Source of the DNA: Myxococcales bacterium
Lineage (GTDB): Bacteria > Myxococcota_A > UBA9160 > UBA4427
Direction of reading: 5' to 3'
NCBI GenBank assembly: GCA_022563535.1
Contig: JADFNE010000026.1
Location: 1 to 57,986 of the forward strand
DNA: 57,986 nucleotides
This document shows, piece by piece, positions 1-57,986 of the stretch. Both the position numbers and the translations under genes were made by a program. The stretch's first letter is position 1; each line of letters opens with the position of its first letter. The notes below the pieces were generated by a model. That model was given only the letters and a program-made list of their open reading frames with translations, did no database searches and had not been told where the DNA came from.

Positions 1-2
1 TC

Positions 3-1331
3 GATTACATTCAAAAGCCCTTCGATCCCGAGATCCTGAAAAAAAAGGCCGAAAGATTTCTCGAGCTTCACAAAGACAAGAAGCGGATTTTGTTCCAGCG
101 TACTCAGGCGGAGTTACGCGTGGCCCAGCGTACCGCCGAACTCGAAGTGGCGCTCACAGCCGCGACCGTGGCCGAACAAGCCAAGGCGAATTTCCTCGCC
201 AACATGAGCCACGAACTCAGGACTCCTCTCCACGGCATCATCGGACTCACAGAAAACATGCTTGCCGATGGACTTTCGGATCCGCATCAAGATTCCGCGA
301 GCAGTGTCATCGCTTCCGCCCGTGATCTGGTGGGGCTGATCGACGAAGTGCTGGATTTTGCGAAAGTGGAAGCGGGATACTCCGGACTCGACTCGGTTCC
401 CCTCGACCTGGCCAAGATCGTCAAGGGCGTCGGCGCGCTTCTGCAACCTCGCGCCGACGAGTTGTCTGTCGATTTCAGTGTCGAGGTATCCGACGATATT
501 CCGGCCGGACTGTTCGGAGACCCGTTGCGGGTCAAGAAAGTCGTCTTGAATATGGCATCCAACGCAATCAAGTACAGTGCGGATGCAACGGTCTCGATTG
601 CAGTCGATGTCGCGACCACTCGCGACGGCTGGGTAGCTGCCCAGATTCGATTCGAAGACACCGGAATCGGGATCGACGAGACTGCCATTCCGCATATTTT
701 CGAGAGCTTTGTGCAGGTTGATTCGTCGCCCACACGCAAGTACAACGGGGCAGGGTTGGGCCTGAGCCTCACGAATTCGATCATCGACATCATGCGAGGG
801 ACGATCGATGTCCGGAGCAACCTGGGGGAAGGGACGGTGTTCGAAGTTTCTTTTCCGCTCGCCCAAGCGGCCGAAGAACCCTCGAGCGATTCCGCAAAGA
901 CAGGACAGAACGCACTCTCTACGCCGGAGATCATCGAGAAACTCCAGGGGATGCGAGTTCTTCTCGCGGAAGACAACATAATCAATCAAAAGGTCGCGGA
1001 GCGGGCCCTTCGGCGGATCGGGTGTGAGGTACACCTCGTGTCGGATGGGCTGGAGGCGGTAGAAGCGGCGTCCAACCACGACTTCGATGTGATCCTGATG
1101 GATTGGCGCATGCCCAACATGGACGGACTCGAGGCAACGAGGGTCATTCGGGAAACGGCAGCGGGGGAACATCTCCCGATCATTGCGTTGACCGCAAACG
1201 CGATGAAGGGAGATCGGGAAACCTGCATGCGGGCGGGGATGACGGACTACCTCTCCAAGCCGATCAACTGGTCCGCCCTCTCGACGCTGCTGATCAACCT
1301 GCGCGAGGGCAACGAAGAGCCTGAAAGCTGA
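3..1331 (+). CDS. Hybrid histidine kinase/response regulator (partial, 5' end off window)
   Basis: Two-component phosphorelay protein, probably cytoplasmic in the visible part. The reading frame is open to the left edge, and the first visible residues (DYIQKPFDPEIL) are the end of a receiver domain with its conserved Lys-Pro. The gene therefore starts upstream of the window, and the TTG at position 90 is internal. After a short coiled coil come a HisKA dimerisation domain with the H-box (NMSHELRTPLHG, phospho-accepting His) and an HATPase_c domain with N-box (NMASNAIKYS), G1 (DTGIGID) and G2 (NGAGLGL). A complete C-terminal receiver follows (VLLAEDNIINQ, phospho-acceptor Asp in LMDWRMPNMDG, Lys in YLSKPI). 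The order is REC-HisKA-HATPase-REC. No membrane segment is visible. The signal is unknown, and the next gene is unrelated. Confidence 0.93.
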   Translation, partial: DYIQKPFDPEILKKKAERFLELHKDKKRILFQRTQAELRVAQRTAELEVALTAATVAEQAKANFLANMSHELRTPLHGIIGLTENMLADGLSDPHQDSASSVIASARDLVGLIDEVLDFAKVEAGYSGLDSVPLDLAKIVKGVGALLQPRADELSVDFSVEVSDDIPAGLFGDPLRVKKVVLNMASNAIKYSADATVSIAVDVATTRDGWVAAQIRFEDTGIGIDETAIPHIFESFVQVDSSPTRKYNGAGLGLSLTNSIIDIMRGTIDVRSNLGEGTVFEVSFPLAQAAEEPSSDSAKTGQNALSTPEIIEKLQGMRVLLAEDNIINQKVAERALRRIGCEVHLVSDGLEAVEAASNHDFDVILMDWRMPNMDGLEATRVIRETAAGEHLPIIALTANAMKGDRETCMRAGMTDYLSKPINWSALSTLLINLREGNEEPES

Positions 1332-1405
1332 GGCCCCGAGCTCCGGTGTCCCGAGTGGCCCGGATCGCTATTCTTTCGCCTCGAACGTGAGGAGCGAAAG
1401 CGAGC

Positions 1406-2446
1406 ATGACGAGTGACCCGGCGATCAAAGGCCTGCGACCCGACTCGGTAAGCGACTGGCTCGAGCGCAACGTCGACGGGCTTCGGCCGCCCTTCAGGTT
1501 TGAACGCATCATAGGGGGCCACTCCAACCTGACTTACAAGATCAGCGACGCATCCGGTCGTCGCGCCGTATTGCGCAGGCCTCCAACCGGCTCCGTGCTC
1601 GCGACCGCACACGACATGGCGCGCGAATACCGAATCGTCACGGCGATCGGACGCAGTAGCGTGCCGGTTCCGACGACCTACGCCCTGTGCGAAGACGTCG
1701 AAGTCAACGATGCCCCCTTCTACGTGATGGACTATGTCGAAGGGACCGTGTTGAACGATGCACAGACCACCGAGGCACTGCTCGACGAGTCTGCTCGGCG
1801 CAGATTGAGCGAACACACCGCCGAGGTGCTCGCCGATTTGCATGCGATCGACCCCGACACGATCGATCTCGGCGACCTCGCGAAGCGCGAGGACTACATC
1901 GCGCGACAACTCAAGCGCTGGAAGGGGCAGTGGGAGAAGAGCAAGACCCGGGAACTGCCGGAGATGGACGAAGTCTTCGCGGGGCTGTCGTCAAACATTC
2001 CAAAACAATCGGGTTCGGGAATCGTCCACGGGGACTATCGGCTGGGCAACATGCTGGTCAGCGAAAAGGGGCGCATTCTGGCGCTGCTCGATTGGGAACT
2101 CTGCACCCTCGGCGATACCCTCGCCGATGTCGGGTACCTGATGAACAACTGGTTCCAGCCCGACGAGCCGTCGACCGATGGCGCCGCGGCGTTTGGACCG
2201 ACGTCGATCGGCTGCTTTTCGACGCGCGAAGAGTTCGTGGCCCGCTACTCCGAACTGTCCGGGCGCGAAGTGTCGTCGATCAACTACTACCGGGCATTTC
2301 AGTACTGGCGACTCGCCGCGATCGTCGAGGGGGTTCTGTCCCGCTACCTCAAGGGGGTGATGGCGAACGAGGCCGATACGGATGTGTTCCGAAAACAGGT
2401 CGACGGTATGGCGATTTCGGCCCTTGAATTGATCCGCGACATCTAG
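1406..2446 (+). CDS. APH-family phosphotransferase (ACAD10/FadE36-like)
   Basis: Aminoglycoside-phosphotransferase-fold kinase of 346 aa. The catalytic loop reads VHGDYRLGNMLV (Asp base and Asn), and the metal-binding segment is LLDWELCTLGDTLADVG. This subgroup is the one related to the kinase domain of human ACAD10 and often sits near acyl-CoA dehydrogenases. It is thought to phosphorylate hydroxylated acyl substrates rather than antibiotics, so a resistance role should not be assumed. The ATG at 1406 follows a purine-rich GGAGCGAAAG. It stands alone between the kinase gene and a terminator, and no substrate can be read from context. Confidence 0.85.
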   Translation: MTSDPAIKGLRPDSVSDWLERNVDGLRPPFRFERIIGGHSNLTYKISDASGRRAVLRRPPTGSVLATAHDMAREYRIVTAIGRSSVPVPTTYALCEDVEVNDAPFYVMDYVEGTVLNDAQTTEALLDESARRRLSEHTAEVLADLHAIDPDTIDLGDLAKREDYIARQLKRWKGQWEKSKTRELPEMDEVFAGLSSNIPKQSGSGIVHGDYRLGNMLVSEKGRILALLDWELCTLGDTLADVGYLMNNWFQPDEPSTDGAAAFGPTSIGCFSTREEFVARYSELSGREVSSINYYRAFQYWRLAAIVEGVLSRYLKGVMANEADTDVFRKQVDGMAISALELIRDI

Positions 2447-2479
2447 CGAGTCGACGATCGACTAAAAAATCTTCCAGCC

Positions 2480-2516
2480 TCCCCCCCTGTGGGGTTCTCG
2501 TTCCTGGGGGTTTTTA
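2480..2516 (+). terminator. Probable Rho-independent terminator
   Basis: A C-run at 2481-2487 can pair with a G-run at 2506-2510, which is followed at once by TTTTT (2511-2515). It lies 35 bases after the phosphotransferase stop codon. An alternative shorter hairpin (CCCC-TGT-GGGG) uses the same C-run. Confidence 0.55.
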
Positions 2517-2741
2517 TTGCGTGTGGCTCGATGGAAACCTCCCCGATTCGAAGTAGCGAGCTAGAAGTGGTCTACCGAGTTTCAACGATATGAATAGAAG
2601 ACTCTGCCCGCGACGGCCTTGGACTGCACATGACTCTGGTGTTCGACCGTTCGGAAGCTATTATTCCGCGCCACTGAACCAGGACTGGACGGTGTTGTCC
2701 GGGTCACCGGTCTTAGTTTTATCCCCGAATTGAGGTACGTC

Positions 2742-3623
2742 ATGTCGGCTTTGGTAGCCGAAACGGTTCGCAACTACATCGATCTCACCAAGCCGCGTCT
2801 CCTCCCGTTGGTCCTGTTCAGTGGACTTCCGGTGATGGGGATGAGCGCCAGTGGCTGGGCTCCAATTCCTTTGATGTGCTGGATTCTGATCGGAATCAGC
2901 CTGGCTGCCGCCAGTGCCAACACCCTCAACGCCTATCTCGAGATCGACAAAGATTCGCTGATGGAGCGGACCCGCAATCGTCCGTTGCCGGCCGGGCGAA
3001 TTGCCCCGCAGAACGCCCTGGTGTTCGGCATCGTTCTCGCTGTGCTTTCCACGTTCTTCTTGTATTGGGTGGGGGGCGCCATCGCTGCGGGCCTGGGCGT
3101 CGCGAGCATCCTTTTCTACGTTTTCGTCTATACCATCTGGGTAAAACCGCGTTCGTCTTGGAACGTGGTCGTGGGTGGTGCGGCCGGCGCGGTTTCGCCG
3201 CTGATTGCAGACGCAGCGCTCAACGGCACTGTGGGACCTGCAGGACTGAGTCTGTTCGCCCTGGTGTTCTTCTGGCAACCACCCCACGTCTGGGCGATCG
3301 CCCTGTATCGCAAAAGCGACTATCAGGCCGCGGGGATTCCGATGCTTCCCAATGTGGTGGGAGATGGGCCCACACGCTGGTGGATGTTGCTCTCCACCTT
3401 GTTCCTGGTGCCGGTCGCCCTCGCGCCGGTTGCGTTCGGTCTGATTGGGTCGGTTTATCTGGTCCTATCTCTGATCGCGAATGCATGGTTTATCTGGCAC
3501 GCCATTCAGGTAGTTCGCCTAAAGACTCTCGATAGTGCGCGCGCCATGTTTCGCGTTTCACTCGGCTACCTGTTCGCCTTGCTGGGGGCAATGTTGGTTG
3601 ATCTCGCCTTCTTCGGAACTTGA
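2742..3623 (+). CDS. ctaB: Heme O synthase (protoheme IX farnesyltransferase)
   Basis: Integral-membrane UbiA-family prenyltransferase that adds a farnesyl group to heme b to give heme o, the precursor of the heme a used by the oxidase encoded downstream. It has about 293 aa with multiple hydrophobic segments. The first Asp-rich motif lies within NAYLEIDKDSL and is followed by ERTRNRPLPAGR, the CtaB/CyoE signature. The ATG at 2742 is preferred over a TTG at 2730 because GAGG at 2732-2735 is a well-spaced ribosome-binding site. It is first in a run of same-strand oxidase genes. No heme A synthase (CtaA) is seen in the window. Confidence 0.95.
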   Translation: MSALVAETVRNYIDLTKPRLLPLVLFSGLPVMGMSASGWAPIPLMCWILIGISLAAASANTLNAYLEIDKDSLMERTRNRPLPAGRIAPQNALVFGIVLAVLSTFFLYWVGGAIAAGLGVASILFYVFVYTIWVKPRSSWNVVVGGAAGAVSPLIADAALNGTVGPAGLSLFALVFFWQPPHVWAIALYRKSDYQAAGIPMLPNVVGDGPTRWWMLLSTLFLVPVALAPVAFGLIGSVYLVLSLIANAWFIWHAIQVVRLKTLDSARAMFRVSLGYLFALLGAMLVDLAFFGT

Positions 3624-3680
3624 TTCTCAGATCACTCGCAAAGGCTACGGCTCACGATTGGCGGGAACCTTGCCGATGAG

Positions 3681-3709
3681 GCAAATCCCCGGCGGCGAAG
3701 GGGGTTTGC
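3681..3709. repeat. 10-bp inverted repeat downstream of ctaB
   Basis: GCAAATCCCC (3681-3690) pairs with GGGGGTTTGC (3700-3709), with one G:U in RNA, around a 9-nt loop. No T-run follows, so this is a strong hairpin in the 241-base ctaB-cytochrome gap rather than a typical terminator. It may attenuate transcription or stabilise an mRNA end. Confidence 0.5.
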
Positions 3710-3864
3710 AGCGCAGCGAATGTGCAACGATGCGTTGCACCCGAGGTTTCGTCGGGACAAGAATGGTACTTTGCTCGCCGCAATCGACGCACGATCCGCG
3801 CGTTCGAACAGCACACGCGAACGTAAAATTTGAACCCCGCGATTTCGCAACACAGGGGACGGCA

Positions 3865-4524
3865 TTGAACAAGAAATTCGCAGCCACGCTCGCAACCGTG
3901 GCCTGGAGCGTGCTGACGCTAGCTGTGGCAGGGGTTGCTCTCGCCGATGCCGATTCCAACTCCGAAGCCAACGCGCGCGGAGAGGTTCTGTTCGAACTCT
4001 GCAGGCAGTGTCATGGGCAAGAGGGTGAAGGAAAACAACCTTTCCTCGCGCCCGCGATCGCTGGCCTGGACCAGTGGTACATCGAATCCCAACTCAGCAA
4101 ATTCAAGGCCGGTACTCGGGGACTGCACCCTCAGGATCTCGGCGGCCTGCGCATGTATCCAATGTCGCAATGGTTGGCGAACGAAGCGGACATCAGTGCG
4201 GTCGCGGGATTCGTTGCTGGCCTGACCACGGCACCGCCGGTGCCGACCATCGAGGGCGGCGACGCTCACAAGGGTGAGGCTGCGTACGCCCTGTGTGCCG
4301 CATGCCATGGCAAGGCGGGCGAGGGCAACAAGGTGATGAATTCACCTCCCCTGCGCGGCATGAGTGACTGGTACCTGATGACGACCCTGCAGAAGTTCAA
4401 GGACGGAGTGCGGGGCAGCAACGCCGAGAATCCAACCGAAATGATGATGCGCGGTATGGCGATGAGCCTGACCGACGAACAGGCGATGAAAGATGTCATC
4501 GCCCACATCATGACGCTGAAATAG
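3865..4524 (+). CDS. Diheme cytochrome c (c4/c554-like, two class I domains)
   Basis: Exported electron carrier with two covalently bound hemes: CRQCH at residues 46-50 and CAACH at 144-148. Each is followed by a similar region (WYIESQLSKFKAG and WYLMTTLQKFKDG), so the protein is an internal duplication. Met residues after each repeat (MYPM, MMMRGM) are candidate axial ligands. The start is placed at TTG 3865, after AGGGG at 3853-3857, because it gives a clean Sec signal peptide (MNKKF, hydrophobic core, cleavage near ALADA). The frame is open further upstream, but that part does not look coding. The position just before the oxidase subunits suggests it donates electrons to CuA, the subunit II here having no fused heme domain. 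Confidence 0.9.
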   Translation: MNKKFAATLATVAWSVLTLAVAGVALADADSNSEANARGEVLFELCRQCHGQEGEGKQPFLAPAIAGLDQWYIESQLSKFKAGTRGLHPQDLGGLRMYPMSQWLANEADISAVAGFVAGLTTAPPVPTIEGGDAHKGEAAYALCAACHGKAGEGNKVMNSPPLRGMSDWYLMTTLQKFKDGVRGSNAENPTEMMMRGMAMSLTDEQAMKDVIAHIMTLK

Positions 4525-4542
4525 AAAAAGGTCAGAGACTCC

Positions 4543-4647
4543 ATGGCAAAAACGTATTCGCCCGAAGAACTGGCCAAACGAATCTTCTACCTCTCGATGG
4601 CGGCCCTTGGATCCTTCATCGCCGTCGTCTTCATTTTCATTCTCTAG
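4543..4647 (+). CDS. 34-aa single-span membrane peptide in the oxidase operon
   Basis: ATG at 4543 to TAG at 4645-4647 encodes 34 aa: a polar N-terminus (MAKTYSPEELAKRIFYLSMA) and one C-terminal transmembrane helix ending FIAVVFIFIL. It lies 18 bases after the cytochrome c gene and 12 bases before coxB on the same strand, so it is very likely co-transcribed. Small single-helix accessory subunits are common in cytochrome oxidases, and that is the likely role. I do not recognise a named family. An AAGG-type ribosome-binding site lies about 11 bases upstream. Confidence 0.65.
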   Translation: MAKTYSPEELAKRIFYLSMAALGSFIAVVFIFIL

Positions 4648-4659
4648 GGGCGAAATCGC

Positions 4660-5367
4660 ATGGTCTCTTACTTCATACCGGCTCTTTCGACCTACGCAGG
4701 GGATATCGATTTCATCATCGATTTGATCTTCTGGCTGGTGGGCTTCTGGTTCCTCCTCAGCGAAGGAGTTTTTTTCTGGCTGATCGTCCGTTACCGCAAG
4801 AAGGAAGGGGTTCCGGCCGAGTACATCACGGGTGAAACGCCGGAACAGAAGCGCTGGATCACGATCCCCCACTTTCTGGTTCTATTCTGCGACATCTTCA
4901 TTTTGTACTACGCAATTGCCGCCTGGTATGAGGTGAAGCAAAACTTGCCCGAACCCCAGGCCACAGTCCGAGTGATTGGCCAGCAATGGGCGTGGACCTT
5001 CGTGCATGAAGGCCCGGACGGAAAGTTCGATACTGCAGACGACATCACCGAGATGAACGAGCTTCATATCGAGGTGGACAAGCTCTACCACTACAAGTTG
5101 TCGGCCACCGACGTGCTGCACAGCTTCTCGGTGCCGGTCTTTCGACTCAAGCAAGACGCGATTCCCGGTCGTGTGATCACCGGTTGGTGGGAGGCCACGG
5201 GAACCGGTGAATTTTCGATCCAGTGCGCGGAGCTCTGTGGCATCGGCCATGCGCTGATGGGGGCTCGGATCTTCATCGAAACACCCGAGCGGCATGCGGC
5301 CTGGCTGGCGGAGCAGTCGTCCGTCGAGTACGCGGCCCTTACGCCGTCACAGTCGGTGAAGGAGTAG
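4660..5367 (+). CDS. coxB: Cytochrome c oxidase subunit II
   Basis: Carries the CuA centre that takes electrons from cytochrome c. It has 235 aa: two N-terminal transmembrane helices (about 20-45 and 70-90) and a periplasmic cupredoxin domain. The aromatic electron-transfer patch is GQQWAWTF. The CuA ligands are all present: H154 (in VLHSF), then C189, E191, C193, H197 and M200 in CAELCGIGHALM. There is no C-terminal cytochrome c domain, so the separate diheme cytochrome upstream may serve as donor. The coxA start follows 2 bases after the stop, implying translational coupling. Confidence 0.97.
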   Translation: MVSYFIPALSTYAGDIDFIIDLIFWLVGFWFLLSEGVFFWLIVRYRKKEGVPAEYITGETPEQKRWITIPHFLVLFCDIFILYYAIAAWYEVKQNLPEPQATVRVIGQQWAWTFVHEGPDGKFDTADDITEMNELHIEVDKLYHYKLSATDVLHSFSVPVFRLKQDAIPGRVITGWWEATGTGEFSIQCAELCGIGHALMGARIFIETPERHAAWLAEQSSVEYAALTPSQSVKE

Positions 5368-5369
5368 AG

Positions 5370-7076
5370 ATGGCGGAGTCGATTCCCCATGGTGTAGACG
5401 CGGCTCATGACGATCACGGTGATCATCATCAGCAGTCGTTCTGGCAGAAGTACATTTTCTCGACCGATCACAAGATGATCGCCATGCAGTACATGTTCAC
5501 CGGCATGGCCATGGGCTTGGTCGGTGCCTTCATGGCCTATACGTTCCGCATGCAGTTGGCGTTTCCCGGGGATCTGGTTCCGGGTTTCGGCCTCGTGACC
5601 CCCGCCAACTACAACGCGCTCGTTACCAATCACGGCACGATCATGATCTTTTGGGTCGCAATGCCGGTGTTGCTCGCGGCTTTCGCCAACTTCTTGATCC
5701 CGCTGATGATCGGCTGCGATGACATGGTCTTTCCCAAGATCAATCGCCTTTCGTATCAGATCTTCTTGCTCAGTACGATCGTGTTGATCGCCTCCTTCTT
5801 CGTGGAGGGCGGAGGCTTTGGTGGCGGCTGGACCGCCTATCCGCCGCTGTCCGGGAAGCCCATCTACAACCTCACGCCTTTGGGCTGCACCCTCTGGGTC
5901 ATCGCCGTAGGCTTGGAGTTCATCGCCTTCCTGCTCGGTGGGATCAACTTCATCACCACCACCATGAATGCTCGTGCTCCGGGCATGAAACTCTATGACA
6001 TTCCGATCGTGATCTGGATGATCGTGATCGCGAGCATCTTGTTCATGCTCTCCGTGGGTCCGCTGATTGCCGGTGCCATCATGCTGGTGTTCGACCAAAC
6101 ACTGGGGACAGCGTTCTTTGACCCGGACAAGGGCGGAGATCCCGTTTTGTGGCAGCACCTGTTCTGGTTCTTCGGACATCCCGAGGTCTACGTTGTCCTG
6201 ATGCCCGCAATTGGGATCACAGCGGAGATCATTACGGTGTTCGCGCGCAAGAAGCTGTTCGCCTACAAGACCGTGCTCCATACGGCGTTTGGTACCGGCG
6301 TGTTGAGCTTTACCGTCTGGGCCCATCACCAGTTCATTTCGGGGATCGACCCCCGTATGGCCAACGTCTTTACCGTGACGACCTTGCTCATCTCGATCCC
6401 GATTGCAGAAATGATGTTCGTCTACATCGCTACGCTCTACGGCGGGGCCATTACCCTGACCACACCCATGTTATGGGCCCTGGCGTTCATTGCGGAGTTC
6501 TTGATCGGTGGCGTCACGGGGATTTTCCTCGGAGCGAGTGGCGCAGATATCTACTTCCACGACACCTACTTTGTGCTCGCCCACTTCCACTACACGTTCT
6601 ATCCGATTGCCATCATCGGGACCTTTGCGGGATTTACCTTCTGGTTTCCAAAGATGTTCGGCAAAATGATGAACGAAACCCTGGGCAAGATTCACTTCTG
6701 GGGCACGATCATTCCGTTCAACTTGATCTTCATCCCTCTGTTCGTGCTCGGAGCGGCGGGGCAGCACCGGCGGATCTACGACTACACCGGCTTCCCGGAG
6801 TTGGCCAAGTACCAGGATGTTCGGGTGTTCGCGACGATGGCCTTGCTGGTCATGCTCGCGTTCCAGTTGGTGTTCTTCTACAACTGCCTCATCAGCTGGC
6901 GCAGTGGCAAGAAGGCCGGCAACAACCCGTGGAATTCAAATACCCTGGAATGGACCACCAGCTCACCCCCAGGTCATGGAAACTGGAAGGAACTTCCCAC
7001 GGTCTATCGCGGTCCTTACGAATACAGCACACCGGGTCGCGAAGAAGACTTCTGGCCCCAAAACGTTCCCAACTAG
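5370..7076 (+). CDS. coxA: Cytochrome c oxidase subunit I (aa3 type)
   Basis: Catalytic heme-copper subunit, 568 aa, many membrane spans. The ATG at 5370 has GGAGTAGAG just upstream, and the frame open before it overlaps coxB. Ligands seen: H88 (heme a), H270 with E272 and Y274 in FGHPEVY (CuB, D-channel Glu, cross-linked Tyr), H319/H320 (CuB), H405 and H407 in AHFHY (hemes a3 and a), and H397-D398 (Mg site). D118 in the DDMVFP segment matches the D-channel entrance Asp. FGHPEVY places it in the A1 class. The K-channel segment, normally PTGIK, reads PIAEM (residues 344-348), so the channel Lys and Thr are absent. The N-terminus is His/Asp-rich. Confidence 0.97.
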   Translation: MAESIPHGVDAAHDDHGDHHQQSFWQKYIFSTDHKMIAMQYMFTGMAMGLVGAFMAYTFRMQLAFPGDLVPGFGLVTPANYNALVTNHGTIMIFWVAMPVLLAAFANFLIPLMIGCDDMVFPKINRLSYQIFLLSTIVLIASFFVEGGGFGGGWTAYPPLSGKPIYNLTPLGCTLWVIAVGLEFIAFLLGGINFITTTMNARAPGMKLYDIPIVIWMIVIASILFMLSVGPLIAGAIMLVFDQTLGTAFFDPDKGGDPVLWQHLFWFFGHPEVYVVLMPAIGITAEIITVFARKKLFAYKTVLHTAFGTGVLSFTVWAHHQFISGIDPRMANVFTVTTLLISIPIAEMMFVYIATLYGGAITLTTPMLWALAFIAEFLIGGVTGIFLGASGADIYFHDTYFVLAHFHYTFYPIAIIGTFAGFTFWFPKMFGKMMNETLGKIHFWGTIIPFNLIFIPLFVLGAAGQHRRIYDYTGFPELAKYQDVRVFATMALLVMLAFQLVFFYNCLISWRSGKKAGNNPWNSNTLEWTTSSPPGHGNWKELPTVYRGPYEYSTPGREEDFWPQNVPN

Positions 7077-7143
7077 ACGGGAATGCTTGTCGAGCCCTCG
7101 ATGCCGCAAGGATCAGGGGTTCGAATAGGAATGTGAATCACGC

Positions 7144-7713
7144 ATGAGACCGATTGCCAATACTCGTAGCGGTTCAGGGATTCCCACCGGACTACTGGCG
7201 GTCTGGTGGATTGTCGGGTCCGAAATCGTAATCTTCGGCGGCATCCTCGCGTCCTACATCATGGGACGCCTGGCCCACGATGCCTGGGCCATTCAATCCG
7301 CCAACACCAATACCTGGATCGGCGCGACAAATACCCTGGTGCTCCTGACCTCGAGTTTGACGGCCGTGCTCGCGCACAAGGCGGCAGAAGAGGGCAACGG
7401 AAAGCTGGCGGCCCAGCGGCTCTACATGACCGTGGGTGGCGCGCTCACCTTTGTCTGCATCAAATCATTCGAATGGAACATGGAGATCAGCCACGGTTTT
7501 ACGATTACGGCGAGCCCGTTTTGGTCGTTCTACTACCTCGCCGGGGGAGTCCATGCTCTACATGTGATCGGCGGGGGCATCATCATGCTCATCGTGGCTC
7601 ACAAGGCCAAGAAGAACATGGAACTTCATCGGGTCGAATTGATCGGGATCTACTGGCACTTTGTCGATCTCGTCTGGATCTTCCTGTTTCCGCTGCTTTA
7701 CATTGCCAAGTAA
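7144..7713 (+). CDS. coxC: Cytochrome c oxidase subunit III (first copy)
   Basis: Membrane subunit III, 189 aa with about five transmembrane helices, so shorter than the seven-helix form. Recognisable segments are the first helix (WWIVGSEIVIFGGILASYI), SFEWNMEISHG, FYYLAGGVHALHVIGG and the C-terminal YWHFVDLVWIFLFPLLY, the classic end of the family. It stabilises subunit I and supports proton uptake. It lies 67 bases after coxA and is followed by subunit IV. A second, divergent subunit III gene lies at 8193. Confidence 0.93.
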   Translation: MRPIANTRSGSGIPTGLLAVWWIVGSEIVIFGGILASYIMGRLAHDAWAIQSANTNTWIGATNTLVLLTSSLTAVLAHKAAEEGNGKLAAQRLYMTVGGALTFVCIKSFEWNMEISHGFTITASPFWSFYYLAGGVHALHVIGGGIIMLIVAHKAKKNMELHRVELIGIYWHFVDLVWIFLFPLLYIAK

Positions 7714-7745
7714 GCTGCGAGCAAAGCCAAGCCAAAGGGTGAACA

Positions 7746-8177
7746 ATGTCTGAAGACGGACACCACACAAATTATGTCAAGATCTGGGCAATCCTGGTTG
7801 TCCTGCTGGGGATCAGCGTCGTCGGGCCGATGGCGGAGATCCGCTGGCTTACACTGGTCACGGCATTTGGGATTGCCTGTGTAAAGGCCTATTTGGTCGC
7901 TGATAAATTCATGCACATCAACCAGATGCCCAAGTTCGTGAATTACATCGTCGTCACGTGTCTGGTTTTCATGTTGCTGTTTTTCGCCGCGACCGCTCCA
8001 GACATCATGAACGACAGAGGCAGCAATTGGGTGAAGCCCACCTGGATCGCAGGGACTGAAAACGACTGGGTGACGGTGGGAATGGACCATCACGGTGAAG
8101 CGGCTGCTGATCTTGGTGAAGGCCATGGCGAAGGTCATGGCGAAGATCATGGTGATCATCACGGCGGGGCGCACTAA
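7746..8177 (+). CDS. coxD: Cytochrome c oxidase subunit IV (prokaryotic type)
   Basis: Small accessory oxidase subunit, 143 aa, with three hydrophobic helices (about 11-28, 36-52 and 65-84), as in the prokaryotic COX4 family. The C-terminal 40 or so residues are His/Gly/Asp/Glu-rich (GHGEGHGEDHGDHHGG). This tail is not part of the core family and could bind copper or another metal. AGGGTGA upstream of ATG 7746 fits a ribosome-binding site. It sits between two subunit III genes. Confidence 0.88.
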   Translation: MSEDGHHTNYVKIWAILVVLLGISVVGPMAEIRWLTLVTAFGIACVKAYLVADKFMHINQMPKFVNYIVVTCLVFMLLFFAATAPDIMNDRGSNWVKPTWIAGTENDWVTVGMDHHGEAAADLGEGHGEGHGEDHGDHHGGAH

Positions 8178-8192
8178 GCCATGGAGGGCGTG

Positions 8193-8783
8193 ATGACGGT
8201 GCGAGGTGCTCAACCTCCGGAGACGCCGGGGAGTGATCGCGAGCTGATTCCCAACGGTCTGTTCGGCATGGTGCTGTTCGTATTGGCCGAGGGGATGTTA
8301 TTCGCCGGTCTGATCAGCGCCTTTGAAATCATGCATTCTGCCGCCATAGTCTGGCCACCGCCGGATCAACCCCGGCTCCCGGTGGAAGCCACCGCGTTCA
8401 ACAGTCTGGTGCTACTGACGAGTGGCTTTTTTCTGTTCCGGGCCCATCGGGCCTTCCACCGCGGCGATCGTGGCAATATGCTGCGCCCGATGACCATTGC
8501 GCTGGGGCTCGGCGTCTTTTTCGTGCTCTTTCAGGGGTTCGAATGGATCCAGCTCATCAGTGAGGGATTGACGCTTTCGTCGAGCAGTCTCGGCGGTTTC
8601 TTTTATCTCATAGTGGGGATGCATGCCCTGCACGCCATCGGGGCCATTGGACTGCTCGGATACGCGACCGTTCACTTGCGCCGCGGTTGGCTCACGCCGA
8701 GCTTGTTCGGCGCCACAGAAGTTTTTTGGTTCTTCGTGGTTGCGGTCTGGCCAGTGCTATACGGTGTGGTTTATTTGCGATGA
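8193..8783 (+). CDS. Cytochrome c oxidase subunit III (second copy)
   Basis: A second heme-copper oxidase subunit III, about 196 aa with five hydrophobic segments: GLFGMVLFVLAEGMLFAGL, LVLLTSGFFLFRAH, FFVLFQGFEWIQLISEG, FFYLIVGMHALHAIG and the terminal FWFFVVAVWPVLYGVVYL. ATG 8193 is preferred over ATG 8181 because GGAGGG (8183-8188) lies between them at suitable spacing for 8193. Its stop overlaps the next start (ATGA at 8780-8783), so translation is probably coupled. It may be an alternative or additional structural subunit. Confidence 0.88.
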   Translation: MTVRGAQPPETPGSDRELIPNGLFGMVLFVLAEGMLFAGLISAFEIMHSAAIVWPPPDQPRLPVEATAFNSLVLLTSGFFLFRAHRAFHRGDRGNMLRPMTIALGLGVFFVLFQGFEWIQLISEGLTLSSSSLGGFFYLIVGMHALHAIGAIGLLGYATVHLRRGWLTPSLFGATEVFWFFVVAVWPVLYGVVYLR

Positions 8784-9136
8784 AGAGCGCGATGAAGAGC
8801 GCGATGAAGATTGCGATGCAAAGAACTTCGACTCTCAACGGGATCTCGGGAGCCTGCGCTGCCGGCGTGCTGATCGCGCCCGGCATCAGTGCTGCCTGTT
8901 CGGTGTGCATGACGGGTCGCGAGGACGAGACCCGCATCGCATTCGAACTCATGACGGCCTTCATGACCGTGATCCCGTTCGTGTTGGCGGGCGGGGTTTT
9001 CTGGTGGCTGCGCGACCGCCTGAAAGAGATCGAAGCCGGTCATGAGCGGGCTCGCGCGGCCAGCATCGAAGACCATTCTCGCGACAGCCGGCTCGCTTCG
9101 GGGTTCGTCGCGGTCAAAGCCGCCGGCGATCGCTAG
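8780..9136 (+). CDS. Small membrane protein with CxxC, last gene of the oxidase operon
   Basis: 118 aa of unknown function. A short N-terminal hydrophobic segment (GACAAGVLIAPGISAAC) leads into CSVCMTGREDETR, then one strong transmembrane helix (MTAFMTVIPFVLAGGVFWWL) and a charged cytoplasmic tail. Small proteins with a Cys-x-x-Cys just after a signal-like segment are seen next to oxidase genes in other phyla, where a copper-handling role has been suggested. The first codons are a tandem repeat (ATGAAGAGCGCG twice, then a variant), giving several in-frame ATGs. The start chosen overlaps the preceding stop. Confidence 0.7.
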   Translation: MKSAMKSAMKIAMQRTSTLNGISGACAAGVLIAPGISAACSVCMTGREDETRIAFELMTAFMTVIPFVLAGGVFWWLRDRLKEIEAGHERARAASIEDHSRDSRLASGFVAVKAAGDR

Positions 9137-9231
9137 CCCACGCCTTCGCGCCGTCCCCCTGGGACGCCCCACACCCAGACAGATCGTTCGATAGACTCTG
9201 GCCGACGCTTTTCTCACTGCCCGGGGGACCG

Positions 9232-10230
9232 ATGTCCAGCCCGCACGCCAGCACCGCTGCAACCTCACCGAGGTCGTCGAACGCGACGCGGGAGCGGATA
9301 CTCGATGAGGCCGAGGTACTGTTCGCGAACAGTGGGTTCGCCGGCACCAGCGTGCGCGATATCGCCACCGCCGCGGGTTTGACGCCGGCCAGTCTCTACA
9401 ACCATTTTTCGAACAAGGACGCGCTGTACCGGGCCGTGCTAGCGCGAGGTGTAGAACCCCTGATCGAGCGACTCGGTCAACTCTCCGAAAGCCAGGATCT
9501 GCGCGAGACCGCACCCCACATCATTGAAGGCGTGATGGAACATCTCGCCGCGCATTCGCATCTTCCGCGCTTGATCGCACTCGAAGCCGCCACCGGGGGT
9601 GAGCATCTGAGCGAACTCGCCAGGGATTGGATTCGCCCGATGATCGAGCGAGGCAAGGCGGCGATCGAGAGCGAGTGGGCAGCCGGTCATTCGCCGTGGA
9701 CGCCCGACGAGGCCTCGCTGGTGATCACCGCCTGGTTGCACCTCGTCTTCGGTCATTTCTCGATGGCGCCGCTGTTGAAGGAAGTCCTCGGACGAGATCC
9801 GCTTTCCAAGGAATGTCTCGCGGATCAATCTCGCTTCCTGCTCAAACTGGCGCGCGTCATGGCCATGCCCCGGGAACGTAGAGTCGGAGAAAACCGAACC
9901 ATGACGGATCTCGCCTCGCGGGATTTCGTGCCGTTTACGAGCAAAACGCCGACGCTGAAAGGCGAACCCCTCAGCTCCCTCGCGAAGCAACTGGGCAATG
10001 ACTGGGCGGTGATCGAGGACCATCATCTCGAGAAACGCTACGGGTTCACAAATTTTCGCGATGCGTTGGCGTTCACCAATCGTGTGGGCGAACTCGCCGA
10101 GAGCATGAATCACCACCCGGATGTCGAGTTGGGTTGGGGGCGCGTCAAACTCACGATCTGGAGTCACGACGCCGGTGGGTTGACCGAGTCTGACTTCATC
10201 TGGGCCGCCAAGGCGGACGCGTTGCTCTGA
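9232..10230 (+). CDS. TetR-family regulator fused to pterin-4a-carbinolamine dehydratase
   Basis: A 332-aa fusion. Residues about 18-65 form a TetR helix-turn-helix (RILDEAEVLFANSGFAGTSV, then LTPASLYNHFSNKDALY), and residues to about 215 are a TetR ligand/dimer domain. The C-terminal 110 residues are a complete PCD/DCoH domain, with the signature NHHPDVELGWGRVKLTIWSH containing the catalytic His residues and GGLTESDF. PCD recycles pterin cofactor for aromatic amino-acid hydroxylases, and in animals it also binds the transcription factor HNF1. The frame is uninterrupted. An internal ATG at 9901, with GGAG 11 bases before it, could also give a free 109-aa dehydratase. No pterin-dependent hydroxylase is nearby. 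Confidence 0.88.
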   Translation: MSSPHASTAATSPRSSNATRERILDEAEVLFANSGFAGTSVRDIATAAGLTPASLYNHFSNKDALYRAVLARGVEPLIERLGQLSESQDLRETAPHIIEGVMEHLAAHSHLPRLIALEAATGGEHLSELARDWIRPMIERGKAAIESEWAAGHSPWTPDEASLVITAWLHLVFGHFSMAPLLKEVLGRDPLSKECLADQSRFLLKLARVMAMPRERRVGENRTMTDLASRDFVPFTSKTPTLKGEPLSSLAKQLGNDWAVIEDHHLEKRYGFTNFRDALAFTNRVGELAESMNHHPDVELGWGRVKLTIWSHDAGGLTESDFIWAAKADALL

Positions 10231-10300
10231 GCTGCGGCGCCCATTCAGTCTTGTTGACAATTTCTATTCGACGAGCGCAGGCCGCCAGGCTTCTAGCCGA

Positions 10301-10594
10301 TCAGCCCTCGTGATAGGTGGTGTGGCTGGGTCGGCCGGCGAGCACGTTCGCAAGGCCCCAACTCGTGACCTTCTTGAAGGATTCCGAGGCGATGAAATCA
10401 TTGAAGGCCGATTCGTCCTGCCAGCGGGACACGATCAAGTACTGAGCGCTCTCCTTGATGTCCACTCGCCGGAAGATCTGCGAGTTGTCGTGGCCCTCGG
10501 CTCCGTTCATGATGTCGAGAACTTTCTTGCAGGCGCTCTCGAATACTTCTTCTTTGCCGCTGATGACGTCGTAGTTCATTCCGATAGTAACCAT
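10301..10594 (-). CDS. Antibiotic-biosynthesis-monooxygenase (ABM) domain protein
   Basis: 97-aa single-domain protein of the dimeric alpha/beta-barrel ABM superfamily: an N-terminal strand (MVTIGMNYDVISGKE), a central helix (FESACKKVLDIM), the strand QYLIVSRWQDESAFNDF, and SFKKVTSW near the end. Members include heme-degrading and quinone-forming oxygenases as well as many proteins without known activity. The residues seen do not decide the function. The start gives the family's usual length, and the longer frame upstream is antisense to the next gene. Confidence 0.75.
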   Translation of the reverse strand: MVTIGMNYDVISGKEEVFESACKKVLDIMNGAEGHDNSQIFRRVDIKESAQYLIVSRWQDESAFNDFIASESFKKVTSWGLANVLAGRPSHTTYHEG

Positions 10595-10666
10595 GGCGCA
10601 GAGGGTAGCGCCGAATAGTCGTGCCGCGAGATGCGAGAATGGGCTCGCGGTGCAATCCTCTAGGGA

Positions 10667-11509
10667 ATGACTGCGAAACACGCGCGCGAGCAATTTTTCG
10701 CCCTGATTCAACGCCGCGATGCTGCGATTGATCTGGCGGAAGCCTGCTTCTGGATTTCTGCCGAAGCGAACCCGGCGCTCGACGTGGAGCGCTATCAAGC
10801 CAGGCTCCTCGATCTGGCCGACGGAGTGCGTTCGCGGCTGCTGGCTTCGAACCCACTCGAAGAAAGAGTCGCGCTGCTCACCCAGTATCTTTTTGCCGAA
10901 GAAAAGTTTCGCGGCAACCGCGGCGACTTCTACGATCCGGGCAACAGCTATCTGGACTGCGTGCTCGATCGTCGTACCGGTATCCCCATCACGCTCTCGA
11001 TTCTCTGGCTGGCCGTGGCGCAGCGACTCGAAATTCCAGCCTATGGAGTGGGCTTTCCTGGGCACTTCCTGGTCGGGGTTACGGGCGAGACGCCCGGGGA
11101 TTCGCCGATCTTCGTGGACGCATTCTCCGGAACGTTATTGAGCTCCGACGACTGTCGGGCGCGTCTGCACGATATGTCGGACGGTGAGATTCGCTTCGAA
11201 CCCAGCATGCTCGCGGCGACGAGCCCGCGCCAGATTCTCTCGCGGGTGTTGCGCAATCTGAAGCAGATTCACATTCAGGCTTCAGACTTTCGGCAGGCGA
11301 TCACTTGTATCGATCGCATCCTCATGTTGGAGCCCGATCAAGCGAGCGAGCTGCGGGATCGCGGGCTGCTGCACCGCGCGCTCGAGTGCTGGACTTCGGC
11401 GCGAGAAGATCTCGAGCGCTTCGTCGCGCTCGCTCCCGACGCGGCGGGGGAGGTGGGGCTGCGCAACGTTCTCGAGGAACTGCAAGATCGCACCGCGCAC
11501 ATTCACTAG
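10667..11509 (+). CDS. SirB1/YchA family protein (transglutaminase-like plus TPR)
   Basis: 280 aa. The N-terminal two thirds match the SirB1 transglutaminase-like domain: LDCVLDRRTGIPITLSILWL, AYGVGFPGHFLV and IFVDAFSGTLL occupy the usual Cys, His and Asp positions (C in YLDCVLD, H in FPGHF, D in FVDAF). The C-terminal part is TPR-like (IQASDFRQAITCIDRILMLE, then CWTSAREDLERFVAL). In gammaproteobacteria the gene lies in the prmC-sirB operon, but its biochemical role is unsettled. Here it stands alone, convergent with the metallophosphoesterase gene. Confidence 0.85.
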   Translation: MTAKHAREQFFALIQRRDAAIDLAEACFWISAEANPALDVERYQARLLDLADGVRSRLLASNPLEERVALLTQYLFAEEKFRGNRGDFYDPGNSYLDCVLDRRTGIPITLSILWLAVAQRLEIPAYGVGFPGHFLVGVTGETPGDSPIFVDAFSGTLLSSDDCRARLHDMSDGEIRFEPSMLAATSPRQILSRVLRNLKQIHIQASDFRQAITCIDRILMLEPDQASELRDRGLLHRALECWTSAREDLERFVALAPDAAGEVGLRNVLEELQDRTAHIH

Positions 11510-11554
11510 ACACGGTTCCGACGGTTCCTGCAACGAGAATGGTGCGCCGAATAC

Positions 11555-12754
11555 CTACGCGGATGGTGCCGATGAATCCGATCGGGTGGATCGAAGCGTG
11601 AGCTCCGTGATCTCGGATCGGGTGCCGAGGCGCATCGGGGGACCCCAGAAGCCCGTGCCACAGCTTACGTACAGCTGGCTTGCACCGGCGCGGTAGTGAC
11701 CCGCCACCCAGGGCACCGACGCTCGCACGACCCAGCGAAACGGCCAGATTTGTCCGCCGTGAGTGTGACCGGAGAGCTGGAGGCCGACGCGTTCTTTGCT
11801 GGCGCGTTTGAAAGTCGATGGATCGTGGGCGAGCAATACGACGGCCCGATCGGGGTCAACTTTGCTCAGGGCGAGGCTGAGGTCTTCGCCGCCGCCGCCA
11901 TCCAGCATGGCGCCATGGGGATCATCGACGCCGACCAGTTCGAATTGCGCTCCATCGCTGCCGATGCTGACCGATCGATTGCGCAACGTGTGCCATCCGT
12001 ACGAAGTGAGCAGCGATACCCAGTCGTCCGCGCCGGAATAGAAATCGTGGTTTCCGGTGACGAAATAGATGCCGTGGTCTGCGCGCAGCCCGCGGAACGG
12101 TTCGACCTGGCTCGCAATGCGCTTGACTCTGCCGTCGACCAGATCCCCAGTGACGACGATCAGGTCTGGCTCGAGCGCGTTTACGCGTTCGGTCACCAGA
12201 GCCGAAAACCGTTCGTCGAGCAACGGCCCGATGTGAACGTCTGAGATCTGGACGATGCGAAAGCCTTCGAGCGACTCGGGAAATCGTTCGAGGGCGATCT
12301 CGATTCGTTTTGTGATCGGGGGTTCGAGGCCGATTCGCAGGGCGGCCAGCGAAGCCACCAGGGTGACCCCGACAACGAGCAGAGCGCGTCCGCGAAGGAA
12401 GGGGAGTGATGTGAAGAGATCTCTTGACTCGGTTGCGAAAAGCGTCAGCACGCCGGTTGCGAGATCGAAGAAGGCGGTCGTGAGGAACAGGTAGAAGAGC
12501 ACGCCCAGCCACACGTACGCGGTCCAGGACAGTCCCTTGGAGATCACCCCCAGACGCCGTCTCAAGAAGCCCTGAGCGATCAATGCGCCCAGACCCAGGG
12601 CCATCGTCGCAACCGCGACTCCCGCAACACCAGGGGGCCAGGAGGGATCGAGTGCGATGCGTTTCACAATGTAATAGTGCGCGCCGCCCAGCACCGAGAG
12701 AAAGATCACGAGAAACATCATCCCCGCGACGAACTTGCGATTAGGCAATTTCAT
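11555..12754 (-). CDS. Membrane-anchored metallophosphoesterase (YkuE/YaeI-like)
   Basis: 399-aa protein with four N-terminal hydrophobic helices (through about residue 150) and a C-terminal calcineurin-like phosphoesterase domain. Metal-binding motifs seen in order: QISDVHIG (D-x-H), VTGDLVDG (GD), GNHDFYSG (GNH-D/E) and SGHTHGGQIW (GH-x-H). Proteins of this layout hydrolyse phospho-ester or pyrophosphate bonds, some in lipid A precursors such as UDP-2,3-diacylglucosamine. The substrate here is not determinable. The ATG at 12754 (MKLPNRKF) starts just before the first helix, while the longer frame upstream lacks coding character. Confidence 0.88.
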   Translation of the reverse strand: MKLPNRKFVAGMMFLVIFLSVLGGAHYYIVKRIALDPSWPPGVAGVAVATMALGLGALIAQGFLRRRLGVISKGLSWTAYVWLGVLFYLFLTTAFFDLATGVLTLFATESRDLFTSLPFLRGRALLVVGVTLVASLAALRIGLEPPITKRIEIALERFPESLEGFRIVQISDVHIGPLLDERFSALVTERVNALEPDLIVVTGDLVDGRVKRIASQVEPFRGLRADHGIYFVTGNHDFYSGADDWVSLLTSYGWHTLRNRSVSIGSDGAQFELVGVDDPHGAMLDGGGGEDLSLALSKVDPDRAVVLLAHDPSTFKRASKERVGLQLSGHTHGGQIWPFRWVVRASVPWVAGHYRAGASQLYVSCGTGFWGPPMRLGTRSEITELTLRSTRSDSSAPSA

Positions 12755-12868
12755 TGGCCGTCCATGATTTTTACAGCGCGTATTCGTTTCGGGATATAGC
12801 ACGACTTGTCCCGAGATTCGGCGCGCGGGTTCACAATCCGATATGCTCGCCGGCAAACGAGGATTGCA

Positions 12869-13234
12869 ATGCCCCCCCGACAGTCAGATCCGCGACCAAT
12901 CTTCCATATCCCGCAGCAGGGCGAATCAGTCGCGCTCTTTTCGCTGGGCCAGCTGATCCGTCACAAGCGTTTCGGTTATCGCGGGGTGGTGGTCGACGTG
13001 GACGCGACCTTCCAGTTGACCAACGAGTGGTACGATCAGATCGCGCGCTCTCGACCTCCGAAAGATCAACCCTGGTATCACGTGCTGGTCGACGAATCCG
13101 ACACCACGACCTACGTTGCAGAGCGCCATCTGCAAGGAGAAACGTCGATGGAGCCGATCCGACATCCGCTCCTCATCCAGTATTTTTCCCGCTTTCGCGA
13201 CGGTCGCTACGAAGTCGATTCCCAGGCCAACTGA
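12869..13234 (+). CDS. hspQ: Heat-shock protein HspQ (YccV-like)
   Basis: 121 aa matching the HspQ/YccV hemimethylated-DNA-binding fold: FSLGQLIRHKRFGYRGVVVDVD, WYDQIARSRPPKDQPWYHVLVD and TTYVAERHL are hallmark segments. In E. coli HspQ is a specificity factor of the Lon protease and was first described as binding hemimethylated oriC DNA. The ATG at 12869 has AGGA five bases upstream (12860-12863). It is divergent from the metallophosphoesterase gene, sharing a 114-base promoter region. Confidence 0.93.
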   Translation: MPPRQSDPRPIFHIPQQGESVALFSLGQLIRHKRFGYRGVVVDVDATFQLTNEWYDQIARSRPPKDQPWYHVLVDESDTTTYVAERHLQGETSMEPIRHPLLIQYFSRFRDGRYEVDSQAN

Positions 13235-13266
13235 TCCCGGAGCGCAGACTCCCAGTGCACTCCAAC

Positions 13267-13767
13267 TTAGTGCACCGTGATGTTGATGACCTTTGAAGAC
13301 AGCGGTGGGTTGTGGGGAATGTGTCGATAGTCACCGAGCAGTAGTTGCAAGGTGTGCTTGCCCGGCTTGAGTTCGAGACTCACCTGGGTCTGTCCGCCGC
13401 CGAAGTGTCGATGGTTGGCGTCCTTCGGAATCGCAAACTCGAGATTCGGTAGCGGTACGTCGACGATCAAATGGTGATGCCCGGTTTTTTCCCTGTCTAC
13501 ACCGGCTGGTGCGACGCCCATGCCGGCCAGACCGAATTTTACGATCACAGGGCTCGTCACCATGTCCCCGTCCTTCGGTGAGATGATTTCCAGGTTGGCG
13601 CCCTTGGCAGAAGGCGTCACGTCGCCCTTCATCGGCTCATTGGCTCCGAGTAGATTGGGGAAACCGAGCGCGAGGGCCAGAATCGAGATCATCGTTGAAG
13701 CTCGAGATCTCGCGGCCCGGGGCGAGGCGGCTGGTACTGAAATTGGGTTGCCTTTTCTCGTGATCAT
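13267..13767 (-). CDS. Exported DUF4399-type protein
   Basis: 166 aa with an N-terminal hydrophobic segment (STMISILALALGFPNLLGA) likely to be a signal peptide or anchor after a long basic n-region. The remainder matches DUF4399: ISPKDGDMVTSPVIVKFGLAGMGVAPAG, GHHHLIVDVPLP, HRHFGGGQTQVSLELKPG and HTLQLLLGDYRHIPH. The several conserved His residues suggest metal binding, but no function is established. The start at 13767 is well supported by GGAGGA about six bases upstream on the minus strand. Confidence 0.83.
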   Translation of the reverse strand: MITRKGNPISVPAASPRAARSRASTMISILALALGFPNLLGANEPMKGDVTPSAKGANLEIISPKDGDMVTSPVIVKFGLAGMGVAPAGVDREKTGHHHLIVDVPLPNLEFAIPKDANHRHFGGGQTQVSLELKPGKHTLQLLLGDYRHIPHNPPLSSKVINITVH

Positions 13768-13872
13768 GTTGTTTCCTCCGCGCGCGAGCATACCGACTCC
13801 TGCCGGAATTGTGCAATTTTGATTGCGTCTATGGGGCTACACTGGGAGCCGGGTCACTCGAAACCCAGAGGA

Positions 13873-14757
13873 ATGGCGACCGTGAATCTTCATCTGATCG
13901 ACGGCACCTACGAATTGTATCGCTCGTACTACGGCGCACCCAAGGCCCGCGGGCCAAAGGGAAACGAGGTCGGTGCGGTGCGAGGGCTGCTGCGCTCGAT
14001 GATGGCGCTGTTGCGCAGCGACGACGTCAGCCATGTTGCGATCGCCTTTGATCACGTGATCGAGTCCTTTCGCAACCAAATGTTCGACGGTTACAAGACG
14101 GGGGAGGGGATCGAGCCCGAACTGTGGGCGCAATTCTCATTGGCGGAGCGCGCTGCGGAAACCCTCGGGATGGTGGTGTGGCCTATGGTCGAATTCGAGG
14201 CAGACGATGCGATCGCCACCGCGATCGAGCGCTTCAAGAAAGTCGCTGGGGTCGAACGGATCTACATCTGTTCGCCGGACAAAGATCTCGCCCAATGTGT
14301 GGAGGGCGAGCGAGTCGTGCTCTTCGATCGCATGCGGGACCGCATCATCGACGAAAAGGGCGTCTGGGAAAAGTGGGGTGTGGGGCCGCAGTCCATCCCC
14401 GATCTTTTGGGCCTGATGGGGGATCGCGCCGACGGGATCCCCGGGATCCCGCGCTGGGGCCAGAAGTCGTGCGCGAGTGTCCTGAGCGTGTACGGCAGCA
14501 TCGAGAATATTCCCGAAGACGTCGAAGCATGGAACCTGACGGTTCGCGGAGCCAAGGCTCTTTCGGAAAATCTCAACGCCCAGCGCGAGGAGGCAGCCCT
14601 CTACAAGAAACTCGCGATCTTGCGGCGAGATGTGCCTTTGGACGAAACGCTGTCGGATCTCGAGTGGAAGGGCGCCCGTCGCGACGAACTCAACGAATTT
14701 CTGACGGAGATCGGAGCGGAACGGGAACTTGCGCGGGTGACTCGATTTCAAGAATAG
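13873..14757 (+). CDS. Free-standing 5'-3' exonuclease (PolA N-domain/FEN family)
   Basis: About 294 aa covering only the 5' nuclease domain of DNA polymerase I. Acidic metal ligands are visible in LIDGTYELYRSYYG, IAFDHVIESFRNQMFDGYKTG, EFEADDAIATAI and SPDKDLAQCV. The helix-hairpin-helix region reads LLGLMGDRADGIPGIPRWGQKSC. Such proteins remove RNA primers or flaps. AGAGGA (13867-13872) directly precedes ATG 13873, so the in-frame GTG at 13882, at better spacing, may be the real start. It is convergent with the metallo-beta-lactamase-fold gene. Confidence 0.9.
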   Translation: MATVNLHLIDGTYELYRSYYGAPKARGPKGNEVGAVRGLLRSMMALLRSDDVSHVAIAFDHVIESFRNQMFDGYKTGEGIEPELWAQFSLAERAAETLGMVVWPMVEFEADDAIATAIERFKKVAGVERIYICSPDKDLAQCVEGERVVLFDRMRDRIIDEKGVWEKWGVGPQSIPDLLGLMGDRADGIPGIPRWGQKSCASVLSVYGSIENIPEDVEAWNLTVRGAKALSENLNAQREEAALYKKLAILRRDVPLDETLSDLEWKGARRDELNEFLTEIGAERELARVTRFQE

Positions 14758-14788
14758 CTTCGCGACGGCGGCGCATTGACCCCGCGAA

Positions 14789-15490
14789 CTATTGCCCCAT
14801 GAAGTTCAGGAACACTTCGAGCGACGTGACCCGCAACATGGGGTTGGTCGCTTTTTGCTCTCCCATCGTGGATTGGCCTTCGGAGGAGTAGAGATGTCCG
14901 GGAAACAGCAGGGTCTCGTCCGGAAGCTTCTTCAACGTGTGGTTCAGGCTGTGGTACATCGCTTCGGGATCGCTTCCCGGTAGATCGACCCGGCCGCAGC
15001 TGCCGAGGAAGAGGGTGTCGCCGGAAACCAGCTGGCCGGCTTGATTGGTTTCCTCGATCAGAAAGCACTGGGAACCCGGTGTATGGCCCGGAGTGTGGAT
15101 CAACCTGATGCCGATGCCGCCCAGTTGAATGACATCGCCTCCGTCGTGTGTCACCAGTTCACTTTCGGGAATGCCCGACACCTGAGCAACTCCAGGGGCC
15201 TCGTGCTTGTTGACGTGGACCGGCCCGGGATTGAGTTCGAGAAGTTCGTTCAAGCCGGGGATCGTGTGTCCAAACAAGCTGCCACCGATGTGATCCTGGT
15301 GGTAGTGGGTCACGAGGGAGCCCACGATCGTCATGTCGTCGTTTTTGGCGATGTCGAGCAGCCCCGGGATATCCCAGGCGGGGTCGACGACCATGGCCTC
15401 GCGCGCCGACCGGCTGCCAATCAGGTATACGAAGTTGGCCATCTCGCCCAGTTGAATCTGGCGAAAGTAGAGATCGGATGTTTCGCTCAT
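14789..15490 (-). CDS. Metallo-beta-lactamase-fold hydrolase (glyoxalase II-like)
   Basis: 233 aa. The zinc-binding motif is THYHQDH, with later ligands in HTPGHTPGSQ, SGDTLFLGSCGRVDL and FPGHLYSS. The C-terminal EQKATNPMLR resembles the substrate-binding tail of hydroxyacylglutathione hydrolases. The likely role is thioester or related hydrolysis in the cytoplasm. It is the second gene of a tandem pair with a second glyoxalase II homologue 58 bases upstream, and the two share the EKATNP tail. GAGG about seven bases before ATG 15490 supports the start. Confidence 0.88.
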   Translation of the reverse strand: MSETSDLYFRQIQLGEMANFVYLIGSRSAREAMVVDPAWDIPGLLDIAKNDDMTIVGSLVTHYHQDHIGGSLFGHTIPGLNELLELNPGPVHVNKHEAPGVAQVSGIPESELVTHDGGDVIQLGGIGIRLIHTPGHTPGSQCFLIEETNQAGQLVSGDTLFLGSCGRVDLPGSDPEAMYHSLNHTLKKLPDETLLFPGHLYSSEGQSTMGEQKATNPMLRVTSLEVFLNFMGQ

Positions 15491-15548
15491 CGGCTGGCCT
15501 CGTGTGCGTGTTCTTGTGTGTGGGTCTTGTACGGAATTGTTTTGCGGA

Positions 15549-16307
15549 CTAGAAGTTGTCCTTCAACGTCCGCCGGCGACCCAACTCCTGCGCGTCGCTC
15601 GAACGCATGAACGGGTTGGTCGCCTTTTCTTCGCCGATCGTCGATGGGATGGTCATTTCTGCCGGGGTCGCATCGTGCCAATCGGCAGCGGCGTTCTTTC
15701 GAATTTCGCTCACCCTGGCGAGCTTTTCGGCAATCGCAGCATTGTCGGGTTCCACATGTGCGGCGAAGCGAAGGTTTGCCTCAGTGTATTCATGCCCGCA
15801 GAAGACGCGCATATCGTCGGGAAGGGCGGCGAGTTTTTCGCACAGAGCGGTGTACATCATCTGGGCATCGCCCTCGAACAAGCGACCGCAACCGCCGGCG
15901 AACAGCATGTCGCCACTGAACAGCGCCTTGGCTTCATCGAACACATAGGCGACGTGTCCCATCGTATGGGACGGGATGAAGAGCACCCGCGCGGTCTGCT
16001 GGCCAATTTCGACCGTATCGCCCTCATCCACGCCGTGCGTAAAACCCGCCAGGCGCCCGGAATCGCTGTGATGCCCGTATACCGGCACGTCGTAGCGCTT
16101 GGCGAGTTCGGGGTTGGCCATCGCGTGGTCGGGATGGTGATGGGTCGAAAGGATCTTGCTGACCGTAACCCCGAGCTGTTCGACTCGGCGGATTACCGGG
16201 TCGGCCTCGGGGGCGTCGATGATGGCGGCTTCCCGGGTTTTCTCGCAGATCGCGAGATAGGTGTAGTTGTCGCTGAAGGTCGGAATGCACTCGATTTGTA
16301 AATTCAC
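15549..16307 (-). CDS. gloB: Hydroxyacylglutathione hydrolase (glyoxalase II)
   Basis: 252 aa, GTG start. It hydrolyses S-lactoylglutathione to lactate in methylglyoxal detoxification. Features: FSDNYTYLA, the metal motif STHHHPDHAMAN, HTMGHVAYVF, FSGDMLFAGGCGRLFEG, FCGHEYTEANLRFA and the C-terminal glutathione-binding IGEEKATNPFMRSS. Length and motif order match glyoxalase II closely. Met-Ala replaces the usual Gly-Gly after the HxHxDH motif. It is upstream of the related hydrolase, probably in one transcript. Confidence 0.92.
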   Translation of the reverse strand: MNLQIECIPTFSDNYTYLAICEKTREAAIIDAPEADPVIRRVEQLGVTVSKILSTHHHPDHAMANPELAKRYDVPVYGHHSDSGRLAGFTHGVDEGDTVEIGQQTARVLFIPSHTMGHVAYVFDEAKALFSGDMLFAGGCGRLFEGDAQMMYTALCEKLAALPDDMRVFCGHEYTEANLRFAAHVEPDNAAIAEKLARVSEIRKNAAADWHDATPAEMTIPSTIGEEKATNPFMRSSDAQELGRRRTLKDNF

Positions 16308-16376
16308 GGCCCGAGGTTAGCAGCAAGGAGGGCTGCTAGTCTCCCCATTCGAGGGATGAGTGAAGGAGATTCGACG

Positions 16377-16940
16377 GTGAAAATCTACACCCGGCGGGGC
16401 GACCGCGGAGAGACCGACTTGTTCGGTGGCGGGCGGGTTGCAAAGGACGATATTCGCGTCAGCGCGTACGGCGATGTGGACGAACTCAATGCCTGCGTCG
16501 GCGTGGCTGCGGCTGCGACCGATGACAAAGATCTGCGCGCGTTCGCGCAGGAAATTCAGAGTTCGCTTTTCGATCTGGGGTCGCAGCTCGCCACGCCCCG
16601 GGCAAAACCCGTGAAGGATCAAAAAAACAAAGCGCCCACCGTCGACCCGGCTCAAATCGAAGAACTCGAGCGCGAAATTGACCGACTCGAAGAAGAACTC
16701 GAACCCCTGACCAGTTTCATTTTGCCAGGAGGCTCCCCCGCGGCGGCGGCATTCCATCACGCCCGCACCGTGTGCCGGCGCGCGGAGCGGAGCAGCGTGG
16801 CGCTCGATCGAGCGGAACCGCTGGATCCCGCGATCATTCAGTACCTGAACCGGCTTTCCGACTTGTTGTTCACGATGGCCCGGGTTGCGAACGCCCGGGC
16901 GGGTTTGCCGGACGTGCCTTGGATCGGGCGAGAGCGTTAG
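16377..16940 (+). CDS. pduO: Cob(I)alamin adenosyltransferase, PduO type
   Basis: Adenosylates cob(I)alamin with ATP to make coenzyme B12. 187 aa. The ATP-binding segment is YTRRGDRGETDLFGGGRVAK, followed by GDVDELNACVG, FILPGGSPAAAAFHHARTVC and RRAERS, with the C-terminal YLNRLSDLLFTMAR. A Lys/Glu-rich insertion at about 85-120 separates the halves. AAGGAG (16363-16368) points to the GTG at 16377 rather than the ATG at 16356. It is convergent with the mutase-meaB genes and would supply their cofactor. Confidence 0.95.
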   Translation: MKIYTRRGDRGETDLFGGGRVAKDDIRVSAYGDVDELNACVGVAAAATDDKDLRAFAQEIQSSLFDLGSQLATPRAKPVKDQKNKAPTVDPAQIEELEREIDRLEEELEPLTSFILPGGSPAAAAFHHARTVCRRAERSSVALDRAEPLDPAIIQYLNRLSDLLFTMARVANARAGLPDVPWIGRER

Positions 16941-16952
16941 CAGCCTGCGGGC

Positions 16953-17933
16953 TCAGGCCCCTCGGAGCTTGTCTTCGATCGCGCTGGATAGCTGGCGCAA
17001 AATTGCAGGAACGGCTTGCTTCGCTTCGGCGCGAAGTGTCTGGATCACCGCGTCCCGCCCCCCGAGCGCCTCGATGCCGTGGCTTCCGTAGCGTTCCATC
17101 ACTGCGTTCAACAGCCAATCGGTTCGGCCCTCGGCCAGACGCGCCGCGAGGGTGTCGCTAACCTCGAGGTATTTACGGTGGGCGAAGAGCGCCTGGACAA
17201 TTGCGTCGATCCCGACGGAATCCCGCGCACTCGCGAGCAGTGCCGGAGGCGTCCAGGCGCCAGGCTTTGCATCGATCAGGCCCAGGCCACCCAGAAGTTC
17301 GCTCTGCGTGCGTTCGGCCGCGGGCCCCATGTCCGCTTTGTTCACGACGAAGATGTCGGGCATTTCAATCAAACCCGCTTTCATGAACTGGACGCTGTCG
17401 CCGGTACCGGGTTGGGTCACGAAGGTGAGGGTGTGGACCAGGTTCACGACCTCCGCTTCGGATTGTCCGACCCCGACGGTTTCGACAATGACCACGTCAA
17501 ATGCGGCGGCGAGGATCTCGATCCCGGCCCGGGTCGACCCCGACAACCCACCCAGGCGATTTCGCGCGGCCATCGAGCGCAAATAGACGCCCGGGTCTCC
17601 CGAGGCAGAGCGGACCCGCAAGCGGTCTCCGAGCAGGGCTCCTCCGCTCTTCTTGCTGGATGGATCGACGGCGATAATGCCGACGCTGTGATCCGAGCGG
17701 CGCAATTCCCGCACCAATGCGTCGATCAAACTCGACTTGCCCACGCCCGGTGCGCCGGTGAACCCGACCCGCATCGCGCCCGCGTCGTGACTTTCGTCGT
17801 GGCCTTCGAGTTCTGCGAGCAGCACGTCCGCCATTTCGCGCTGGGCGGGGCGCTCGTCTTCGACGAGATTCATCGCCTCGGCGACCGCGGCGCGGTCTCC
17901 CGATCTGAGCCTGCGCGCTAGTTCAATCGGCAT
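16953..17933 (-). CDS. meaB: Methylmalonyl-CoA mutase-associated GTPase MeaB
   Basis: G-protein chaperone that gates adenosylcobalamin delivery to, and protects, B12-dependent acyl-CoA mutases. 326 aa. P-loop GFTGAPGVGKSSLID (about 56-70), IAVDPSSKKSGGALLGDR, RSMAARNRLGGLS, VIVETVGVGQSE and the guanine-specificity NKAD are all present, and the C-terminal dimerisation arm follows. Its ATG lies 11 bases inside the end of the mutase gene, so the two are translationally coupled. Only 12 bases separate its stop from the convergent adenosyltransferase gene. Confidence 0.96.
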   Translation of the reverse strand: MPIELARRLRSGDRAAVAEAMNLVEDERPAQREMADVLLAELEGHDESHDAGAMRVGFTGAPGVGKSSLIDALVRELRRSDHSVGIIAVDPSSKKSGGALLGDRLRVRSASGDPGVYLRSMAARNRLGGLSGSTRAGIEILAAAFDVVIVETVGVGQSEAEVVNLVHTLTFVTQPGTGDSVQFMKAGLIEMPDIFVVNKADMGPAAERTQSELLGGLGLIDAKPGAWTPPALLASARDSVGIDAIVQALFAHRKYLEVSDTLAARLAEGRTDWLLNAVMERYGSHGIEALGGRDAVIQTLRAEAKQAVPAILRQLSSAIEDKLRGA

Positions 17934-19923
17934 TTGCAGCTTCGGACAAGTGGGCTTCGGCGATGGTTTCCACGATCTCAGCCATGATGCGGGTCAGGTC
18001 GTAGTCGCGCGGGGTGTAGACGTGTCGCACGCCTGCGGCGCGCAACGTGTCGGCGTCGTCTTCAGGGATGATTCCACCGACGATTACCGGCAGGTGGCCA
18101 ATGCCAGCCTGTTTGAGCCCCTCGAGCACATCGATTACCAGCACGCAGTGAGAGCCCGAGAGAATCGACAGGCCGATCGCGTGGACGCCTTCATCGTGAG
18201 CAGAGGCGACGACTTCGGCGGGGGTCAGGCGAATGCCGTCGTAAACGACTTCCATGCCGACGTCCCGGGCCTTTACGGCAATCTGCTCTGCACCATTGCT
18301 GTGTCCATCGAGCCCGGGTTTGCCGACCAACAATTTGATCCTGCGTCCGAGCGCCTTGGAAACTTCATCGACGCGTTTGCGCACATCGCTGGTCATGCCG
18401 GTTGCCTCCCCGGTGTCGCGGATCACGATGCCTGTGGGTGCCCGATATTCGCCAAAGATCGCTCGAAGCACGTCGGTCCATTCGCCGGTCGTCACACCGG
18501 CTTTGGCGGCGCGAATCGAAGCAGGCAGTACATTGTCGGCGCTTGTTGCGACATCGTGTAGATGCTGGAGCGCGCTCTTGACCTCGCTTTCGCTTCGCGT
18601 GGCGCGGAATGCATTCAGACGTTCGATCTGCTCGTATTCGGCATTCTCATCGATCGAGAGAATGGAAGCCTGGCTTCCTCCCGCCGTGAGCGGTGACTCC
18701 TCACCCTCGGTGAACGCGTTGACGCCCACCAGCATCTGTTCGCCAGATTCGATGTTTCGTATCCGTATCGTGTGGGATTCGACCAGCCGTTGCTTCATAT
18801 AGGCGTTCTCGACCGCCGCGACCGCGCCCCCCATGTCGAGCACCTTCTGAAGTTCGGCGCGGGACTCTTCCACCAATTGAGCCGTGCGCTCCTCGATCAC
18901 GACCGATCCCTCGAAGATATCGGGATACTCGAGCAGATCCGTTTCGTAGGCGAGGATCTGTTGGATGCGCAGGGACCATTGCTGATCCCAGGGTCGCGGC
19001 AACCCGAGCGCTTCGTTCCACGCGGGCAACTGCATCGCCCGGGCTCGAGCGTTTTTCGAAAGCGTCACCCCCAGGGCTTCGAGGGTGATGCGAATGGCGT
19101 TGTTTTCGGGTTGGGCTTCGGTCAGCCCCAGGCTGTTGACCTGAACGCCGTAGCGAAATCGCAGGAGCTTCGCGTCGGTAATGCCGTAGCGTTTGCGACC
19201 GATTTCCTCCCAAAGTTGGGTCATCGCGCGGCACTTGCAGGTTTCTTCCACAAAGCGAATGCTCGAGTTCAAGAAGAAGGAAATGCGGCCAAAGACGCGC
19301 GGAATCGCCTCCGACGGCACATCGTCTCGGGCGACCACAGCGTCCAACAGGGCCAGCGCGGTAGCCATCGCGTACGCGATCTCCTGGACCGGCGTCGCCC
19401 CCGCTTCCTGCAGATGGTAGGAGCAGACGTTGACCGGGTTCCAGCCGGGGATCGCCTCCACCGTGTAGGCGATCATGTCCGCCGTCATGCGCACCGACGC
19501 CTCCGGCGGAAATATGTAGGTTCCCCGGGAGAGGTATTCCTTGATGATGTCGTTCTGGGTCGTGCCCTTGAGCGAACTCGGCGCCACTCCCTGGCGCTCC
19601 GCGACGGCGATGAGCAAGGCGAGCAGCCAGTTGGAAGTCGCGTTGATGGTCATCGAGGTATTCATCTGATCCAGCGGGAGTTCGCTGAACAGGGTGCTCA
19701 TGTCATCGATGTGACAGATCGGCACCCCGACCTTCCCGACCTCACCCCGGGCGAGGGGGTGGTCGGAGTCGTAACCTGTCTGGGTCGGGAGATCGAAGGC
19801 CACCGACAAACCGGTCTGCCCTTTGGCGAGGTTCGTTCGGTAGAGTTCGTTGCTCTTGGCCGCAGAGGAGTGGCCCGAATACGTGCGTATCACCCACGGG
19901 CGATCTTTTTTCTGGGCGGGCAT
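17923..19923 (-). CDS. meaA: Coenzyme B12-dependent acyl-CoA mutase, MeaA/ethylmalonyl-CoA mutase type
   Basis: 666 aa, one polypeptide carrying the TIM-barrel substrate domain and the C-terminal B12-binding domain (base-off motif LDGHSNG after KPG). Segments such as RPWVIRTYSGHS, GLSVAFDLPTQTGYDSD, LARGEVGKVGVP, WNEALGLPRPWDQQW and AYETDLLEYPD resemble ethylmalonyl-CoA mutase (MeaA) more than methylmalonyl-CoA mutase. It is also shorter than MutB (over 700 aa). It would act in the ethylmalonyl-CoA route or a related branch. Methylmalonyl- or isobutyryl-CoA cannot be excluded as substrate. Start 19923 has GGAGA seven bases upstream. No crotonyl-CoA carboxylase/reductase is in the window. Confidence 0.9.
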   Translation of the reverse strand: MPAQKKDRPWVIRTYSGHSSAAKSNELYRTNLAKGQTGLSVAFDLPTQTGYDSDHPLARGEVGKVGVPICHIDDMSTLFSELPLDQMNTSMTINATSNWLLALLIAVAERQGVAPSSLKGTTQNDIIKEYLSRGTYIFPPEASVRMTADMIAYTVEAIPGWNPVNVCSYHLQEAGATPVQEIAYAMATALALLDAVVARDDVPSEAIPRVFGRISFFLNSSIRFVEETCKCRAMTQLWEEIGRKRYGITDAKLLRFRYGVQVNSLGLTEAQPENNAIRITLEALGVTLSKNARARAMQLPAWNEALGLPRPWDQQWSLRIQQILAYETDLLEYPDIFEGSVVIEERTAQLVEESRAELQKVLDMGGAVAAVENAYMKQRLVESHTIRIRNIESGEQMLVGVNAFTEGEESPLTAGGSQASILSIDENAEYEQIERLNAFRATRSESEVKSALQHLHDVATSADNVLPASIRAAKAGVTTGEWTDVLRAIFGEYRAPTGIVIRDTGEATGMTSDVRKRVDEVSKALGRRIKLLVGKPGLDGHSNGAEQIAVKARDVGMEVVYDGIRLTPAEVVASAHDEGVHAIGLSILSGSHCVLVIDVLEGLKQAGIGHLPVIVGGIIPEDDADTLRAAGVRHVYTPRDYDLTRIMAEIVETIAEAHLSEAANAD

Positions 19924-19995
19924 TCGAGTCTCCGGTAGTCGCCTGGGCGTGGCCAAAATGGAGGCCAGCACGATCGTAAGTGTTCGGGAAGATTA

Positions 19996-20013
19996 ACGAA
20001 ACGTAAATTTCGT
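19996..20013. promoter_or_regulatory. Inverted repeat between divergent mutase and yqeC genes
   Basis: ACGAAA (19996-20001) and TTTCGT (20008-20013) form a perfect 6-bp inverted repeat with a 6-base AT-rich spacer, in the 186-base divergent region. It is a plausible operator, but no family can be named. Confidence 0.3.
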
Positions 20014-20109
20014 GGCAACCGTTCGGGGTCGCTCCCGAGCGCTTTACTGGCTCGACAGGGCCAATCTCGACTCAGTCTCTTCCCGCTGGGTGAGGGAGGA
20101 TACTAGCCG

Positions 20110-20886
20110 TTGCAGGTTTCGCGAGCACCGCTTGTCGAAGCATTGGGTCTGCCCCCAGCGTCGTCGCTGATTTCGATCGTCGGCGGCGGGGGCAAGAGCG
20201 CGCTGCTTTTCGCCCTGGGCAGACTGCTGCCCGGACGCGTTCTGCTCACAACGACCACGCGCATCTTCACCACACAGATTAAACGGGCGGTCGCAGCCTG
20301 CGAACTCGGCGTCGAGGGTTTCGAAGAGGCGCTGGCCGACGGGCCGTCGGGTCTTCTCGTGATCGACCGGATCATCGGCGACAAAGCCATCGGTGTGTCG
20401 CCTTCGCTTCCGGCCGAATGGCTGAAGCGCCATGACGTGCAGCATGTCGTCGTCGAAGCGGACGGCTCGCGCATGCGGCCGGCCAAGGCACCTGCGGAAC
20501 ACGAACCGGTGATCGCCGATGCTTCGACTCACGTGGTTGTCGTGGTCGGGATCGACGCACTCGCGGCTCCCATTGCCCAGGCTACCCACCGCCCCGAACT
20601 CGTGTGCGCGCTGCTCAATCTCGAGCCCGATGCCTGTCTGGGAATCGAAGACCTGGCCCGCCTGATCCGCGACGACCGGGGCGGATTGAAAGACGTATCC
20701 GAAGCGGTTCGGGTGCGTGTCGTGATCAACAAAGTGGAGTCGGAAGAGCAGCAGGCCGACGCCGCCGCGATCGCTCGTGTACTGCTTCGCGAATCGCGGA
20801 TCGATCGCGTCATCTGGGGTGCGCTCGAAGGGAGCAAGCGGGGAGCGGATGGCGAGTGGAGCGTGGCGCGCAGGGCGGCGGATTAA
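20110..20886 (+). CDS. yqeC: Selenium cofactor biosynthesis protein YqeC
   Basis: 258 aa, TTG start with AGGGAGGA (20093-20100) nine bases before it. P-loop-like SIVGGGGKSALLFALG (about 22-37), then LLTTTTRIF and VVVEADGSRMRPAKAPAEHEPVI are the YqeC signature. YqeC occurs with selenium-dependent molybdenum hydroxylases and selD, and is thought to help insert a selenium-containing cofactor. None of those partners is in this window. A UGA-encoded selenoprotein at 39958-40173 independently indicates selenium use. The last four bases overlap the convergent cupin gene. Confidence 0.88.
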   Translation: MQVSRAPLVEALGLPPASSLISIVGGGGKSALLFALGRLLPGRVLLTTTTRIFTTQIKRAVAACELGVEGFEEALADGPSGLLVIDRIIGDKAIGVSPSLPAEWLKRHDVQHVVVEADGSRMRPAKAPAEHEPVIADASTHVVVVVGIDALAAPIAQATHRPELVCALLNLEPDACLGIEDLARLIRDDRGGLKDVSEAVRVRVVINKVESEEQQADAAAIARVLLRESRIDRVIWGALEGSKRGADGEWSVARRAAD

Positions 20887-21212
20887 CCCGGCGCGGGGGT
20901 GAGAATCGCCAACACCAGCAGGCGTTCATCACTCGAGTTGCGAATGCCGTGGGGAACCCCTTCCGGCGCCACCAGCAAAATGCCGGGCTCCATGGGTTCT
21001 TCGCGATCCTCGAGCAGGAAGGTGCCGTGGCCCTCCAGCACCTGGTAGATCTTGTCCATCCCTTCGTGGGCGTGCAGGGCGTGTTCTTGTCCGGGCTCGA
21101 AGGCGTTGAGGCCGACCATCACCCGGTCCGAGCGAAAGATCGTGCTCTTGCCCATTTTTTCACTCGACCACTTGGCAAGTTCTGCGGGGCGAATCGCTTT
21201 TGGATGTTCCAT
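20883..21212 (-). CDS. Cupin-domain protein
   Basis: About 109 aa, a single small beta-barrel. Cupin motif 1 is visible as GQEHALHAHEGMDKIYQVLEG (His, His, Glu-type metal ligands) and motif 2 as PGILLVAPEGVPHGIRN (His). It probably binds a divalent metal, and the substrate is unknown. A GTG at 21218 would add two residues. It is convergent with yqeC, overlapping by four bases. Confidence 0.85.
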   Translation of the reverse strand: MEHPKAIRPAELAKWSSEKMGKSTIFRSDRVMVGLNAFEPGQEHALHAHEGMDKIYQVLEGHGTFLLEDREEPMEPGILLVAPEGVPHGIRNSSDERLLVLAILTPAPG

Positions 21213-21282
21213 GAGCACAAGCTTAGTGGTGAAGGTGAGGTTCGACCAGGGTTTTGGGAGCGCGACTTTCGACAGCGCGACT

Positions 21283-21894
21283 TCAGCGAACGCCGTCTTC
21301 CCGCGTCGGAATTAAATCTGCGAAGGCGTCTACTGCGCGATTACGAACTTCGGCGCGCTCAGCAGACGAGTCGAAAATCGAAAGCAGCACGTTGCCGTCG
21401 AGCAAAGTGATGAGTCCGACCGCTAAGGGTTCGGGCTCGACCTCTGGGGGAACCAGTTCACTGACGGTCTGGATGATCGCGCCCGTCACGCGCTGGTGCA
21501 GATCCAGCAGGGTGGTGATCACCATCTCGCCCAGTTCGTGTCCGTCGATGGCCCAGCGCACGAAGGCGTCGATCGAGCGCTGCCGGGCAGTCACGAAGTC
21601 GCGGTAGATGGCGATTTGTTCGCGAAGTCGCTTGGCGGGGGGAACGTCGCCGAGATCTCGCTCCAGCGAACGCCTGAAGGGATCCAATAATCGACTGAAT
21701 GCTTCGCGAAACAAACTCTTCTTGTCGCTGAAGTGCCAGAACACGGTGGCGCGGCTGACGCCCGCCGTCTCGGCGACCTGGGTCATGGTCGTCTTCTCGA
21801 AACCCGTATCCAGGAACAGCTGCATTGCGGCTTCGAGAATGCGTTCCTGGGTGGCGGCTTTGCCTTTGAGGGGCTGAAAGCCCGGATCGGACAT
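21283..21894 (-). CDS. TetR-family transcriptional regulator
   Basis: 203 aa. N-terminal helix-turn-helix: TQERILEAAMQLFLDTGFEK, TTMTQVAETAGVSRATVFWHF and SDKKSLFREAF (about residues 13-60), followed by an all-helical ligand/dimer domain. The start ATG 21894 (MSDPGFQPLKG) gives the usual TetR length. The frame stays open further upstream but without coding character. The cupin gene downstream on the same strand is a possible target, and no operator is evident. Confidence 0.88.
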   Translation of the reverse strand: MSDPGFQPLKGKAATQERILEAAMQLFLDTGFEKTTMTQVAETAGVSRATVFWHFSDKKSLFREAFSRLLDPFRRSLERDLGDVPPAKRLREQIAIYRDFVTARQRSIDAFVRWAIDGHELGEMVITTLLDLHQRVTGAIIQTVSELVPPEVEPEPLAVGLITLLDGNVLLSIFDSSAERAEVRNRAVDAFADLIPTREDGVR

Positions 21895-22004
21895 GGCGTG
21901 AAATTCCAGGGTGGCGGCGCCGAAACCGGACGCGGGGCGGTCGATCCCGAACTCGGGTCGAGGGATCAAAATAGCAAGCAAGTGCGCGTGATGGAACGGG
22001 TGGC

Positions 22005-22841
22005 TCAGTCCTCTGCGGGATCGAGCACGAGGATGCCGCGTCCGAAGGGCGTGGTGGCCGGGAACCAAAACCCTTGTTTGGGCAATTGGCCGCATTCGCC
22101 CTGGCTCGCCCTGGCGCTGAGGCCGTCTCGCCGCACGGAACGGCAGCCAGCATCGCAGAGGATTTCGGCAAACTCTCGAACATATTCCCCGACGGCTTCG
22201 CGATCGAGATCGGGCCCAGAGCTGCCTCCGAGACCCGTCGCAAGGCGAGCCGCGAGTTCAGGGCAAGCGGCGATACCAATCGTGACCGGGCAATCGCCCT
22301 CGATCGTCACCGAGACACGGAACGGGAGATTGCTGCGTCCGGGAAAATTTCTTCCCGCTTGAAGCTTCATGGGAATCTGAGTGATGCGCCGAAACAGCAC
22401 CGGGAAGTATTCGACGAGATAGGGGAACAAATCTTCGTCGCAGAGTTCGAAGGGCAGGCCGATGTGGGCCGCATCGAGATCGAGTTGACACAGGTGGTAG
22501 CGATCGAGCAAATCGTCGAGTTCTGCGGTATCGAGGAAGCCAAGTTGGACCAGCGCCTCGCCAATGGGCTTGTGCCGGCGCTTCTGTTCCTGCAGCAGGG
22601 CGACGGATTGATCCCGGGTGAGCATTTCCAGCTGGACCGCGAGATCGGCAAAGGGCATGTCGGTACGGCGTTGTTCGAGTTGAATGACTTCAACTTGAGC
22701 TTCGCTCAGGTAGCCCCGTTCAACGCCGAGCGCGCCGATGCGAGAATTCTCCTCGGTCGCCAGCTCGATCGCCTGATGCAGCGCGGCATCGCTGATCACC
22801 TGTTCGTCTATGAGAAATTGTCCGAAAAACATCTGGGGCAT
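22005..22841 (-). CDS. CheX-like protein with GspE/MshE-N-type N-terminal repeats
   Basis: 278 aa. The N-terminal half contains two repeats of the kind found in type II/IV secretion ATPase N-domains (FGQFLIDEQVISDAALHQAI, then IGEALVQLGFLDTAELDDLL). Some such domains bind cyclic di-GMP. The C-terminal half resembles the CheC/CheX phosphatase fold (RVSVTIEGDCPVTIGIAAC, then REFAEILCDAG). The usual catalytic Glu-x-x-Asn is not preserved in that last segment, which has Cys where Asn is expected, so phosphatase activity is doubtful. It is divergent from the YfiR/MCP genes, which also suggest chemosensory signalling. Confidence 0.6.
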   Translation of the reverse strand: MPQMFFGQFLIDEQVISDAALHQAIELATEENSRIGALGVERGYLSEAQVEVIQLEQRRTDMPFADLAVQLEMLTRDQSVALLQEQKRRHKPIGEALVQLGFLDTAELDDLLDRYHLCQLDLDAAHIGLPFELCDEDLFPYLVEYFPVLFRRITQIPMKLQAGRNFPGRSNLPFRVSVTIEGDCPVTIGIAACPELAARLATGLGGSSGPDLDREAVGEYVREFAEILCDAGCRSVRRDGLSARASQGECGQLPKQGFWFPATTPFGRGILVLDPAED

Positions 22842-23278
22842 GGCTACCCCAGTGCATCGGAAAATGCGGGATTCCAGTTGAGTCTTGCGTCCCCGAATGT
22901 GCGAATGCAACGACACGGTAGTTGCACATCGGGTGCACGTCCCCCGGGCAAGCGCCCCTCGATGTTCTTCTCCTGCATGCCGGTGCAGATTCTTCGGGTT
23001 CGCCGAGTGATGGATTCGATATGTCCCTGAGATTGGATGAGGGTTTCATCGAGGTCTAGATAGAGCAAAATCGAGTGCGAGCGGAATCTGTAATGCCTTA
23101 CGCCATTCCTATCAGAATGCTCAGGCCACGAACGACTGTTCTCAAGACCGTGCTTCGGCGGCCGATTCACTCAGAGCGGTGCTCGGAGAATGGCTGGAAC
23201 GCGCGAATTGCGCGGCGAAGCTCGAGTTCATTGTTGAAGTTGGCAAAGTTGCCGATCCATACGGCCGGAGGGAGTCGG
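22842..23278. other. 437-base stretch without a supported gene
   Basis: Divergent region between the CheX-like gene and the yfiR remnant, so it should hold both promoters. Open frames cross it on both strands but lack ribosome-binding sites, family motifs and coding bias. I see no RNA gene or strong hairpin here. Confidence 0.5.
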
Positions 23279-23512
23279 GTGCGCGGGGCATCTCGTTGTC
23301 GGGTATTGACTCGATCAAACAGGGCGACACTTTTGGTCGCAGGCTTCGTTGTGAGCTTCATGTGCATGACGGGTGCCGCCTCTGTTGGCTCTGCGAGCCT
23401 CGACGAGAATCAGCTCAAGGCCGCCTACCTGTATAATTTTGCACGCTACGTCGAATGGCCCAGTCTCAGGGTGAGTTCGAAGCTACTGCGCCTTGCTGTG
23501 CTTGTGGAGTGA
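23279..23512 (+). pseudogene. Truncated YfiR-family periplasmic regulator
   Basis: A 77-codon frame starting GTG 23279 after GGAGGGAG. It has a signal-peptide-like segment (ATLLVAGFVVSFMCMTGAAS) and then the conserved start of YfiR (DUF4154): ENQLKAAYLYNFARYVEWP. It ends at a TGA about 18 residues later (LRLAVLVE), whereas YfiR proteins continue for over 100 residues. The following gene starts only 10 bases on, so the rest is deleted rather than frameshifted. It could still make a short exported peptide. Full-length YfiR represses a CHASE8-type membrane partner, which is exactly what is encoded next. Confidence 0.7.
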
Positions 23513-23522
23513 GGAAATAGGA

Positions 23523-25589
23523 ATGGCGTCGTCAAAGGGTCAATCGATTCGCACTCGCCTGAGTCTCGGGTTTCTCAAGACTACCGGCGTGTCGCTGTCC
23601 ATCGTGATGATTCTATTCTTCTGGATGGAATTCGCGCGTTCGAAGGATGCGATGACGCGGAATCTGTCGATTCTCTCCAGCGTGATTGGCATGAACGCAG
23701 CCCCGGCGCTCGTATTCGATGATCCCACAGCGGCAGAAGAAACTCTTTCGGCCTTCACGGCCAATGTGCACGTCCGGGCCGCGGTTGTCTACGACGCGAA
23801 CGGCGAAGTGTTCGCCCGCTACAATCGATTCGACATGGCGGGCTTCGAGGCTCCACCCCCGCGGCGCGACCAAATAGAATTCGACTGGTTCGGAGATCGC
23901 CTCGACCTGTATCAGGTCATCCAGATCGACGGGGACGAACTGGGGACAGTATTCATCCGCTCGGATACCCGGGAAATGCGTGAGCTGATGTCGAAGCTCG
24001 CAACCGTCGCAATCGGCGTCATGTTGCTCGCGAGTCTGGTGGCATGGTTTGGCGCCGCAGAGATGCAGGAGAGCATCGCCACGCCGCTGGCGGCGCTGGC
24101 CGAGAGTTCGGAGGCCATGTCGCGCGGAGATCTCTCGACCCGAGTCGATATCTCGCGCGACGATGAAATTGGAACCCTGGCCGACACCTTCAATACGATG
24201 GTGACGAGTTTGCGGGGTCTGGTATCCCAGGTGGGCGAGAATTCCCGGGCGGTGAGCGAAGCAACGGTGGTTTTGCGCGGTGCAAGTGAGGGAATACGCT
24301 CGCTCGCAGCGCGGCAGGAAGCGGCTGTCGAAGGCAGTGCAGCGTCGATTGAGAATTTGACCGCCCACATTGATTCGGTGAACGAAGCGGTCTCGACCCT
24401 GGCTGAAGAAGCGCAGGACACGTCGACTGCGGCCGTGGAAATGGACGGGTCGATCGTAGAGATCGCCTCTCACATGGATGAGCTCTCCCACACCATCGAT
24501 TCCGCGGCGTCGTCAATCGTCGAGATGACCGCGGGCATCCGCGAGATTGCTCAGTTTGCCGACACGCTAAAGAATGCGACCGAGACCACCTTCAGTTCAC
24601 TCCAGCAGCTGACTGTGTCGGTTGGAGAGGTCGAGGAAAACGCTCGGGCCACCCAAGACATTTCCGCAGAGGCAACCGAGAATGCCGAACGCGGCATACG
24701 CAGTGTGCAAGAAACCGTTCACGGGATGAAACAGATTCAGGATAGCTTTGTCGGACTCGAGCAGGTGATTTCGCGACTCGACGTGCAGTCCCAGAGTATT
24801 GGCGACGTCTTGAGTGTGATCGAAGGCGTGGTCGAGCAGACGAACCTGCTGGCTTTGAACGCGGCGATCATCTCGTCCCATGCGGGGGAACACGGCCGCG
24901 CTTTCGCGGTCGTTGCCGAAGAAGTCAAGAACCTGTCGGATCGTACCGCGGGTTCGACCAAGGAAATCGGGCTGCTGATCCGAGAAGTGCAGGCGGAGAT
25001 TGCAAACGCAGTGCAGTCGGTATCGGATGGCGGTGAACGCGTCAATCGCGGCGTCGCGCTGTCTCTCGAAGCCGGGGAAGTTCTGAGTACCATGGCCGAT
25101 AGTGCTCGCCGTTCAAACCGCACCGCACAAGAAATCGTCGTGGCCACCGGTGAGCAGGCGACCGGTCTAAAGCGCGTCAATCTCGCAATGGTGGAGATGC
25201 GTCAGGTCGCCCAGCAACTGAGCAGGGGAACCAGCGAGCAAGACAGCGCCAGCGTGGAAATCACCAAGGGTGTCGAGCGCATGCGACAGCTGGGACAGGA
25301 AGTCAAACGATCGACTCATGTACAGCGCACCGAAAGCCGTCACATCGCGCAGTCGGTCGAGGTTGTGGCTTCCCGCACCAACCAGATTTTGACTGCGACT
25401 GTCGAGCAGAAGAAACAGAGCGAACAATTGCTCGAAGCGCTGAAGGTCTTCCGCGAAGTCACCGTCGAGAACGCGCTGCGGGCCGAAGAAATGCAGTCGA
25501 CCGTCGATGTGCTCTCCGAGCGCGCCGGCGCCCTGGACGAAGAGGTCGGCCGCTTCTCTCTCGAACCCTCGGCGCCAGAGCAGAGCTAA
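23523..25589 (+). CDS. Methyl-accepting chemotaxis-type receptor with CHASE8 sensor and HAMP
   Basis: 688 aa. Transmembrane helix 1 (about 19-36), a periplasmic CHASE8 domain (about 43-148; IGMNAAPALVFDDPTAAEE, VVYDANGEVFARY), transmembrane helix 2 (about 158-178), HAMP (about 180-232) and a long MCP signalling coiled coil. The hairpin tip reads EQTNLLALNAAIISSHAGEH, then GRAFAVVAEEVKNLSDRT. It should signal to CheA/CheW. CHASE8 is normally found on YfiN/TpbB-type diguanylate cyclases paired with YfiR, and here the output is an MCP module. GAGGAAATAGGA before ATG 23523 is a clear ribosome-binding site overlapping the yfiR stop. The 3' end overlaps the phosphatase gene by four bases. Confidence 0.9.
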   Translation: MASSKGQSIRTRLSLGFLKTTGVSLSIVMILFFWMEFARSKDAMTRNLSILSSVIGMNAAPALVFDDPTAAEETLSAFTANVHVRAAVVYDANGEVFARYNRFDMAGFEAPPPRRDQIEFDWFGDRLDLYQVIQIDGDELGTVFIRSDTREMRELMSKLATVAIGVMLLASLVAWFGAAEMQESIATPLAALAESSEAMSRGDLSTRVDISRDDEIGTLADTFNTMVTSLRGLVSQVGENSRAVSEATVVLRGASEGIRSLAARQEAAVEGSAASIENLTAHIDSVNEAVSTLAEEAQDTSTAAVEMDGSIVEIASHMDELSHTIDSAASSIVEMTAGIREIAQFADTLKNATETTFSSLQQLTVSVGEVEENARATQDISAEATENAERGIRSVQETVHGMKQIQDSFVGLEQVISRLDVQSQSIGDVLSVIEGVVEQTNLLALNAAIISSHAGEHGRAFAVVAEEVKNLSDRTAGSTKEIGLLIREVQAEIANAVQSVSDGGERVNRGVALSLEAGEVLSTMADSARRSNRTAQEIVVATGEQATGLKRVNLAMVEMRQVAQQLSRGTSEQDSASVEITKGVERMRQLGQEVKRSTHVQRTESRHIAQSVEVVASRTNQILTATVEQKKQSEQLLEALKVFREVTVENALRAEEMQSTVDVLSERAGALDEEVGRFSLEPSAPEQS

Positions 25590-26197
25590 ATCCCCTGCAG
25601 ATGGTCTGTGAAGTTGAATTGCTTGAGCACCGCTTCGGGCTCCAGCCATAGTTCACTCACCGCACAGTTATCCATCACGCGCCCCCAACTCGTATAACTG
25701 CCCTCGATCAGATGGGCGAGCGCCATGCTGAATGCACCGCCATGGCCCACCACGATCACCCGTTCGCCCGGATGCGCACCCGCGATACGCTGTAGAGCCG
25801 CAACGTACCGTTCGACCACTTGCCGGGGACTCTCCCCGCCGTGGGGGGCGAAGTCGGGGTCCTCTTTCATCTTGTCCCACAGGTGGTAGTTGTCGTGCAA
25901 GTCCTTGTAGGTCTTGCCCTCCCAACTCCCCAGGTCGTATTCCCTGAGCCCTGGATCCTGTGCAACGCCCAACCCGAGGCCGACATCGATCGCCTCGGCC
26001 GTATGGCGCGCGCGCTCGAGCGGACTGCAATAAATGTGGTGGTAGCGCTCGCTTGCCATGGCCAGATGCTCAGCGACGCGTCGCGCTTGTCGCCGGCCGC
26101 GTTCCGAAAGTGGGGTGTCGGTTGAGCCGTGCCATACACCTCCAGTGTTGGCAGAGGTTTCGCCGTGTCGGATCAGAGTCAGAATTGCGGTGTTCAC
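25586..26197 (-). CDS. Histidine phosphatase family protein (phosphoglycerate mutase-like)
   Basis: 203 aa, GTG start. The catalytic motif LIRHGETSANTGGVWHG carries the phospho-accepting His. The second Arg/Glu region (SPLERARHTAEAI, LREYDLGSWEGKTY) and the distal catalytic VVGHGGAFSMAL are present. It resembles the CobC/GpmB/broad-specificity phosphatase branch. Substrates could be alpha-ribazole phosphate or a sugar phosphate, and context does not decide. It is convergent with the MCP gene and lies downstream of the dnaJ-like gene on the same strand. Confidence 0.9.
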   Translation of the reverse strand: MNTAILTLIRHGETSANTGGVWHGSTDTPLSERGRRQARRVAEHLAMASERYHHIYCSPLERARHTAEAIDVGLGLGVAQDPGLREYDLGSWEGKTYKDLHDNYHLWDKMKEDPDFAPHGGESPRQVVERYVAALQRIAGAHPGERVIVVGHGGAFSMALAHLIEGSYTSWGRVMDNCAVSELWLEPEAVLKQFNFTDHLQGI

Positions 26198-26236
26198 GGT
26201 TCGTCTACTCCAGCTTGCGTTTCGCTGCGCGCCCGG

Positions 26237-27172
26237 TCAGTCCAGCAGGTGTTTGCGCAAATCGTCGGGGCCGAATTTGTCGAGTTCGATGACGTGCTCC
26301 CGGGCCTCTTGGTCGAGATCTTTCGGGACGCGGATCAAGAGCGTGACGTAGAGATCGCCTGCGGGTTTGTCACCGGGTCGAGTCATGCCTTTGCCGCGCA
26401 GCCGCAAGCGAGAGCCCTCGTCGGTCCCGGCCGGAACGTTGAGGGTCACGCGTCCCGTCAGCGTGGGAATTTCGATCTCGGCGCCCAGCATGGCTTCCTT
26501 CAGGCTGATCGGGACATCGAGCAGCAGATCGAAATCGTCGACCCGGAAAAACGCGTGAGGCCGCAGCTTGATGCGACAGTAGAGGTCACCCGGAGGTCCA
26601 CCGTGGGCACCGGGATCGCCCTTTCCGGCGAGCCGGATGCGCCCGTCGTTTCGCGTTCCGGGCGGAATCTGAACCCGGAGGATTTCACCGCCGCGCGGGG
26701 TCCCCGCACGCCCGAGCGAGACGCTGCGCTCGCAGCCTTCGGAGGCCTCGCGCAGATCGAGTTGCAGGGCGACTTCGCGATCGCGTCCCTTGGTTTTTCG
26801 CGGGCCGCGCTGGCGCGAGAATCCCCCGGCACTGTTCGAGAAGAATTCGTCAAAAATGTTCCCGAAGCCGCCGCTGCCTTCAAAGGCCGTCCCGAAGGGA
26901 TTGCGGCGGGAAGCGCGGGCGCCGTCGGCGTTGAAGTTCGGATCCATCGCGATGCTTCCGAACTCGTCGTAGGCCTGGCGTCGCTTCGGGTCCGAGAGCA
27001 CGGCATAGGCGCCGGAGATCTGCTTGAAACGTTCCTCGGCGATCGAATTGTCCCGGTTGAGATCGGGGTGATGGGCTTGAGCGAGCCGGCGATAGGCGCT
27101 CTTGATGGTCTTGGGGTCGGCATCGCGAGGGACACCCAAGATCGCATAGGGATCTGTCTGTGCACCGGCCAT
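26237..27172 (-). CDS. J-domain co-chaperone (CbpA/type II DnaJ)
   Basis: 311 aa. J-domain at residues 7-75 (DPYAILGVPRDADPKTIKSA, HPD in AQAHHPDLN), a Gly/Phe-rich linker (GGFGNIFDEFFSNSAGGFSR) and the two C-terminal client-binding barrels (RVQIPPGTRNDGRIRLAGKG, LNVPAGTDEGSRLRLRGKG). The cysteine zinc finger of type I DnaJ is missing, so it is CbpA-like. It stimulates DnaK ATPase. A GGGAGG lies about 11 bases before ATG 27172. The histidine phosphatase gene follows 39 bases downstream. Confidence 0.93.
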   Translation of the reverse strand: MAGAQTDPYAILGVPRDADPKTIKSAYRRLAQAHHPDLNRDNSIAEERFKQISGAYAVLSDPKRRQAYDEFGSIAMDPNFNADGARASRRNPFGTAFEGSGGFGNIFDEFFSNSAGGFSRQRGPRKTKGRDREVALQLDLREASEGCERSVSLGRAGTPRGGEILRVQIPPGTRNDGRIRLAGKGDPGAHGGPPGDLYCRIKLRPHAFFRVDDFDLLLDVPISLKEAMLGAEIEIPTLTGRVTLNVPAGTDEGSRLRLRGKGMTRPGDKPAGDLYVTLLIRVPKDLDQEAREHVIELDKFGPDDLRKHLLD

Positions 27173-27258
27173 CGTACGAACAGCCTCCCTCGAGCGCGGG
27201 ATGTGATGATCAAGGTCCGTGTGCTGTGAAACGCCGTCGCGAAGCTTCTTAGGGCCGG

Positions 27259-27585
27259 CTAGCGCTTGATTTTTCGCACCTGAACTTCGCCGTAGCGTTT
27301 GAGCCAGCTGATAGGCTCGATGCTTTCGATTTGCTTGCGCACCGTATAGCGCGTCTGGGGCAAAAGGGCGGGGCGTTGACGGACCTTGGGGGGGACGAGA
27401 GAGGGACGGTAGCGAACCACCCGCTGAGATTTCACAGATTCATCCGAGGCGTCGGCTGCGGCGCTGCCTGCAACGATCGAGCATGCGAACAGAGTCGCGA
27501 TCCCGATCGCGGCGATCTTGTGCCTGAGAGACAACGGGCGTCGAACGCGCACGGGGGCCGCGGCACAAAGGGGATGGGGGGGCAT
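27259..27585 (-). CDS. Small exported basic protein, unknown function
   Basis: 108 aa with a signal-peptide-like N-terminus (RHKIAAIGIATLFACSIVAGSAAA). The mature part is basic and Pro/Arg-rich (RVVRYRPSLVPPKVRQRPAL) and ends WLKRYGEVQVRKIKR. I recognise no family. Ribosome-binding support is weak (GGAG about 11 bases upstream). It could be a periplasmic or surface peptide. An 18-bp palindrome lies about 150 bases upstream. Confidence 0.5.
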   Translation of the reverse strand: MPPHPLCAAAPVRVRRPLSLRHKIAAIGIATLFACSIVAGSAAADASDESVKSQRVVRYRPSLVPPKVRQRPALLPQTRYTVRKQIESIEPISWLKRYGEVQVRKIKR

Positions 27586-27652
27586 GGCTGTCGTAACTCC
27601 GGGGGCTTGCGTCTGTCGCTTTCAGGCGCTGCCCTCACAGCGGAAAACCGGG

Positions 27653-27693
27653 GTTCCCCAGCAGCAAGGACTCACACCAACTTTGTGGGGAAC
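27653..27693. repeat. 8-bp inverted repeat
   Basis: GTTCCCCA (27653-27660) and TGGGGAAC (27686-27693) are exact reverse complements 25 bases apart, in the 263-base region between the small exported protein and the helicase gene. The role is unknown. Confidence 0.35.
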
Positions 27694-27735
27694 GCCCGCC
27701 AATTTGAGCACGTTCCCGAGTGATGAGAGGTCTTT

Positions 27736-27753
27736 CGGGTGTAATTACACCCG
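27736..27753. promoter_or_regulatory. Perfect 18-bp palindrome, candidate operator
   Basis: CGGGTGTAATTACACCCG is a gapless 18-base palindrome, the form expected for a dimeric repressor site. It lies upstream of the minus-strand small exported protein gene and just after the end of the helicase gene. I cannot assign it to a regulator. Confidence 0.45.
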
Positions 27754-27848
27754 ACTTTAGGGGTGAGAATCTGACTTCGTGGGTTCGGGAGCCGAAACTC
27801 AGCTGAGGGCGTGATGTGCCCGCTTGTGCCCCTGGGGAACGAAGAGAT

Positions 27849-30794
27849 TCAGGAGAGCAGCGCGAGCAAGTCTTCCCGGGTAAGACCCTGGGCCTCGTCG
27901 GTCGAGCCCAGCACCACTTCGGACAGGGCGCGTTTGCGCGCGTGAAGTTCGAGGATGCCCTCTTCGACGGTATCCCGGGCCACCAGTCGATGAACCACGA
28001 CCGGCCGCGTCTGTCCGATGCGATGACTTCGCGCCGCCGCCTGGTCCTCGACCGCGGGGTTCCACCATGGATCGAGCAGGAATACGTGGTCGGCGGCGGT
28101 GAGGTTCAGTCCCGTGCCACCGGCCTTGAGGGAGACCAGCATGACCGGAGGACCGTCTTCGGACTGAAACTGTTTCACGACCGAACCGCGATCCCGGGTC
28201 GAACCGTCGAGCCGAACAAACGGAATTTCGCCCTGATTCAGCTGTGGCTCGACCAGATCGAGCAGCGACGTCCACTGGGAAAAGACGAGGGCCTTGTGTC
28301 CATCGGCCATGGCTTGCTCGAGGCGCGTCAGCAGTAGTTCGAGTTTGGAAGAGCCCGTCGCTTGCTGTCCCGGAACCAGTGAAACATGGCAAGCGGCCTG
28401 ACGCAGCCGCAGCAGTGCTTCGAGCGCGGCCAGTACGTTGCCCCCTTCGGAAAGTTGGGCGACGACTTGTTCGACAGTCGCGGCGCGCACGGCATCGTAG
28501 ACCGCACGCTCCTCGTCGCTGAGTTCGCAGTGGAGCACCAGTTCGGTGAGGCGCGGTAGTTCCGGCGCGACTTCCTGCTTTTTGCGACGCATCAAGAAGG
28601 GCCGGATGCGTTCGCGCAAGAGCGCGGCGCTGTTTGGGTCTCCCTCGGCGATGGGTCGCGCGTAGCGGTTGCGAAAGTGGGTGCGGCCTCCGAGCAAGCC
28701 GGGGTTGAGGAAATGGAACTGACTCCACAACTCCTCGAGGCGATTCTCGACCGGGGTTCCGGTCAGGGCGACGCGAAACTTCGCGTTCAGTCGGTACGCC
28801 GCTCGGGCGACCTGGCTGTCGGAGTTTTTGATGTTCTGCGCTTCGTCGAGAACCACCGTCTGCCACGAACGTTCACTCAGGATATCGATGTCGAGGCGCA
28901 AGATGGCGTAGCTGGTGAGGGTGACCTCGGCCTTCCCATCCAATTCGCGACCGGCGCCGTGGTAGAGAGAGAACGAAAGACCCGGCCGAAAGCGTTGCAT
29001 CTCCTCCGCCCAGTTGAAGAGTACGCTGGTCGGACACACGATGAGAGTCGGCCCCTGGATGGCGCACAGGGCCTGAACCGTCTTGCCGAGCCCCATGTCA
29101 TCGGCCAGCAGGGCGCCGAGTTCGAGTTCGCGCAGCAGGATCAGCCAGTCGACCCCGCGGACTTGATAGCCGCGCAAGGTCCCGTTGAAGTCCCCGGGCA
29201 GGGTGGCGCGGGGGATGCCATCGAAATCTTCGAGCAAGGGGCGCAGGCGTTCAAAGGAAGCCGGCGGCGGATGATCGAGGTCTTCGCATAGACGAAACAA
29301 ATCGGGCATTGCGCTCGTCGGCAACGGACCGTCTTCGGGCTGGGCTGCCAGGAGATCTGCGATCCGATCTCCGTAGCGCTCCAGCCAATCCTCCGGAAGC
29401 GCTGCAAAGCCACCTCCATGGAGCGGTACCAGGGAGTCTCCCTGTTGCCAGGCGCGCAGAACATCGCTGGTCGCGGCGACCCGCTGCTCGCCGTCCGCAA
29501 TTTCTGCCCTCGCCGGGTCGCTTGTACCCGCTGGACTGGGCGAGTGAAAGGCAATCCGGATTCGGTCGCCGGCAACTTCGAGATCGGGCTCGAGGTCCTC
29601 GGTGAGATAGAACGCGAGGTGGTCGTCGCCTTCGATTTCCCCCTTCCAGCGTGCGAGACGCGCGGCGAATTCGAGGGCCTGGCCCTGGCGGAAGTCGACT
29701 CGATAACCGGGACTGAGGCCGAGCGCGTCGCGAAGATGTTGAATCCGCAGCGACTCGGCGCGCTTGTCCCGCATGGGGATCCGGCCGCGAATGTGCACCA
29801 GATGTTCACCGTCGACCCGGGCGATCGCCGGATTGCCGTAGACCAGCAGGGGCAAAACGCTCAGCGTGTCGCCCCGGCGCTCGACCTGAATGGAGATGCG
29901 CGGCAATTCCGTCGTGCTGGTGTCGGGCAGGGTGTCGGCTTCGACATCCACCGGGATGCGCTCGCGCAGTTCCGGAAGCACTTCCGTGACCAATTCCGCG
30001 ACCTGGGCGTGAGAAAAGAAGCGACCCCGCACGAGTTCGTGAATTTCGCGACCGCTGAGGTGCGTGTTTCCTCGCAAGCGCAGGGTTTCTCCGCAGAGTG
30101 CGACCCCGTCGCCGAGCATTTCCGTCACGTCCGTACCGACAGAGAGGATCAGCCGAAAGCCCCCCGGAGCATTGACCAGCCGGCAGTGGGGAACCAGGGG
30201 ATCGCTCGACACCTCGACCGCGCGCCCGTCCAGGGTGATGTCGGGACAGTCTTCGAGGGCCGAGAACAGCGCCGGCAGCAGTCCGGGGGGCACGACCCCG
30301 CGACGCCGGGTTCCCAATGCGCGTTCGACGGCCAGATCGGCCTGGGTGGCGACAAACTTGGGTCCCGGAATTCGTCCGCTCGCCAGGGCGTCGAGGGTGG
30401 TTTCGAGCAGATGGATCCCGCGGCTGTGAACGATCTCGCGCTCGATCGAAAGGCTCGGGGTGCCTCGCCGCAGGCGATAGCGCAGGGTCCCCATCGGCTC
30501 ACGGGTCGTGGGAAGGCGCGCACCGGATTTGCGAGCCCGATGCAGCGCGATGCATGCGGCGGCAACGTGTTCACACGGATCGTCACTGCTGCGGCAATCG
30601 CATTCCCACTCGAGATCGTCGAGATAGAGGATCTGGGTATGGGTCACCAACCCGCCGCGCTTGGTGACTTGCAGGGTGATGTCACTGTCGTGCTCGGAAA
30701 TGCCGTGAACCGCGTCGGCGCGGGTCAACTCGACTCCCCGGGACCAGACCGGCCTTGAACACGCCTCGCGAACGCAATCCATGAACGCTTTCAT
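27849..30794 (-). CDS. SNF2/Rad54-family helicase with SWIM zinc finger
   Basis: 981 aa. An N-terminal SWIM zinc finger has C65, C67, C74 and H76 (ECDCRSSDDPCEH). A long middle region of the bacterial SNF2 type follows, then the SF2 helicase core: LADDMGLGKTVQAL (motif I), VCPTSVLFNW, DEAQNIKN (motif II), LTGTPVENRLEELWS (motif III), and the C-terminal lobe with VFSQWTSLLDL, RLDGSTRDR, LVSLKAGGTGLNLTAAD and RSHRIGQTRPV. It is expected to translocate on DNA and remodel protein-DNA complexes. The start ATG 30794 overlaps the stop of the upstream nucleotidyltransferase-like gene (ATGA), so the two form a coupled operon. Confidence 0.95.
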   Translation of the reverse strand: MKAFMDCVREACSRPVWSRGVELTRADAVHGISEHDSDITLQVTKRGGLVTHTQILYLDDLEWECDCRSSDDPCEHVAAACIALHRARKSGARLPTTREPMGTLRYRLRRGTPSLSIEREIVHSRGIHLLETTLDALASGRIPGPKFVATQADLAVERALGTRRRGVVPPGLLPALFSALEDCPDITLDGRAVEVSSDPLVPHCRLVNAPGGFRLILSVGTDVTEMLGDGVALCGETLRLRGNTHLSGREIHELVRGRFFSHAQVAELVTEVLPELRERIPVDVEADTLPDTSTTELPRISIQVERRGDTLSVLPLLVYGNPAIARVDGEHLVHIRGRIPMRDKRAESLRIQHLRDALGLSPGYRVDFRQGQALEFAARLARWKGEIEGDDHLAFYLTEDLEPDLEVAGDRIRIAFHSPSPAGTSDPARAEIADGEQRVAATSDVLRAWQQGDSLVPLHGGGFAALPEDWLERYGDRIADLLAAQPEDGPLPTSAMPDLFRLCEDLDHPPPASFERLRPLLEDFDGIPRATLPGDFNGTLRGYQVRGVDWLILLRELELGALLADDMGLGKTVQALCAIQGPTLIVCPTSVLFNWAEEMQRFRPGLSFSLYHGAGRELDGKAEVTLTSYAILRLDIDILSERSWQTVVLDEAQNIKNSDSQVARAAYRLNAKFRVALTGTPVENRLEELWSQFHFLNPGLLGGRTHFRNRYARPIAEGDPNSAALLRERIRPFLMRRKKQEVAPELPRLTELVLHCELSDEERAVYDAVRAATVEQVVAQLSEGGNVLAALEALLRLRQAACHVSLVPGQQATGSSKLELLLTRLEQAMADGHKALVFSQWTSLLDLVEPQLNQGEIPFVRLDGSTRDRGSVVKQFQSEDGPPVMLVSLKAGGTGLNLTAADHVFLLDPWWNPAVEDQAAARSHRIGQTRPVVVHRLVARDTVEEGILELHARKRALSEVVLGSTDEAQGLTREDLLALLS

Positions 30795-32050
30795 CGATCG
30801 GTCCGCCGTTGTTCGAGCGCGCTCAACAGTGCTTCGAGGTTGTTGGCGCCGGGGTCGGCAGCGACGATGTCTTCGAGATATTCGATCGCTCGGCCTACTT
30901 CGGGTCCGGGAGTGCAATCGAGTGTCTGCATGATTTGTGCGCTCGAAATCACGAGTCGGGTGCGTTCCCGACGTTTGCGTTGTGCTTCGCGCATCCGGTC
31001 GATTCGCTGCTCGAGTGCTTCGAGCCGGCCCAGCAGTTGAGCGGCCTCTGCGGGACGCCCGAGTTCACGCAAGACGCGAGCTTCGGCGCCGCGCAGGGCC
31101 AGCAAGTCCGCGATTTCGGACGGCGGCAGGTGCTTGAGCAGGCGGCGCAAGCTTGGGTCCTGGTTTGGTTGTACCCATTCGTCGATCGGGTGATGATCGA
31201 GCATCCGGTACAGGGTGGACGAGAACTCGCCCCCGAATCGCAGGCCTCGCAGCAGATCCTTGGGGTCAGCGCCCTGGAACCACGCGCAGAATCGCACCCG
31301 GAGCTCAGCCGGGAGGTTGGCCACGATTGCCGCGGCATCGGCGCGAGCGCCAGGCACCAGTGTTGCCTCGGCTCCGCAATCTCGCAGAAACTCGAGACCC
31401 GCCCGAACGTCCGGCGCCAACAGCAATTCGCGCAACTGACGTCGCAGCCCGGTGGGTCGAGCGGGTGCCACTTCCACCGGAATCTTTCGCGCAGCTTCGA
31501 ACAAAGCTTTGCTGGGACGGAGTCCGTAGACCGCAATCAGCCGAGCCGCTTCGAGGGCAAATCCGTCATCGGCACGGGCTGAAACATCGTCGGCCGGGGA
31601 AAGCGTGCGTGAGGCGATGTCGCCCGGGGCCCGATCCTGCGCGATCAGCTCCCCAGTCAGCGGGTCGAGTGCCAGGGCGAGGATTGCGAAGGGAGTCGAT
31701 TGCAAGTCGAGGACGGTCTGGGACAAGCGTCGGTTCGTGAGTACATCGAGGGGACCCGCGGCGGTCGGAATGGTGACGGTTGCAGAGTCGCGGCCAGTGG
31801 GGATCGACCGGAGGGCCAGGGAAAGCAGCGTGTTGCGCGATATTGGGCTGTGGGCGCGGTAGTGATTGGGCCGCCGTCCGAGCGCGATCTGAAGCACACA
31901 CTCGCCCACGAGGTGAGACGTGTGTCCTGCGTCTGACAAGCATCGAAACCAGTCTTGGATCGCCGGGGGGACGGTGGTGGGTTTCTCAGTATCCGCGGGT
32001 GCGTAGGTCTGCATGGTGTGTTTTGAGATCTGCTGCATGTTGACGAGCAT
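30791..32050 (-). CDS. Degenerate tRNA nucleotidyltransferase/poly(A) polymerase homologue
   Basis: 419 aa with the layout of a class II CCA-adding enzyme or PcnB: head region SDAGHTSHLVGECVLQIALG (about 39-58), a middle FAILALALDPLTGELIAQD and LEAARLIAVYGL, and a C-terminal segment with PGPEVGRAIEYLEDIV. The canonical head LVGGxVRD..LGRxPxDxD has become LVGECVLQIALGRRPNHYR, so the second Gly, the Arg-Asp pair and both catalytic Asp residues are lost. It is therefore unlikely to transfer nucleotides and may act as an RNA- or protein-binding partner. The start among several early Met codons is uncertain. It overlaps the SNF2 gene by four bases. Confidence 0.75.
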   Translation of the reverse strand: MLVNMQQISKHTMQTYAPADTEKPTTVPPAIQDWFRCLSDAGHTSHLVGECVLQIALGRRPNHYRAHSPISRNTLLSLALRSIPTGRDSATVTIPTAAGPLDVLTNRRLSQTVLDLQSTPFAILALALDPLTGELIAQDRAPGDIASRTLSPADDVSARADDGFALEAARLIAVYGLRPSKALFEAARKIPVEVAPARPTGLRRQLRELLLAPDVRAGLEFLRDCGAEATLVPGARADAAAIVANLPAELRVRFCAWFQGADPKDLLRGLRFGGEFSSTLYRMLDHHPIDEWVQPNQDPSLRRLLKHLPPSEIADLLALRGAEARVLRELGRPAEAAQLLGRLEALEQRIDRMREAQRKRRERTRLVISSAQIMQTLDCTPGPEVGRAIEYLEDIVAADPGANNLEALLSALEQRRTDR

Positions 32051-32208
32051 GTCTCCCCAGTGGCTCCGCCGTTGCGGGTCTCCGTGGTGAGGAATGCTGG
32101 GTTTGCGCGTAAATGGAGATGAAGTGCGTAGAAGGGTAAGTGTTCGTGCGCAATTCGTCCGGAATTTATGGAAAGTTTTCGACGATTTTCTGACGATTGG
32201 CCGATAGA

Positions 32209-32224
32209 AAGGAAGGAAGGAAGG
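32209..32224. repeat. AAGG tetranucleotide repeat (4 copies)
   Basis: Four tandem AAGG units lie in the 199-base divergent region, 26 bases before the small ORF that starts at 32250. Its position next to the ribosome-binding site makes slippage-dependent expression possible, but the tract is short. Confidence 0.5.
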
Positions 32225-32249
32225 GCTTGCTCGGAGGGAAGTGGGGTAG

Positions 32250-32444
32250 GTGATCTTGGAATCCGATTCGATCCAATCTTCAAGTCAGCGATCTGGGCCT
32301 GAAATTACCAAGGCCCGGGCAACCGAGCGTCGGGCGGAAGCCCGAGATGCCGCGCGCGTCGCCGAGCAGAATGCCGTGAACCAGCGCAGGGAAGCGGCAA
32401 AGACCGATCCAACTCGGGGCCAAAAAATCGATACGTTTGCTTGA
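32250..32444 (+). CDS. Small Ala/Arg-rich protein, possibly related to small motility-associated peptides
   Basis: 64 codons, GTG start with GGAGGGAA (32233-32240) nine bases upstream. The sequence is charged and probably helical (ATERRAEARDAARVAEQNAV) and ends RGQKIDTFA. A terminal G-Q-x-(I/V)-D-x-x-A motif is also seen at the end of YjfB-type putative motility proteins, but the similarity is short and the call is tentative. There is no signal peptide. Confidence 0.4.
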   Translation: MILESDSIQSSSQRSGPEITKARATERRAEARDAARVAEQNAVNQRREAAKTDPTRGQKIDTFA

Positions 32445-32488
32445 GCCAATAGGGGCCTGGGACCCGATCCCTCTGATATGATCGGCAG

Positions 32489-33172
32489 GTGATTCGGAAT
32501 CCCTCCCGAGATTCTCGATATTTTCCCGCCGGCCTTGCGAACCCGGTGGCAGCTCGCCGAGCCCGCCTGCGGGTCCTTACGACTGCGACGTCCACGGCAA
32601 TACTGTGCGCGACCCTGTCGGCCTTCCACGCCGCCCGCGCGAATTCCGACGTCGATGTCTACGCCCAGGTCGCCCAGGTCGCCCCGGTCGCCCAGATCGA
32701 CGTCCAGGCAGCGCTGGTCATGGAGATCGAATTGTCGACCTTTCGGCTCAGCGTGCGCGATGCGCACAGTGGAGAACGCGGGCCAACCATACGGGTGGCA
32801 CTCGGCTCTCCTGCACAGCCCACCCCGATTGGCCGGTTTCCCCTCGACAGGATCATCCTGAGTCCCTCCTGGCGCCCCGGGCCGGTGGCTGAGCGGTCGG
32901 GCGCAGTGGCCCAACCGGCATCGCTCCACACGCCCATGGGCGCCGTCAAGATCCCCTTCGCAGCGGACGGCGCCATCGCGCTGCACGGTGGCTCGGATCG
33001 CCGGGTCCTCGGCAAACCGATCTCAGCGGGCTGTGTACGGGCTACAGACTCCGATCTGCTGCGCATCGTCGCGTGGCTCGACCGTCGCGACGCTCTGGCG
33101 TCTGCGCGACAAGTGCGCAACGGAGAAATCCACCGACGCTTTCGGCGCACGATCGAGCTGGTCGTGCGCTGA
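32489..33172 (+). CDS. L,D-transpeptidase (YkuD domain), exported
   Basis: 227 aa, GTG start. The N-terminal region has a signal-like segment (VLTTATSTAILCATLSAFHAARA), then a short Ala-Gln-Val repeat, then a YkuD catalytic domain with TPIGRFPLDRI, ALHGGSD (catalytic-site His) and SAGCVRATDSDL (nucleophilic Cys, Arg). It makes 3-3 peptidoglycan cross-links or attaches proteins to the wall in the periplasm. The AQVAQVAPVAQ stretch is encoded by 9-base tandem repeats at 32663-32698. It precedes the envelope cluster. Confidence 0.88.
   Translation: MIRNPSRDSRYFPAGLANPVAARRARLRVLTTATSTAILCATLSAFHAARANSDVDVYAQVAQVAPVAQIDVQAALVMEIELSTFRLSVRDAHSGERGPTIRVALGSPAQPTPIGRFPLDRIILSPSWRPGPVAERSGAVAQPASLHTPMGAVKIPFAADGAIALHGGSDRRVLGKPISAGCVRATDSDLLRIVAWLDRRDALASARQVRNGEIHRRFRRTIELVVR
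32663..32698 (+). repeat. 9-bp in-frame tandem repeat within the L,D-transpeptidase gene
   Basis: GCCCAGGTC occurs twice exactly, then GCCCCGGTC and GCCCAGATC. The repeats encode Ala-Gln-Val units in the linker after the signal peptide. Copy-number change would alter linker length without a frameshift. Confidence 0.7.
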
Positions 33173-33410
33173 GCGCCTGGTCCGCGTCCGCGAAATTTCG
33201 CACAGGCAGCGCCCGGGCAAATCCACTGATTTATCTCGATCTTTTCGTGCTTGGGTCTCTGTCCCGATAAAAAACGAATCGATCTCGCCACATTTCGGCA
33301 TCTCCAACCACTGAAGCCTGAAGAGATTCTGCGATCTGCACTGGGAATGGCGTGCGCCCCAATTTCGGGGCCCCGCCCGCAGCAGCGATCGTAATTGGAG
33401 GCTTTGTTCG

Positions 33411-34199
33411 ATGGCGTTTGGTTGTGCTGATTTCAACTGGAACCAAGTGAGAGAGCGATTTGCGAGTTCCGTATTGGGCGGCGTTGCTCTCATGGTGTTC
33501 ACGCTGTTCGCTGCGACGAGCGCTCAGGCAGTCACGTACATTCCATTCGACGGCCCCGAATTCGGTGGTCTCTATAGCTACGGATATGACTGGGACGCTG
33601 AGACCTATCCGACGATTTCGACCTTCAACGAATTTTCGACGTTCGAACAGGCGACCACGTCTGACTCCGAATTTGCGGATTCGTCTTTGCTTCATGTGGA
33701 CCTGGAGAGCTTCCAGGGATGCCCGTTTACGGAAGATAACTGCAGCGATACCTATAATGTGTTCGATGTCGTTTGGAAAGTCACCTTCCAGACCGAACAA
33801 ACCGATGATCCCGCCCTGCCTTATGACGTGCATTTGATTCTCGTCGATTCGGACCCCTCTGCGTTGTTCGTCAGCAACATCGTATCCGTCGACTACGGAT
33901 CGGGTTCGTTGGGGACGAGCCCGTCGGATCTTCAGTCCCTCACCCTCCAGACCGCAAAGCTGAACGATCTCTACTTCGTCGACCTGGCACTCGGAACCAT
34001 GTTGGACGACGAAGTCGTGTATGTCGGCGTTACTTACCGAGTCCTCGGCAGTCTTCCCTTGGCGGACCCTAGCCAGCCCGGGTTCCTGTTCCCGCAGCTC
34101 GTCCCGGGAGCCTATGTCACCGTAATCCCCGAGCCGGGCACTGCAAGCATGCTGGGCCTCGGTCTGACAGCCCTCGCGCTGATTCGCAAACGGGCCTAA
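33411..34199 (+). CDS. PEP-CTERM sorting-domain exported protein
   Basis: 262 aa. An N-terminal signal peptide (SSVLGGVALMVFTLFAATSAQA) is followed by an acidic, Ser/Thr/Asp-rich body and a C-terminal PEP-CTERM anchor: Val-Ile-Pro-Glu-Pro-Gly, a hydrophobic helix (ASMLGLGLTALAL) and the basic end IRKRA. Such proteins are cut and processed by the exosortase EpsH/XrtA and are linked to exopolysaccharide and biofilm matrix. Exosortase is not in the window. The body matches no domain I recognise. GGAGG (33397-33401) supports ATG 33411. The TPR-barrel gene follows closely. Confidence 0.9.
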   Translation: MAFGCADFNWNQVRERFASSVLGGVALMVFTLFAATSAQAVTYIPFDGPEFGGLYSYGYDWDAETYPTISTFNEFSTFEQATTSDSEFADSSLLHVDLESFQGCPFTEDNCSDTYNVFDVVWKVTFQTEQTDDPALPYDVHLILVDSDPSALFVSNIVSVDYGSGSLGTSPSDLQSLTLQTAKLNDLYFVDLALGTMLDDEVVYVGVTYRVLGSLPLADPSQPGFLFPQLVPGAYVTVIPEPGTASMLGLGLTALALIRKRA

Positions 34200-34222
34200 C
34201 GTTCAAAGTGACAGGGGATCAT

Positions 34223-35806
34223 TTGGGAAAGAGACATTTTTGCGAGGGGCTCACAGTTGCATGTGCGCTCCTCGCTTCTTTTTTTGTACTCGGAGTTAGC
34301 GACGCCAGGGCCGATCAGGCCGACGAGCGAGCTGCACTCCAACTGATACGCGCCTCTCATCTCGCGGCGACCGGGCAGTGCGCCGAAGCCATGTCGATCG
34401 CCGAGGCATCCCCCGTGCGCGACGCCGCAATGGAGCGGCTGATCGGCAAATGTGCGATCCAGGCGCAGCAGTACACCAAGGCGCTGTTCTCACTGAAGCG
34501 TGCCACTGAGCTGGACTCCTCTCTGGTCGGGGTGAGCCTGTACAGCGCCGTTGCCCTCTACCATCTACAGGACTACGCAGGCGCCAGGACGGCGCTCGAC
34601 AATGCGCGAGTGGTCGGCGAAGAGCAGGCTCTGGTCGACTTCTACTCGGGGCTGCTGCTGATGCGTGACGACCGACCGAGAGAATCGGCACTCGCCTTCG
34701 AACGCGCCGCGACCCGCGGCCCCAATCTCGTGGAGCCGGTGGCGTCCTACTATGCCGCACTGGCATGGCAGAGCCTGGACGAGAACGAGCCACTTCAGAG
34801 CGCAGCGGACCGCGTGATGAACGAAGAGCCCGACGGGGCCTGGGCTCGCGAAGCCAAGAGCTTGCTGGCACTGCAGGCAGAACGCCATCGCGGTGGACAG
34901 ACTGATTTACAGCGTTGGGCGAGCCTGAAGGTCGGCGTGGAGCACGACAGCAACGTCGTGTTGCGTGGGCAGTCGCAGCAGCTGCCGAGCAATATCTCGG
35001 GCGACGACGATGTGCGCGGCGTCTGGGCTCTGGTGCTGGGTGCCGAGTTGTTCGAAGTGAAAGGCAATACCGTAGGCGCGATGGTCAGTTACTCGGGAAA
35101 TGCCCACGATGACCTCGTCGCCTTTGATCAGCACTACATCGCCGCGTCCGCTTGGGTCGATCGCGAATTTCGCCCCACGACCCTCGGTCGTCTGCGCATG
35201 AATGTGGGTTATAGCTGGTTCGGCGGAGACCCCTTTGTGGTCAGTGGTGATCTCACCGGGCTCGTCGAAGAGCGATGGGGGAGGTGGGGCACGACGCGCT
35301 GCACTCTCGGGTTGCATGCTGCCGACTATCGCTACGAAATCACCGTGCCATCGATATACAAAAAGTTGCTCAATCAGGACGGCATCGGTCTTCGCCTGGG
35401 CTGCGATCACGAGCTCCCCGTAACTCTGCTCATACGGGTCGAACCTACGATCTATGCCGGTTACCACTTCGCGAAGTACTTTGCGGATGGGGGAGAGTGG
35501 GATCAGGATGCCCACGAGATCAAGTTTGGCGTGCGCGCAAAACTGCCCTTGAAGGTCGATCTCGATGCGAGTGGATCCTATACGCGCAGAGATTTTCTCG
35601 AGGCGTCGTATTATGCGAATCCACCCCGGACGGGATCCGATCGCAACGAAGACAGCTTCCAGCTGAACCTCGAACTGGCACGAGAATTCAAGAACCGGAT
35701 CGAAATTTCCGGTCGTTACCAGTACACGTTCAACGATTCCAATACCCCGGTGTTCAAATACAAGCGCCACGTCGTCGGAGCGTATGTCGAACTGAAGTTT
35801 CCCTGA
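34223..35806 (+). CDS. TPR-containing outer-membrane beta-barrel protein
   Basis: About 527 aa. Signal peptide (VACALLASFFVLGVSDARA), then TPR repeats to about residue 230 (YTKALFSLKRATELDSSL, YAGARTALDNARV, SALAFERAATRGP). The C-terminal half has alternating aromatic and polar beta-strands and ends in Phe-Pro (YVELKFP), typical of an outer-membrane barrel. The layout resembles surface assembly modifier-type proteins that help display surface proteins. TTG 34223 has AGGGG six bases upstream, and GTG 34208 is an alternative. It lies between the PEP-CTERM and FecR-like genes, suggesting one envelope operon. Confidence 0.8.
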   Translation: MGKRHFCEGLTVACALLASFFVLGVSDARADQADERAALQLIRASHLAATGQCAEAMSIAEASPVRDAAMERLIGKCAIQAQQYTKALFSLKRATELDSSLVGVSLYSAVALYHLQDYAGARTALDNARVVGEEQALVDFYSGLLLMRDDRPRESALAFERAATRGPNLVEPVASYYAALAWQSLDENEPLQSAADRVMNEEPDGAWAREAKSLLALQAERHRGGQTDLQRWASLKVGVEHDSNVVLRGQSQQLPSNISGDDDVRGVWALVLGAELFEVKGNTVGAMVSYSGNAHDDLVAFDQHYIAASAWVDREFRPTTLGRLRMNVGYSWFGGDPFVVSGDLTGLVEERWGRWGTTRCTLGLHAADYRYEITVPSIYKKLLNQDGIGLRLGCDHELPVTLLIRVEPTIYAGYHFAKYFADGGEWDQDAHEIKFGVRAKLPLKVDLDASGSYTRRDFLEASYYANPPRTGSDRNEDSFQLNLELAREFKNRIEISGRYQYTFNDSNTPVFKYKRHVVGAYVELKFP

Positions 35807-35813
35807 GCGATAA

Positions 35814-35831
35814 TAGAAGTAGAAGTAGAAG
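35814..35831 (+). repeat. TAGAAG hexamer repeat (3 copies) in a purine-rich leader
   Basis: Three exact TAGAAG units begin a 48-base stretch, almost entirely purine on the plus strand, that runs to the FecR-like gene's start. The stretch contains the ribosome-binding site (AGAGGAAAGAGAG). Unit gain or loss would shift leader length in six-base steps. Confidence 0.65.
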
Positions 35832-35861
35832 TAAAGAGAAGCAAAAGAAGAGGAAAGAGAG

Positions 35862-36695
35862 ATGCCATTGCAAACAATTCCCCCCATCCATGTGTTCATG
35901 TTCGTCGTTGCGCTGATGTTTGCGCCACTTGCGGCCTCGGCAGCGACCAGCGTCGGTCACGTCGTCAGCGTCGAAGGCGAAGCCTATGCCCAGGCCCCCG
36001 GCGAGGAAGCGCGGCGACTCGAGTGCGATTCCCCGATCTATCGCGACGACTTGATCACCACGATGGAAGACCCCGGGCTCGCGATCATGTCCGGGGATGC
36101 CTATGTGCGTCTCGCCGGGAACAGCACGATGCGCTTCGGGATTCAGCAAATGGGGCCACCCGCTCTCGATCTCCAGAAGGGCCAGGTGCGAATGATCGAC
36201 ATGGGGAACGGAAGTCGCACCGGAAGCATCTCGACCCCGGGACTTCTAGTCGCCGACGCCCGTTCGAACAGTGAAGCGCTTGTGTTCACCGAGAAGGTCT
36301 GGACGGTGTCGATGATCTGCAGCCGAGATGATGCGCTCGGTGTCGAACGCGTTGGCAACTCGAGTGAGCGCATGGTCTCGAACCCGGGCCAGTGCACGAT
36401 CAGCAAGCCGAAAGAACGGCTGTATACCGCCGTCGCCAGTCACGCTCCCCTCGAGCTGCTCGCGCGAGCGCAGTGTACTCCGCTCGAGGTTCAGGTGGGG
36501 CTGGCCAACCGCTTCGCTCCGGGGGACCTCGCGGGCCTGCTGCCCGCGGTGGCTGCCGGACCGCCCGGCCTGGCGCCACCGGCAGCGCCGGTCGCTGCGC
36601 CATCGTTAGCGCCTTGCACGGCGGGTGCTGCCTGCTCGCCAGATTTCCCATTTATCCCAAATCCGCTCCCGCCGATGCCACCTGCGGCCCCCTGA
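35862..36695 (+). CDS. FecR-like exported protein with proline-rich tail
   Basis: 277 aa. Signal peptide (HVFMFVVALMFAPLAASA), then a FecR-type beta-domain: VGHVVSVEGEAYAQ, PIYRDDLITTMEDPGLAIM, VRLAGNSTMRFG and LQKGQVRM. The C-terminal 60 residues are Pro/Ala-rich. FecR domains outside iron sensing are common in periplasmic or surface-assembly proteins. With no sigma/TonB partner here, a structural envelope role alongside the TPR-barrel protein is more likely. The cysteines in SLAPCTAGAACSPD could form a disulfide. Confidence 0.75.
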   Translation: MPLQTIPPIHVFMFVVALMFAPLAASAATSVGHVVSVEGEAYAQAPGEEARRLECDSPIYRDDLITTMEDPGLAIMSGDAYVRLAGNSTMRFGIQQMGPPALDLQKGQVRMIDMGNGSRTGSISTPGLLVADARSNSEALVFTEKVWTVSMICSRDDALGVERVGNSSERMVSNPGQCTISKPKERLYTAVASHAPLELLARAQCTPLEVQVGLANRFAPGDLAGLLPAVAAGPPGLAPPAAPVAAPSLAPCTAGAACSPDFPFIPNPLPPMPPAAP

Positions 36696-36714
36696 GTTTC
36701 GCCGCGGCGCCGAG

Positions 36715-37428
36715 ATGATCCGGACTCGCTATTCGTACGATCGCTTCGCATGGTGTTACGAGTGGATTGCTTCCGTGATTTCACTGGGCGCGATCCCGCG
36801 AGTCAAGGCGTCACAAGTGGTTGCACTCGAGCCGGGGCAGCGGGTGCTCTACGTAGGGGTCGGCGCTGGCGAAGACGCGCTGCTGGCCGCCCGGCGCGGA
36901 GTCGATGTCACCTGTCTCGATCTGTCGCGGCCGATGCTGCGTCGCGTGGCCAAGCGCCTGGACAACGCGGGCCTCAAAGCCGAACTCGTACACGACGATA
37001 TCCTCGACCACACGATCTCCGCGCCCTATGACGCGGTGGTGGCCAATTTTGTCCTCAACGTGTTTTCGGAAGAGACCCTGGTCGTGGTGATGCGACACCT
37101 TGCATCGCTATTGGCACCCGGAGGAAGACTTCTGATCGCCGACTTCACGCCTCCCGGTCGCAACCCGGCTCGACGCTTGTTGTACGCGGCCTACTACCGC
37201 CCGATCAATTGGCTCGCCTGGGCGCTGCGCCTGTGCGCGTTGCATCCCATCTACGACTACTCGGACTACCTCGATGTCACGGGTCTGCGCCTGATTGCGC
37301 GCAGTCCACAGCCACTGTGGCGCCATGGGCTGGGAATCGAAGGCCCGTGTCTGTTCGAGAGTCTCCTGACCGAACGCCTGCCCGCTGGTGCCGAAACTGG
37401 GATCAGCCCATCCGTGACGGCGGAGTGA
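36715..37428 (+). CDS. Class I SAM-dependent methyltransferase
   Basis: 237 aa. Rossmann-fold motif I reads VLYVGVGAGEDALLAARRG (SAM-binding), motif II VTCLDLSRPML, a middle DAVVANFVLNVF and a later LLAPGGRLLIADFTPP. The C-terminal region has aromatic, partly hydrophobic segments (RRLLYAAYYRPINWLAWALR), which may associate with a membrane or quinone/lipid substrate. The start ATG 36715 lies 19 bases after the FecR-like gene and lacks a clear ribosome-binding site, so it may be coupled. Its 3' end overlaps the convergent REC-GGDEF gene by 26 bases. Confidence 0.85.
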   Translation: MIRTRYSYDRFAWCYEWIASVISLGAIPRVKASQVVALEPGQRVLYVGVGAGEDALLAARRGVDVTCLDLSRPMLRRVAKRLDNAGLKAELVHDDILDHTISAPYDAVVANFVLNVFSEETLVVVMRHLASLLAPGGRLLIADFTPPGRNPARRLLYAAYYRPINWLAWALRLCALHPIYDYSDYLDVTGLRLIARSPQPLWRHGLGIEGPCLFESLLTERLPAGAETGISPSVTAE

Positions 37429-38395
37429 ACTGGTATTCGCCAGCTCCCAGGATCGCTGAAGCCAGTGGCTGGCCGAGCGCACAACTGAGCAATTCTTCGG
37501 GGCGCCGTCCCTGATCGGGGAAGAGTGCCGCGCCGAGTCGAGCCGTGAGCTGGGTGAGCGATGGGTGAACGCCATCGGGGAGTTCGAGGTCTGCCAGGGC
37601 CGTCATCACCGGGCCGGCTGCCTGGTAGATGTCGCTCTGGGATCCCACTTCACCCAAAATGATTCCAAAGGTATCTACACCCATTCGAGCGACGGTGTCT
37701 TCGGCGCCAAAGAGTCTCCCGAGCGCGTCGGCGACGAGACGCAACACCCGGTCGCAAGGTTCTGCGCTGCAACATTCACAAGCGGCATTGAATCCGTCGA
37801 GTTGAATCATCATCAAGGCGAAGTTGCGCTGCTGATGCTGGGCGCGTGTGAGGGACTGTCGCAGGCGATCTTCGAACAAGATGTCGTTGGCGAGACCGGT
37901 GGTTTGATCTCTCACGGCATCGTGGATTCTCTGGCGTTCGGGAAGATTGACGGGGTTGAGCGACTGCCTGCGATGATGCCGTTCGATGGCGCGTCGGATC
38001 AAACCGGGCATGCTCTTGCGTTCGACCCGATCTTTGATCACGTACTCCTGTACCCCACCTTCGCTCGCTGCCATGGCGAGGCTGCGGTCGCTATTGCCGG
38101 TGAGGACAATGATCGGCAGATCCTCCGAGAATCGACAGGCGCTCACCAGCGTGAAGATGCCGGAGCCGTCGGGCAGACCGAGATCGAGCACCAGGGCGTC
38201 AAAGTGATTCTGTTCGAGTCGCTCTATGGCGGCGTCGAGATATTGAGAGTGAGTGACTTCGAATCCGTGGTTGTTCAAAGTCGTGCGAATCAAGTCGCTG
38301 TAATCCGCATTGTCTTCAACGAGCAAGACGCGCAGCGTCTCGTTGGATCCGGGGACCGGACCTCGATCGCTCGGGGGCTCTTCTGCCAGTGGCAT
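37403..38395 (-). CDS. Response regulator with degenerate GGDEF domain
   Basis: 330 aa. Receiver domain (about 20-140): LLVEDNADYSD, phospho-acceptor in LVLDLGLPDGSG, VLTGN, and Lys in YVIKDR. It is followed by a GGDEF-family domain (DQTTGLANDILFEDRL, ALMMIQLDGFNA), but the active-site loop reads RMGVDTF where RxGGDEF is expected. Both the second Gly and the catalytic Glu are missing, so it should not make cyclic di-GMP and may bind a nucleotide or act by interaction. ATG 38395 has GAGGA upstream, and the longer frame before it is not supported. Confidence 0.87.
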   Translation of the reverse strand: MPLAEEPPSDRGPVPGSNETLRVLLVEDNADYSDLIRTTLNNHGFEVTHSQYLDAAIERLEQNHFDALVLDLGLPDGSGIFTLVSACRFSEDLPIIVLTGNSDRSLAMAASEGGVQEYVIKDRVERKSMPGLIRRAIERHHRRQSLNPVNLPERQRIHDAVRDQTTGLANDILFEDRLRQSLTRAQHQQRNFALMMIQLDGFNAACECCSAEPCDRVLRLVADALGRLFGAEDTVARMGVDTFGIILGEVGSQSDIYQAAGPVMTALADLELPDGVHPSLTQLTARLGAALFPDQGRRPEELLSCALGQPLASAILGAGEYQFTPPSRMG

Positions 38396-38478
38396 CGGGG
38401 ATCCTCGCTCGTGGTGAACGGCGGCGTCCCCACTCCAGTAAAATCGGAGCAACTACAGGTTTTCTTTAATCGGGTCGA

Positions 38479-39804
38479 TCAGGGCGCGGATGGCAGGTCC
38501 CAGATCGAGGTGCTCACCTCAGCCGGTTCAGGGGCACTCTGGGCCTCGACAGAGGGGCTCGAAGTCTCCTCTGCGATGTCGCTCTCGCCGGTTGGATCCG
38601 GGGTCGCCGATTCGTGATCTGGGCCCAGGCCGCCCAACTCATCGATCTGCCGGCGAATCTCCTGCGCCTCGTCGATGCGGTTCTGGTCCCTCAGGAAGCT
38701 CTCAAACGACTCGAACAGTACCTTTTGATCCGTGGGCTTGGCGGCTTTTAATCCGGCCATCACCTCGGCGAACAGGCGGGAGGCGGATTCGGTCTCGCCG
38801 TCGGCGGCCAGGATCCGGGCTTTGGTATCGAGAACCATGGCGCGGTTGATGCCACCGATCTTCAACTCTTCGAGGTTCTTCAGTGCGAGGTCAACGTTTG
38901 TGAGCGCTTCGTCGAGGCGGTTCGATTCGAGATAGACAAGCGCGACTCCGTTGAGCGCGATGGTCTCAATCACACTCACAGGATTGATCTCGCGCAAGGT
39001 CTCGAGCGCGGCCAGATACAGTTTTTCCGAATCCTCGTATCGCCCGACCTCGAAATACGCCGTGGCTGTGAAGAGTCTGGCCTTCACCAGTTCCGCTGAT
39101 TTCGGTCCCAGTAGATTTTCAGAGAGGGTGAGGCTTTTTTCAGCGTGCTCGACCGCGAGATCGAACTGCTCGATACTGATCTCCGCTTGCGAGAGTCTCT
39201 GGTAGGGCTCGATCAACGTCGACGAATTTGCACCGCTTTTCTGCACTCTCAGATCGAGGGCGCGCTGAAAGGAAACACTGGCTTCTGCGGTCGCGCCCGC
39301 GAGCAGTTGAAGTCCGCCGAGTTCCAGCGCTAGATCGCTGAGGCCCGGATACGAGAACTCAGTTTCGTCTCGAGTTTCGTAGGTGATGATCTGGAGCACT
39401 CGAGTTGCGGCCGCATCATTTTGATCCCGCCGATAACTCGTAGCCAGGCGTTCGAGGTTTTTGAAGCTCACCCGGCGCCGTACATCGCTCGACCGATAGC
39501 GATTCGAGAGCTTGAATGCGGCCAGCAGACTGTGCTCGGCGGCGGCGTGGCGACCCAGGAGCAAATGCTGCCGTCCTTCCTTGACCAGGCGGCTCCACTG
39601 CTGCGGTTCCGCGGTGTCAGTCTCGGCGTCGCTGTAGACGTCTCTCCGGCGGCTCGAATCCGTCGACAGCTCCGAGTCGCCACCATTAGCCGCGTCACCG
39701 GTTCGCATGGAAACCGTCGATCCAGCCAGCGTGCATCCCGAACTCGCCAGGCAGAATGCGGCGAACGCCGAGCCGGTAATCAGTATTTTCAAGTGGCGCT
39801 TCAA
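38479..39804 (-). CDS. TPR-repeat lipoprotein
   Basis: 441 aa. The TTG at 39804 gives a lipoprotein signal (HLKILITGSAFAAFCLASSG followed by C24), with GGAG about nine bases upstream. The mature part has a Ser/Asp-rich stretch, then several TPR units (RQHLLLGRHAAAEHSLLAAF, ASVSFQRALDLRVQKSG, AVEHAEKSLTLSENLLG, SEKLYLAALETLREI, DEALTNVDLALKNLEEL) and an acidic Pro/Ser tail. It probably scaffolds envelope proteins. Its own neighbours do not define a role. The selenoprotein gene lies upstream on the same strand. Confidence 0.82.
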   Translation of the reverse strand: MKRHLKILITGSAFAAFCLASSGCTLAGSTVSMRTGDAANGGDSELSTDSSRRRDVYSDAETDTAEPQQWSRLVKEGRQHLLLGRHAAAEHSLLAAFKLSNRYRSSDVRRRVSFKNLERLATSYRRDQNDAAATRVLQIITYETRDETEFSYPGLSDLALELGGLQLLAGATAEASVSFQRALDLRVQKSGANSSTLIEPYQRLSQAEISIEQFDLAVEHAEKSLTLSENLLGPKSAELVKARLFTATAYFEVGRYEDSEKLYLAALETLREINPVSVIETIALNGVALVYLESNRLDEALTNVDLALKNLEELKIGGINRAMVLDTKARILAADGETESASRLFAEVMAGLKAAKPTDQKVLFESFESFLRDQNRIDEAQEIRRQIDELGGLGPDHESATPDPTGESDIAEETSSPSVEAQSAPEPAEVSTSIWDLPSAP

Positions 39805-39957
39805 AGGGTCTGCTCCATCAGTGGGCCGTGAGCTTAAAACATTTTCAAGCCATCGCTCGGTGCGCCAAAACAAAATCACTGCTGCCCAATGCCTTCATCG
39901 GCAGACCCGGGCATTCTGTACAGGCTTGCAGAGACCGGAATGACTTGAGAGCTTGCT

Positions 39958-40173
39958 TCAAGGCAATTTTTTCAGGATTTCATCGTCGCTGGGGAAACGA
40001 CCCTCAGCGTGCTTCGAAAACACCAGGTTGCCATCGCAACTCACATCGAATATGCCTCGCTCGCCGGCAACTAACGTGCAGTCGTTGCCCGTAGTGGCAA
40101 GTATCGAGGCCGCCAAACTGGTGGCTTGAGGCAAGTAGTTTCACTTGCCGCAGTATTCGATCACGATCTTCAT
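39958..40173 (-). CDS. SelW/SelT-like (Rdx family) selenoprotein with in-frame UGA
   Basis: ATG 40173 to TGA 39958-39960 gives 71 residues if the in-frame TGA at 40141-40143 is read as selenocysteine. The N-terminus is MKIVIEYCGKU, the Cys-x-x-Sec redox motif of the Rdx family. After the UGA the frame continues with family features: NYLPQATSLAASI, LVAGERGIFDVSCDGNLVF, SKHAEGRFPSDDEILKKLP. AGGGA upstream is a good ribosome-binding site. A short stem-loop 16-29 bases after the UGA fits a bacterial SECIS element. Such proteins are small thioredoxin-fold redox proteins of uncertain substrate. Ordinary ORF calling misses this gene because it stops at the UGA. yqeC at 20110 also points to selenium use. 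Confidence 0.88.
40112..40125 (-). promoter_or_regulatory. Candidate bacterial SECIS stem-loop
   Basis: On the minus strand, GCCA-CCAGTT-TGGC forms a 4-bp stem with a 6-base loop containing G, 16 to 29 bases after the UGA codon. That is the window where bacterial SelB-binding hairpins lie. Neighbouring bases may extend the stem, but folding was not computed. Confidence 0.45.
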
Positions 40174-40573
40174 GCATTCCCTTTCAAGCGTTCAGGTGAT
40201 CGATCGCAGCCCATCAGACTCGGTTGCTCCAGCCTGGTGGTCGCGCTCCGAGTCCGGCGGTTGCGTCGCCGCTGCGAAGAAAGTGCGAGCCTAGCATACC
40301 ATTCCCCCGGGGATCAGGACTCGAAGGTGCCGCCGCCCGTCGGCCTCCCGCGATCGGGGGCAAACTTCGCTAACCTACCGACGAAACGAGGCAATTCCGG
40401 CTCGGCCCGCTGTGGCCAGGCGTCGTTTGCGCCCGCACCGCGAGCCGGTCCGACCGATTCCGAGACGGTATTTTGAGAAATACGCCGGAGCAGTCCGGGT
40501 TCGACTCCACACAGTCAGGTGGGTCGTTCGGTTGTTGAGTGAAAATGCCCAGAGGGTCAGCAGGAGGTCGAAG
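40174..40573. other. 400-base stretch without a supported gene
   Basis: Divergent region between the selenoprotein and the aldolase gene. A plus-strand frame runs through it into the aldolase but lacks coding features. A T-loop-like GGTTCGACTCC occurs near 40498 without the rest of a tRNA. It contains AGGAGG (40562-40567), the aldolase ribosome-binding site, and presumably promoters for both genes. Confidence 0.5.
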
Positions 40574-41530
40574 ATGTTTCGAGACGAGATCAAGGTTCTG
40601 GATTGTACGATTCGAGATGGGGGCCTGATCAACAATTACCAGTTCAAGGATGACCTGGTCAAGGCGACTTATCGCGCAGCGTGCGACGCCGCGGTCGACT
40701 TCTTCGAAATTGGCAAGAGACTCTGCGAGAGCGAGGACTTTCCCCGCGACCAGTATGGTGCCTGGAACTTCTGCGACGACGATGACATCAAGCGCGTCGT
40801 CAATTCGTATGAAACCGATTCTCGCCCGCTGCTTGCGGTGATGTTCGACGTCGGAAGAGTCGATGTCGCTGCGCTCAAGCCGCGCGATCAGACGGATCTC
40901 GACATGATTCGGACCGCGTGTTACGTGAAGGACGTCGACAAGGGACTCGAACTCGTCAAACGTTGCAAAGATCTGGGTTACCTGACCACGCTCAACATCA
41001 TGGCGCCGTCGGTGGCCATTGAAACGGAGTTGATCGAAGGGCTGCAAGCGGTAAACGAATGCGACGAGACCGACTATTTGTACCTGGTCGATAGCTACGG
41101 TGCTTTCTATTCCGAGCAGGTCGCGCACTACATCGATCTCTACCGCACACACGCGCCGAGCAAAGAACTCGGGTTCCACGCCCACAACAATCAGCAACTC
41201 GCCTTCGCGAACACCCAGGAGGCAATCATCCGCGGCGTCAATTTGCTGGATGCGACGGTCAACGGGATTGGGCGCGGGGCAGGGAACTGCAACATCGAAC
41301 TGCTGTTGAACTTTCTCCAGAATCCAAAGTTCAAGGTCGAGCCCATCTACGAGGTCATTCAGGAGCACTTTGTGCCGCTGCGCAACGAGATCGAGTGGGG
41401 CTACAACGACATCTATGGCATCAGCGGTTGCCTGAACCAGCATCCGCGCGCGGCGATGCGTCAGCGGGCTGACAAAGCATTGCGGGACAACTGCCACGAC
41501 TTCTATCGAGAGTGCCGAAATCTCGACTGA
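40574..41530 (+). CDS. DRE-TIM-type aldolase/lyase (HMG-CoA lyase/HOA aldolase superfamily)
   Basis: 318 aa TIM-barrel enzyme. It begins IKVLDCTIRDGGLINNYQF, a variant of the superfamily's D-x-T-x-R-D-G metal-site motif. Later metal-binding His residues are in LGFHAHNNQQLAFANT, and VNGIGRGAGNCNIELLL matches the Gly-rich segment. The family includes 4-hydroxy-2-oxovalerate aldolase, HMG-CoA lyase and isopropylmalate synthase. This branch (aldolase catalytic domain protein) has no firm substrate and may serve cell-surface or secondary biosynthesis. ATG 40574 has AGGAGG at 40562-40567. It is convergent with the acyl-CoA dehydrogenase gene. Confidence 0.85.
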   Translation: MFRDEIKVLDCTIRDGGLINNYQFKDDLVKATYRAACDAAVDFFEIGKRLCESEDFPRDQYGAWNFCDDDDIKRVVNSYETDSRPLLAVMFDVGRVDVAALKPRDQTDLDMIRTACYVKDVDKGLELVKRCKDLGYLTTLNIMAPSVAIETELIEGLQAVNECDETDYLYLVDSYGAFYSEQVAHYIDLYRTHAPSKELGFHAHNNQQLAFANTQEAIIRGVNLLDATVNGIGRGAGNCNIELLLNFLQNPKFKVEPIYEVIQEHFVPLRNEIEWGYNDIYGISGCLNQHPRAAMRQRADKALRDNCHDFYRECRNLD

Positions 41531-41578
41531 GCGTCTAAGCGAGAACCTGGGCGAGAACCTGGGCGAGATCAGTCGAGA
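41521..41578. terminator. 10-bp inverted repeat at the convergent gene ends
   Basis: TCTCGACTGA (41521-41530) and TCAGTCGAGA (41569-41578) are exact reverse complements. Each contains the stop codon of one of the two convergent genes. A 12-base tandem repeat (GCGAGAACCTGG, 41540-41563) lies in the loop. It may act as a bidirectional terminator, although there is no T-run and both proteins simply end in Leu-Asp. Confidence 0.35.
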
Positions 41579-43296
41579 AGCGAGACGATCCGCTCACAGC
41601 GTTCGAGCCGCTCGATGCCGCCTGACTGGATGCGACTGGCCTCGGTTGCGAGGTCGAGCATCTTGCGATTGACCCAGCTCGCCGCGAGATCTTCTCGCTC
41701 GGGCGCCACGTCCGCCTGAAGCAGGAGTTCCGAGCCTACGATCACGGCGATCACCATGTCGGCCAGAGGCTTCGAACAGAGCAGGGCGTAGGAAAAATCC
41801 TGGGCCAGGGCCATCGAGGCGTCCTCGATCTGGCTGATCCCAACTCGCACTTTTTTGGCGAGTTCGCTGAGTTCGGGCCGAGCCAGGGAATCGAGTTCTT
41901 TGTGGAGCTCGTCGAAGACGATCGTCAGCGCGCCCTTGCCGATCTCTTTGAGTGCAAAGCTCACCTGAATTTCCGACGTGCCCTCGTAGATCGTGGTGAT
42001 GATCGCATCATTGTGCAGCTTGCCGACCGTGGATTCGGCCATGAATCCGATTCCACCGTGTACTTGAATGGCTGCGCGGGTGATCCAGTCCGCAGATTCG
42101 GTCGCCTGGTACTTTGCGAGAGGCGTCAGCAGACGCGTTCGCACTGAGTTTCTTTCGTGGATGCGTTTCAACTCGCTGAGCTCGCTCTCGGACATATCCG
42201 GGTTTCGAGCCATGTGTCGTTCGATGGCGTTATTGCGATCTAGCAGCAGCAGGCAGCGATAGAGCAGGGCGCGGCTGCCTTCGAGGTCGCGCACCATTCT
42301 CGCAAGCAGGTTTTTCATCAGGGGTTGTTGGCCGATGGGGATGCCGAACTGTTTGCGCTGCTTGGAGTATTGGATGGCTTCGTGAACAGCGGCTTCTGCG
42401 ATGCCGATTCCCTGGGCCGCCACGCCGACTCGAGCGTTGTTCATCAAGTCGAGCATTGCCTTGAATCCCTCGCCCTTGACGCCAATGCGGTACGCGTCGG
42501 CGTCGTCGTAGCGAATTGCCGCGGTGGGCGAACAGTGGATGCCCATTTTGTGTTCGAGTCGCTCGACGATGACGCCATTGGGGCTGCCATCGCGTCGGGT
42601 GCGCGGGCAGATGAAAAGCGAAAGACCCTTGGTGCTGCCCTTCGATTCCTCGTAGTGGTCGTCGTCGCGAGCGAGCACGAGATGCACCTCGGCGCCGCCG
42701 TTGGTGATGAAGATCTTCTGGCCGTTGAGCTTCGAGATTTCGCCGTGGTCGCTGGCGCGAGTTTGAATCGCCCCCAGATCGGATCCGGCTTGAGGCTCGG
42801 TAAGATCCATCGACCCCATTACTTCACCACTGGCAAAGCGGGGCAGGAACTCCCGGCACAGTTCGGGTGAGGCGTAGCGTTGAATGTCCTCGGCCGTGCC
42901 CGACTGCAGGCCAAGGATCGTCATCAAACCGGGATTGGCACGTGAGATCATCTGGATGACCACGTTGCTTACGAACCCGGATAGATCGAACCCTCCGAAT
43001 TCTTCGCGAACGTTCAGGCTGACGAGCCCCGCTTCTTTCAGCAGGTCGTAGGCCTTTTGCGTGGCCTCGGGAAGTATCACCTCGCCGTCGATCAACTCGG
43101 CCGGAACGTCCCAGGTCTCACGACAATCGGCTTCGATCTTCTCGCAAATTGAAGCACAGGTTTCGAGCACACTGCGAAGTGCTTCGGTTTCACTTTCGAC
43201 ATCTGCGTCGTCGCCTTTGGCCAAGGTGAAGTACGACTCCCAGTCGGCCAGACGATCGAGATAGAGAGTGATTCCGTCGTGAAAATAGGAAGGCAT
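41569..43296 (-). CDS. Acyl-CoA dehydrogenase (FadE-type, long form)
   Basis: 575 aa flavoenzyme that introduces the alpha-beta double bond in acyl-CoA. The N-terminal extension is of the 600-residue FadE subgroup. FAD/substrate motifs are MGSMDLTEPQAGSDLGAIQT, NGQKIFITNGG, NARVGVAAQGIGIAEAAVHE and YSKQRKQFG, with IQVHGGIGFM and IYEGTSEIQ near the end. The Glu in IYEGTSEIQ is the probable catalytic base by family position. ATG 43296 has GGAG upstream. Its substrate range is probably medium to long chain, but chain length cannot be read by eye. Confidence 0.93.
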   Translation of the reverse strand: MPSYFHDGITLYLDRLADWESYFTLAKGDDADVESETEALRSVLETCASICEKIEADCRETWDVPAELIDGEVILPEATQKAYDLLKEAGLVSLNVREEFGGFDLSGFVSNVVIQMISRANPGLMTILGLQSGTAEDIQRYASPELCREFLPRFASGEVMGSMDLTEPQAGSDLGAIQTRASDHGEISKLNGQKIFITNGGAEVHLVLARDDDHYEESKGSTKGLSLFICPRTRRDGSPNGVIVERLEHKMGIHCSPTAAIRYDDADAYRIGVKGEGFKAMLDLMNNARVGVAAQGIGIAEAAVHEAIQYSKQRKQFGIPIGQQPLMKNLLARMVRDLEGSRALLYRCLLLLDRNNAIERHMARNPDMSESELSELKRIHERNSVRTRLLTPLAKYQATESADWITRAAIQVHGGIGFMAESTVGKLHNDAIITTIYEGTSEIQVSFALKEIGKGALTIVFDELHKELDSLARPELSELAKKVRVGISQIEDASMALAQDFSYALLCSKPLADMVIAVIVGSELLLQADVAPEREDLAASWVNRKMLDLATEASRIQSGGIERLERCERIVSLLD

Positions 43297-43389
43297 GCTT
43301 GACTCCAATCCAGCGCCGAGAGATCTCGCGCTGGGGTTGGCGATGATCGTGACGCGGGGAATTGAACCTGTGTTTACGCGATTGTGCAA

Positions 43390-43439
43390 TCTCATATTTC
43401 GGCTTGAGCGGCAAGGAAATTGAGAATTCCGATATGAGA
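43390..43439. repeat. 8-bp inverted repeat upstream of the acyl-CoA dehydrogenase gene
   Basis: TCTCATAT (43390-43397) and ATATGAGA (43432-43439) are exact reverse complements with 34 bases between, in the 213-base region before the dehydrogenase start. It is a possible regulator site, or a weak terminator of the plus strand. Confidence 0.3.
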
Positions 43440-43509
43440 AGAACGCACGTAGATTCGATAGAACTGGGGGAAAAAGGAGGACCGGGAGTCATGACTGGCA
43501 GTCCGGTTC

Positions 43510-46500
43510 CTAGGATCTACGCCGGGGCTTCCTGGTTGTGCGCGATTTCTTCCGCGCAGACGATTTCTTCCTTGCTACGGATCGCGTGGAGCGCTTCGAT
43601 TTTGCAGGGCGACGATTTTTCTTGCGCGGCAGCCCCTCTGCCGCGATGCGCACATTCGCGATCTCCGCAGCACCGGCTCGTCCACCGGATGGCGTGATGA
43701 CTGGACGTTGAAACTCGATCAGTCGGCCTTCGCTTTCGAAGCTCTCTTCTTCGATGTGGATGTAGCCCGCGCGGTGAAGCGCCGCGAGCAGGACCTCGAA
43801 GAGCCCCCGGTCGTAGTCTTGTCCGAACAGTTCGTTGAATAGTCTTCCGCTGCTCGGGGCGCTCTCGCGATTCAGGGATTTGAGGATGCGCTCCATTGCG
43901 CTCTGCTGCGCCGGGGTTGCTTCACCGTAGTCTGCGACCAGGGTGGCTGCGGGTGCGCAGAAGTCGCAGTGCCCACAAGAGTCTTCGGAATCGGCCTGGT
44001 CGCCAAAATGACGGACGAGTCTCAGCATCCGGCAGCCGCGGCTGTCTGCGAATCGCGCGATTTCGTCGAGTTGTGCTTTGCGATGCTCGAGCTGGGCGCG
44101 GTAGGGCTCGCGCCAGCGATCGTGTCCTCGGGTCGTCGCTTCTCCGGGACCCGCCACTGCGCCGCCGTGAATCCGGAGCTTTTCGAGCGCCCGTTCAAAT
44201 TCCTCAGGGTCCAGCTTGAGCGATTGCTGTAGCCGGGTCTTGTCGATCGGCTGATCTCCGAGCGCTGCGAAGATCTTGGCCAGGACCTTCGTGTCGGGAT
44301 AATCGCGGTTCAGGAACCATTCGTGGGTGCGGCGGTCGATATAGCCGTGCAGGAGAAATGCGCGCGAGGGCAGACCGTCGCGCCCCGCGCGACCGATTTC
44401 TTGATAGTAGCTCTCGACACTGCCGGGCAGGGCGAGATGGATCACGCTGCGAACATCGGGTTTGTCGATTCCCATGCCGAAGGCCACCGTCGCAACGACG
44501 ACCTCGAGGGATCCGGCCAGGAAGGCGGCGTGAACCTTGTCTCTTCGCTCGGGATCCATGCCGGCGTGATAGGCCGCGGTGGGATAGTCCTCGCCGAGTT
44601 CGTCGGCGAGGGCTTCTGCCTTCTTTCGCGTCGGGGCATAGACGATCGCGGGTCGACGGTCGCTCGGGCTGAGCAGCCGCGCAGCGGTGTCGTTGCGCAG
44701 GGAGGGTTTGAGTTCGACCACCTCGATTGCAATGTTGTCCCGGCGAAACCCGTGGATGAAGTGTTGTGCGCCCGGGACCGCCAGTTGCTCGACGATATCG
44801 TGCTGAACCCGCATGGTCGCGGTCGCGGTCAGTGCGACGATGGGAGCCGGTCGCAACAAGGGCAGGCGCTCCTTCAACATTCGGTAGTCGGGTCTGAAGT
44901 CATGGCCCCATTGGGAAATGCAGTGGGCCTCGTCGATCGCGATCAACGCGGGTTTGCGGCGTGCGAGCATCTCGGGGAATCCCGGAACGCTCAATCGTTC
45001 GGGAGCGATGAACAAGAAGTCGAGTCGCCCGGCCAGATAATCGAAACAAACCTGGCGCGAATCTTCGCGGCTGCGCCCCGAATGAATGCGCTCGGCGATG
45101 AACCCGCGCTGTTTCAACGCAATGACTTGATCCTCCATCAATGCGATCAAGGGGCTGACGACCAGCGTGGTTCCCGCCCGGGCGATGCCCGGAAGCTGAT
45201 AGCAGAGGGACTTGCCGGCCCCGGTGGGCATCACGAGCAAGACATCGCTTCCCTCGGTGAGGGTGCGACACACCTCTTCTTGATGCGGCCGGAATCGTTC
45301 GAAGCCAAAACGATCGCGCAGCAGCCCATGCAAGCGGTTCGAGGGAGTCGGAACCTTGGGTGGGGCATTGGCCGATGTGTCTTGGAGTGTTGGTGCCGCG
45401 GGGGGAGCGCTACGGGCTGCCGCACCGGATGGTTTCGCGCGGGAGGGTTGCGTCCGAGCTTTGGCGCGGGGTGGTGCCCCTGCGGTCGATCTGGCCTTCG
45501 CAGCGTCGTCGTGTTTGACACTCGCCACGACGTCGCGCACGTACTGTTCGATTTCGGAGATAAATCGTTCGAGGCTGACGCTGCCGTCTTGAATCTGTTG
45601 GAGCTTCGCCTCCCAGTGGCCGGTCATCGCAGGGCTCTTGCTGTGGGGATGGACCAGTCCAATCAGGCGAATGCCCTTGTCGCTCGCCAGCAATGTCTTC
45701 TTCTCACGCTTGAGATACGCCCGGGTGATCAGGATCTCGATGATTCCGGCCCGGGTTGCGGGTGTTCCGAGCCCACACTCGCGCATGGCTTCCGACAGAT
45801 CTTTGTCATCCAGGGTTTTGCCGGCAGTTTCCATCGCGGTCAGCAGCGTTGCTTCCGTGAAGCGACGGGGCGGCCGGGTTGCCTTGTCGTCGACATGAAC
45901 CTCGAGCATCTCAACTGGCAGATTCGGCCGAAGTTGTGGGGGGAGTTCCGGGTCACGGTTGGCAAGCGAGGCGGCTGCGGCGCTTCTCGGCTTGCGAACT
46001 TCGGTCTTGCGCGGTGCGCTCGGGAGGGGTGGGTCGAGCACCCGCCAACCGACCTGGTCCAGCTTGGTTCCGGTGCTGCGATACAGATCCACGTCCGCCG
46101 CTACGGATTCATCGTTCTCCGATTGTGTGATCGCGGTGATGACCGTGGTTGTGGAATAGAGATGATCTTCATGCCAGGCGGCGAGCAACCGACGACACAC
46201 GAGATCGTAGATACGCTGCTCGTCGCGACCGAGGCGACTGGACCCACGCGCAGTGTCCGTTGGGATCAGAGCGTGGTGATCGCGAACCTTCGCGTCGTCG
46301 ACGAACCTCGCACCCAGTGGGCGGCTGCCGCAGCCCTCCGCGAGGAGTTCGGTGTAACCCGGGGAGATGGCTGCGACGATCCGGGGAAGCGTTTTGGCGT
46401 CATCTCGTGTGAGCACTCGGCTGTCGGTTCGCGGGTAGCTCAGCAGCTTCTTCTCATAGAGCGCCTGTGCGAGATCCAGGGTCTTCTTGGCGGAGAAACC

Positions 46501-47481
46501 GTAGAGTCGATTTGCGTGGCGCTGTAGCTCAGTCAGGTCATAGAACAACGGAGGGGGTAACCGACGTTGACGTCCGCTGACCGAACGAACCTGTGCAGTG
46601 CCTGCGCGCGCGCGATCGGCAATGCGCTGGGCTTCGCTCCCGTCGACCGGCAGGCGACACCCCCGCTGGCTCGAGTCCTGCTCCGGGGGCTTGCTCTCGT
46701 GATCGGCTGCAGTTGCAGGGGCTGGCGCCAGGTCATGGGTCTCCGGCCGGATGTAGACGCCCTCGTACGAGGTCGACGAGGAGACGCCCTGATCCGCATT
46801 CTCCGTCGGCCGAAAGACCGCGCGCACTTCCTTGTAGTCTTCGGAAACGAATCGGCGGATCGCCAGTTCGCGGTCCACCACCATGGCCAGGGTGGGTGTC
46901 TGGACGCGACCGACCGACAGCATCTCTCGCGGCCCGCCCTGGCGAAGCGTGTAGGCCCGCGTGAGATTCATCCCTACCAACCAATCGGCGCGGCTTCTTC
47001 CCCGGGCCGCGTCGGCCAGGCCGTCAAACTCCTGGGCCGGGCGCAGGTCGGCAAAGCCCCGGCGAATGGCGTCGTCGGTCAGTGACGAGATCCAGAGCCT
47101 GCGCACGGGTTTGGTTGCGCCCGCCGCTTCGTAGATAAAACGAAAGATCAGCTCACCTTCGCGACCGGCGTCAGTGGCACACACGACTTCGTCGATGTCT
47201 CGGTCACACAGGATTTGCTTGATGATTTCGAACTGGTGCCGGGTTTTTTCGTAGACCCGCAGAGGCCAGTGCTTGGGAATCATCGGCAGGCTGGCGAGAC
47301 TCCATCGCTTCCATTGGGCATCGATCTCATGAGGTTGCGCCGGAGAGGCCAGATGGCCGATCGCCCAGGTGACCACGTAGCCATTGCCCTCGAGGGCCCC
47401 GTCGCGCCGATGGGTCGCGCCCAGAACCTTGGCGATATCCCGGGCCACTGATGGCTTCTCGGCCAGCACTGCAGTTGTCAT
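43510..47481 (-). CDS. Topoisomerase III - RecQ helicase fusion
   Basis: 1323 aa. Residues 1 to about 655 are a type IA topoisomerase III: Toprim motif (TAVLAEKPSVARDIAKVLG, then VVCATDAGREGELIFRFIYE), LSVGRVQTPTLAMVVDREL, and catalytic Tyr349 in LLSYPRTDSRVL. A Pro/Ala/Arg-rich linker (about 656-715) leads to a complete RecQ: motif 0 FERFRPHQEEV, Walker A MPTGAGKSLCYQLPG (about 751-765), DEAHCISQWGHDFRPDY, YYQEIGRAGRDG and the zinc-binding CRMLRLVRHFGD..CGHCDFC. The tail is Lys/Arg-rich (about 40 residues). The pair corresponds to the BLM-TOP3 dissolvase, which resolves double Holliday junctions and decatenates DNA. It is divergent from murA. Confidence 0.95.
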   Translation of the reverse strand: MTTAVLAEKPSVARDIAKVLGATHRRDGALEGNGYVVTWAIGHLASPAQPHEIDAQWKRWSLASLPMIPKHWPLRVYEKTRHQFEIIKQILCDRDIDEVVCATDAGREGELIFRFIYEAAGATKPVRRLWISSLTDDAIRRGFADLRPAQEFDGLADAARGRSRADWLVGMNLTRAYTLRQGGPREMLSVGRVQTPTLAMVVDRELAIRRFVSEDYKEVRAVFRPTENADQGVSSSTSYEGVYIRPETHDLAPAPATAADHESKPPEQDSSQRGCRLPVDGSEAQRIADRARAGTAQVRSVSGRQRRLPPPLFYDLTELQRHANRLYGFSAKKTLDLAQALYEKKLLSYPRTDSRVLTRDDAKTLPRIVAAISPGYTELLAEGCGSRPLGARFVDDAKVRDHHALIPTDTARGSSRLGRDEQRIYDLVCRRLLAAWHEDHLYSTTTVITAITQSENDESVAADVDLYRSTGTKLDQVGWRVLDPPLPSAPRKTEVRKPRSAAAASLANRDPELPPQLRPNLPVEMLEVHVDDKATRPPRRFTEATLLTAMETAGKTLDDKDLSEAMRECGLGTPATRAGIIEILITRAYLKREKKTLLASDKGIRLIGLVHPHSKSPAMTGHWEAKLQQIQDGSVSLERFISEIEQYVRDVVASVKHDDAAKARSTAGAPPRAKARTQPSRAKPSGAAARSAPPAAPTLQDTSANAPPKVPTPSNRLHGLLRDRFGFERFRPHQEEVCRTLTEGSDVLLVMPTGAGKSLCYQLPGIARAGTTLVVSPLIALMEDQVIALKQRGFIAERIHSGRSREDSRQVCFDYLAGRLDFLFIAPERLSVPGFPEMLARRKPALIAIDEAHCISQWGHDFRPDYRMLKERLPLLRPAPIVALTATATMRVQHDIVEQLAVPGAQHFIHGFRRDNIAIEVVELKPSLRNDTAARLLSPSDRRPAIVYAPTRKKAEALADELGEDYPTAAYHAGMDPERRDKVHAAFLAGSLEVVVATVAFGMGIDKPDVRSVIHLALPGSVESYYQEIGRAGRDGLPSRAFLLHGYIDRRTHEWFLNRDYPDTKVLAKIFAALGDQPIDKTRLQQSLKLDPEEFERALEKLRIHGGAVAGPGEATTRGHDRWREPYRAQLEHRKAQLDEIARFADSRGCRMLRLVRHFGDQADSEDSCGHCDFCAPAATLVADYGEATPAQQSAMERILKSLNRESAPSSGRLFNELFGQDYDRGLFEVLLAALHRAGYIHIEEESFESEGRLIEFQRPVITPSGGRAGAAEIANVRIAAEGLPRKKNRRPAKSKRSTRSVARKKSSARKKSRTTRKPRRRS

Positions 47482-47691
47482 GGGCGGGGTCCGACGTGCG
47501 CCTGTTTTCGCGTGTTCGCGGGTTCAAACGTCATGCATTGAGTTTCTGGGGAACCGTGCGGGGGGCTGCACGCGGTACGAGGGTAGCGCGGACACATCGT
47601 TTGGGGAGCGATAAAACTTGCTCGATCGTGCTTCGCCCCGCATCATCCGCCCGTGCGCCGCCCGAACGCGTTGGCGCGACGTTGTGCAAGA

Positions 47692-47702
47692 GGGGGGGGG
47701 GG
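47692..47702 (+). repeat. G11 homopolymer overlapping the murA ribosome-binding site
   Basis: Eleven consecutive G residues run into AGCAAG and ATG 47709, so the Shine-Dalgarno sequence (GGAG) is the end of the tract. Homopolymers this long are prone to slippage and to sequencing or assembly error. Confidence 0.85.
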
Positions 47703-47708
47703 AGCAAG

Positions 47709-48989
47709 ATGAGCAACTTTGTAATCCATGGCGGGCGCCCCATCAAGGGGCACGTCCGGGTCAGCGGGAACAAGAACGCCACGCTGCCGATGATCGCGGC
47801 TGCGCTCCTCACCGACGAAGAAGTCGTATTGGAAAATGTGCCCGCGATCCGAGATGTCGAATCCATGCTCGAGATCGCGAAGTATCTGGGCGCAGAAGTG
47901 ACTCGCGAGCAATCGACAGTTCGCATCCGCGCGCGCGAAATCGTGACCCATGAGATTCCCTGGGAGCTGTGCGAGAAGAACCGTACGAGTTTTTTGTTTG
48001 TTGCTCCGCTGCTACATCGTGTCGCCGAAGCCCAGGTGCACCCGCCTGGCGGGGACATGATCGGGCGGCGAAGACTCGACGCGCACTTCTATGGCTTCGA
48101 AAAATTGGGTTGTCGAGTCGACCCAGAATCCTACAAGCTGGTCGCGCCTCGTGGGATGCGCGGCAGCGTGATGTTTTTCGACGAAGCCAGCGTCACGGCG
48201 ACCGAACACATCCTGATGGCTGCGGTGCTCGCCGAGGGTGTGAGCGAAATTCGCAACGCCGCCAGCGAACCTCATGTGCAGGATCTGGCCGCGCTCCTGG
48301 TCGAGATGGGGGCAGAAATCTCGGGCATCGGTACCAACACCCTGGTCGTGACCGGGGTTACGAAATTGCACGGCACGACCCATCGGATCGAGGGAGACCA
48401 CATCGAAGCCGGGAGCTTCCTCGCCCTGGCCGCAGCGTTGGGCGGCGACATCGTCGTCGAGGGGATTCGCGGGAGTCACTACTGGATGATCCACCGGCTG
48501 TTCGAGCGCTTCGGGATCGAATTGGAGATCGGCTCGGATTCGATTTATCTCGCCGGCGATCAGGTGCCGCGGATTCGCCAGGACGTTGGCGGCAAGACAC
48601 CCCGAGTGGACGATGGTCCCTGGCCGCAATTTCCATCGGACCTGATGAGCAGCATGCTCGTGCTGGCCACCCAGACCCACGGTTCGGTGCTGTTCTTTGA
48701 AAAACTCTTCGAAAGTCGCATGTACTTCGTCGATCCGCTGATTCAGATGGGCGCCAATATCATTGTCTGCGATCCACACCGGGTGGTGATATCGGGCAAG
48801 ACTCCGTTGGTGGGGCAGACGGTCCGGAGTCCGGACATCCGCGCCGGCATGGCGCTGATTATCGCCGCGCTTTGTGCGACGCAACGTCCGAGCGTGGTGC
48901 AGAACGCCGAAATCATCGATCGCGGCTACGAGAACATCGTGGGAAAACTCACGGCTCTGGGCGCTTCCATCGAGCGAGTGGACGACTGA
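47709..48989 (+). CDS. murA: UDP-N-acetylglucosamine 1-carboxyvinyltransferase (MurA), Asp variant
   Basis: First committed enzyme of peptidoglycan synthesis, transferring enolpyruvate from PEP to UDP-GlcNAc in the cytoplasm. 426 aa, two inverse alpha/beta domains. VSGNKNATLPMIAAALL carries the conserved Lys22-Asn23. The mobile catalytic loop reads PPGGDMIGRRRLD, with Asp116 where most bacteria have Cys115. Asp there keeps activity but removes the fosfomycin target, as known in Mycobacterium and Chlamydia. GVSEIRNAASEPHVQDLAAL and the C-terminal DIRAGMALIIAAL are also family segments. It may be the only MurA or a paralogue. ATG 47709 follows a poly-G ribosome-binding site. Confidence 0.93.
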   Translation: MSNFVIHGGRPIKGHVRVSGNKNATLPMIAAALLTDEEVVLENVPAIRDVESMLEIAKYLGAEVTREQSTVRIRAREIVTHEIPWELCEKNRTSFLFVAPLLHRVAEAQVHPPGGDMIGRRRLDAHFYGFEKLGCRVDPESYKLVAPRGMRGSVMFFDEASVTATEHILMAAVLAEGVSEIRNAASEPHVQDLAALLVEMGAEISGIGTNTLVVTGVTKLHGTTHRIEGDHIEAGSFLALAAALGGDIVVEGIRGSHYWMIHRLFERFGIELEIGSDSIYLAGDQVPRIRQDVGGKTPRVDDGPWPQFPSDLMSSMLVLATQTHGSVLFFEKLFESRMYFVDPLIQMGANIIVCDPHRVVISGKTPLVGQTVRSPDIRAGMALIIAALCATQRPSVVQNAEIIDRGYENIVGKLTALGASIERVDD

Positions 48990-49044
48990 GCGGGCAGGGC
49001 ACCGCGCAGCCTTCTGTTCCTACTCCCAGTCCCACGGCCCGCCG

Positions 49045-50166
49045 TCAGTCGATCACGCCATCGAGCGTGTAGTAGTCCAGGTCTTCGGGATCGAATCTAC
49101 CCATGAATTTGAAAGGCAGTCCCCTGGGTAGAGCCGCCATTGTTTGTTCGGAAATTGTCATGCGCTCGGGCTTCGCCACTCTCTGCAGCTGCCCCGCAAC
49201 GTCGAGCACCGCGTTGTAGGCGATGCCGCGTTTGAGATCGACCAGAGATTTGCCAGAGTGCACGCCGATGCGGAGGCGGAACGCTGCGTCGAGGGTGTTC
49301 TCATTTTGGTTGAAGAGATCGAGGCGTGAGGAAACGGCACTTCCTGCCCGAATTGCATCGAGACTCGACGCGAAGAAGCAGATGAGTTCATCGCCATTGC
49401 TGTTGAGTACGTGGCCCTGGAATTCGTTCACGATTCTTGTGATGAAGCAACGAAACCGCTCGAAGCTCACGATGATTCGCTCGGGTTCACTGATGTCTTC
49501 CTTCATGCCGATCGAATTCACGATGTCGATGTCCATGAAGCTGCCTTCGACCGAGAACTCGCCGCCGAGCTGGATCTCGCTGGCCGGAATTTCCACGGCC
49601 TCGCTGCCGAAATGGCTCCCGGGTTGATTCAGGGGCACGGCGGGGGCGTAGCGTTCAGTGAAGTCTGCGAGTGCGGTTCCTTCGCGATTGCGGACGTCCA
49701 TCAAGATGCGTCCAATCTGGATCTGCGAGCCAGCGACAAGGATTGCCGATTGGATCGAAGAGCCGTTGACCAGGGTCGGATTGCTGGCCTCGCTCAGATG
49801 TTCGATGACAAAACTTCCGTTTGTCTGGCGGATGACCGCCTGGCGGGTCGAGACGCTCGAGTCGTGCAAGAGGATTGCGCCGGGCAGCTCCGAATCGCCG
49901 AGCCGACGACCGATCATCACCTCGTTGGCGTCCACTGTAAACTTTTGCCCGGTGTCCGTGCCCTCGAGCACCAAAAGCTCGATGCCAGGCTGCATCCCCG
50001 GGGTCGGAGAGGTTTTTTTGTTCCGCGATCTGAGCCAGCGCCTCAATACGAGATTTCCCCAAGCAGCCTGCGTGGCAAGCGCGCGAGCAAGCGGCTCGCA
50101 CAGGATAGCTGCGAATTTGAGGGAATTGCCCGTTTGATCGCGAGCGACACTTACGAAACAAGACAT
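49045..50166 (-). CDS. FHA-domain class III nucleotide cyclase
   Basis: About 373 aa. An FHA domain (about 60-150: KFTVDANEVMIGRRLGDSEL, LHDSSVSTRQAVIR, TLVNGSSI) precedes a class III adenylate/guanylate cyclase domain. The domain has VEGSFMDIDIVNS (first metal Asp), HVLNSNGDELICFFAS (second Asp), RLRIGVHSGKSLVD and GIAYNAVLDVAGQLQRVA. FHA domains bind phosphothreonine peptides, so cyclase activity may depend on Ser/Thr kinase signalling. The start is uncertain, and Met57 just before the FHA region (ATG 49995) is an alternative. It is divergent from the sigma-factor-like gene, with 142 bases between. Confidence 0.8.
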   Translation of the reverse strand: MSCFVSVARDQTGNSLKFAAILCEPLARALATQAAWGNLVLRRWLRSRNKKTSPTPGMQPGIELLVLEGTDTGQKFTVDANEVMIGRRLGDSELPGAILLHDSSVSTRQAVIRQTNGSFVIEHLSEASNPTLVNGSSIQSAILVAGSQIQIGRILMDVRNREGTALADFTERYAPAVPLNQPGSHFGSEAVEIPASEIQLGGEFSVEGSFMDIDIVNSIGMKEDISEPERIIVSFERFRCFITRIVNEFQGHVLNSNGDELICFFASSLDAIRAGSAVSSRLDLFNQNENTLDAAFRLRIGVHSGKSLVDLKRGIAYNAVLDVAGQLQRVAKPERMTISEQTMAALPRGLPFKFMGRFDPEDLDYYTLDGVID

Positions 50167-50308
50167 CACGAAAGTGGCGCGATTTTCCCCTCAAATGCAG
50201 GTTGGACCGGGTCTTCTCAGGTTTTTGCTTGTCGGGCTTTTGCCTCGGCCGCGAATCTTGCCGTCAATCGAGAAGTTCACAGATCAAGGGCGCCGAAACT
50301 GATATCCT

Positions 50309-51331
50309 GTGCCTGTGCAGACCCATTCCCGAGGCTCAATTCCTCTCGCCAATCACTTGATTCAAGACCTGCGAGCGGGTTCGCCCATCGCATTGGTCAA
50401 AACCACTCGCATGGTGACACAATTGTTGGTCGAGTATCGGGCCTACGACTTCGCCGATCGCTGGGGTGACTTCGTGCAAGACGTACTGGGTCGGCTGCTC
50501 AAGTCACCGTGGTTTGCCAGCGACGAAATCGAATTCCGACTGCGGCGTACCACCCTCGCCGCCCTGAGTCAGCACTTGCGCGCGACGACGGACTGGACTG
50601 AAGACGGTCAATTGCCCTGGTGCGAGAGCAGTCGGATGAACGAGCAGAGTGCCCCGGATACGGCGTCGCTGGTCGAGCAGTTCAGGATCGAGGTCGAACG
50701 ACTCCCGGAACAGCGATCACAAGTCGTATTCGATGTATTTGGAGAGGGGCGCAGCTTTGACCAAATTGCGGCCCAGCGGAAGATCCCGTTGCGCATGGTA
50801 AAGAGGTTTCTGCGGGAGAGCATTTGGGATCTCAGGGAACGCTGCACCAAGCATGGTCGCAGCTTGCGAGAAAACGACGACGAGCGGGTCAAGAGTTGCC
50901 TCAAGTCTCTCGAGCTCGACCTGCCCGCGTTTTTGGTAGAGCCCCATCTCGACGAATGGCGTGACTTTCGCGCGCACTATCCAGTTTGTCAGGATTGCTC
51001 GATCGTCGTGGCCAATTGGTCCAACGTGGAAGCGATGATGCGCGAAGCCTGTGGTGGATCGCATCGTCACCCGGAGGCCGAAGACCTGATTGCCCTGCAC
51101 CGGGACGGAGAGGGGCTCGCGTACTCCCAATACGTGGCCACGATGCGCCACCTGGACGGTTGCCCGCCGTGCAGCGAGGCAATGACCCTGCTGGCCCAAC
51201 TCGACCGGCGTTCGGTCGCCGACATGCTGATCCACCGGGCGAACCGCCGAGATCGCTTCACGGGCCGCGGTCGAGTTCGGAACTGGTTCTCCCGCACCCG
51301 CTCTCGGCTGAGTTCATACCTGAACGCCTAG
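50309..51331 (+). CDS. Sigma-70-like factor with two C-terminal anti-sigma zinc motifs
   Basis: 340 aa. Residues about 10-90 resemble sigma region 2 (FADRWGDFVQDVLGRLL). Residues 122-180 resemble region 4 (IEVERLPEQRSQVVFDVFGE, DQIAAQRKIPLRMVKRFLRE). The C-terminal half holds two H-x3-C-x2-C motifs: H223/C227/C230 (HYPVCQDC) and H281/C285/C288 (HLDGCPPC). The second lies in a segment like anti-sigma zinc fingers (HPEAEDLIALHRDGEG then HLDGCPPCSEAM). The protein could thus carry its own inhibitor and redox or metal switch. GTG start, with weak ribosome-binding support. The last four bases overlap the convergent epimerase gene. Confidence 0.75.
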   Translation: MPVQTHSRGSIPLANHLIQDLRAGSPIALVKTTRMVTQLLVEYRAYDFADRWGDFVQDVLGRLLKSPWFASDEIEFRLRRTTLAALSQHLRATTDWTEDGQLPWCESSRMNEQSAPDTASLVEQFRIEVERLPEQRSQVVFDVFGEGRSFDQIAAQRKIPLRMVKRFLRESIWDLRERCTKHGRSLRENDDERVKSCLKSLELDLPAFLVEPHLDEWRDFRAHYPVCQDCSIVVANWSNVEAMMREACGGSHRHPEAEDLIALHRDGEGLAYSQYVATMRHLDGCPPCSEAMTLLAQLDRRSVADMLIHRANRRDRFTGRGRVRNWFSRTRSRLSSYLNA

Positions 51332-52281
51332 TCCGCGACCTCGTCGCGATACCACTTCCAGAGTTTTTCGAGTCCGTCTTCGACCCGAGTGGCAGGCGCA
51401 TAGCCGAGCAGTCGCTGTGCCTTTTCGATGCTGGCAAAGGTAATCTTGGGTTCGCTTGCCGGAGCGTCGGGGGTTGTCAACATTGCCGTCTTGCCGATCA
51501 GCGATTCAACGATGGTGACGAAGTCGGACATCAGCACCGGTTCACCGCGACCCAGGTTGATGATCTCGAATCCGAGGGGGGTGTCGAGGGCGCCAATGAC
51601 GCCCGCGACGATGTCGTCGATGTAGGTCCAGTCGCGCTTCATCTCGCCGGCATCGAACAGGGTGATTTCTTTGCCTCGATAAACCCGGTCTGTGATCGTG
51701 AAGGGCATCATGTCCGGCCGACCGCGCGGACCGTAGACGCTGAAAAAACGCACTGCGGTGAAGTTCATTTCGTGCAGGTTGTAGTAGGTGTAACCGAGAA
51801 TCTCGACCGCTTTCTTCGAAGCGGGGTAGGGCGCGAGCGGGTGGTTGCAGGGATCCGTTTCGATGAACGGGAGCTGCTCGGTTTTGCCGTAGGCCGACGA
51901 AGTGGAGGCGAACACAAAGCGGTTGCAGCCGAATTCGCGCGCCGCCTCGAGCAGATTGACGGACCCCACGATATTGACCGCGGTATAGAGCGGTGCGCGT
52001 CCGATCGAGTAGCGGACATTGCCGTAGGCCGCGAGATGCGCGATGGCATCCGGGCGGTGGGTTTCGACCAGATTTGACATCGCCTTGGCATCGGTGATGT
52101 CAGCCTCGGCAAACACGCACTGCGAATGATCCTGAAATCCCGAAACGTTGGATCGCTTGCGCGCGGGATCGTAGAAGTCGTTGAAGTTGTCGACCGCGAT
52201 GATTTCATCGCCACGGGCGATCAGCGCCTCGCAGAGATTGGAGCCAATGAAGCCCGCCGCCCCTGTAACCATCACCTTCAT
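51328..52281 (-). CDS. NAD-dependent sugar-nucleotide epimerase (UDP-glucuronate 4-epimerase-like)
   Basis: 317 aa extended SDR enzyme. Rossmann motif TGAAGFIGSNLCEALI, then DNFNDFYDPARKRSN, HLAAYGNVRYSIGR, catalytic Ser/Thr in FASTSSAYG and YPASKKA (Tyr-x3-Lys), FFSVYGPRGRPDMMPF and RDWTYIDDIVAG. The DNFNDFYDP and GNVRYS segments are typical of UDP-glucuronate 4-epimerase, which supplies UDP-galacturonate for surface polysaccharides. The substrate is inferred. No other sugar-nucleotide genes are adjacent. Confidence 0.9.
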   Translation of the reverse strand: MKVMVTGAAGFIGSNLCEALIARGDEIIAVDNFNDFYDPARKRSNVSGFQDHSQCVFAEADITDAKAMSNLVETHRPDAIAHLAAYGNVRYSIGRAPLYTAVNIVGSVNLLEAAREFGCNRFVFASTSSAYGKTEQLPFIETDPCNHPLAPYPASKKAVEILGYTYYNLHEMNFTAVRFFSVYGPRGRPDMMPFTITDRVYRGKEITLFDAGEMKRDWTYIDDIVAGVIGALDTPLGFEIINLGRGEPVLMSDFVTIVESLIGKTAMLTTPDAPASEPKITFASIEKAQRLLGYAPATRVEDGLEKLWKWYRDEVAD

Positions 52282-52399
52282 TTTCGTGGGTCCGCTTCCA
52301 TGTCCGGTGCGGAGGTCCGCACGCTAGTCCGTCGAGTTGGATGCGAGTATATGCGCAAATCGCGGCTCTGGCTCAGGCGGATTCGCGATGCTCTGGGCC

Positions 52400-54409
52400 T
52401 CAGGCGAACCGTTGCGCGGTCGGCCGGATCACTTTGTCGTGGTAAGCGTCGATGGATTCGAAGAGCGGCTTGGCGTCAGTTGTCTGCGCGGTGATATCCG
52501 CGAGCACTTGCACCCCCTGCTCCGCGAGATTCTGCACGATCGATCGCATCGCGAGTTGTTGGGACGTGGCTTCCGGGGCCAGGATGCGGGGATCGAAGCG
52601 ATCACAGCGCATTCGGAGCAGCGTGAGGGGATGGTCGTCGCCACCGCCGTCAATCAGGATGTCCAACAACACGACCGGCTTGGGGCCGAGACCGTGTACC
52701 GCGACGACGGCAAGTGCACGCATGCGCGAAAACGCGATGACGCTCCGCCCCACGCCTTCGATCACGACCGCGAATCCTTCGGCGGTAACGCTGTCCGGAA
52801 CGGCCTGGGTGATTGCGCCATCGGGAAAATCTTCGCGGGCCATCTCACTCAAATCAGTGGCCTCGCCGAAAGCACTTCTGTCGGTCTCTTCGAAGAAAGC
52901 ACTGGCCTGAGGTTTCGTACCACTGGTTTGGGAGTAGGCACTTTCGGGCCGGTTGGGCGCCAGGGCCTCGGCCAGCATCTTCATCTCCGCGCGCGTCTTG
53001 TCGTCGAGATTCTTCGCAGAGAGTGCGCGCTTGGCCGCCTCCGCGGCAAGTAGCGTGTTGACTTCAACTGCAATCCGCGCGGCCTTGGCCGCGAGGGACG
53101 GGGTGAGGCCGCGATTATTTTCGTTGAGTGCCTGACGCAGCGCGATGGTGACAGCCTCTTCACCCTGCTCGCGTCCGAGACTCGGAATCAGGCGGATCAG
53201 TGTCGGGGCATCGAGTAGAACATCGGGCGCGTGCTCCCTCAGCCGTCCCCAGATCCGGCTCGCAACCGCGTCGGCACCCCGGCGCATTTCCTCTTCGATC
53301 AGACGCACCACGGCGGGTGCCGCCTTCTTGGTTTGCTGGAGTTCGATCGCCACGTCCCAGTACGCCATCACGACGTCTCGGTTTCGGGCGCTGCGCTCTA
53401 CTTCAGCTTCGAGCATGAAGAAGGCGCGGTCTGTGTCACCGCTTGCCCTGAGCGCGAGGGCACGTTTGAGATCGAAGTGTGCGGCCTTGCGCGGCATGCT
53501 TCCGGAGGCGCCCTGGGTAGCGGGCGCGTCGCTCTTTTCGAGACCCAGCGCAGCGATCAGCAGTGCCAGCCCGCCACCGATGACTGCACCGGCCGCGTGT
53601 GCTGAATATCCGACTGCATTGTCTATTCCACGCGGTAGCGCGCCCTGGCCGATCACCCAGAGCGAAGCTTCGTACACCAGCCAGACGCCGCCGAGTGCCC
53701 ACGCGGGTGCGCTCAGATTCGTCTTGACCCAGGGTGAGAGCCATTGCAGAAAAACGACGGGTTCATCTTTTTGACGAATCAACACTGCCGCCACGAGCCC
53801 GGCGATCAGCGCCGATCCCCCGGCGAGCGCCCGATTGCTGTCGGGATGGCAGAGCATGTAGGCACCCGCGCTCGCGAGCACGATGAGCGAGGTGTTCACG
53901 GCCAGAAGCAGGGGTCCCCAGCGCTTCTCGAGCAAAGGGGCCACCAGCATCAGTAGGATCACGCTGGCGATCAGGTGCAAGATTCCATCGTGAATGAGAA
54001 CGTGCGCTGTCAGTCCAACTGCGGTTCCATCCGCGGGAATCAGCCCGAGCCGACGAAAGGGATGCTGGTTCAAGGTAGAGATTGCGGTTTCTACAATGCC
54101 GTCAAAGGTAGACTGCGCCAGTTCGACTTGGCTGCGATCCGACTTCTTCCGCATGAATTCGAGCAGGGAGTCGTTCTCGAAATGGGGATTGACGGCGCGC
54201 ACCACCCTCATCTGGTCATCGCTGACCGCGATGGTCGGGTCGCGCGCGACCATGCGTGCGGCCTGGAAGTGGGCTTCGCGAGATTCGCGCAGCAGGGGCC
54301 CGTAGTTGAACTGAACCACCAGACCCACGACGAGCCAAATCGTCGCGATGCCTGCGCTCAACAGCGGTAGTGAATCCTCTTTCGGAAGCGCTTTTTGCAG
54401 CTTCGCCAT
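52400..54409 (-). CDS. Rhomboid intramembrane serine protease with long C-terminal domain
   Basis: 669 aa. The N-terminal 285 residues hold about six or seven membrane helices with rhomboid features: HDGILHLIASVILLMLVAPL (His of helix 2), ALAGGSALIAGLVAAVL (catalytic Ser in G-G-S) and GYSAHAAGAVIGGGLAL (catalytic His, H-x2-G-x3-G). Helix 2 has Ser where many rhomboids have Asn. A periplasmic loop of about 80 residues follows helix 1. The C-terminal 370 residues are mostly helical and soluble (KRALALRASGDTDRAFFMLE, repeat-like), then a beta-rich end of unknown family. ATG 54409 has GGGGAG upstream. Confidence 0.82.
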   Translation of the reverse strand: MAKLQKALPKEDSLPLLSAGIATIWLVVGLVVQFNYGPLLRESREAHFQAARMVARDPTIAVSDDQMRVVRAVNPHFENDSLLEFMRKKSDRSQVELAQSTFDGIVETAISTLNQHPFRRLGLIPADGTAVGLTAHVLIHDGILHLIASVILLMLVAPLLEKRWGPLLLAVNTSLIVLASAGAYMLCHPDSNRALAGGSALIAGLVAAVLIRQKDEPVVFLQWLSPWVKTNLSAPAWALGGVWLVYEASLWVIGQGALPRGIDNAVGYSAHAAGAVIGGGLALLIAALGLEKSDAPATQGASGSMPRKAAHFDLKRALALRASGDTDRAFFMLEAEVERSARNRDVVMAYWDVAIELQQTKKAAPAVVRLIEEEMRRGADAVASRIWGRLREHAPDVLLDAPTLIRLIPSLGREQGEEAVTIALRQALNENNRGLTPSLAAKAARIAVEVNTLLAAEAAKRALSAKNLDDKTRAEMKMLAEALAPNRPESAYSQTSGTKPQASAFFEETDRSAFGEATDLSEMAREDFPDGAITQAVPDSVTAEGFAVVIEGVGRSVIAFSRMRALAVVAVHGLGPKPVVLLDILIDGGGDDHPLTLLRMRCDRFDPRILAPEATSQQLAMRSIVQNLAEQGVQVLADITAQTTDAKPLFESIDAYHDKVIRPTAQRFA

Positions 54410-54611
54410 ACAGCTCCCCGTCGTTCGACTCGTGCCGAGCTTTTATATCGACCACCCGAGCCTTGAATTTCAGTTTCGCGCGGTCAGATCGCGAATCGGG
54501 CACGCGAATTGTCGAATACGGCGCTGGAGCATTCCCATGGTGCTGAGATATTGCCGCACACCTGCAACTTGACTGCTTGTTGGGGATAGACCGATGCCCT
54601 CTCGACCCGCG

Positions 54612-56150
54612 CTACTGGATCCCCAACCTCTTCATCTTCTTGTAGATGACTGCATTGCCGAGTAATCCAAGAGTGACTGATTTCACTGCAGGTGTGGAAG
54701 TTCGGGTGGTTCCGATCTTCGTGTACCGGATTCGGATCTGCATGCTCGACAGAAGCTCATGCTGCGTCTTACGGCTTAGTTCTGTCCATGAGACAAAGAC
54801 ATCCGCAAGAGCTTCGATTGCGTCTGTGTCGATTTCTAGTGGCCTCTCCGTTCGATTCTGAAGGGATCTCAGTGCTGCAATCTCACCGTCGATTCCAGAG
54901 ACTCGCTTCGTGAGATCGGCGATCTCGATTGCACCGGCTTGATAGGCGTCCATGACCCGTCGTCTCTGGTTTGAAAGCTCAGCAATTTGACGCTCGGTCT
55001 CACGAGCATCTGGGCTCGCTACTTGGCTCTCGGATCGTTGTCCCTGTTCGATCAGTTGAAGGAGCGTCTCTGGATCACCGAGACAACGCTCCAAAACTGC
55101 GCCAACTGCGGCCTCGACTTTGTCCCTTGTCATCTGTCCAGTCGAGCAATATTCCCGTTTGCCGTTCACCAGGTCACGGTAATTACATCGATAGACCCAA
55201 GTGTTTTGGCGATGGTCGAACTGTGAATTGATTGGCTTTCCGCATTCTGCGCAGTCCAGGAACCCTTGGTAAGCGAGGGGGCGGTCTGCAAGTTTAGGAA
55301 GTTTCGGGCGAGCCCCCCGGATCTCAGTCAGCCGTTGCTGGACCTTTTCAAAATCATCTGGGGTGACTAGAGGTGTCTCGAAAGCCGTGTGCTCATAGCA
55401 ATCTTCGGGGTCCCGGGGGACCGAGCGTCCGCCTCCCAGCCAACGCCGATCTACGCGGTAGACACCCATATAGAGGGGCTGGCGAAGAACACTTGCGACC
55501 GAATCGGAGCCCTTGAGGCCCACCTGCCGAGCAATCTCTGCAAAGTTGGTTTCACCAGAGAGGAAGATCTCAAATATCCTTCGGACTCGGTCGGCTTCCG
55601 GGTAGATGTACTTCCACTGCTTCTCTTTATGGTCAAATTCGACGCCGCGGGGCACTCCCACATTCCCGGCCTCAGCCTTCCAGCCTTTTTCTCTACGTTT
55701 TCGCTCTCGGCCTGCGCTTGTTCGGCGGATGATGTTCTTGCGCTCGGCAGCAGAGATTTCTGTGTTGATGACGCTGAGAAGTGCGTCGGAATCATTGCGT
55801 AGGTTGTAGACGCCTTGGGGCGTGTATAAAGTCGTCTTCGAATCGATGAAGGAGTCCAGAATCTCGTAATCACCGAATCGACCCCGGCGAAACAGGCGAT
55901 CGAAGGCGCTGAGTACCACCCCGTCGATACTAGGTTCGCGCAGGCGACTTAGAAGGGCTGTGAATCGTGGATCGGCGAGGACTGCCGTTCCCGAAACGCC
56001 ATCAAGTTCCACCGTCTGGACAATCGTAAGGCCGTGCAATTCGGCTAGTCGCCGACAGTCATCTCGTTGGACAGGGAGTCCCTCTTTGCCCTCAGCTGCT
56101 TGACTGGCACTGCTCACTCGGAGCAATGCGATCACATTCTTCTCGATCAT
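54612..56150 (-). CDS. Large serine recombinase (site-specific integrase)
   Basis: 512 aa. The N-terminal resolvase catalytic domain has ALLRVSSASQ with the nucleophilic Ser (S13), GVVLSAFDRLFRRGRFGDYE and ERKNIIRRTSAGRERKRREKG. It is followed by a recombinase DNA-binding domain (VRRIFEIFLSGETNFAEIAR), a zinc ribbon (FLDCAECGKPINSQ then CNYRDLVNGKREYCS) and a long coiled coil (about 390-440). This is the layout of phage and integrative-element integrases that act on attB/attP. It lies at the end of the element as expected of an integrase, with the small ORF upstream overlapping its start. Confidence 0.93.
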   Translation of the reverse strand: MIEKNVIALLRVSSASQAAEGKEGLPVQRDDCRRLAELHGLTIVQTVELDGVSGTAVLADPRFTALLSRLREPSIDGVVLSAFDRLFRRGRFGDYEILDSFIDSKTTLYTPQGVYNLRNDSDALLSVINTEISAAERKNIIRRTSAGRERKRREKGWKAEAGNVGVPRGVEFDHKEKQWKYIYPEADRVRRIFEIFLSGETNFAEIARQVGLKGSDSVASVLRQPLYMGVYRVDRRWLGGGRSVPRDPEDCYEHTAFETPLVTPDDFEKVQQRLTEIRGARPKLPKLADRPLAYQGFLDCAECGKPINSQFDHRQNTWVYRCNYRDLVNGKREYCSTGQMTRDKVEAAVGAVLERCLGDPETLLQLIEQGQRSESQVASPDARETERQIAELSNQRRRVMDAYQAGAIEIADLTKRVSGIDGEIAALRSLQNRTERPLEIDTDAIEALADVFVSWTELSRKTQHELLSSMQIRIRYTKIGTTRTSTPAVKSVTLGLLGNAVIYKKMKRLGIQ

Positions 56151-56298
56151 CTTCTGTCCTTAGGCAGTTCTTCGCTGCCAACATCAATCGCTCAAGATCA
56201 CCCGAGTCAACGGCGGTCTGAAGTTCTGCCAGCTTTACACGCTTTTGCTTCGCGATGCCAACTGCAATTGAGACAGCCTTTGCGAATCCATTGTTCAT
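56092..56298 (-). CDS. Small ORF preceding the serine recombinase
   Basis: 68 aa, mostly helical and charged (KQKRVKLAELQTAVDSGDLE, AAKNCLRTEDDREECDRIAP). GAGGT eight bases before ATG 56298 is a good ribosome-binding site, and the 3' end overlaps the recombinase start by 59 bases, so coupled translation is likely. I recognise no family. It might be a recombination directionality factor or other accessory, which is only a guess from position. Confidence 0.5.
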   Translation of the reverse strand: MNNGFAKAVSIAVGIAKQKRVKLAELQTAVDSGDLERLMLAAKNCLRTEDDREECDRIAPSEQCQSSS

Positions 56299-56307
56299 TT
56301 ATTTACC

Positions 56308-56652
56308 TCACCGCTTGATATGCCAGTACGGGTTGGGGCTCCCGTTGATACGGGCTGCTGCTTGCTGTGCTGGGAGGGAACTGGCCGAAGAAGACTGAAC
56401 TTCGGCGGGATTTGTTGATTGTGCTTGGCAGGAGGTAGTGCGGCTGTCGCCACCTCCCGCAAAGATCGGAGTCAGTTTGGGTTTCCAGAGAGACAGGAGA
56501 CCAAGGCGGTATTCAGGACCGCCGGTAGGTCTCCCCTTTAGGGGGCCTGATAGTCGGCAATGATTCTTCAGTGAAATCATGGCGTTATATAGAACCAGTC
56601 GTAAGAGCCTACGGTCGTGAATGAATTCGCGATTTTCTCTTCTATTCCACAT
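56308..56652 (-). CDS. Possible small element-encoded protein
   Basis: A 114-aa frame whose start overlaps the end of the ATPase gene by 11 bases. It begins with a basic stretch (MWNRRENREFIHDRRLLRLV) and ends in a low-complexity Ser/Ala/Gln-rich region. The ribosome-binding site is poor and there is no recognisable domain. The base pattern is only weakly coding, so it may not be expressed. Confidence 0.25.
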   Translation of the reverse strand: MWNRRENREFIHDRRLLRLVLYNAMISLKNHCRLSGPLKGRPTGGPEYRLGLLSLWKPKLTPIFAGGGDSRTTSCQAQSTNPAEVQSSSASSLPAQQAAARINGSPNPYWHIKR

Positions 56653-57986
56653 GGTTAATCCCGCCCGGTCCTGAGTCTTTTTCAGACCCGACCGCTGACT
56701 TTGGTCCTGACTCAGCTAGGAACAGCCTGAAATCGCCCTTTGTTTTGCGGTTCCCGCGGTACTCGATGGAACCGTCGGCCTGCGCAGCAGTGATCGCACG
56801 CTGAGTAAATTGCCTGGAGAGTCCAAGCTGAGATTTCGCTGCATCTATCAAATCGCCACGGGTAATCCCCTTGCCCTCGCTTGCAGCGATGATCTCCACG
56901 ACCGCACGAACAGCACCTGATTCTCTATCGAGTGTGGCCGGTACAATTGCTCCTCCTTCTAGAATCTCAAACTTCCAAGGCTCATCAGGCAGCATCGTGT
57001 AGTTGGACTTTGTTACCTGGACGTTGATAATGCGTCCCCCACGAGCATTTGATGCATTGGATTTGGAGTCGATGCCAAGCTGAATTACGAGTCTGGAAAA
57101 ATCCGTGATCTGCATGTTTCCGGTAATTTGGGTCGGATTCATTTGACGCCCGATTTGCAGGTCTTGGTGTCCAGACTGATTGAGGTGATGCACGGCTACG
57201 ACAGTTGAGTTCGTTGCCTGCTGGATCTGTCCGAGCCAGTTGTGGCTCTCGGCAGCGCCTTCCTGACTGTTCATCGAGAAGCCGGACGCGGTGTCGCAGA
57301 ATCGAGAGTACGGGTCGAATATGATGCCGTCAGTCTTGGTGTCGCGGCGGTCGCAGAACTCTTCGAGTTCTTCTACCAGTTCGGTCCCGAATTTCAGGCC
57401 CGGTCGAATCTCAGGGATTATTAGATTCTGCTTGAGAAGGCGGATTTGCTCGTCATTGAACTTCTCTCCCGGCCAGTTGCGCACTGTCTCGTCGAGTCGC
57501 CGCTGCAGCTCCTCTCGATCGTCTTCTTTCCCGATGATGATCCAGGTTCCAGGGCCTATCGGCTTGAATGGTCCAAACTCAGTACCCGTTGCACCGGAAA
57601 CAGCCATGGCCAGGCACAGCCGCCCCTTGCCGACCCCACCAGCCCCCGCGACCATGGCAACGATTTTCGCCGGGAGAACCTCGTGGAAGATCCAGTTTCG
57701 GGCCGGGGGTCGAATGATGTCAACGCCATCGAACCAGGAATCGATCGAGCCGTCGTCTAGCCAATTCGATCCTGAAACAACAGCGATCTCCCCGTCGCCT
57801 TCGACGGTGGCATGACTGTTCCCAACTTGATCAATGCATGCGGGTTCTGGTCGGATATGCGAGAGAGGTAACCTAGTCACGTTGTGGGAGGGCTGATCGC
57901 TACTGCTGGCCCACTCGATTCCCAGCCACTCGGCGGCTTGGTAGACCACTTCCTGTGGGAGGATTTTCGCCAGTGCCGGGGCTCCA
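56642..57986 (-). CDS. RepA/AAA-type ATPase of the mobile element (partial, 5' end off window)
   Basis: The frame is open to the right edge (GAPALAKILPQE precedes the first possible internal start, GTG 57949), so the true start lies outside. The visible part has a RecA-like AAA core: Walker A VAGAGGVGKGRLCLAMA, IIIGKEDDREELQRRLDE, Walker B GIIFDPYSRFCD and VVAVHHLNQSG. This pattern is shared with plasmid RepA and phage helicase-type ATPases of the AAA_25 group. A C-terminal helix-turn-helix-like region (KGITRGDLIDAAKSQLGLSR) follows. It probably drives replication of the element, perhaps with a primase domain beyond the edge. Confidence 0.85.
   Translation of the reverse strand, partial: GAPALAKILPQEVVYQAAEWLGIEWASSSDQPSHNVTRLPLSHIRPEPACIDQVGNSHATVEGDGEIAVVSGSNWLDDGSIDSWFDGVDIIRPPARNWIFHEVLPAKIVAMVAGAGGVGKGRLCLAMAVSGATGTEFGPFKPIGPGTWIIIGKEDDREELQRRLDETVRNWPGEKFNDEQIRLLKQNLIIPEIRPGLKFGTELVEELEEFCDRRDTKTDGIIFDPYSRFCDTASGFSMNSQEGAAESHNWLGQIQQATNSTVVAVHHLNQSGHQDLQIGRQMNPTQITGNMQITDFSRLVIQLGIDSKSNASNARGGRIINVQVTKSNYTMLPDEPWKFEILEGGAIVPATLDRESGAVRAVVEIIAASEGKGITRGDLIDAAKSQLGLSRQFTQRAITAAQADGSIEYRGNRKTKGDFRLFLAESGPKSAVGSEKDSGPGGINHVE

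Follow-up and report, generated by a model that had tools for sequence, protein, structure and literature searches.

The stretch of DNA analysed here, hereafter the window, comprises 57,986 nucleotides of contig JADFNE010000026.1 from a Myxococcales bacterium (assembly GCA_022563535.1). Between a TPR lipoprotein-like gene and a divergently transcribed HMGL-like gene lies a short minus-strand gene interrupted by an in-frame TGA, with the following features at and around it:

38479..39879, minus strand: TPR lipoprotein-like gene, downstream neighbour, outside the proposed mechanism (Pfam TPR; synteny within the genus)
39958..40173, minus strand: SelW-like (Rdx) selenoprotein gene, 71 aa, predicted Sec at residue 11 (CGKU) (translation, Pfam Rdx, NCBIfam CXXU_selWTH)
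40109..40125, minus strand: predicted bSECIS hairpin GCC-A-CCA-GUU-UGG-C-GGC, apical loop GUU at 40116-40118, 22 nt after the UGA (predicted -7.6 kcal/mol; conserved in 90 homologues; fit to the bSECIS model)
40141..40143, minus strand: predicted Sec UGA codon (same aligned TGA in the SelW-like homologues of the subfamily; full Sec machinery in the genome)
40178..40184, minus strand: Shine-Dalgarno-like AAAGGGA, moderate, 4 nt 5' of the ATG (direct sequence reading)
40412..41530, plus strand: HMGL-like gene, divergent neighbour, outside the proposed mechanism (Pfam HMGL-like; synteny within the genus)

Reading of both strands of 39958-40173 gives, on the minus strand, MKIVIEYCGK-TGA-NYLPQATSLAASILATTGNDCTLVAGERGIFDVSCDGNLVFSKHAEGRFPSDDEILKKLP-TGA, with the ATG at 40173-40171, the candidate Sec TGA at 40143-40141 and the terminal TGA at 39960-39958; the same frame of the plus strand contains a stop, and no family resemblance was seen there. 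The coding span before the terminal TGA (40173-39961) amounts to 71 residues, of which residues 8-11 form a C-G-K-TGA version of the CxxU motif that is kept in the homologues, and 60 residues separate the two TGA codons. Many homologues terminate with TAG or TAA close to the end point of this gene, and since many of them stop with TAG at exactly Sec codon +60, the terminal TGA here can be regarded as an ordinary stop and the C-terminus as correctly placed. The initial annotation had proposed a hidden Rdx/SelW-like gene whose TGA, when read through, yields a 71-residue product with Cys-Gly-Lys-Sec and family sequence for 60 residues beyond it; these claims are borne out by the translation and the profile matches given below, with the addition of the minus strand, which it had left unstated. 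Its claim of a good ribosome-binding site stands only in part, in that a site is present and AAAGGGA is moderate rather than good.

If the TGA is translated as a residue, the product matches Pfam Rdx (PF10262) with 71.1 bits (E 8.8e-20; cut-off 22.6) over profile positions 1-71 of 74 and residues 2-69 of the product, and NCBIfam CXXU_selWTH (TIGR02174) with 55.1 bits against a cut-off of 34.2. Further, the solved Rdx structures 2oka, 2fa8 and 2obk align across the UGA position. Family searching across the entire draft assembly (147 contigs, 4.63 Mb, 97.9% complete) recovered this one Rdx gene only, with its one internal TGA.

Across a set of 98 genomes, consisting of this genome and its relatives, 80 have an Rdx gene and 71 have one whose match includes a TGA, and this TGA lies at the same codon in every TGA-bearing copy that was read out. 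The distribution of these genes follows that of selA, which is found in 87 of the 98: TGA-containing versions occur in 69 of the 87 selA-bearing genomes as against 2 of the 11 without it (Fisher p 1.1e-4, with phylogeny ignored). The two genomes in which a TGA-Rdx is present and selA was not found (G063 and G097) are probably represented by incomplete or contaminated assemblies. A separate genome collection furnished 45 relatives with up to 60% identity (71% in the case of one fragment) from Myxococcota, Planctomycetota, Lambdaproteobacteria/SAR324, Marinimicrobia, Zixiibacteriota and others, and all those whose codon was read carry TGA. In keeping with the homologue alignment proposed in the initial annotation, the TGA codon is thus retained with conserved sequence after it, rather than being an ordinary stop followed by non-conserved sequence. 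A spurious reading frame was also considered as a candidate and rejected on the basis of this conservation.

This distribution bears directly on the possibility that the gene is a dead pseudogene or a misread one, in which a cysteine codon has been turned into TGA by mutation or assembly error. A single base separates TGA from TGC or TGT and the assembly is still split into many contigs, both of which would favour such an origin; however, the TGA recurs in the 71 genomes noted above and also in dozens of bacteria of several phyla whose genomes were assembled independently, and the sequence that follows it is intact. On account of this conservation in independent assemblies a pseudogene or sequencing error is excluded, and we regard it as highly improbable.

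The initial annotation had also placed a stem-loop at the right distance from the UGA, and had called for a bSECIS prediction. The bSECIS model, as summarised in a published account, specifies an apical loop of 3-9 nt, an upper stem of 4-16 bp and a G in the first two loop positions, at 16-37 nt from the UGA and with an MFE of at most -7.5 kcal/mol (PMC13188914). The hairpin in the window fits each of these constraints, with its -7.6 kcal/mol only narrowly inside the energy limit. Searches of the window for Rfam families and tRNAs returned none. The isolated 60-nt stretch 3' of the UGA does not fold with unusual stability (z = -0.88) and its MFE favours a slightly different fold; the folding energy of this stretch being uninformative, the case for a SECIS is built on the comparative evidence together with the model fit.

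For the comparison, the sequences of 90 distinct TGA homologues were taken from the UGA onward and set against one another gap-free over the hairpin. Most share the hairpin GGCC-N-CCA-GUY-UGG-N-GGCC with its loop 22 nt past the UGA; the version in the window forms 6 of the 8 pairs, having one A.C mismatch and lacking the outer G-C pair seen in most homologues. On average 6.94 of the 8 pairs are formed across the homologues, a value reached by 0 of 2000 codon-preserving permutations (mean 6.49, sd 0.03), in which codons were exchanged only among sequences sharing the amino acid at a site and relatedness was ignored; random synonymous codons give a mean of 5.16 pairs. Additionally, the third bases of two GCN alanine codons, at positions 21 and 33 from the U of the UGA, covary (Fisher 5.8e-14, relatedness ignored): among 77 sequences they form C-G in 54, G-C in 10, U-A in 8, U-G in 3 and G-U in 1, with a single C-C mismatch. 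Parsimony on a weakly supported protein tree implies about 13 changes of pair state at these codons, and a strict phylogenetic independent-pairs test on the 70-residue tree had just 2 usable pairs. As the covariation falls at four-fold degenerate sites, protein conservation does not explain the pairing. In the Cys homologues the hairpin is not formed at the equivalent place, where 1-5 of the 8 pairs are present. These observations support the predicted hairpin as a real, conserved SECIS.

A search of the genome for the Sec decoding machinery, as the initial annotation had suggested, recovered the complete set of selA, selB, selC and selD. These comprise a single-copy selA (540 bits), a selB of 684 aa (283 bits) with EF-Tu domains and the two winged-helix domains SelB-wing_2 and SelB-wing_3, a tRNA-Sec with anticodon TCA (detected by ARAGORN, and with 73 bits by Rfam) and a selD (336 bits). 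The winged-helix domains constitute the SECIS-binding part of SelB in E. coli. The selD gene (L019, minus strand, within 1393-3408) itself has an in-frame TGA in a GGU motif, and selenophosphate synthetase is probably a selenoprotein in this organism. Further, a single TGA is seen in 5 of the 11 AhpC-TSA (peroxiredoxin-type) matches and in 2 of the 4 AhpD-type (CMD) matches of the genome. Two such cases were translated, namely a candidate selenoprotein peroxiredoxin with the motif FTGGU (L160:1501-1938, minus strand) and a candidate AhpD-like selenoprotein with the motif CLFU (L162:1444-1746, plus strand), and in both the TGA lies within the redox motif. The TGA codons in the SelD, AhpC-TSA and CMD matches suggest that the organism is very probably a selenium user making several selenoproteins. 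A search of the genome for a TGA-containing FdhA-type molybdopterin oxidoreductase was negative, none of the five PF00384 matches having an internal stop, and the sole GRDB (PF07355) match, with partial profile coverage, is likewise free of one. The assertion in the initial annotation that the organism decodes UGA as selenocysteine is supported as an interpretation by this machinery and the homologues, although the window sequence by itself did not show it. Neither of the two observations which it had named as speaking against its reading, a genome without Sec machinery or homologues with non-conserved sequence past the stop, was made.

The machinery and the hairpin also weigh on the alternative that a short peptide ends at the UGA and a second, independent start lies 3' of it, with no selenocysteine being inserted. 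UGA does serve as an ordinary stop in this genome, for instance as the terminal codon of this very gene, as such a reading would require. Yet the Rdx domain extends across the UGA, there is no in-frame ORF of at least 60 aa starting past it, and both the Sec machinery and a covarying SECIS are present, rendering this alternative very unlikely. A genome-wide reassignment of UGA (e.g., to Trp or Gly) or non-specific read-through would also have the codon read as sense, but is vanishingly improbable given that 92% of the window is taken up by ordinary stop-to-stop frames free of internal TGA, that the TGA codons of SelD, Prx and AhpD occupy catalytic Cys/Sec positions, and that the UCA-anticodon tRNA found is tRNA-Sec.

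Hence, the locus almost certainly encodes a true bacterial selenoprotein of the SelW-like (Rdx) family, with selenocysteine inserted at the UGA of codon 11 by way of the downstream hairpin. From the gene and its family, the decoding machinery, the conservation of the UGA and the covariation in the hairpin, we infer the following course of Sec insertion in this organism. On arrival of the ribosome at the UGA of codon 11, SelB carrying Sec-tRNA(Sec) would bind the mRNA hairpin just 3' of it and insert selenocysteine, and translation would end at a second UGA, codon 72, acting as the true stop. The protein so produced would have 71 residues, a thioredoxin fold and the redox motif CGKU. As judged from its sequence, the most likely role of the product is that of a small thiol/selenol oxidoreductase, with any cellular function past the CxxU redox role being presumptive.

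The gene order methyltransferase - TPR - SelW - HMGL-like - acyl-CoA dehydrogenase is held in three other species of the genus, whose SelW proteins are 53-57% identical to the one studied here. Two genomes of the family that belong to other genera showed none of these neighbours within 10 kb, and the gene context therefore gives no pointer to a partner. A window-wide scan for intergenic TGA-readthrough frames with redox-like motifs yielded eight frames besides SelW, none of them resembling a known redox family. Elsewhere in the window, a minus-strand ORF of 1323 aa (43510-47481) appears by eye to combine a type IA topoisomerase III-like part with a RecQ-type helicase.

Bacterial SelW-like selenoproteins have been described since 2005 at the latest. 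They were the most abundant selenoprotein family in the Sargasso Sea and GOS surveys (PMC1088965, PMC2398784), an interaction with glutathione being noted for them in the Sargasso Sea study (PMC1088965), and are also known from Geobacter, Desulfotalea and others (PMC1794560). The gene described here shares with these proteins (PF10262; TIGR02174) the N-terminal CxxU, the length of about 70-80 aa (71 aa here), the Rdx profile, the in-frame UGA and the bSECIS directly 3' of it, and differs from them only in sequence detail. With Campylobacter jejuni SelW (CJnc60; NF041051) it has in common the family, the Sec position and having been missed by annotation, just as SelW genes were missed completely in the annotation of Epsilonproteobacteria (PMC4607533). 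In C. jejuni, full-length translation through the UGA has been established experimentally by Ribo-seq, termination-site profiling and proteomics peptides (PMC11955535). The score of the product described here against NF041051 (SelTWH_Campy), 82.6 bits, is below the equivalog cut-off of 88, and the product is accordingly not filed as a SelTWH_Campy equivalog. The CxxC Rdx proteins of relatives form a separate, longer subfamily, which together with 2oka, 2fa8 and 2obk shares the Rdx profile and a redox motif at the same place. In contrast to the product described here, these have Cys for Sec, extend further at the C-terminus, carry WLLRA-type sequence where NYLPQ follows the motif here, and lack a SECIS-like hairpin.

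The gene is thus an unremarkable representative of a selenoprotein family whose frequent occurrence in bacteria was already established, and leaves the understanding of Sec decoding unchanged. With the standard code only a 10-codon ORF is seen and the gene would go unrecorded, a frequent fate of SelW genes; this annotation gap is corrected here. Finally, it is an evenly balanced proposition that Sec-SelW is a near-core gene of the myxobacterium-related class which, with its compact covarying SECIS also present in Planctomycetota, SAR324/Lambdaproteobacteria and other phyla, may be old or widely transferred; if true, this would modestly widen the known distribution of the family while invoking no new mechanism.
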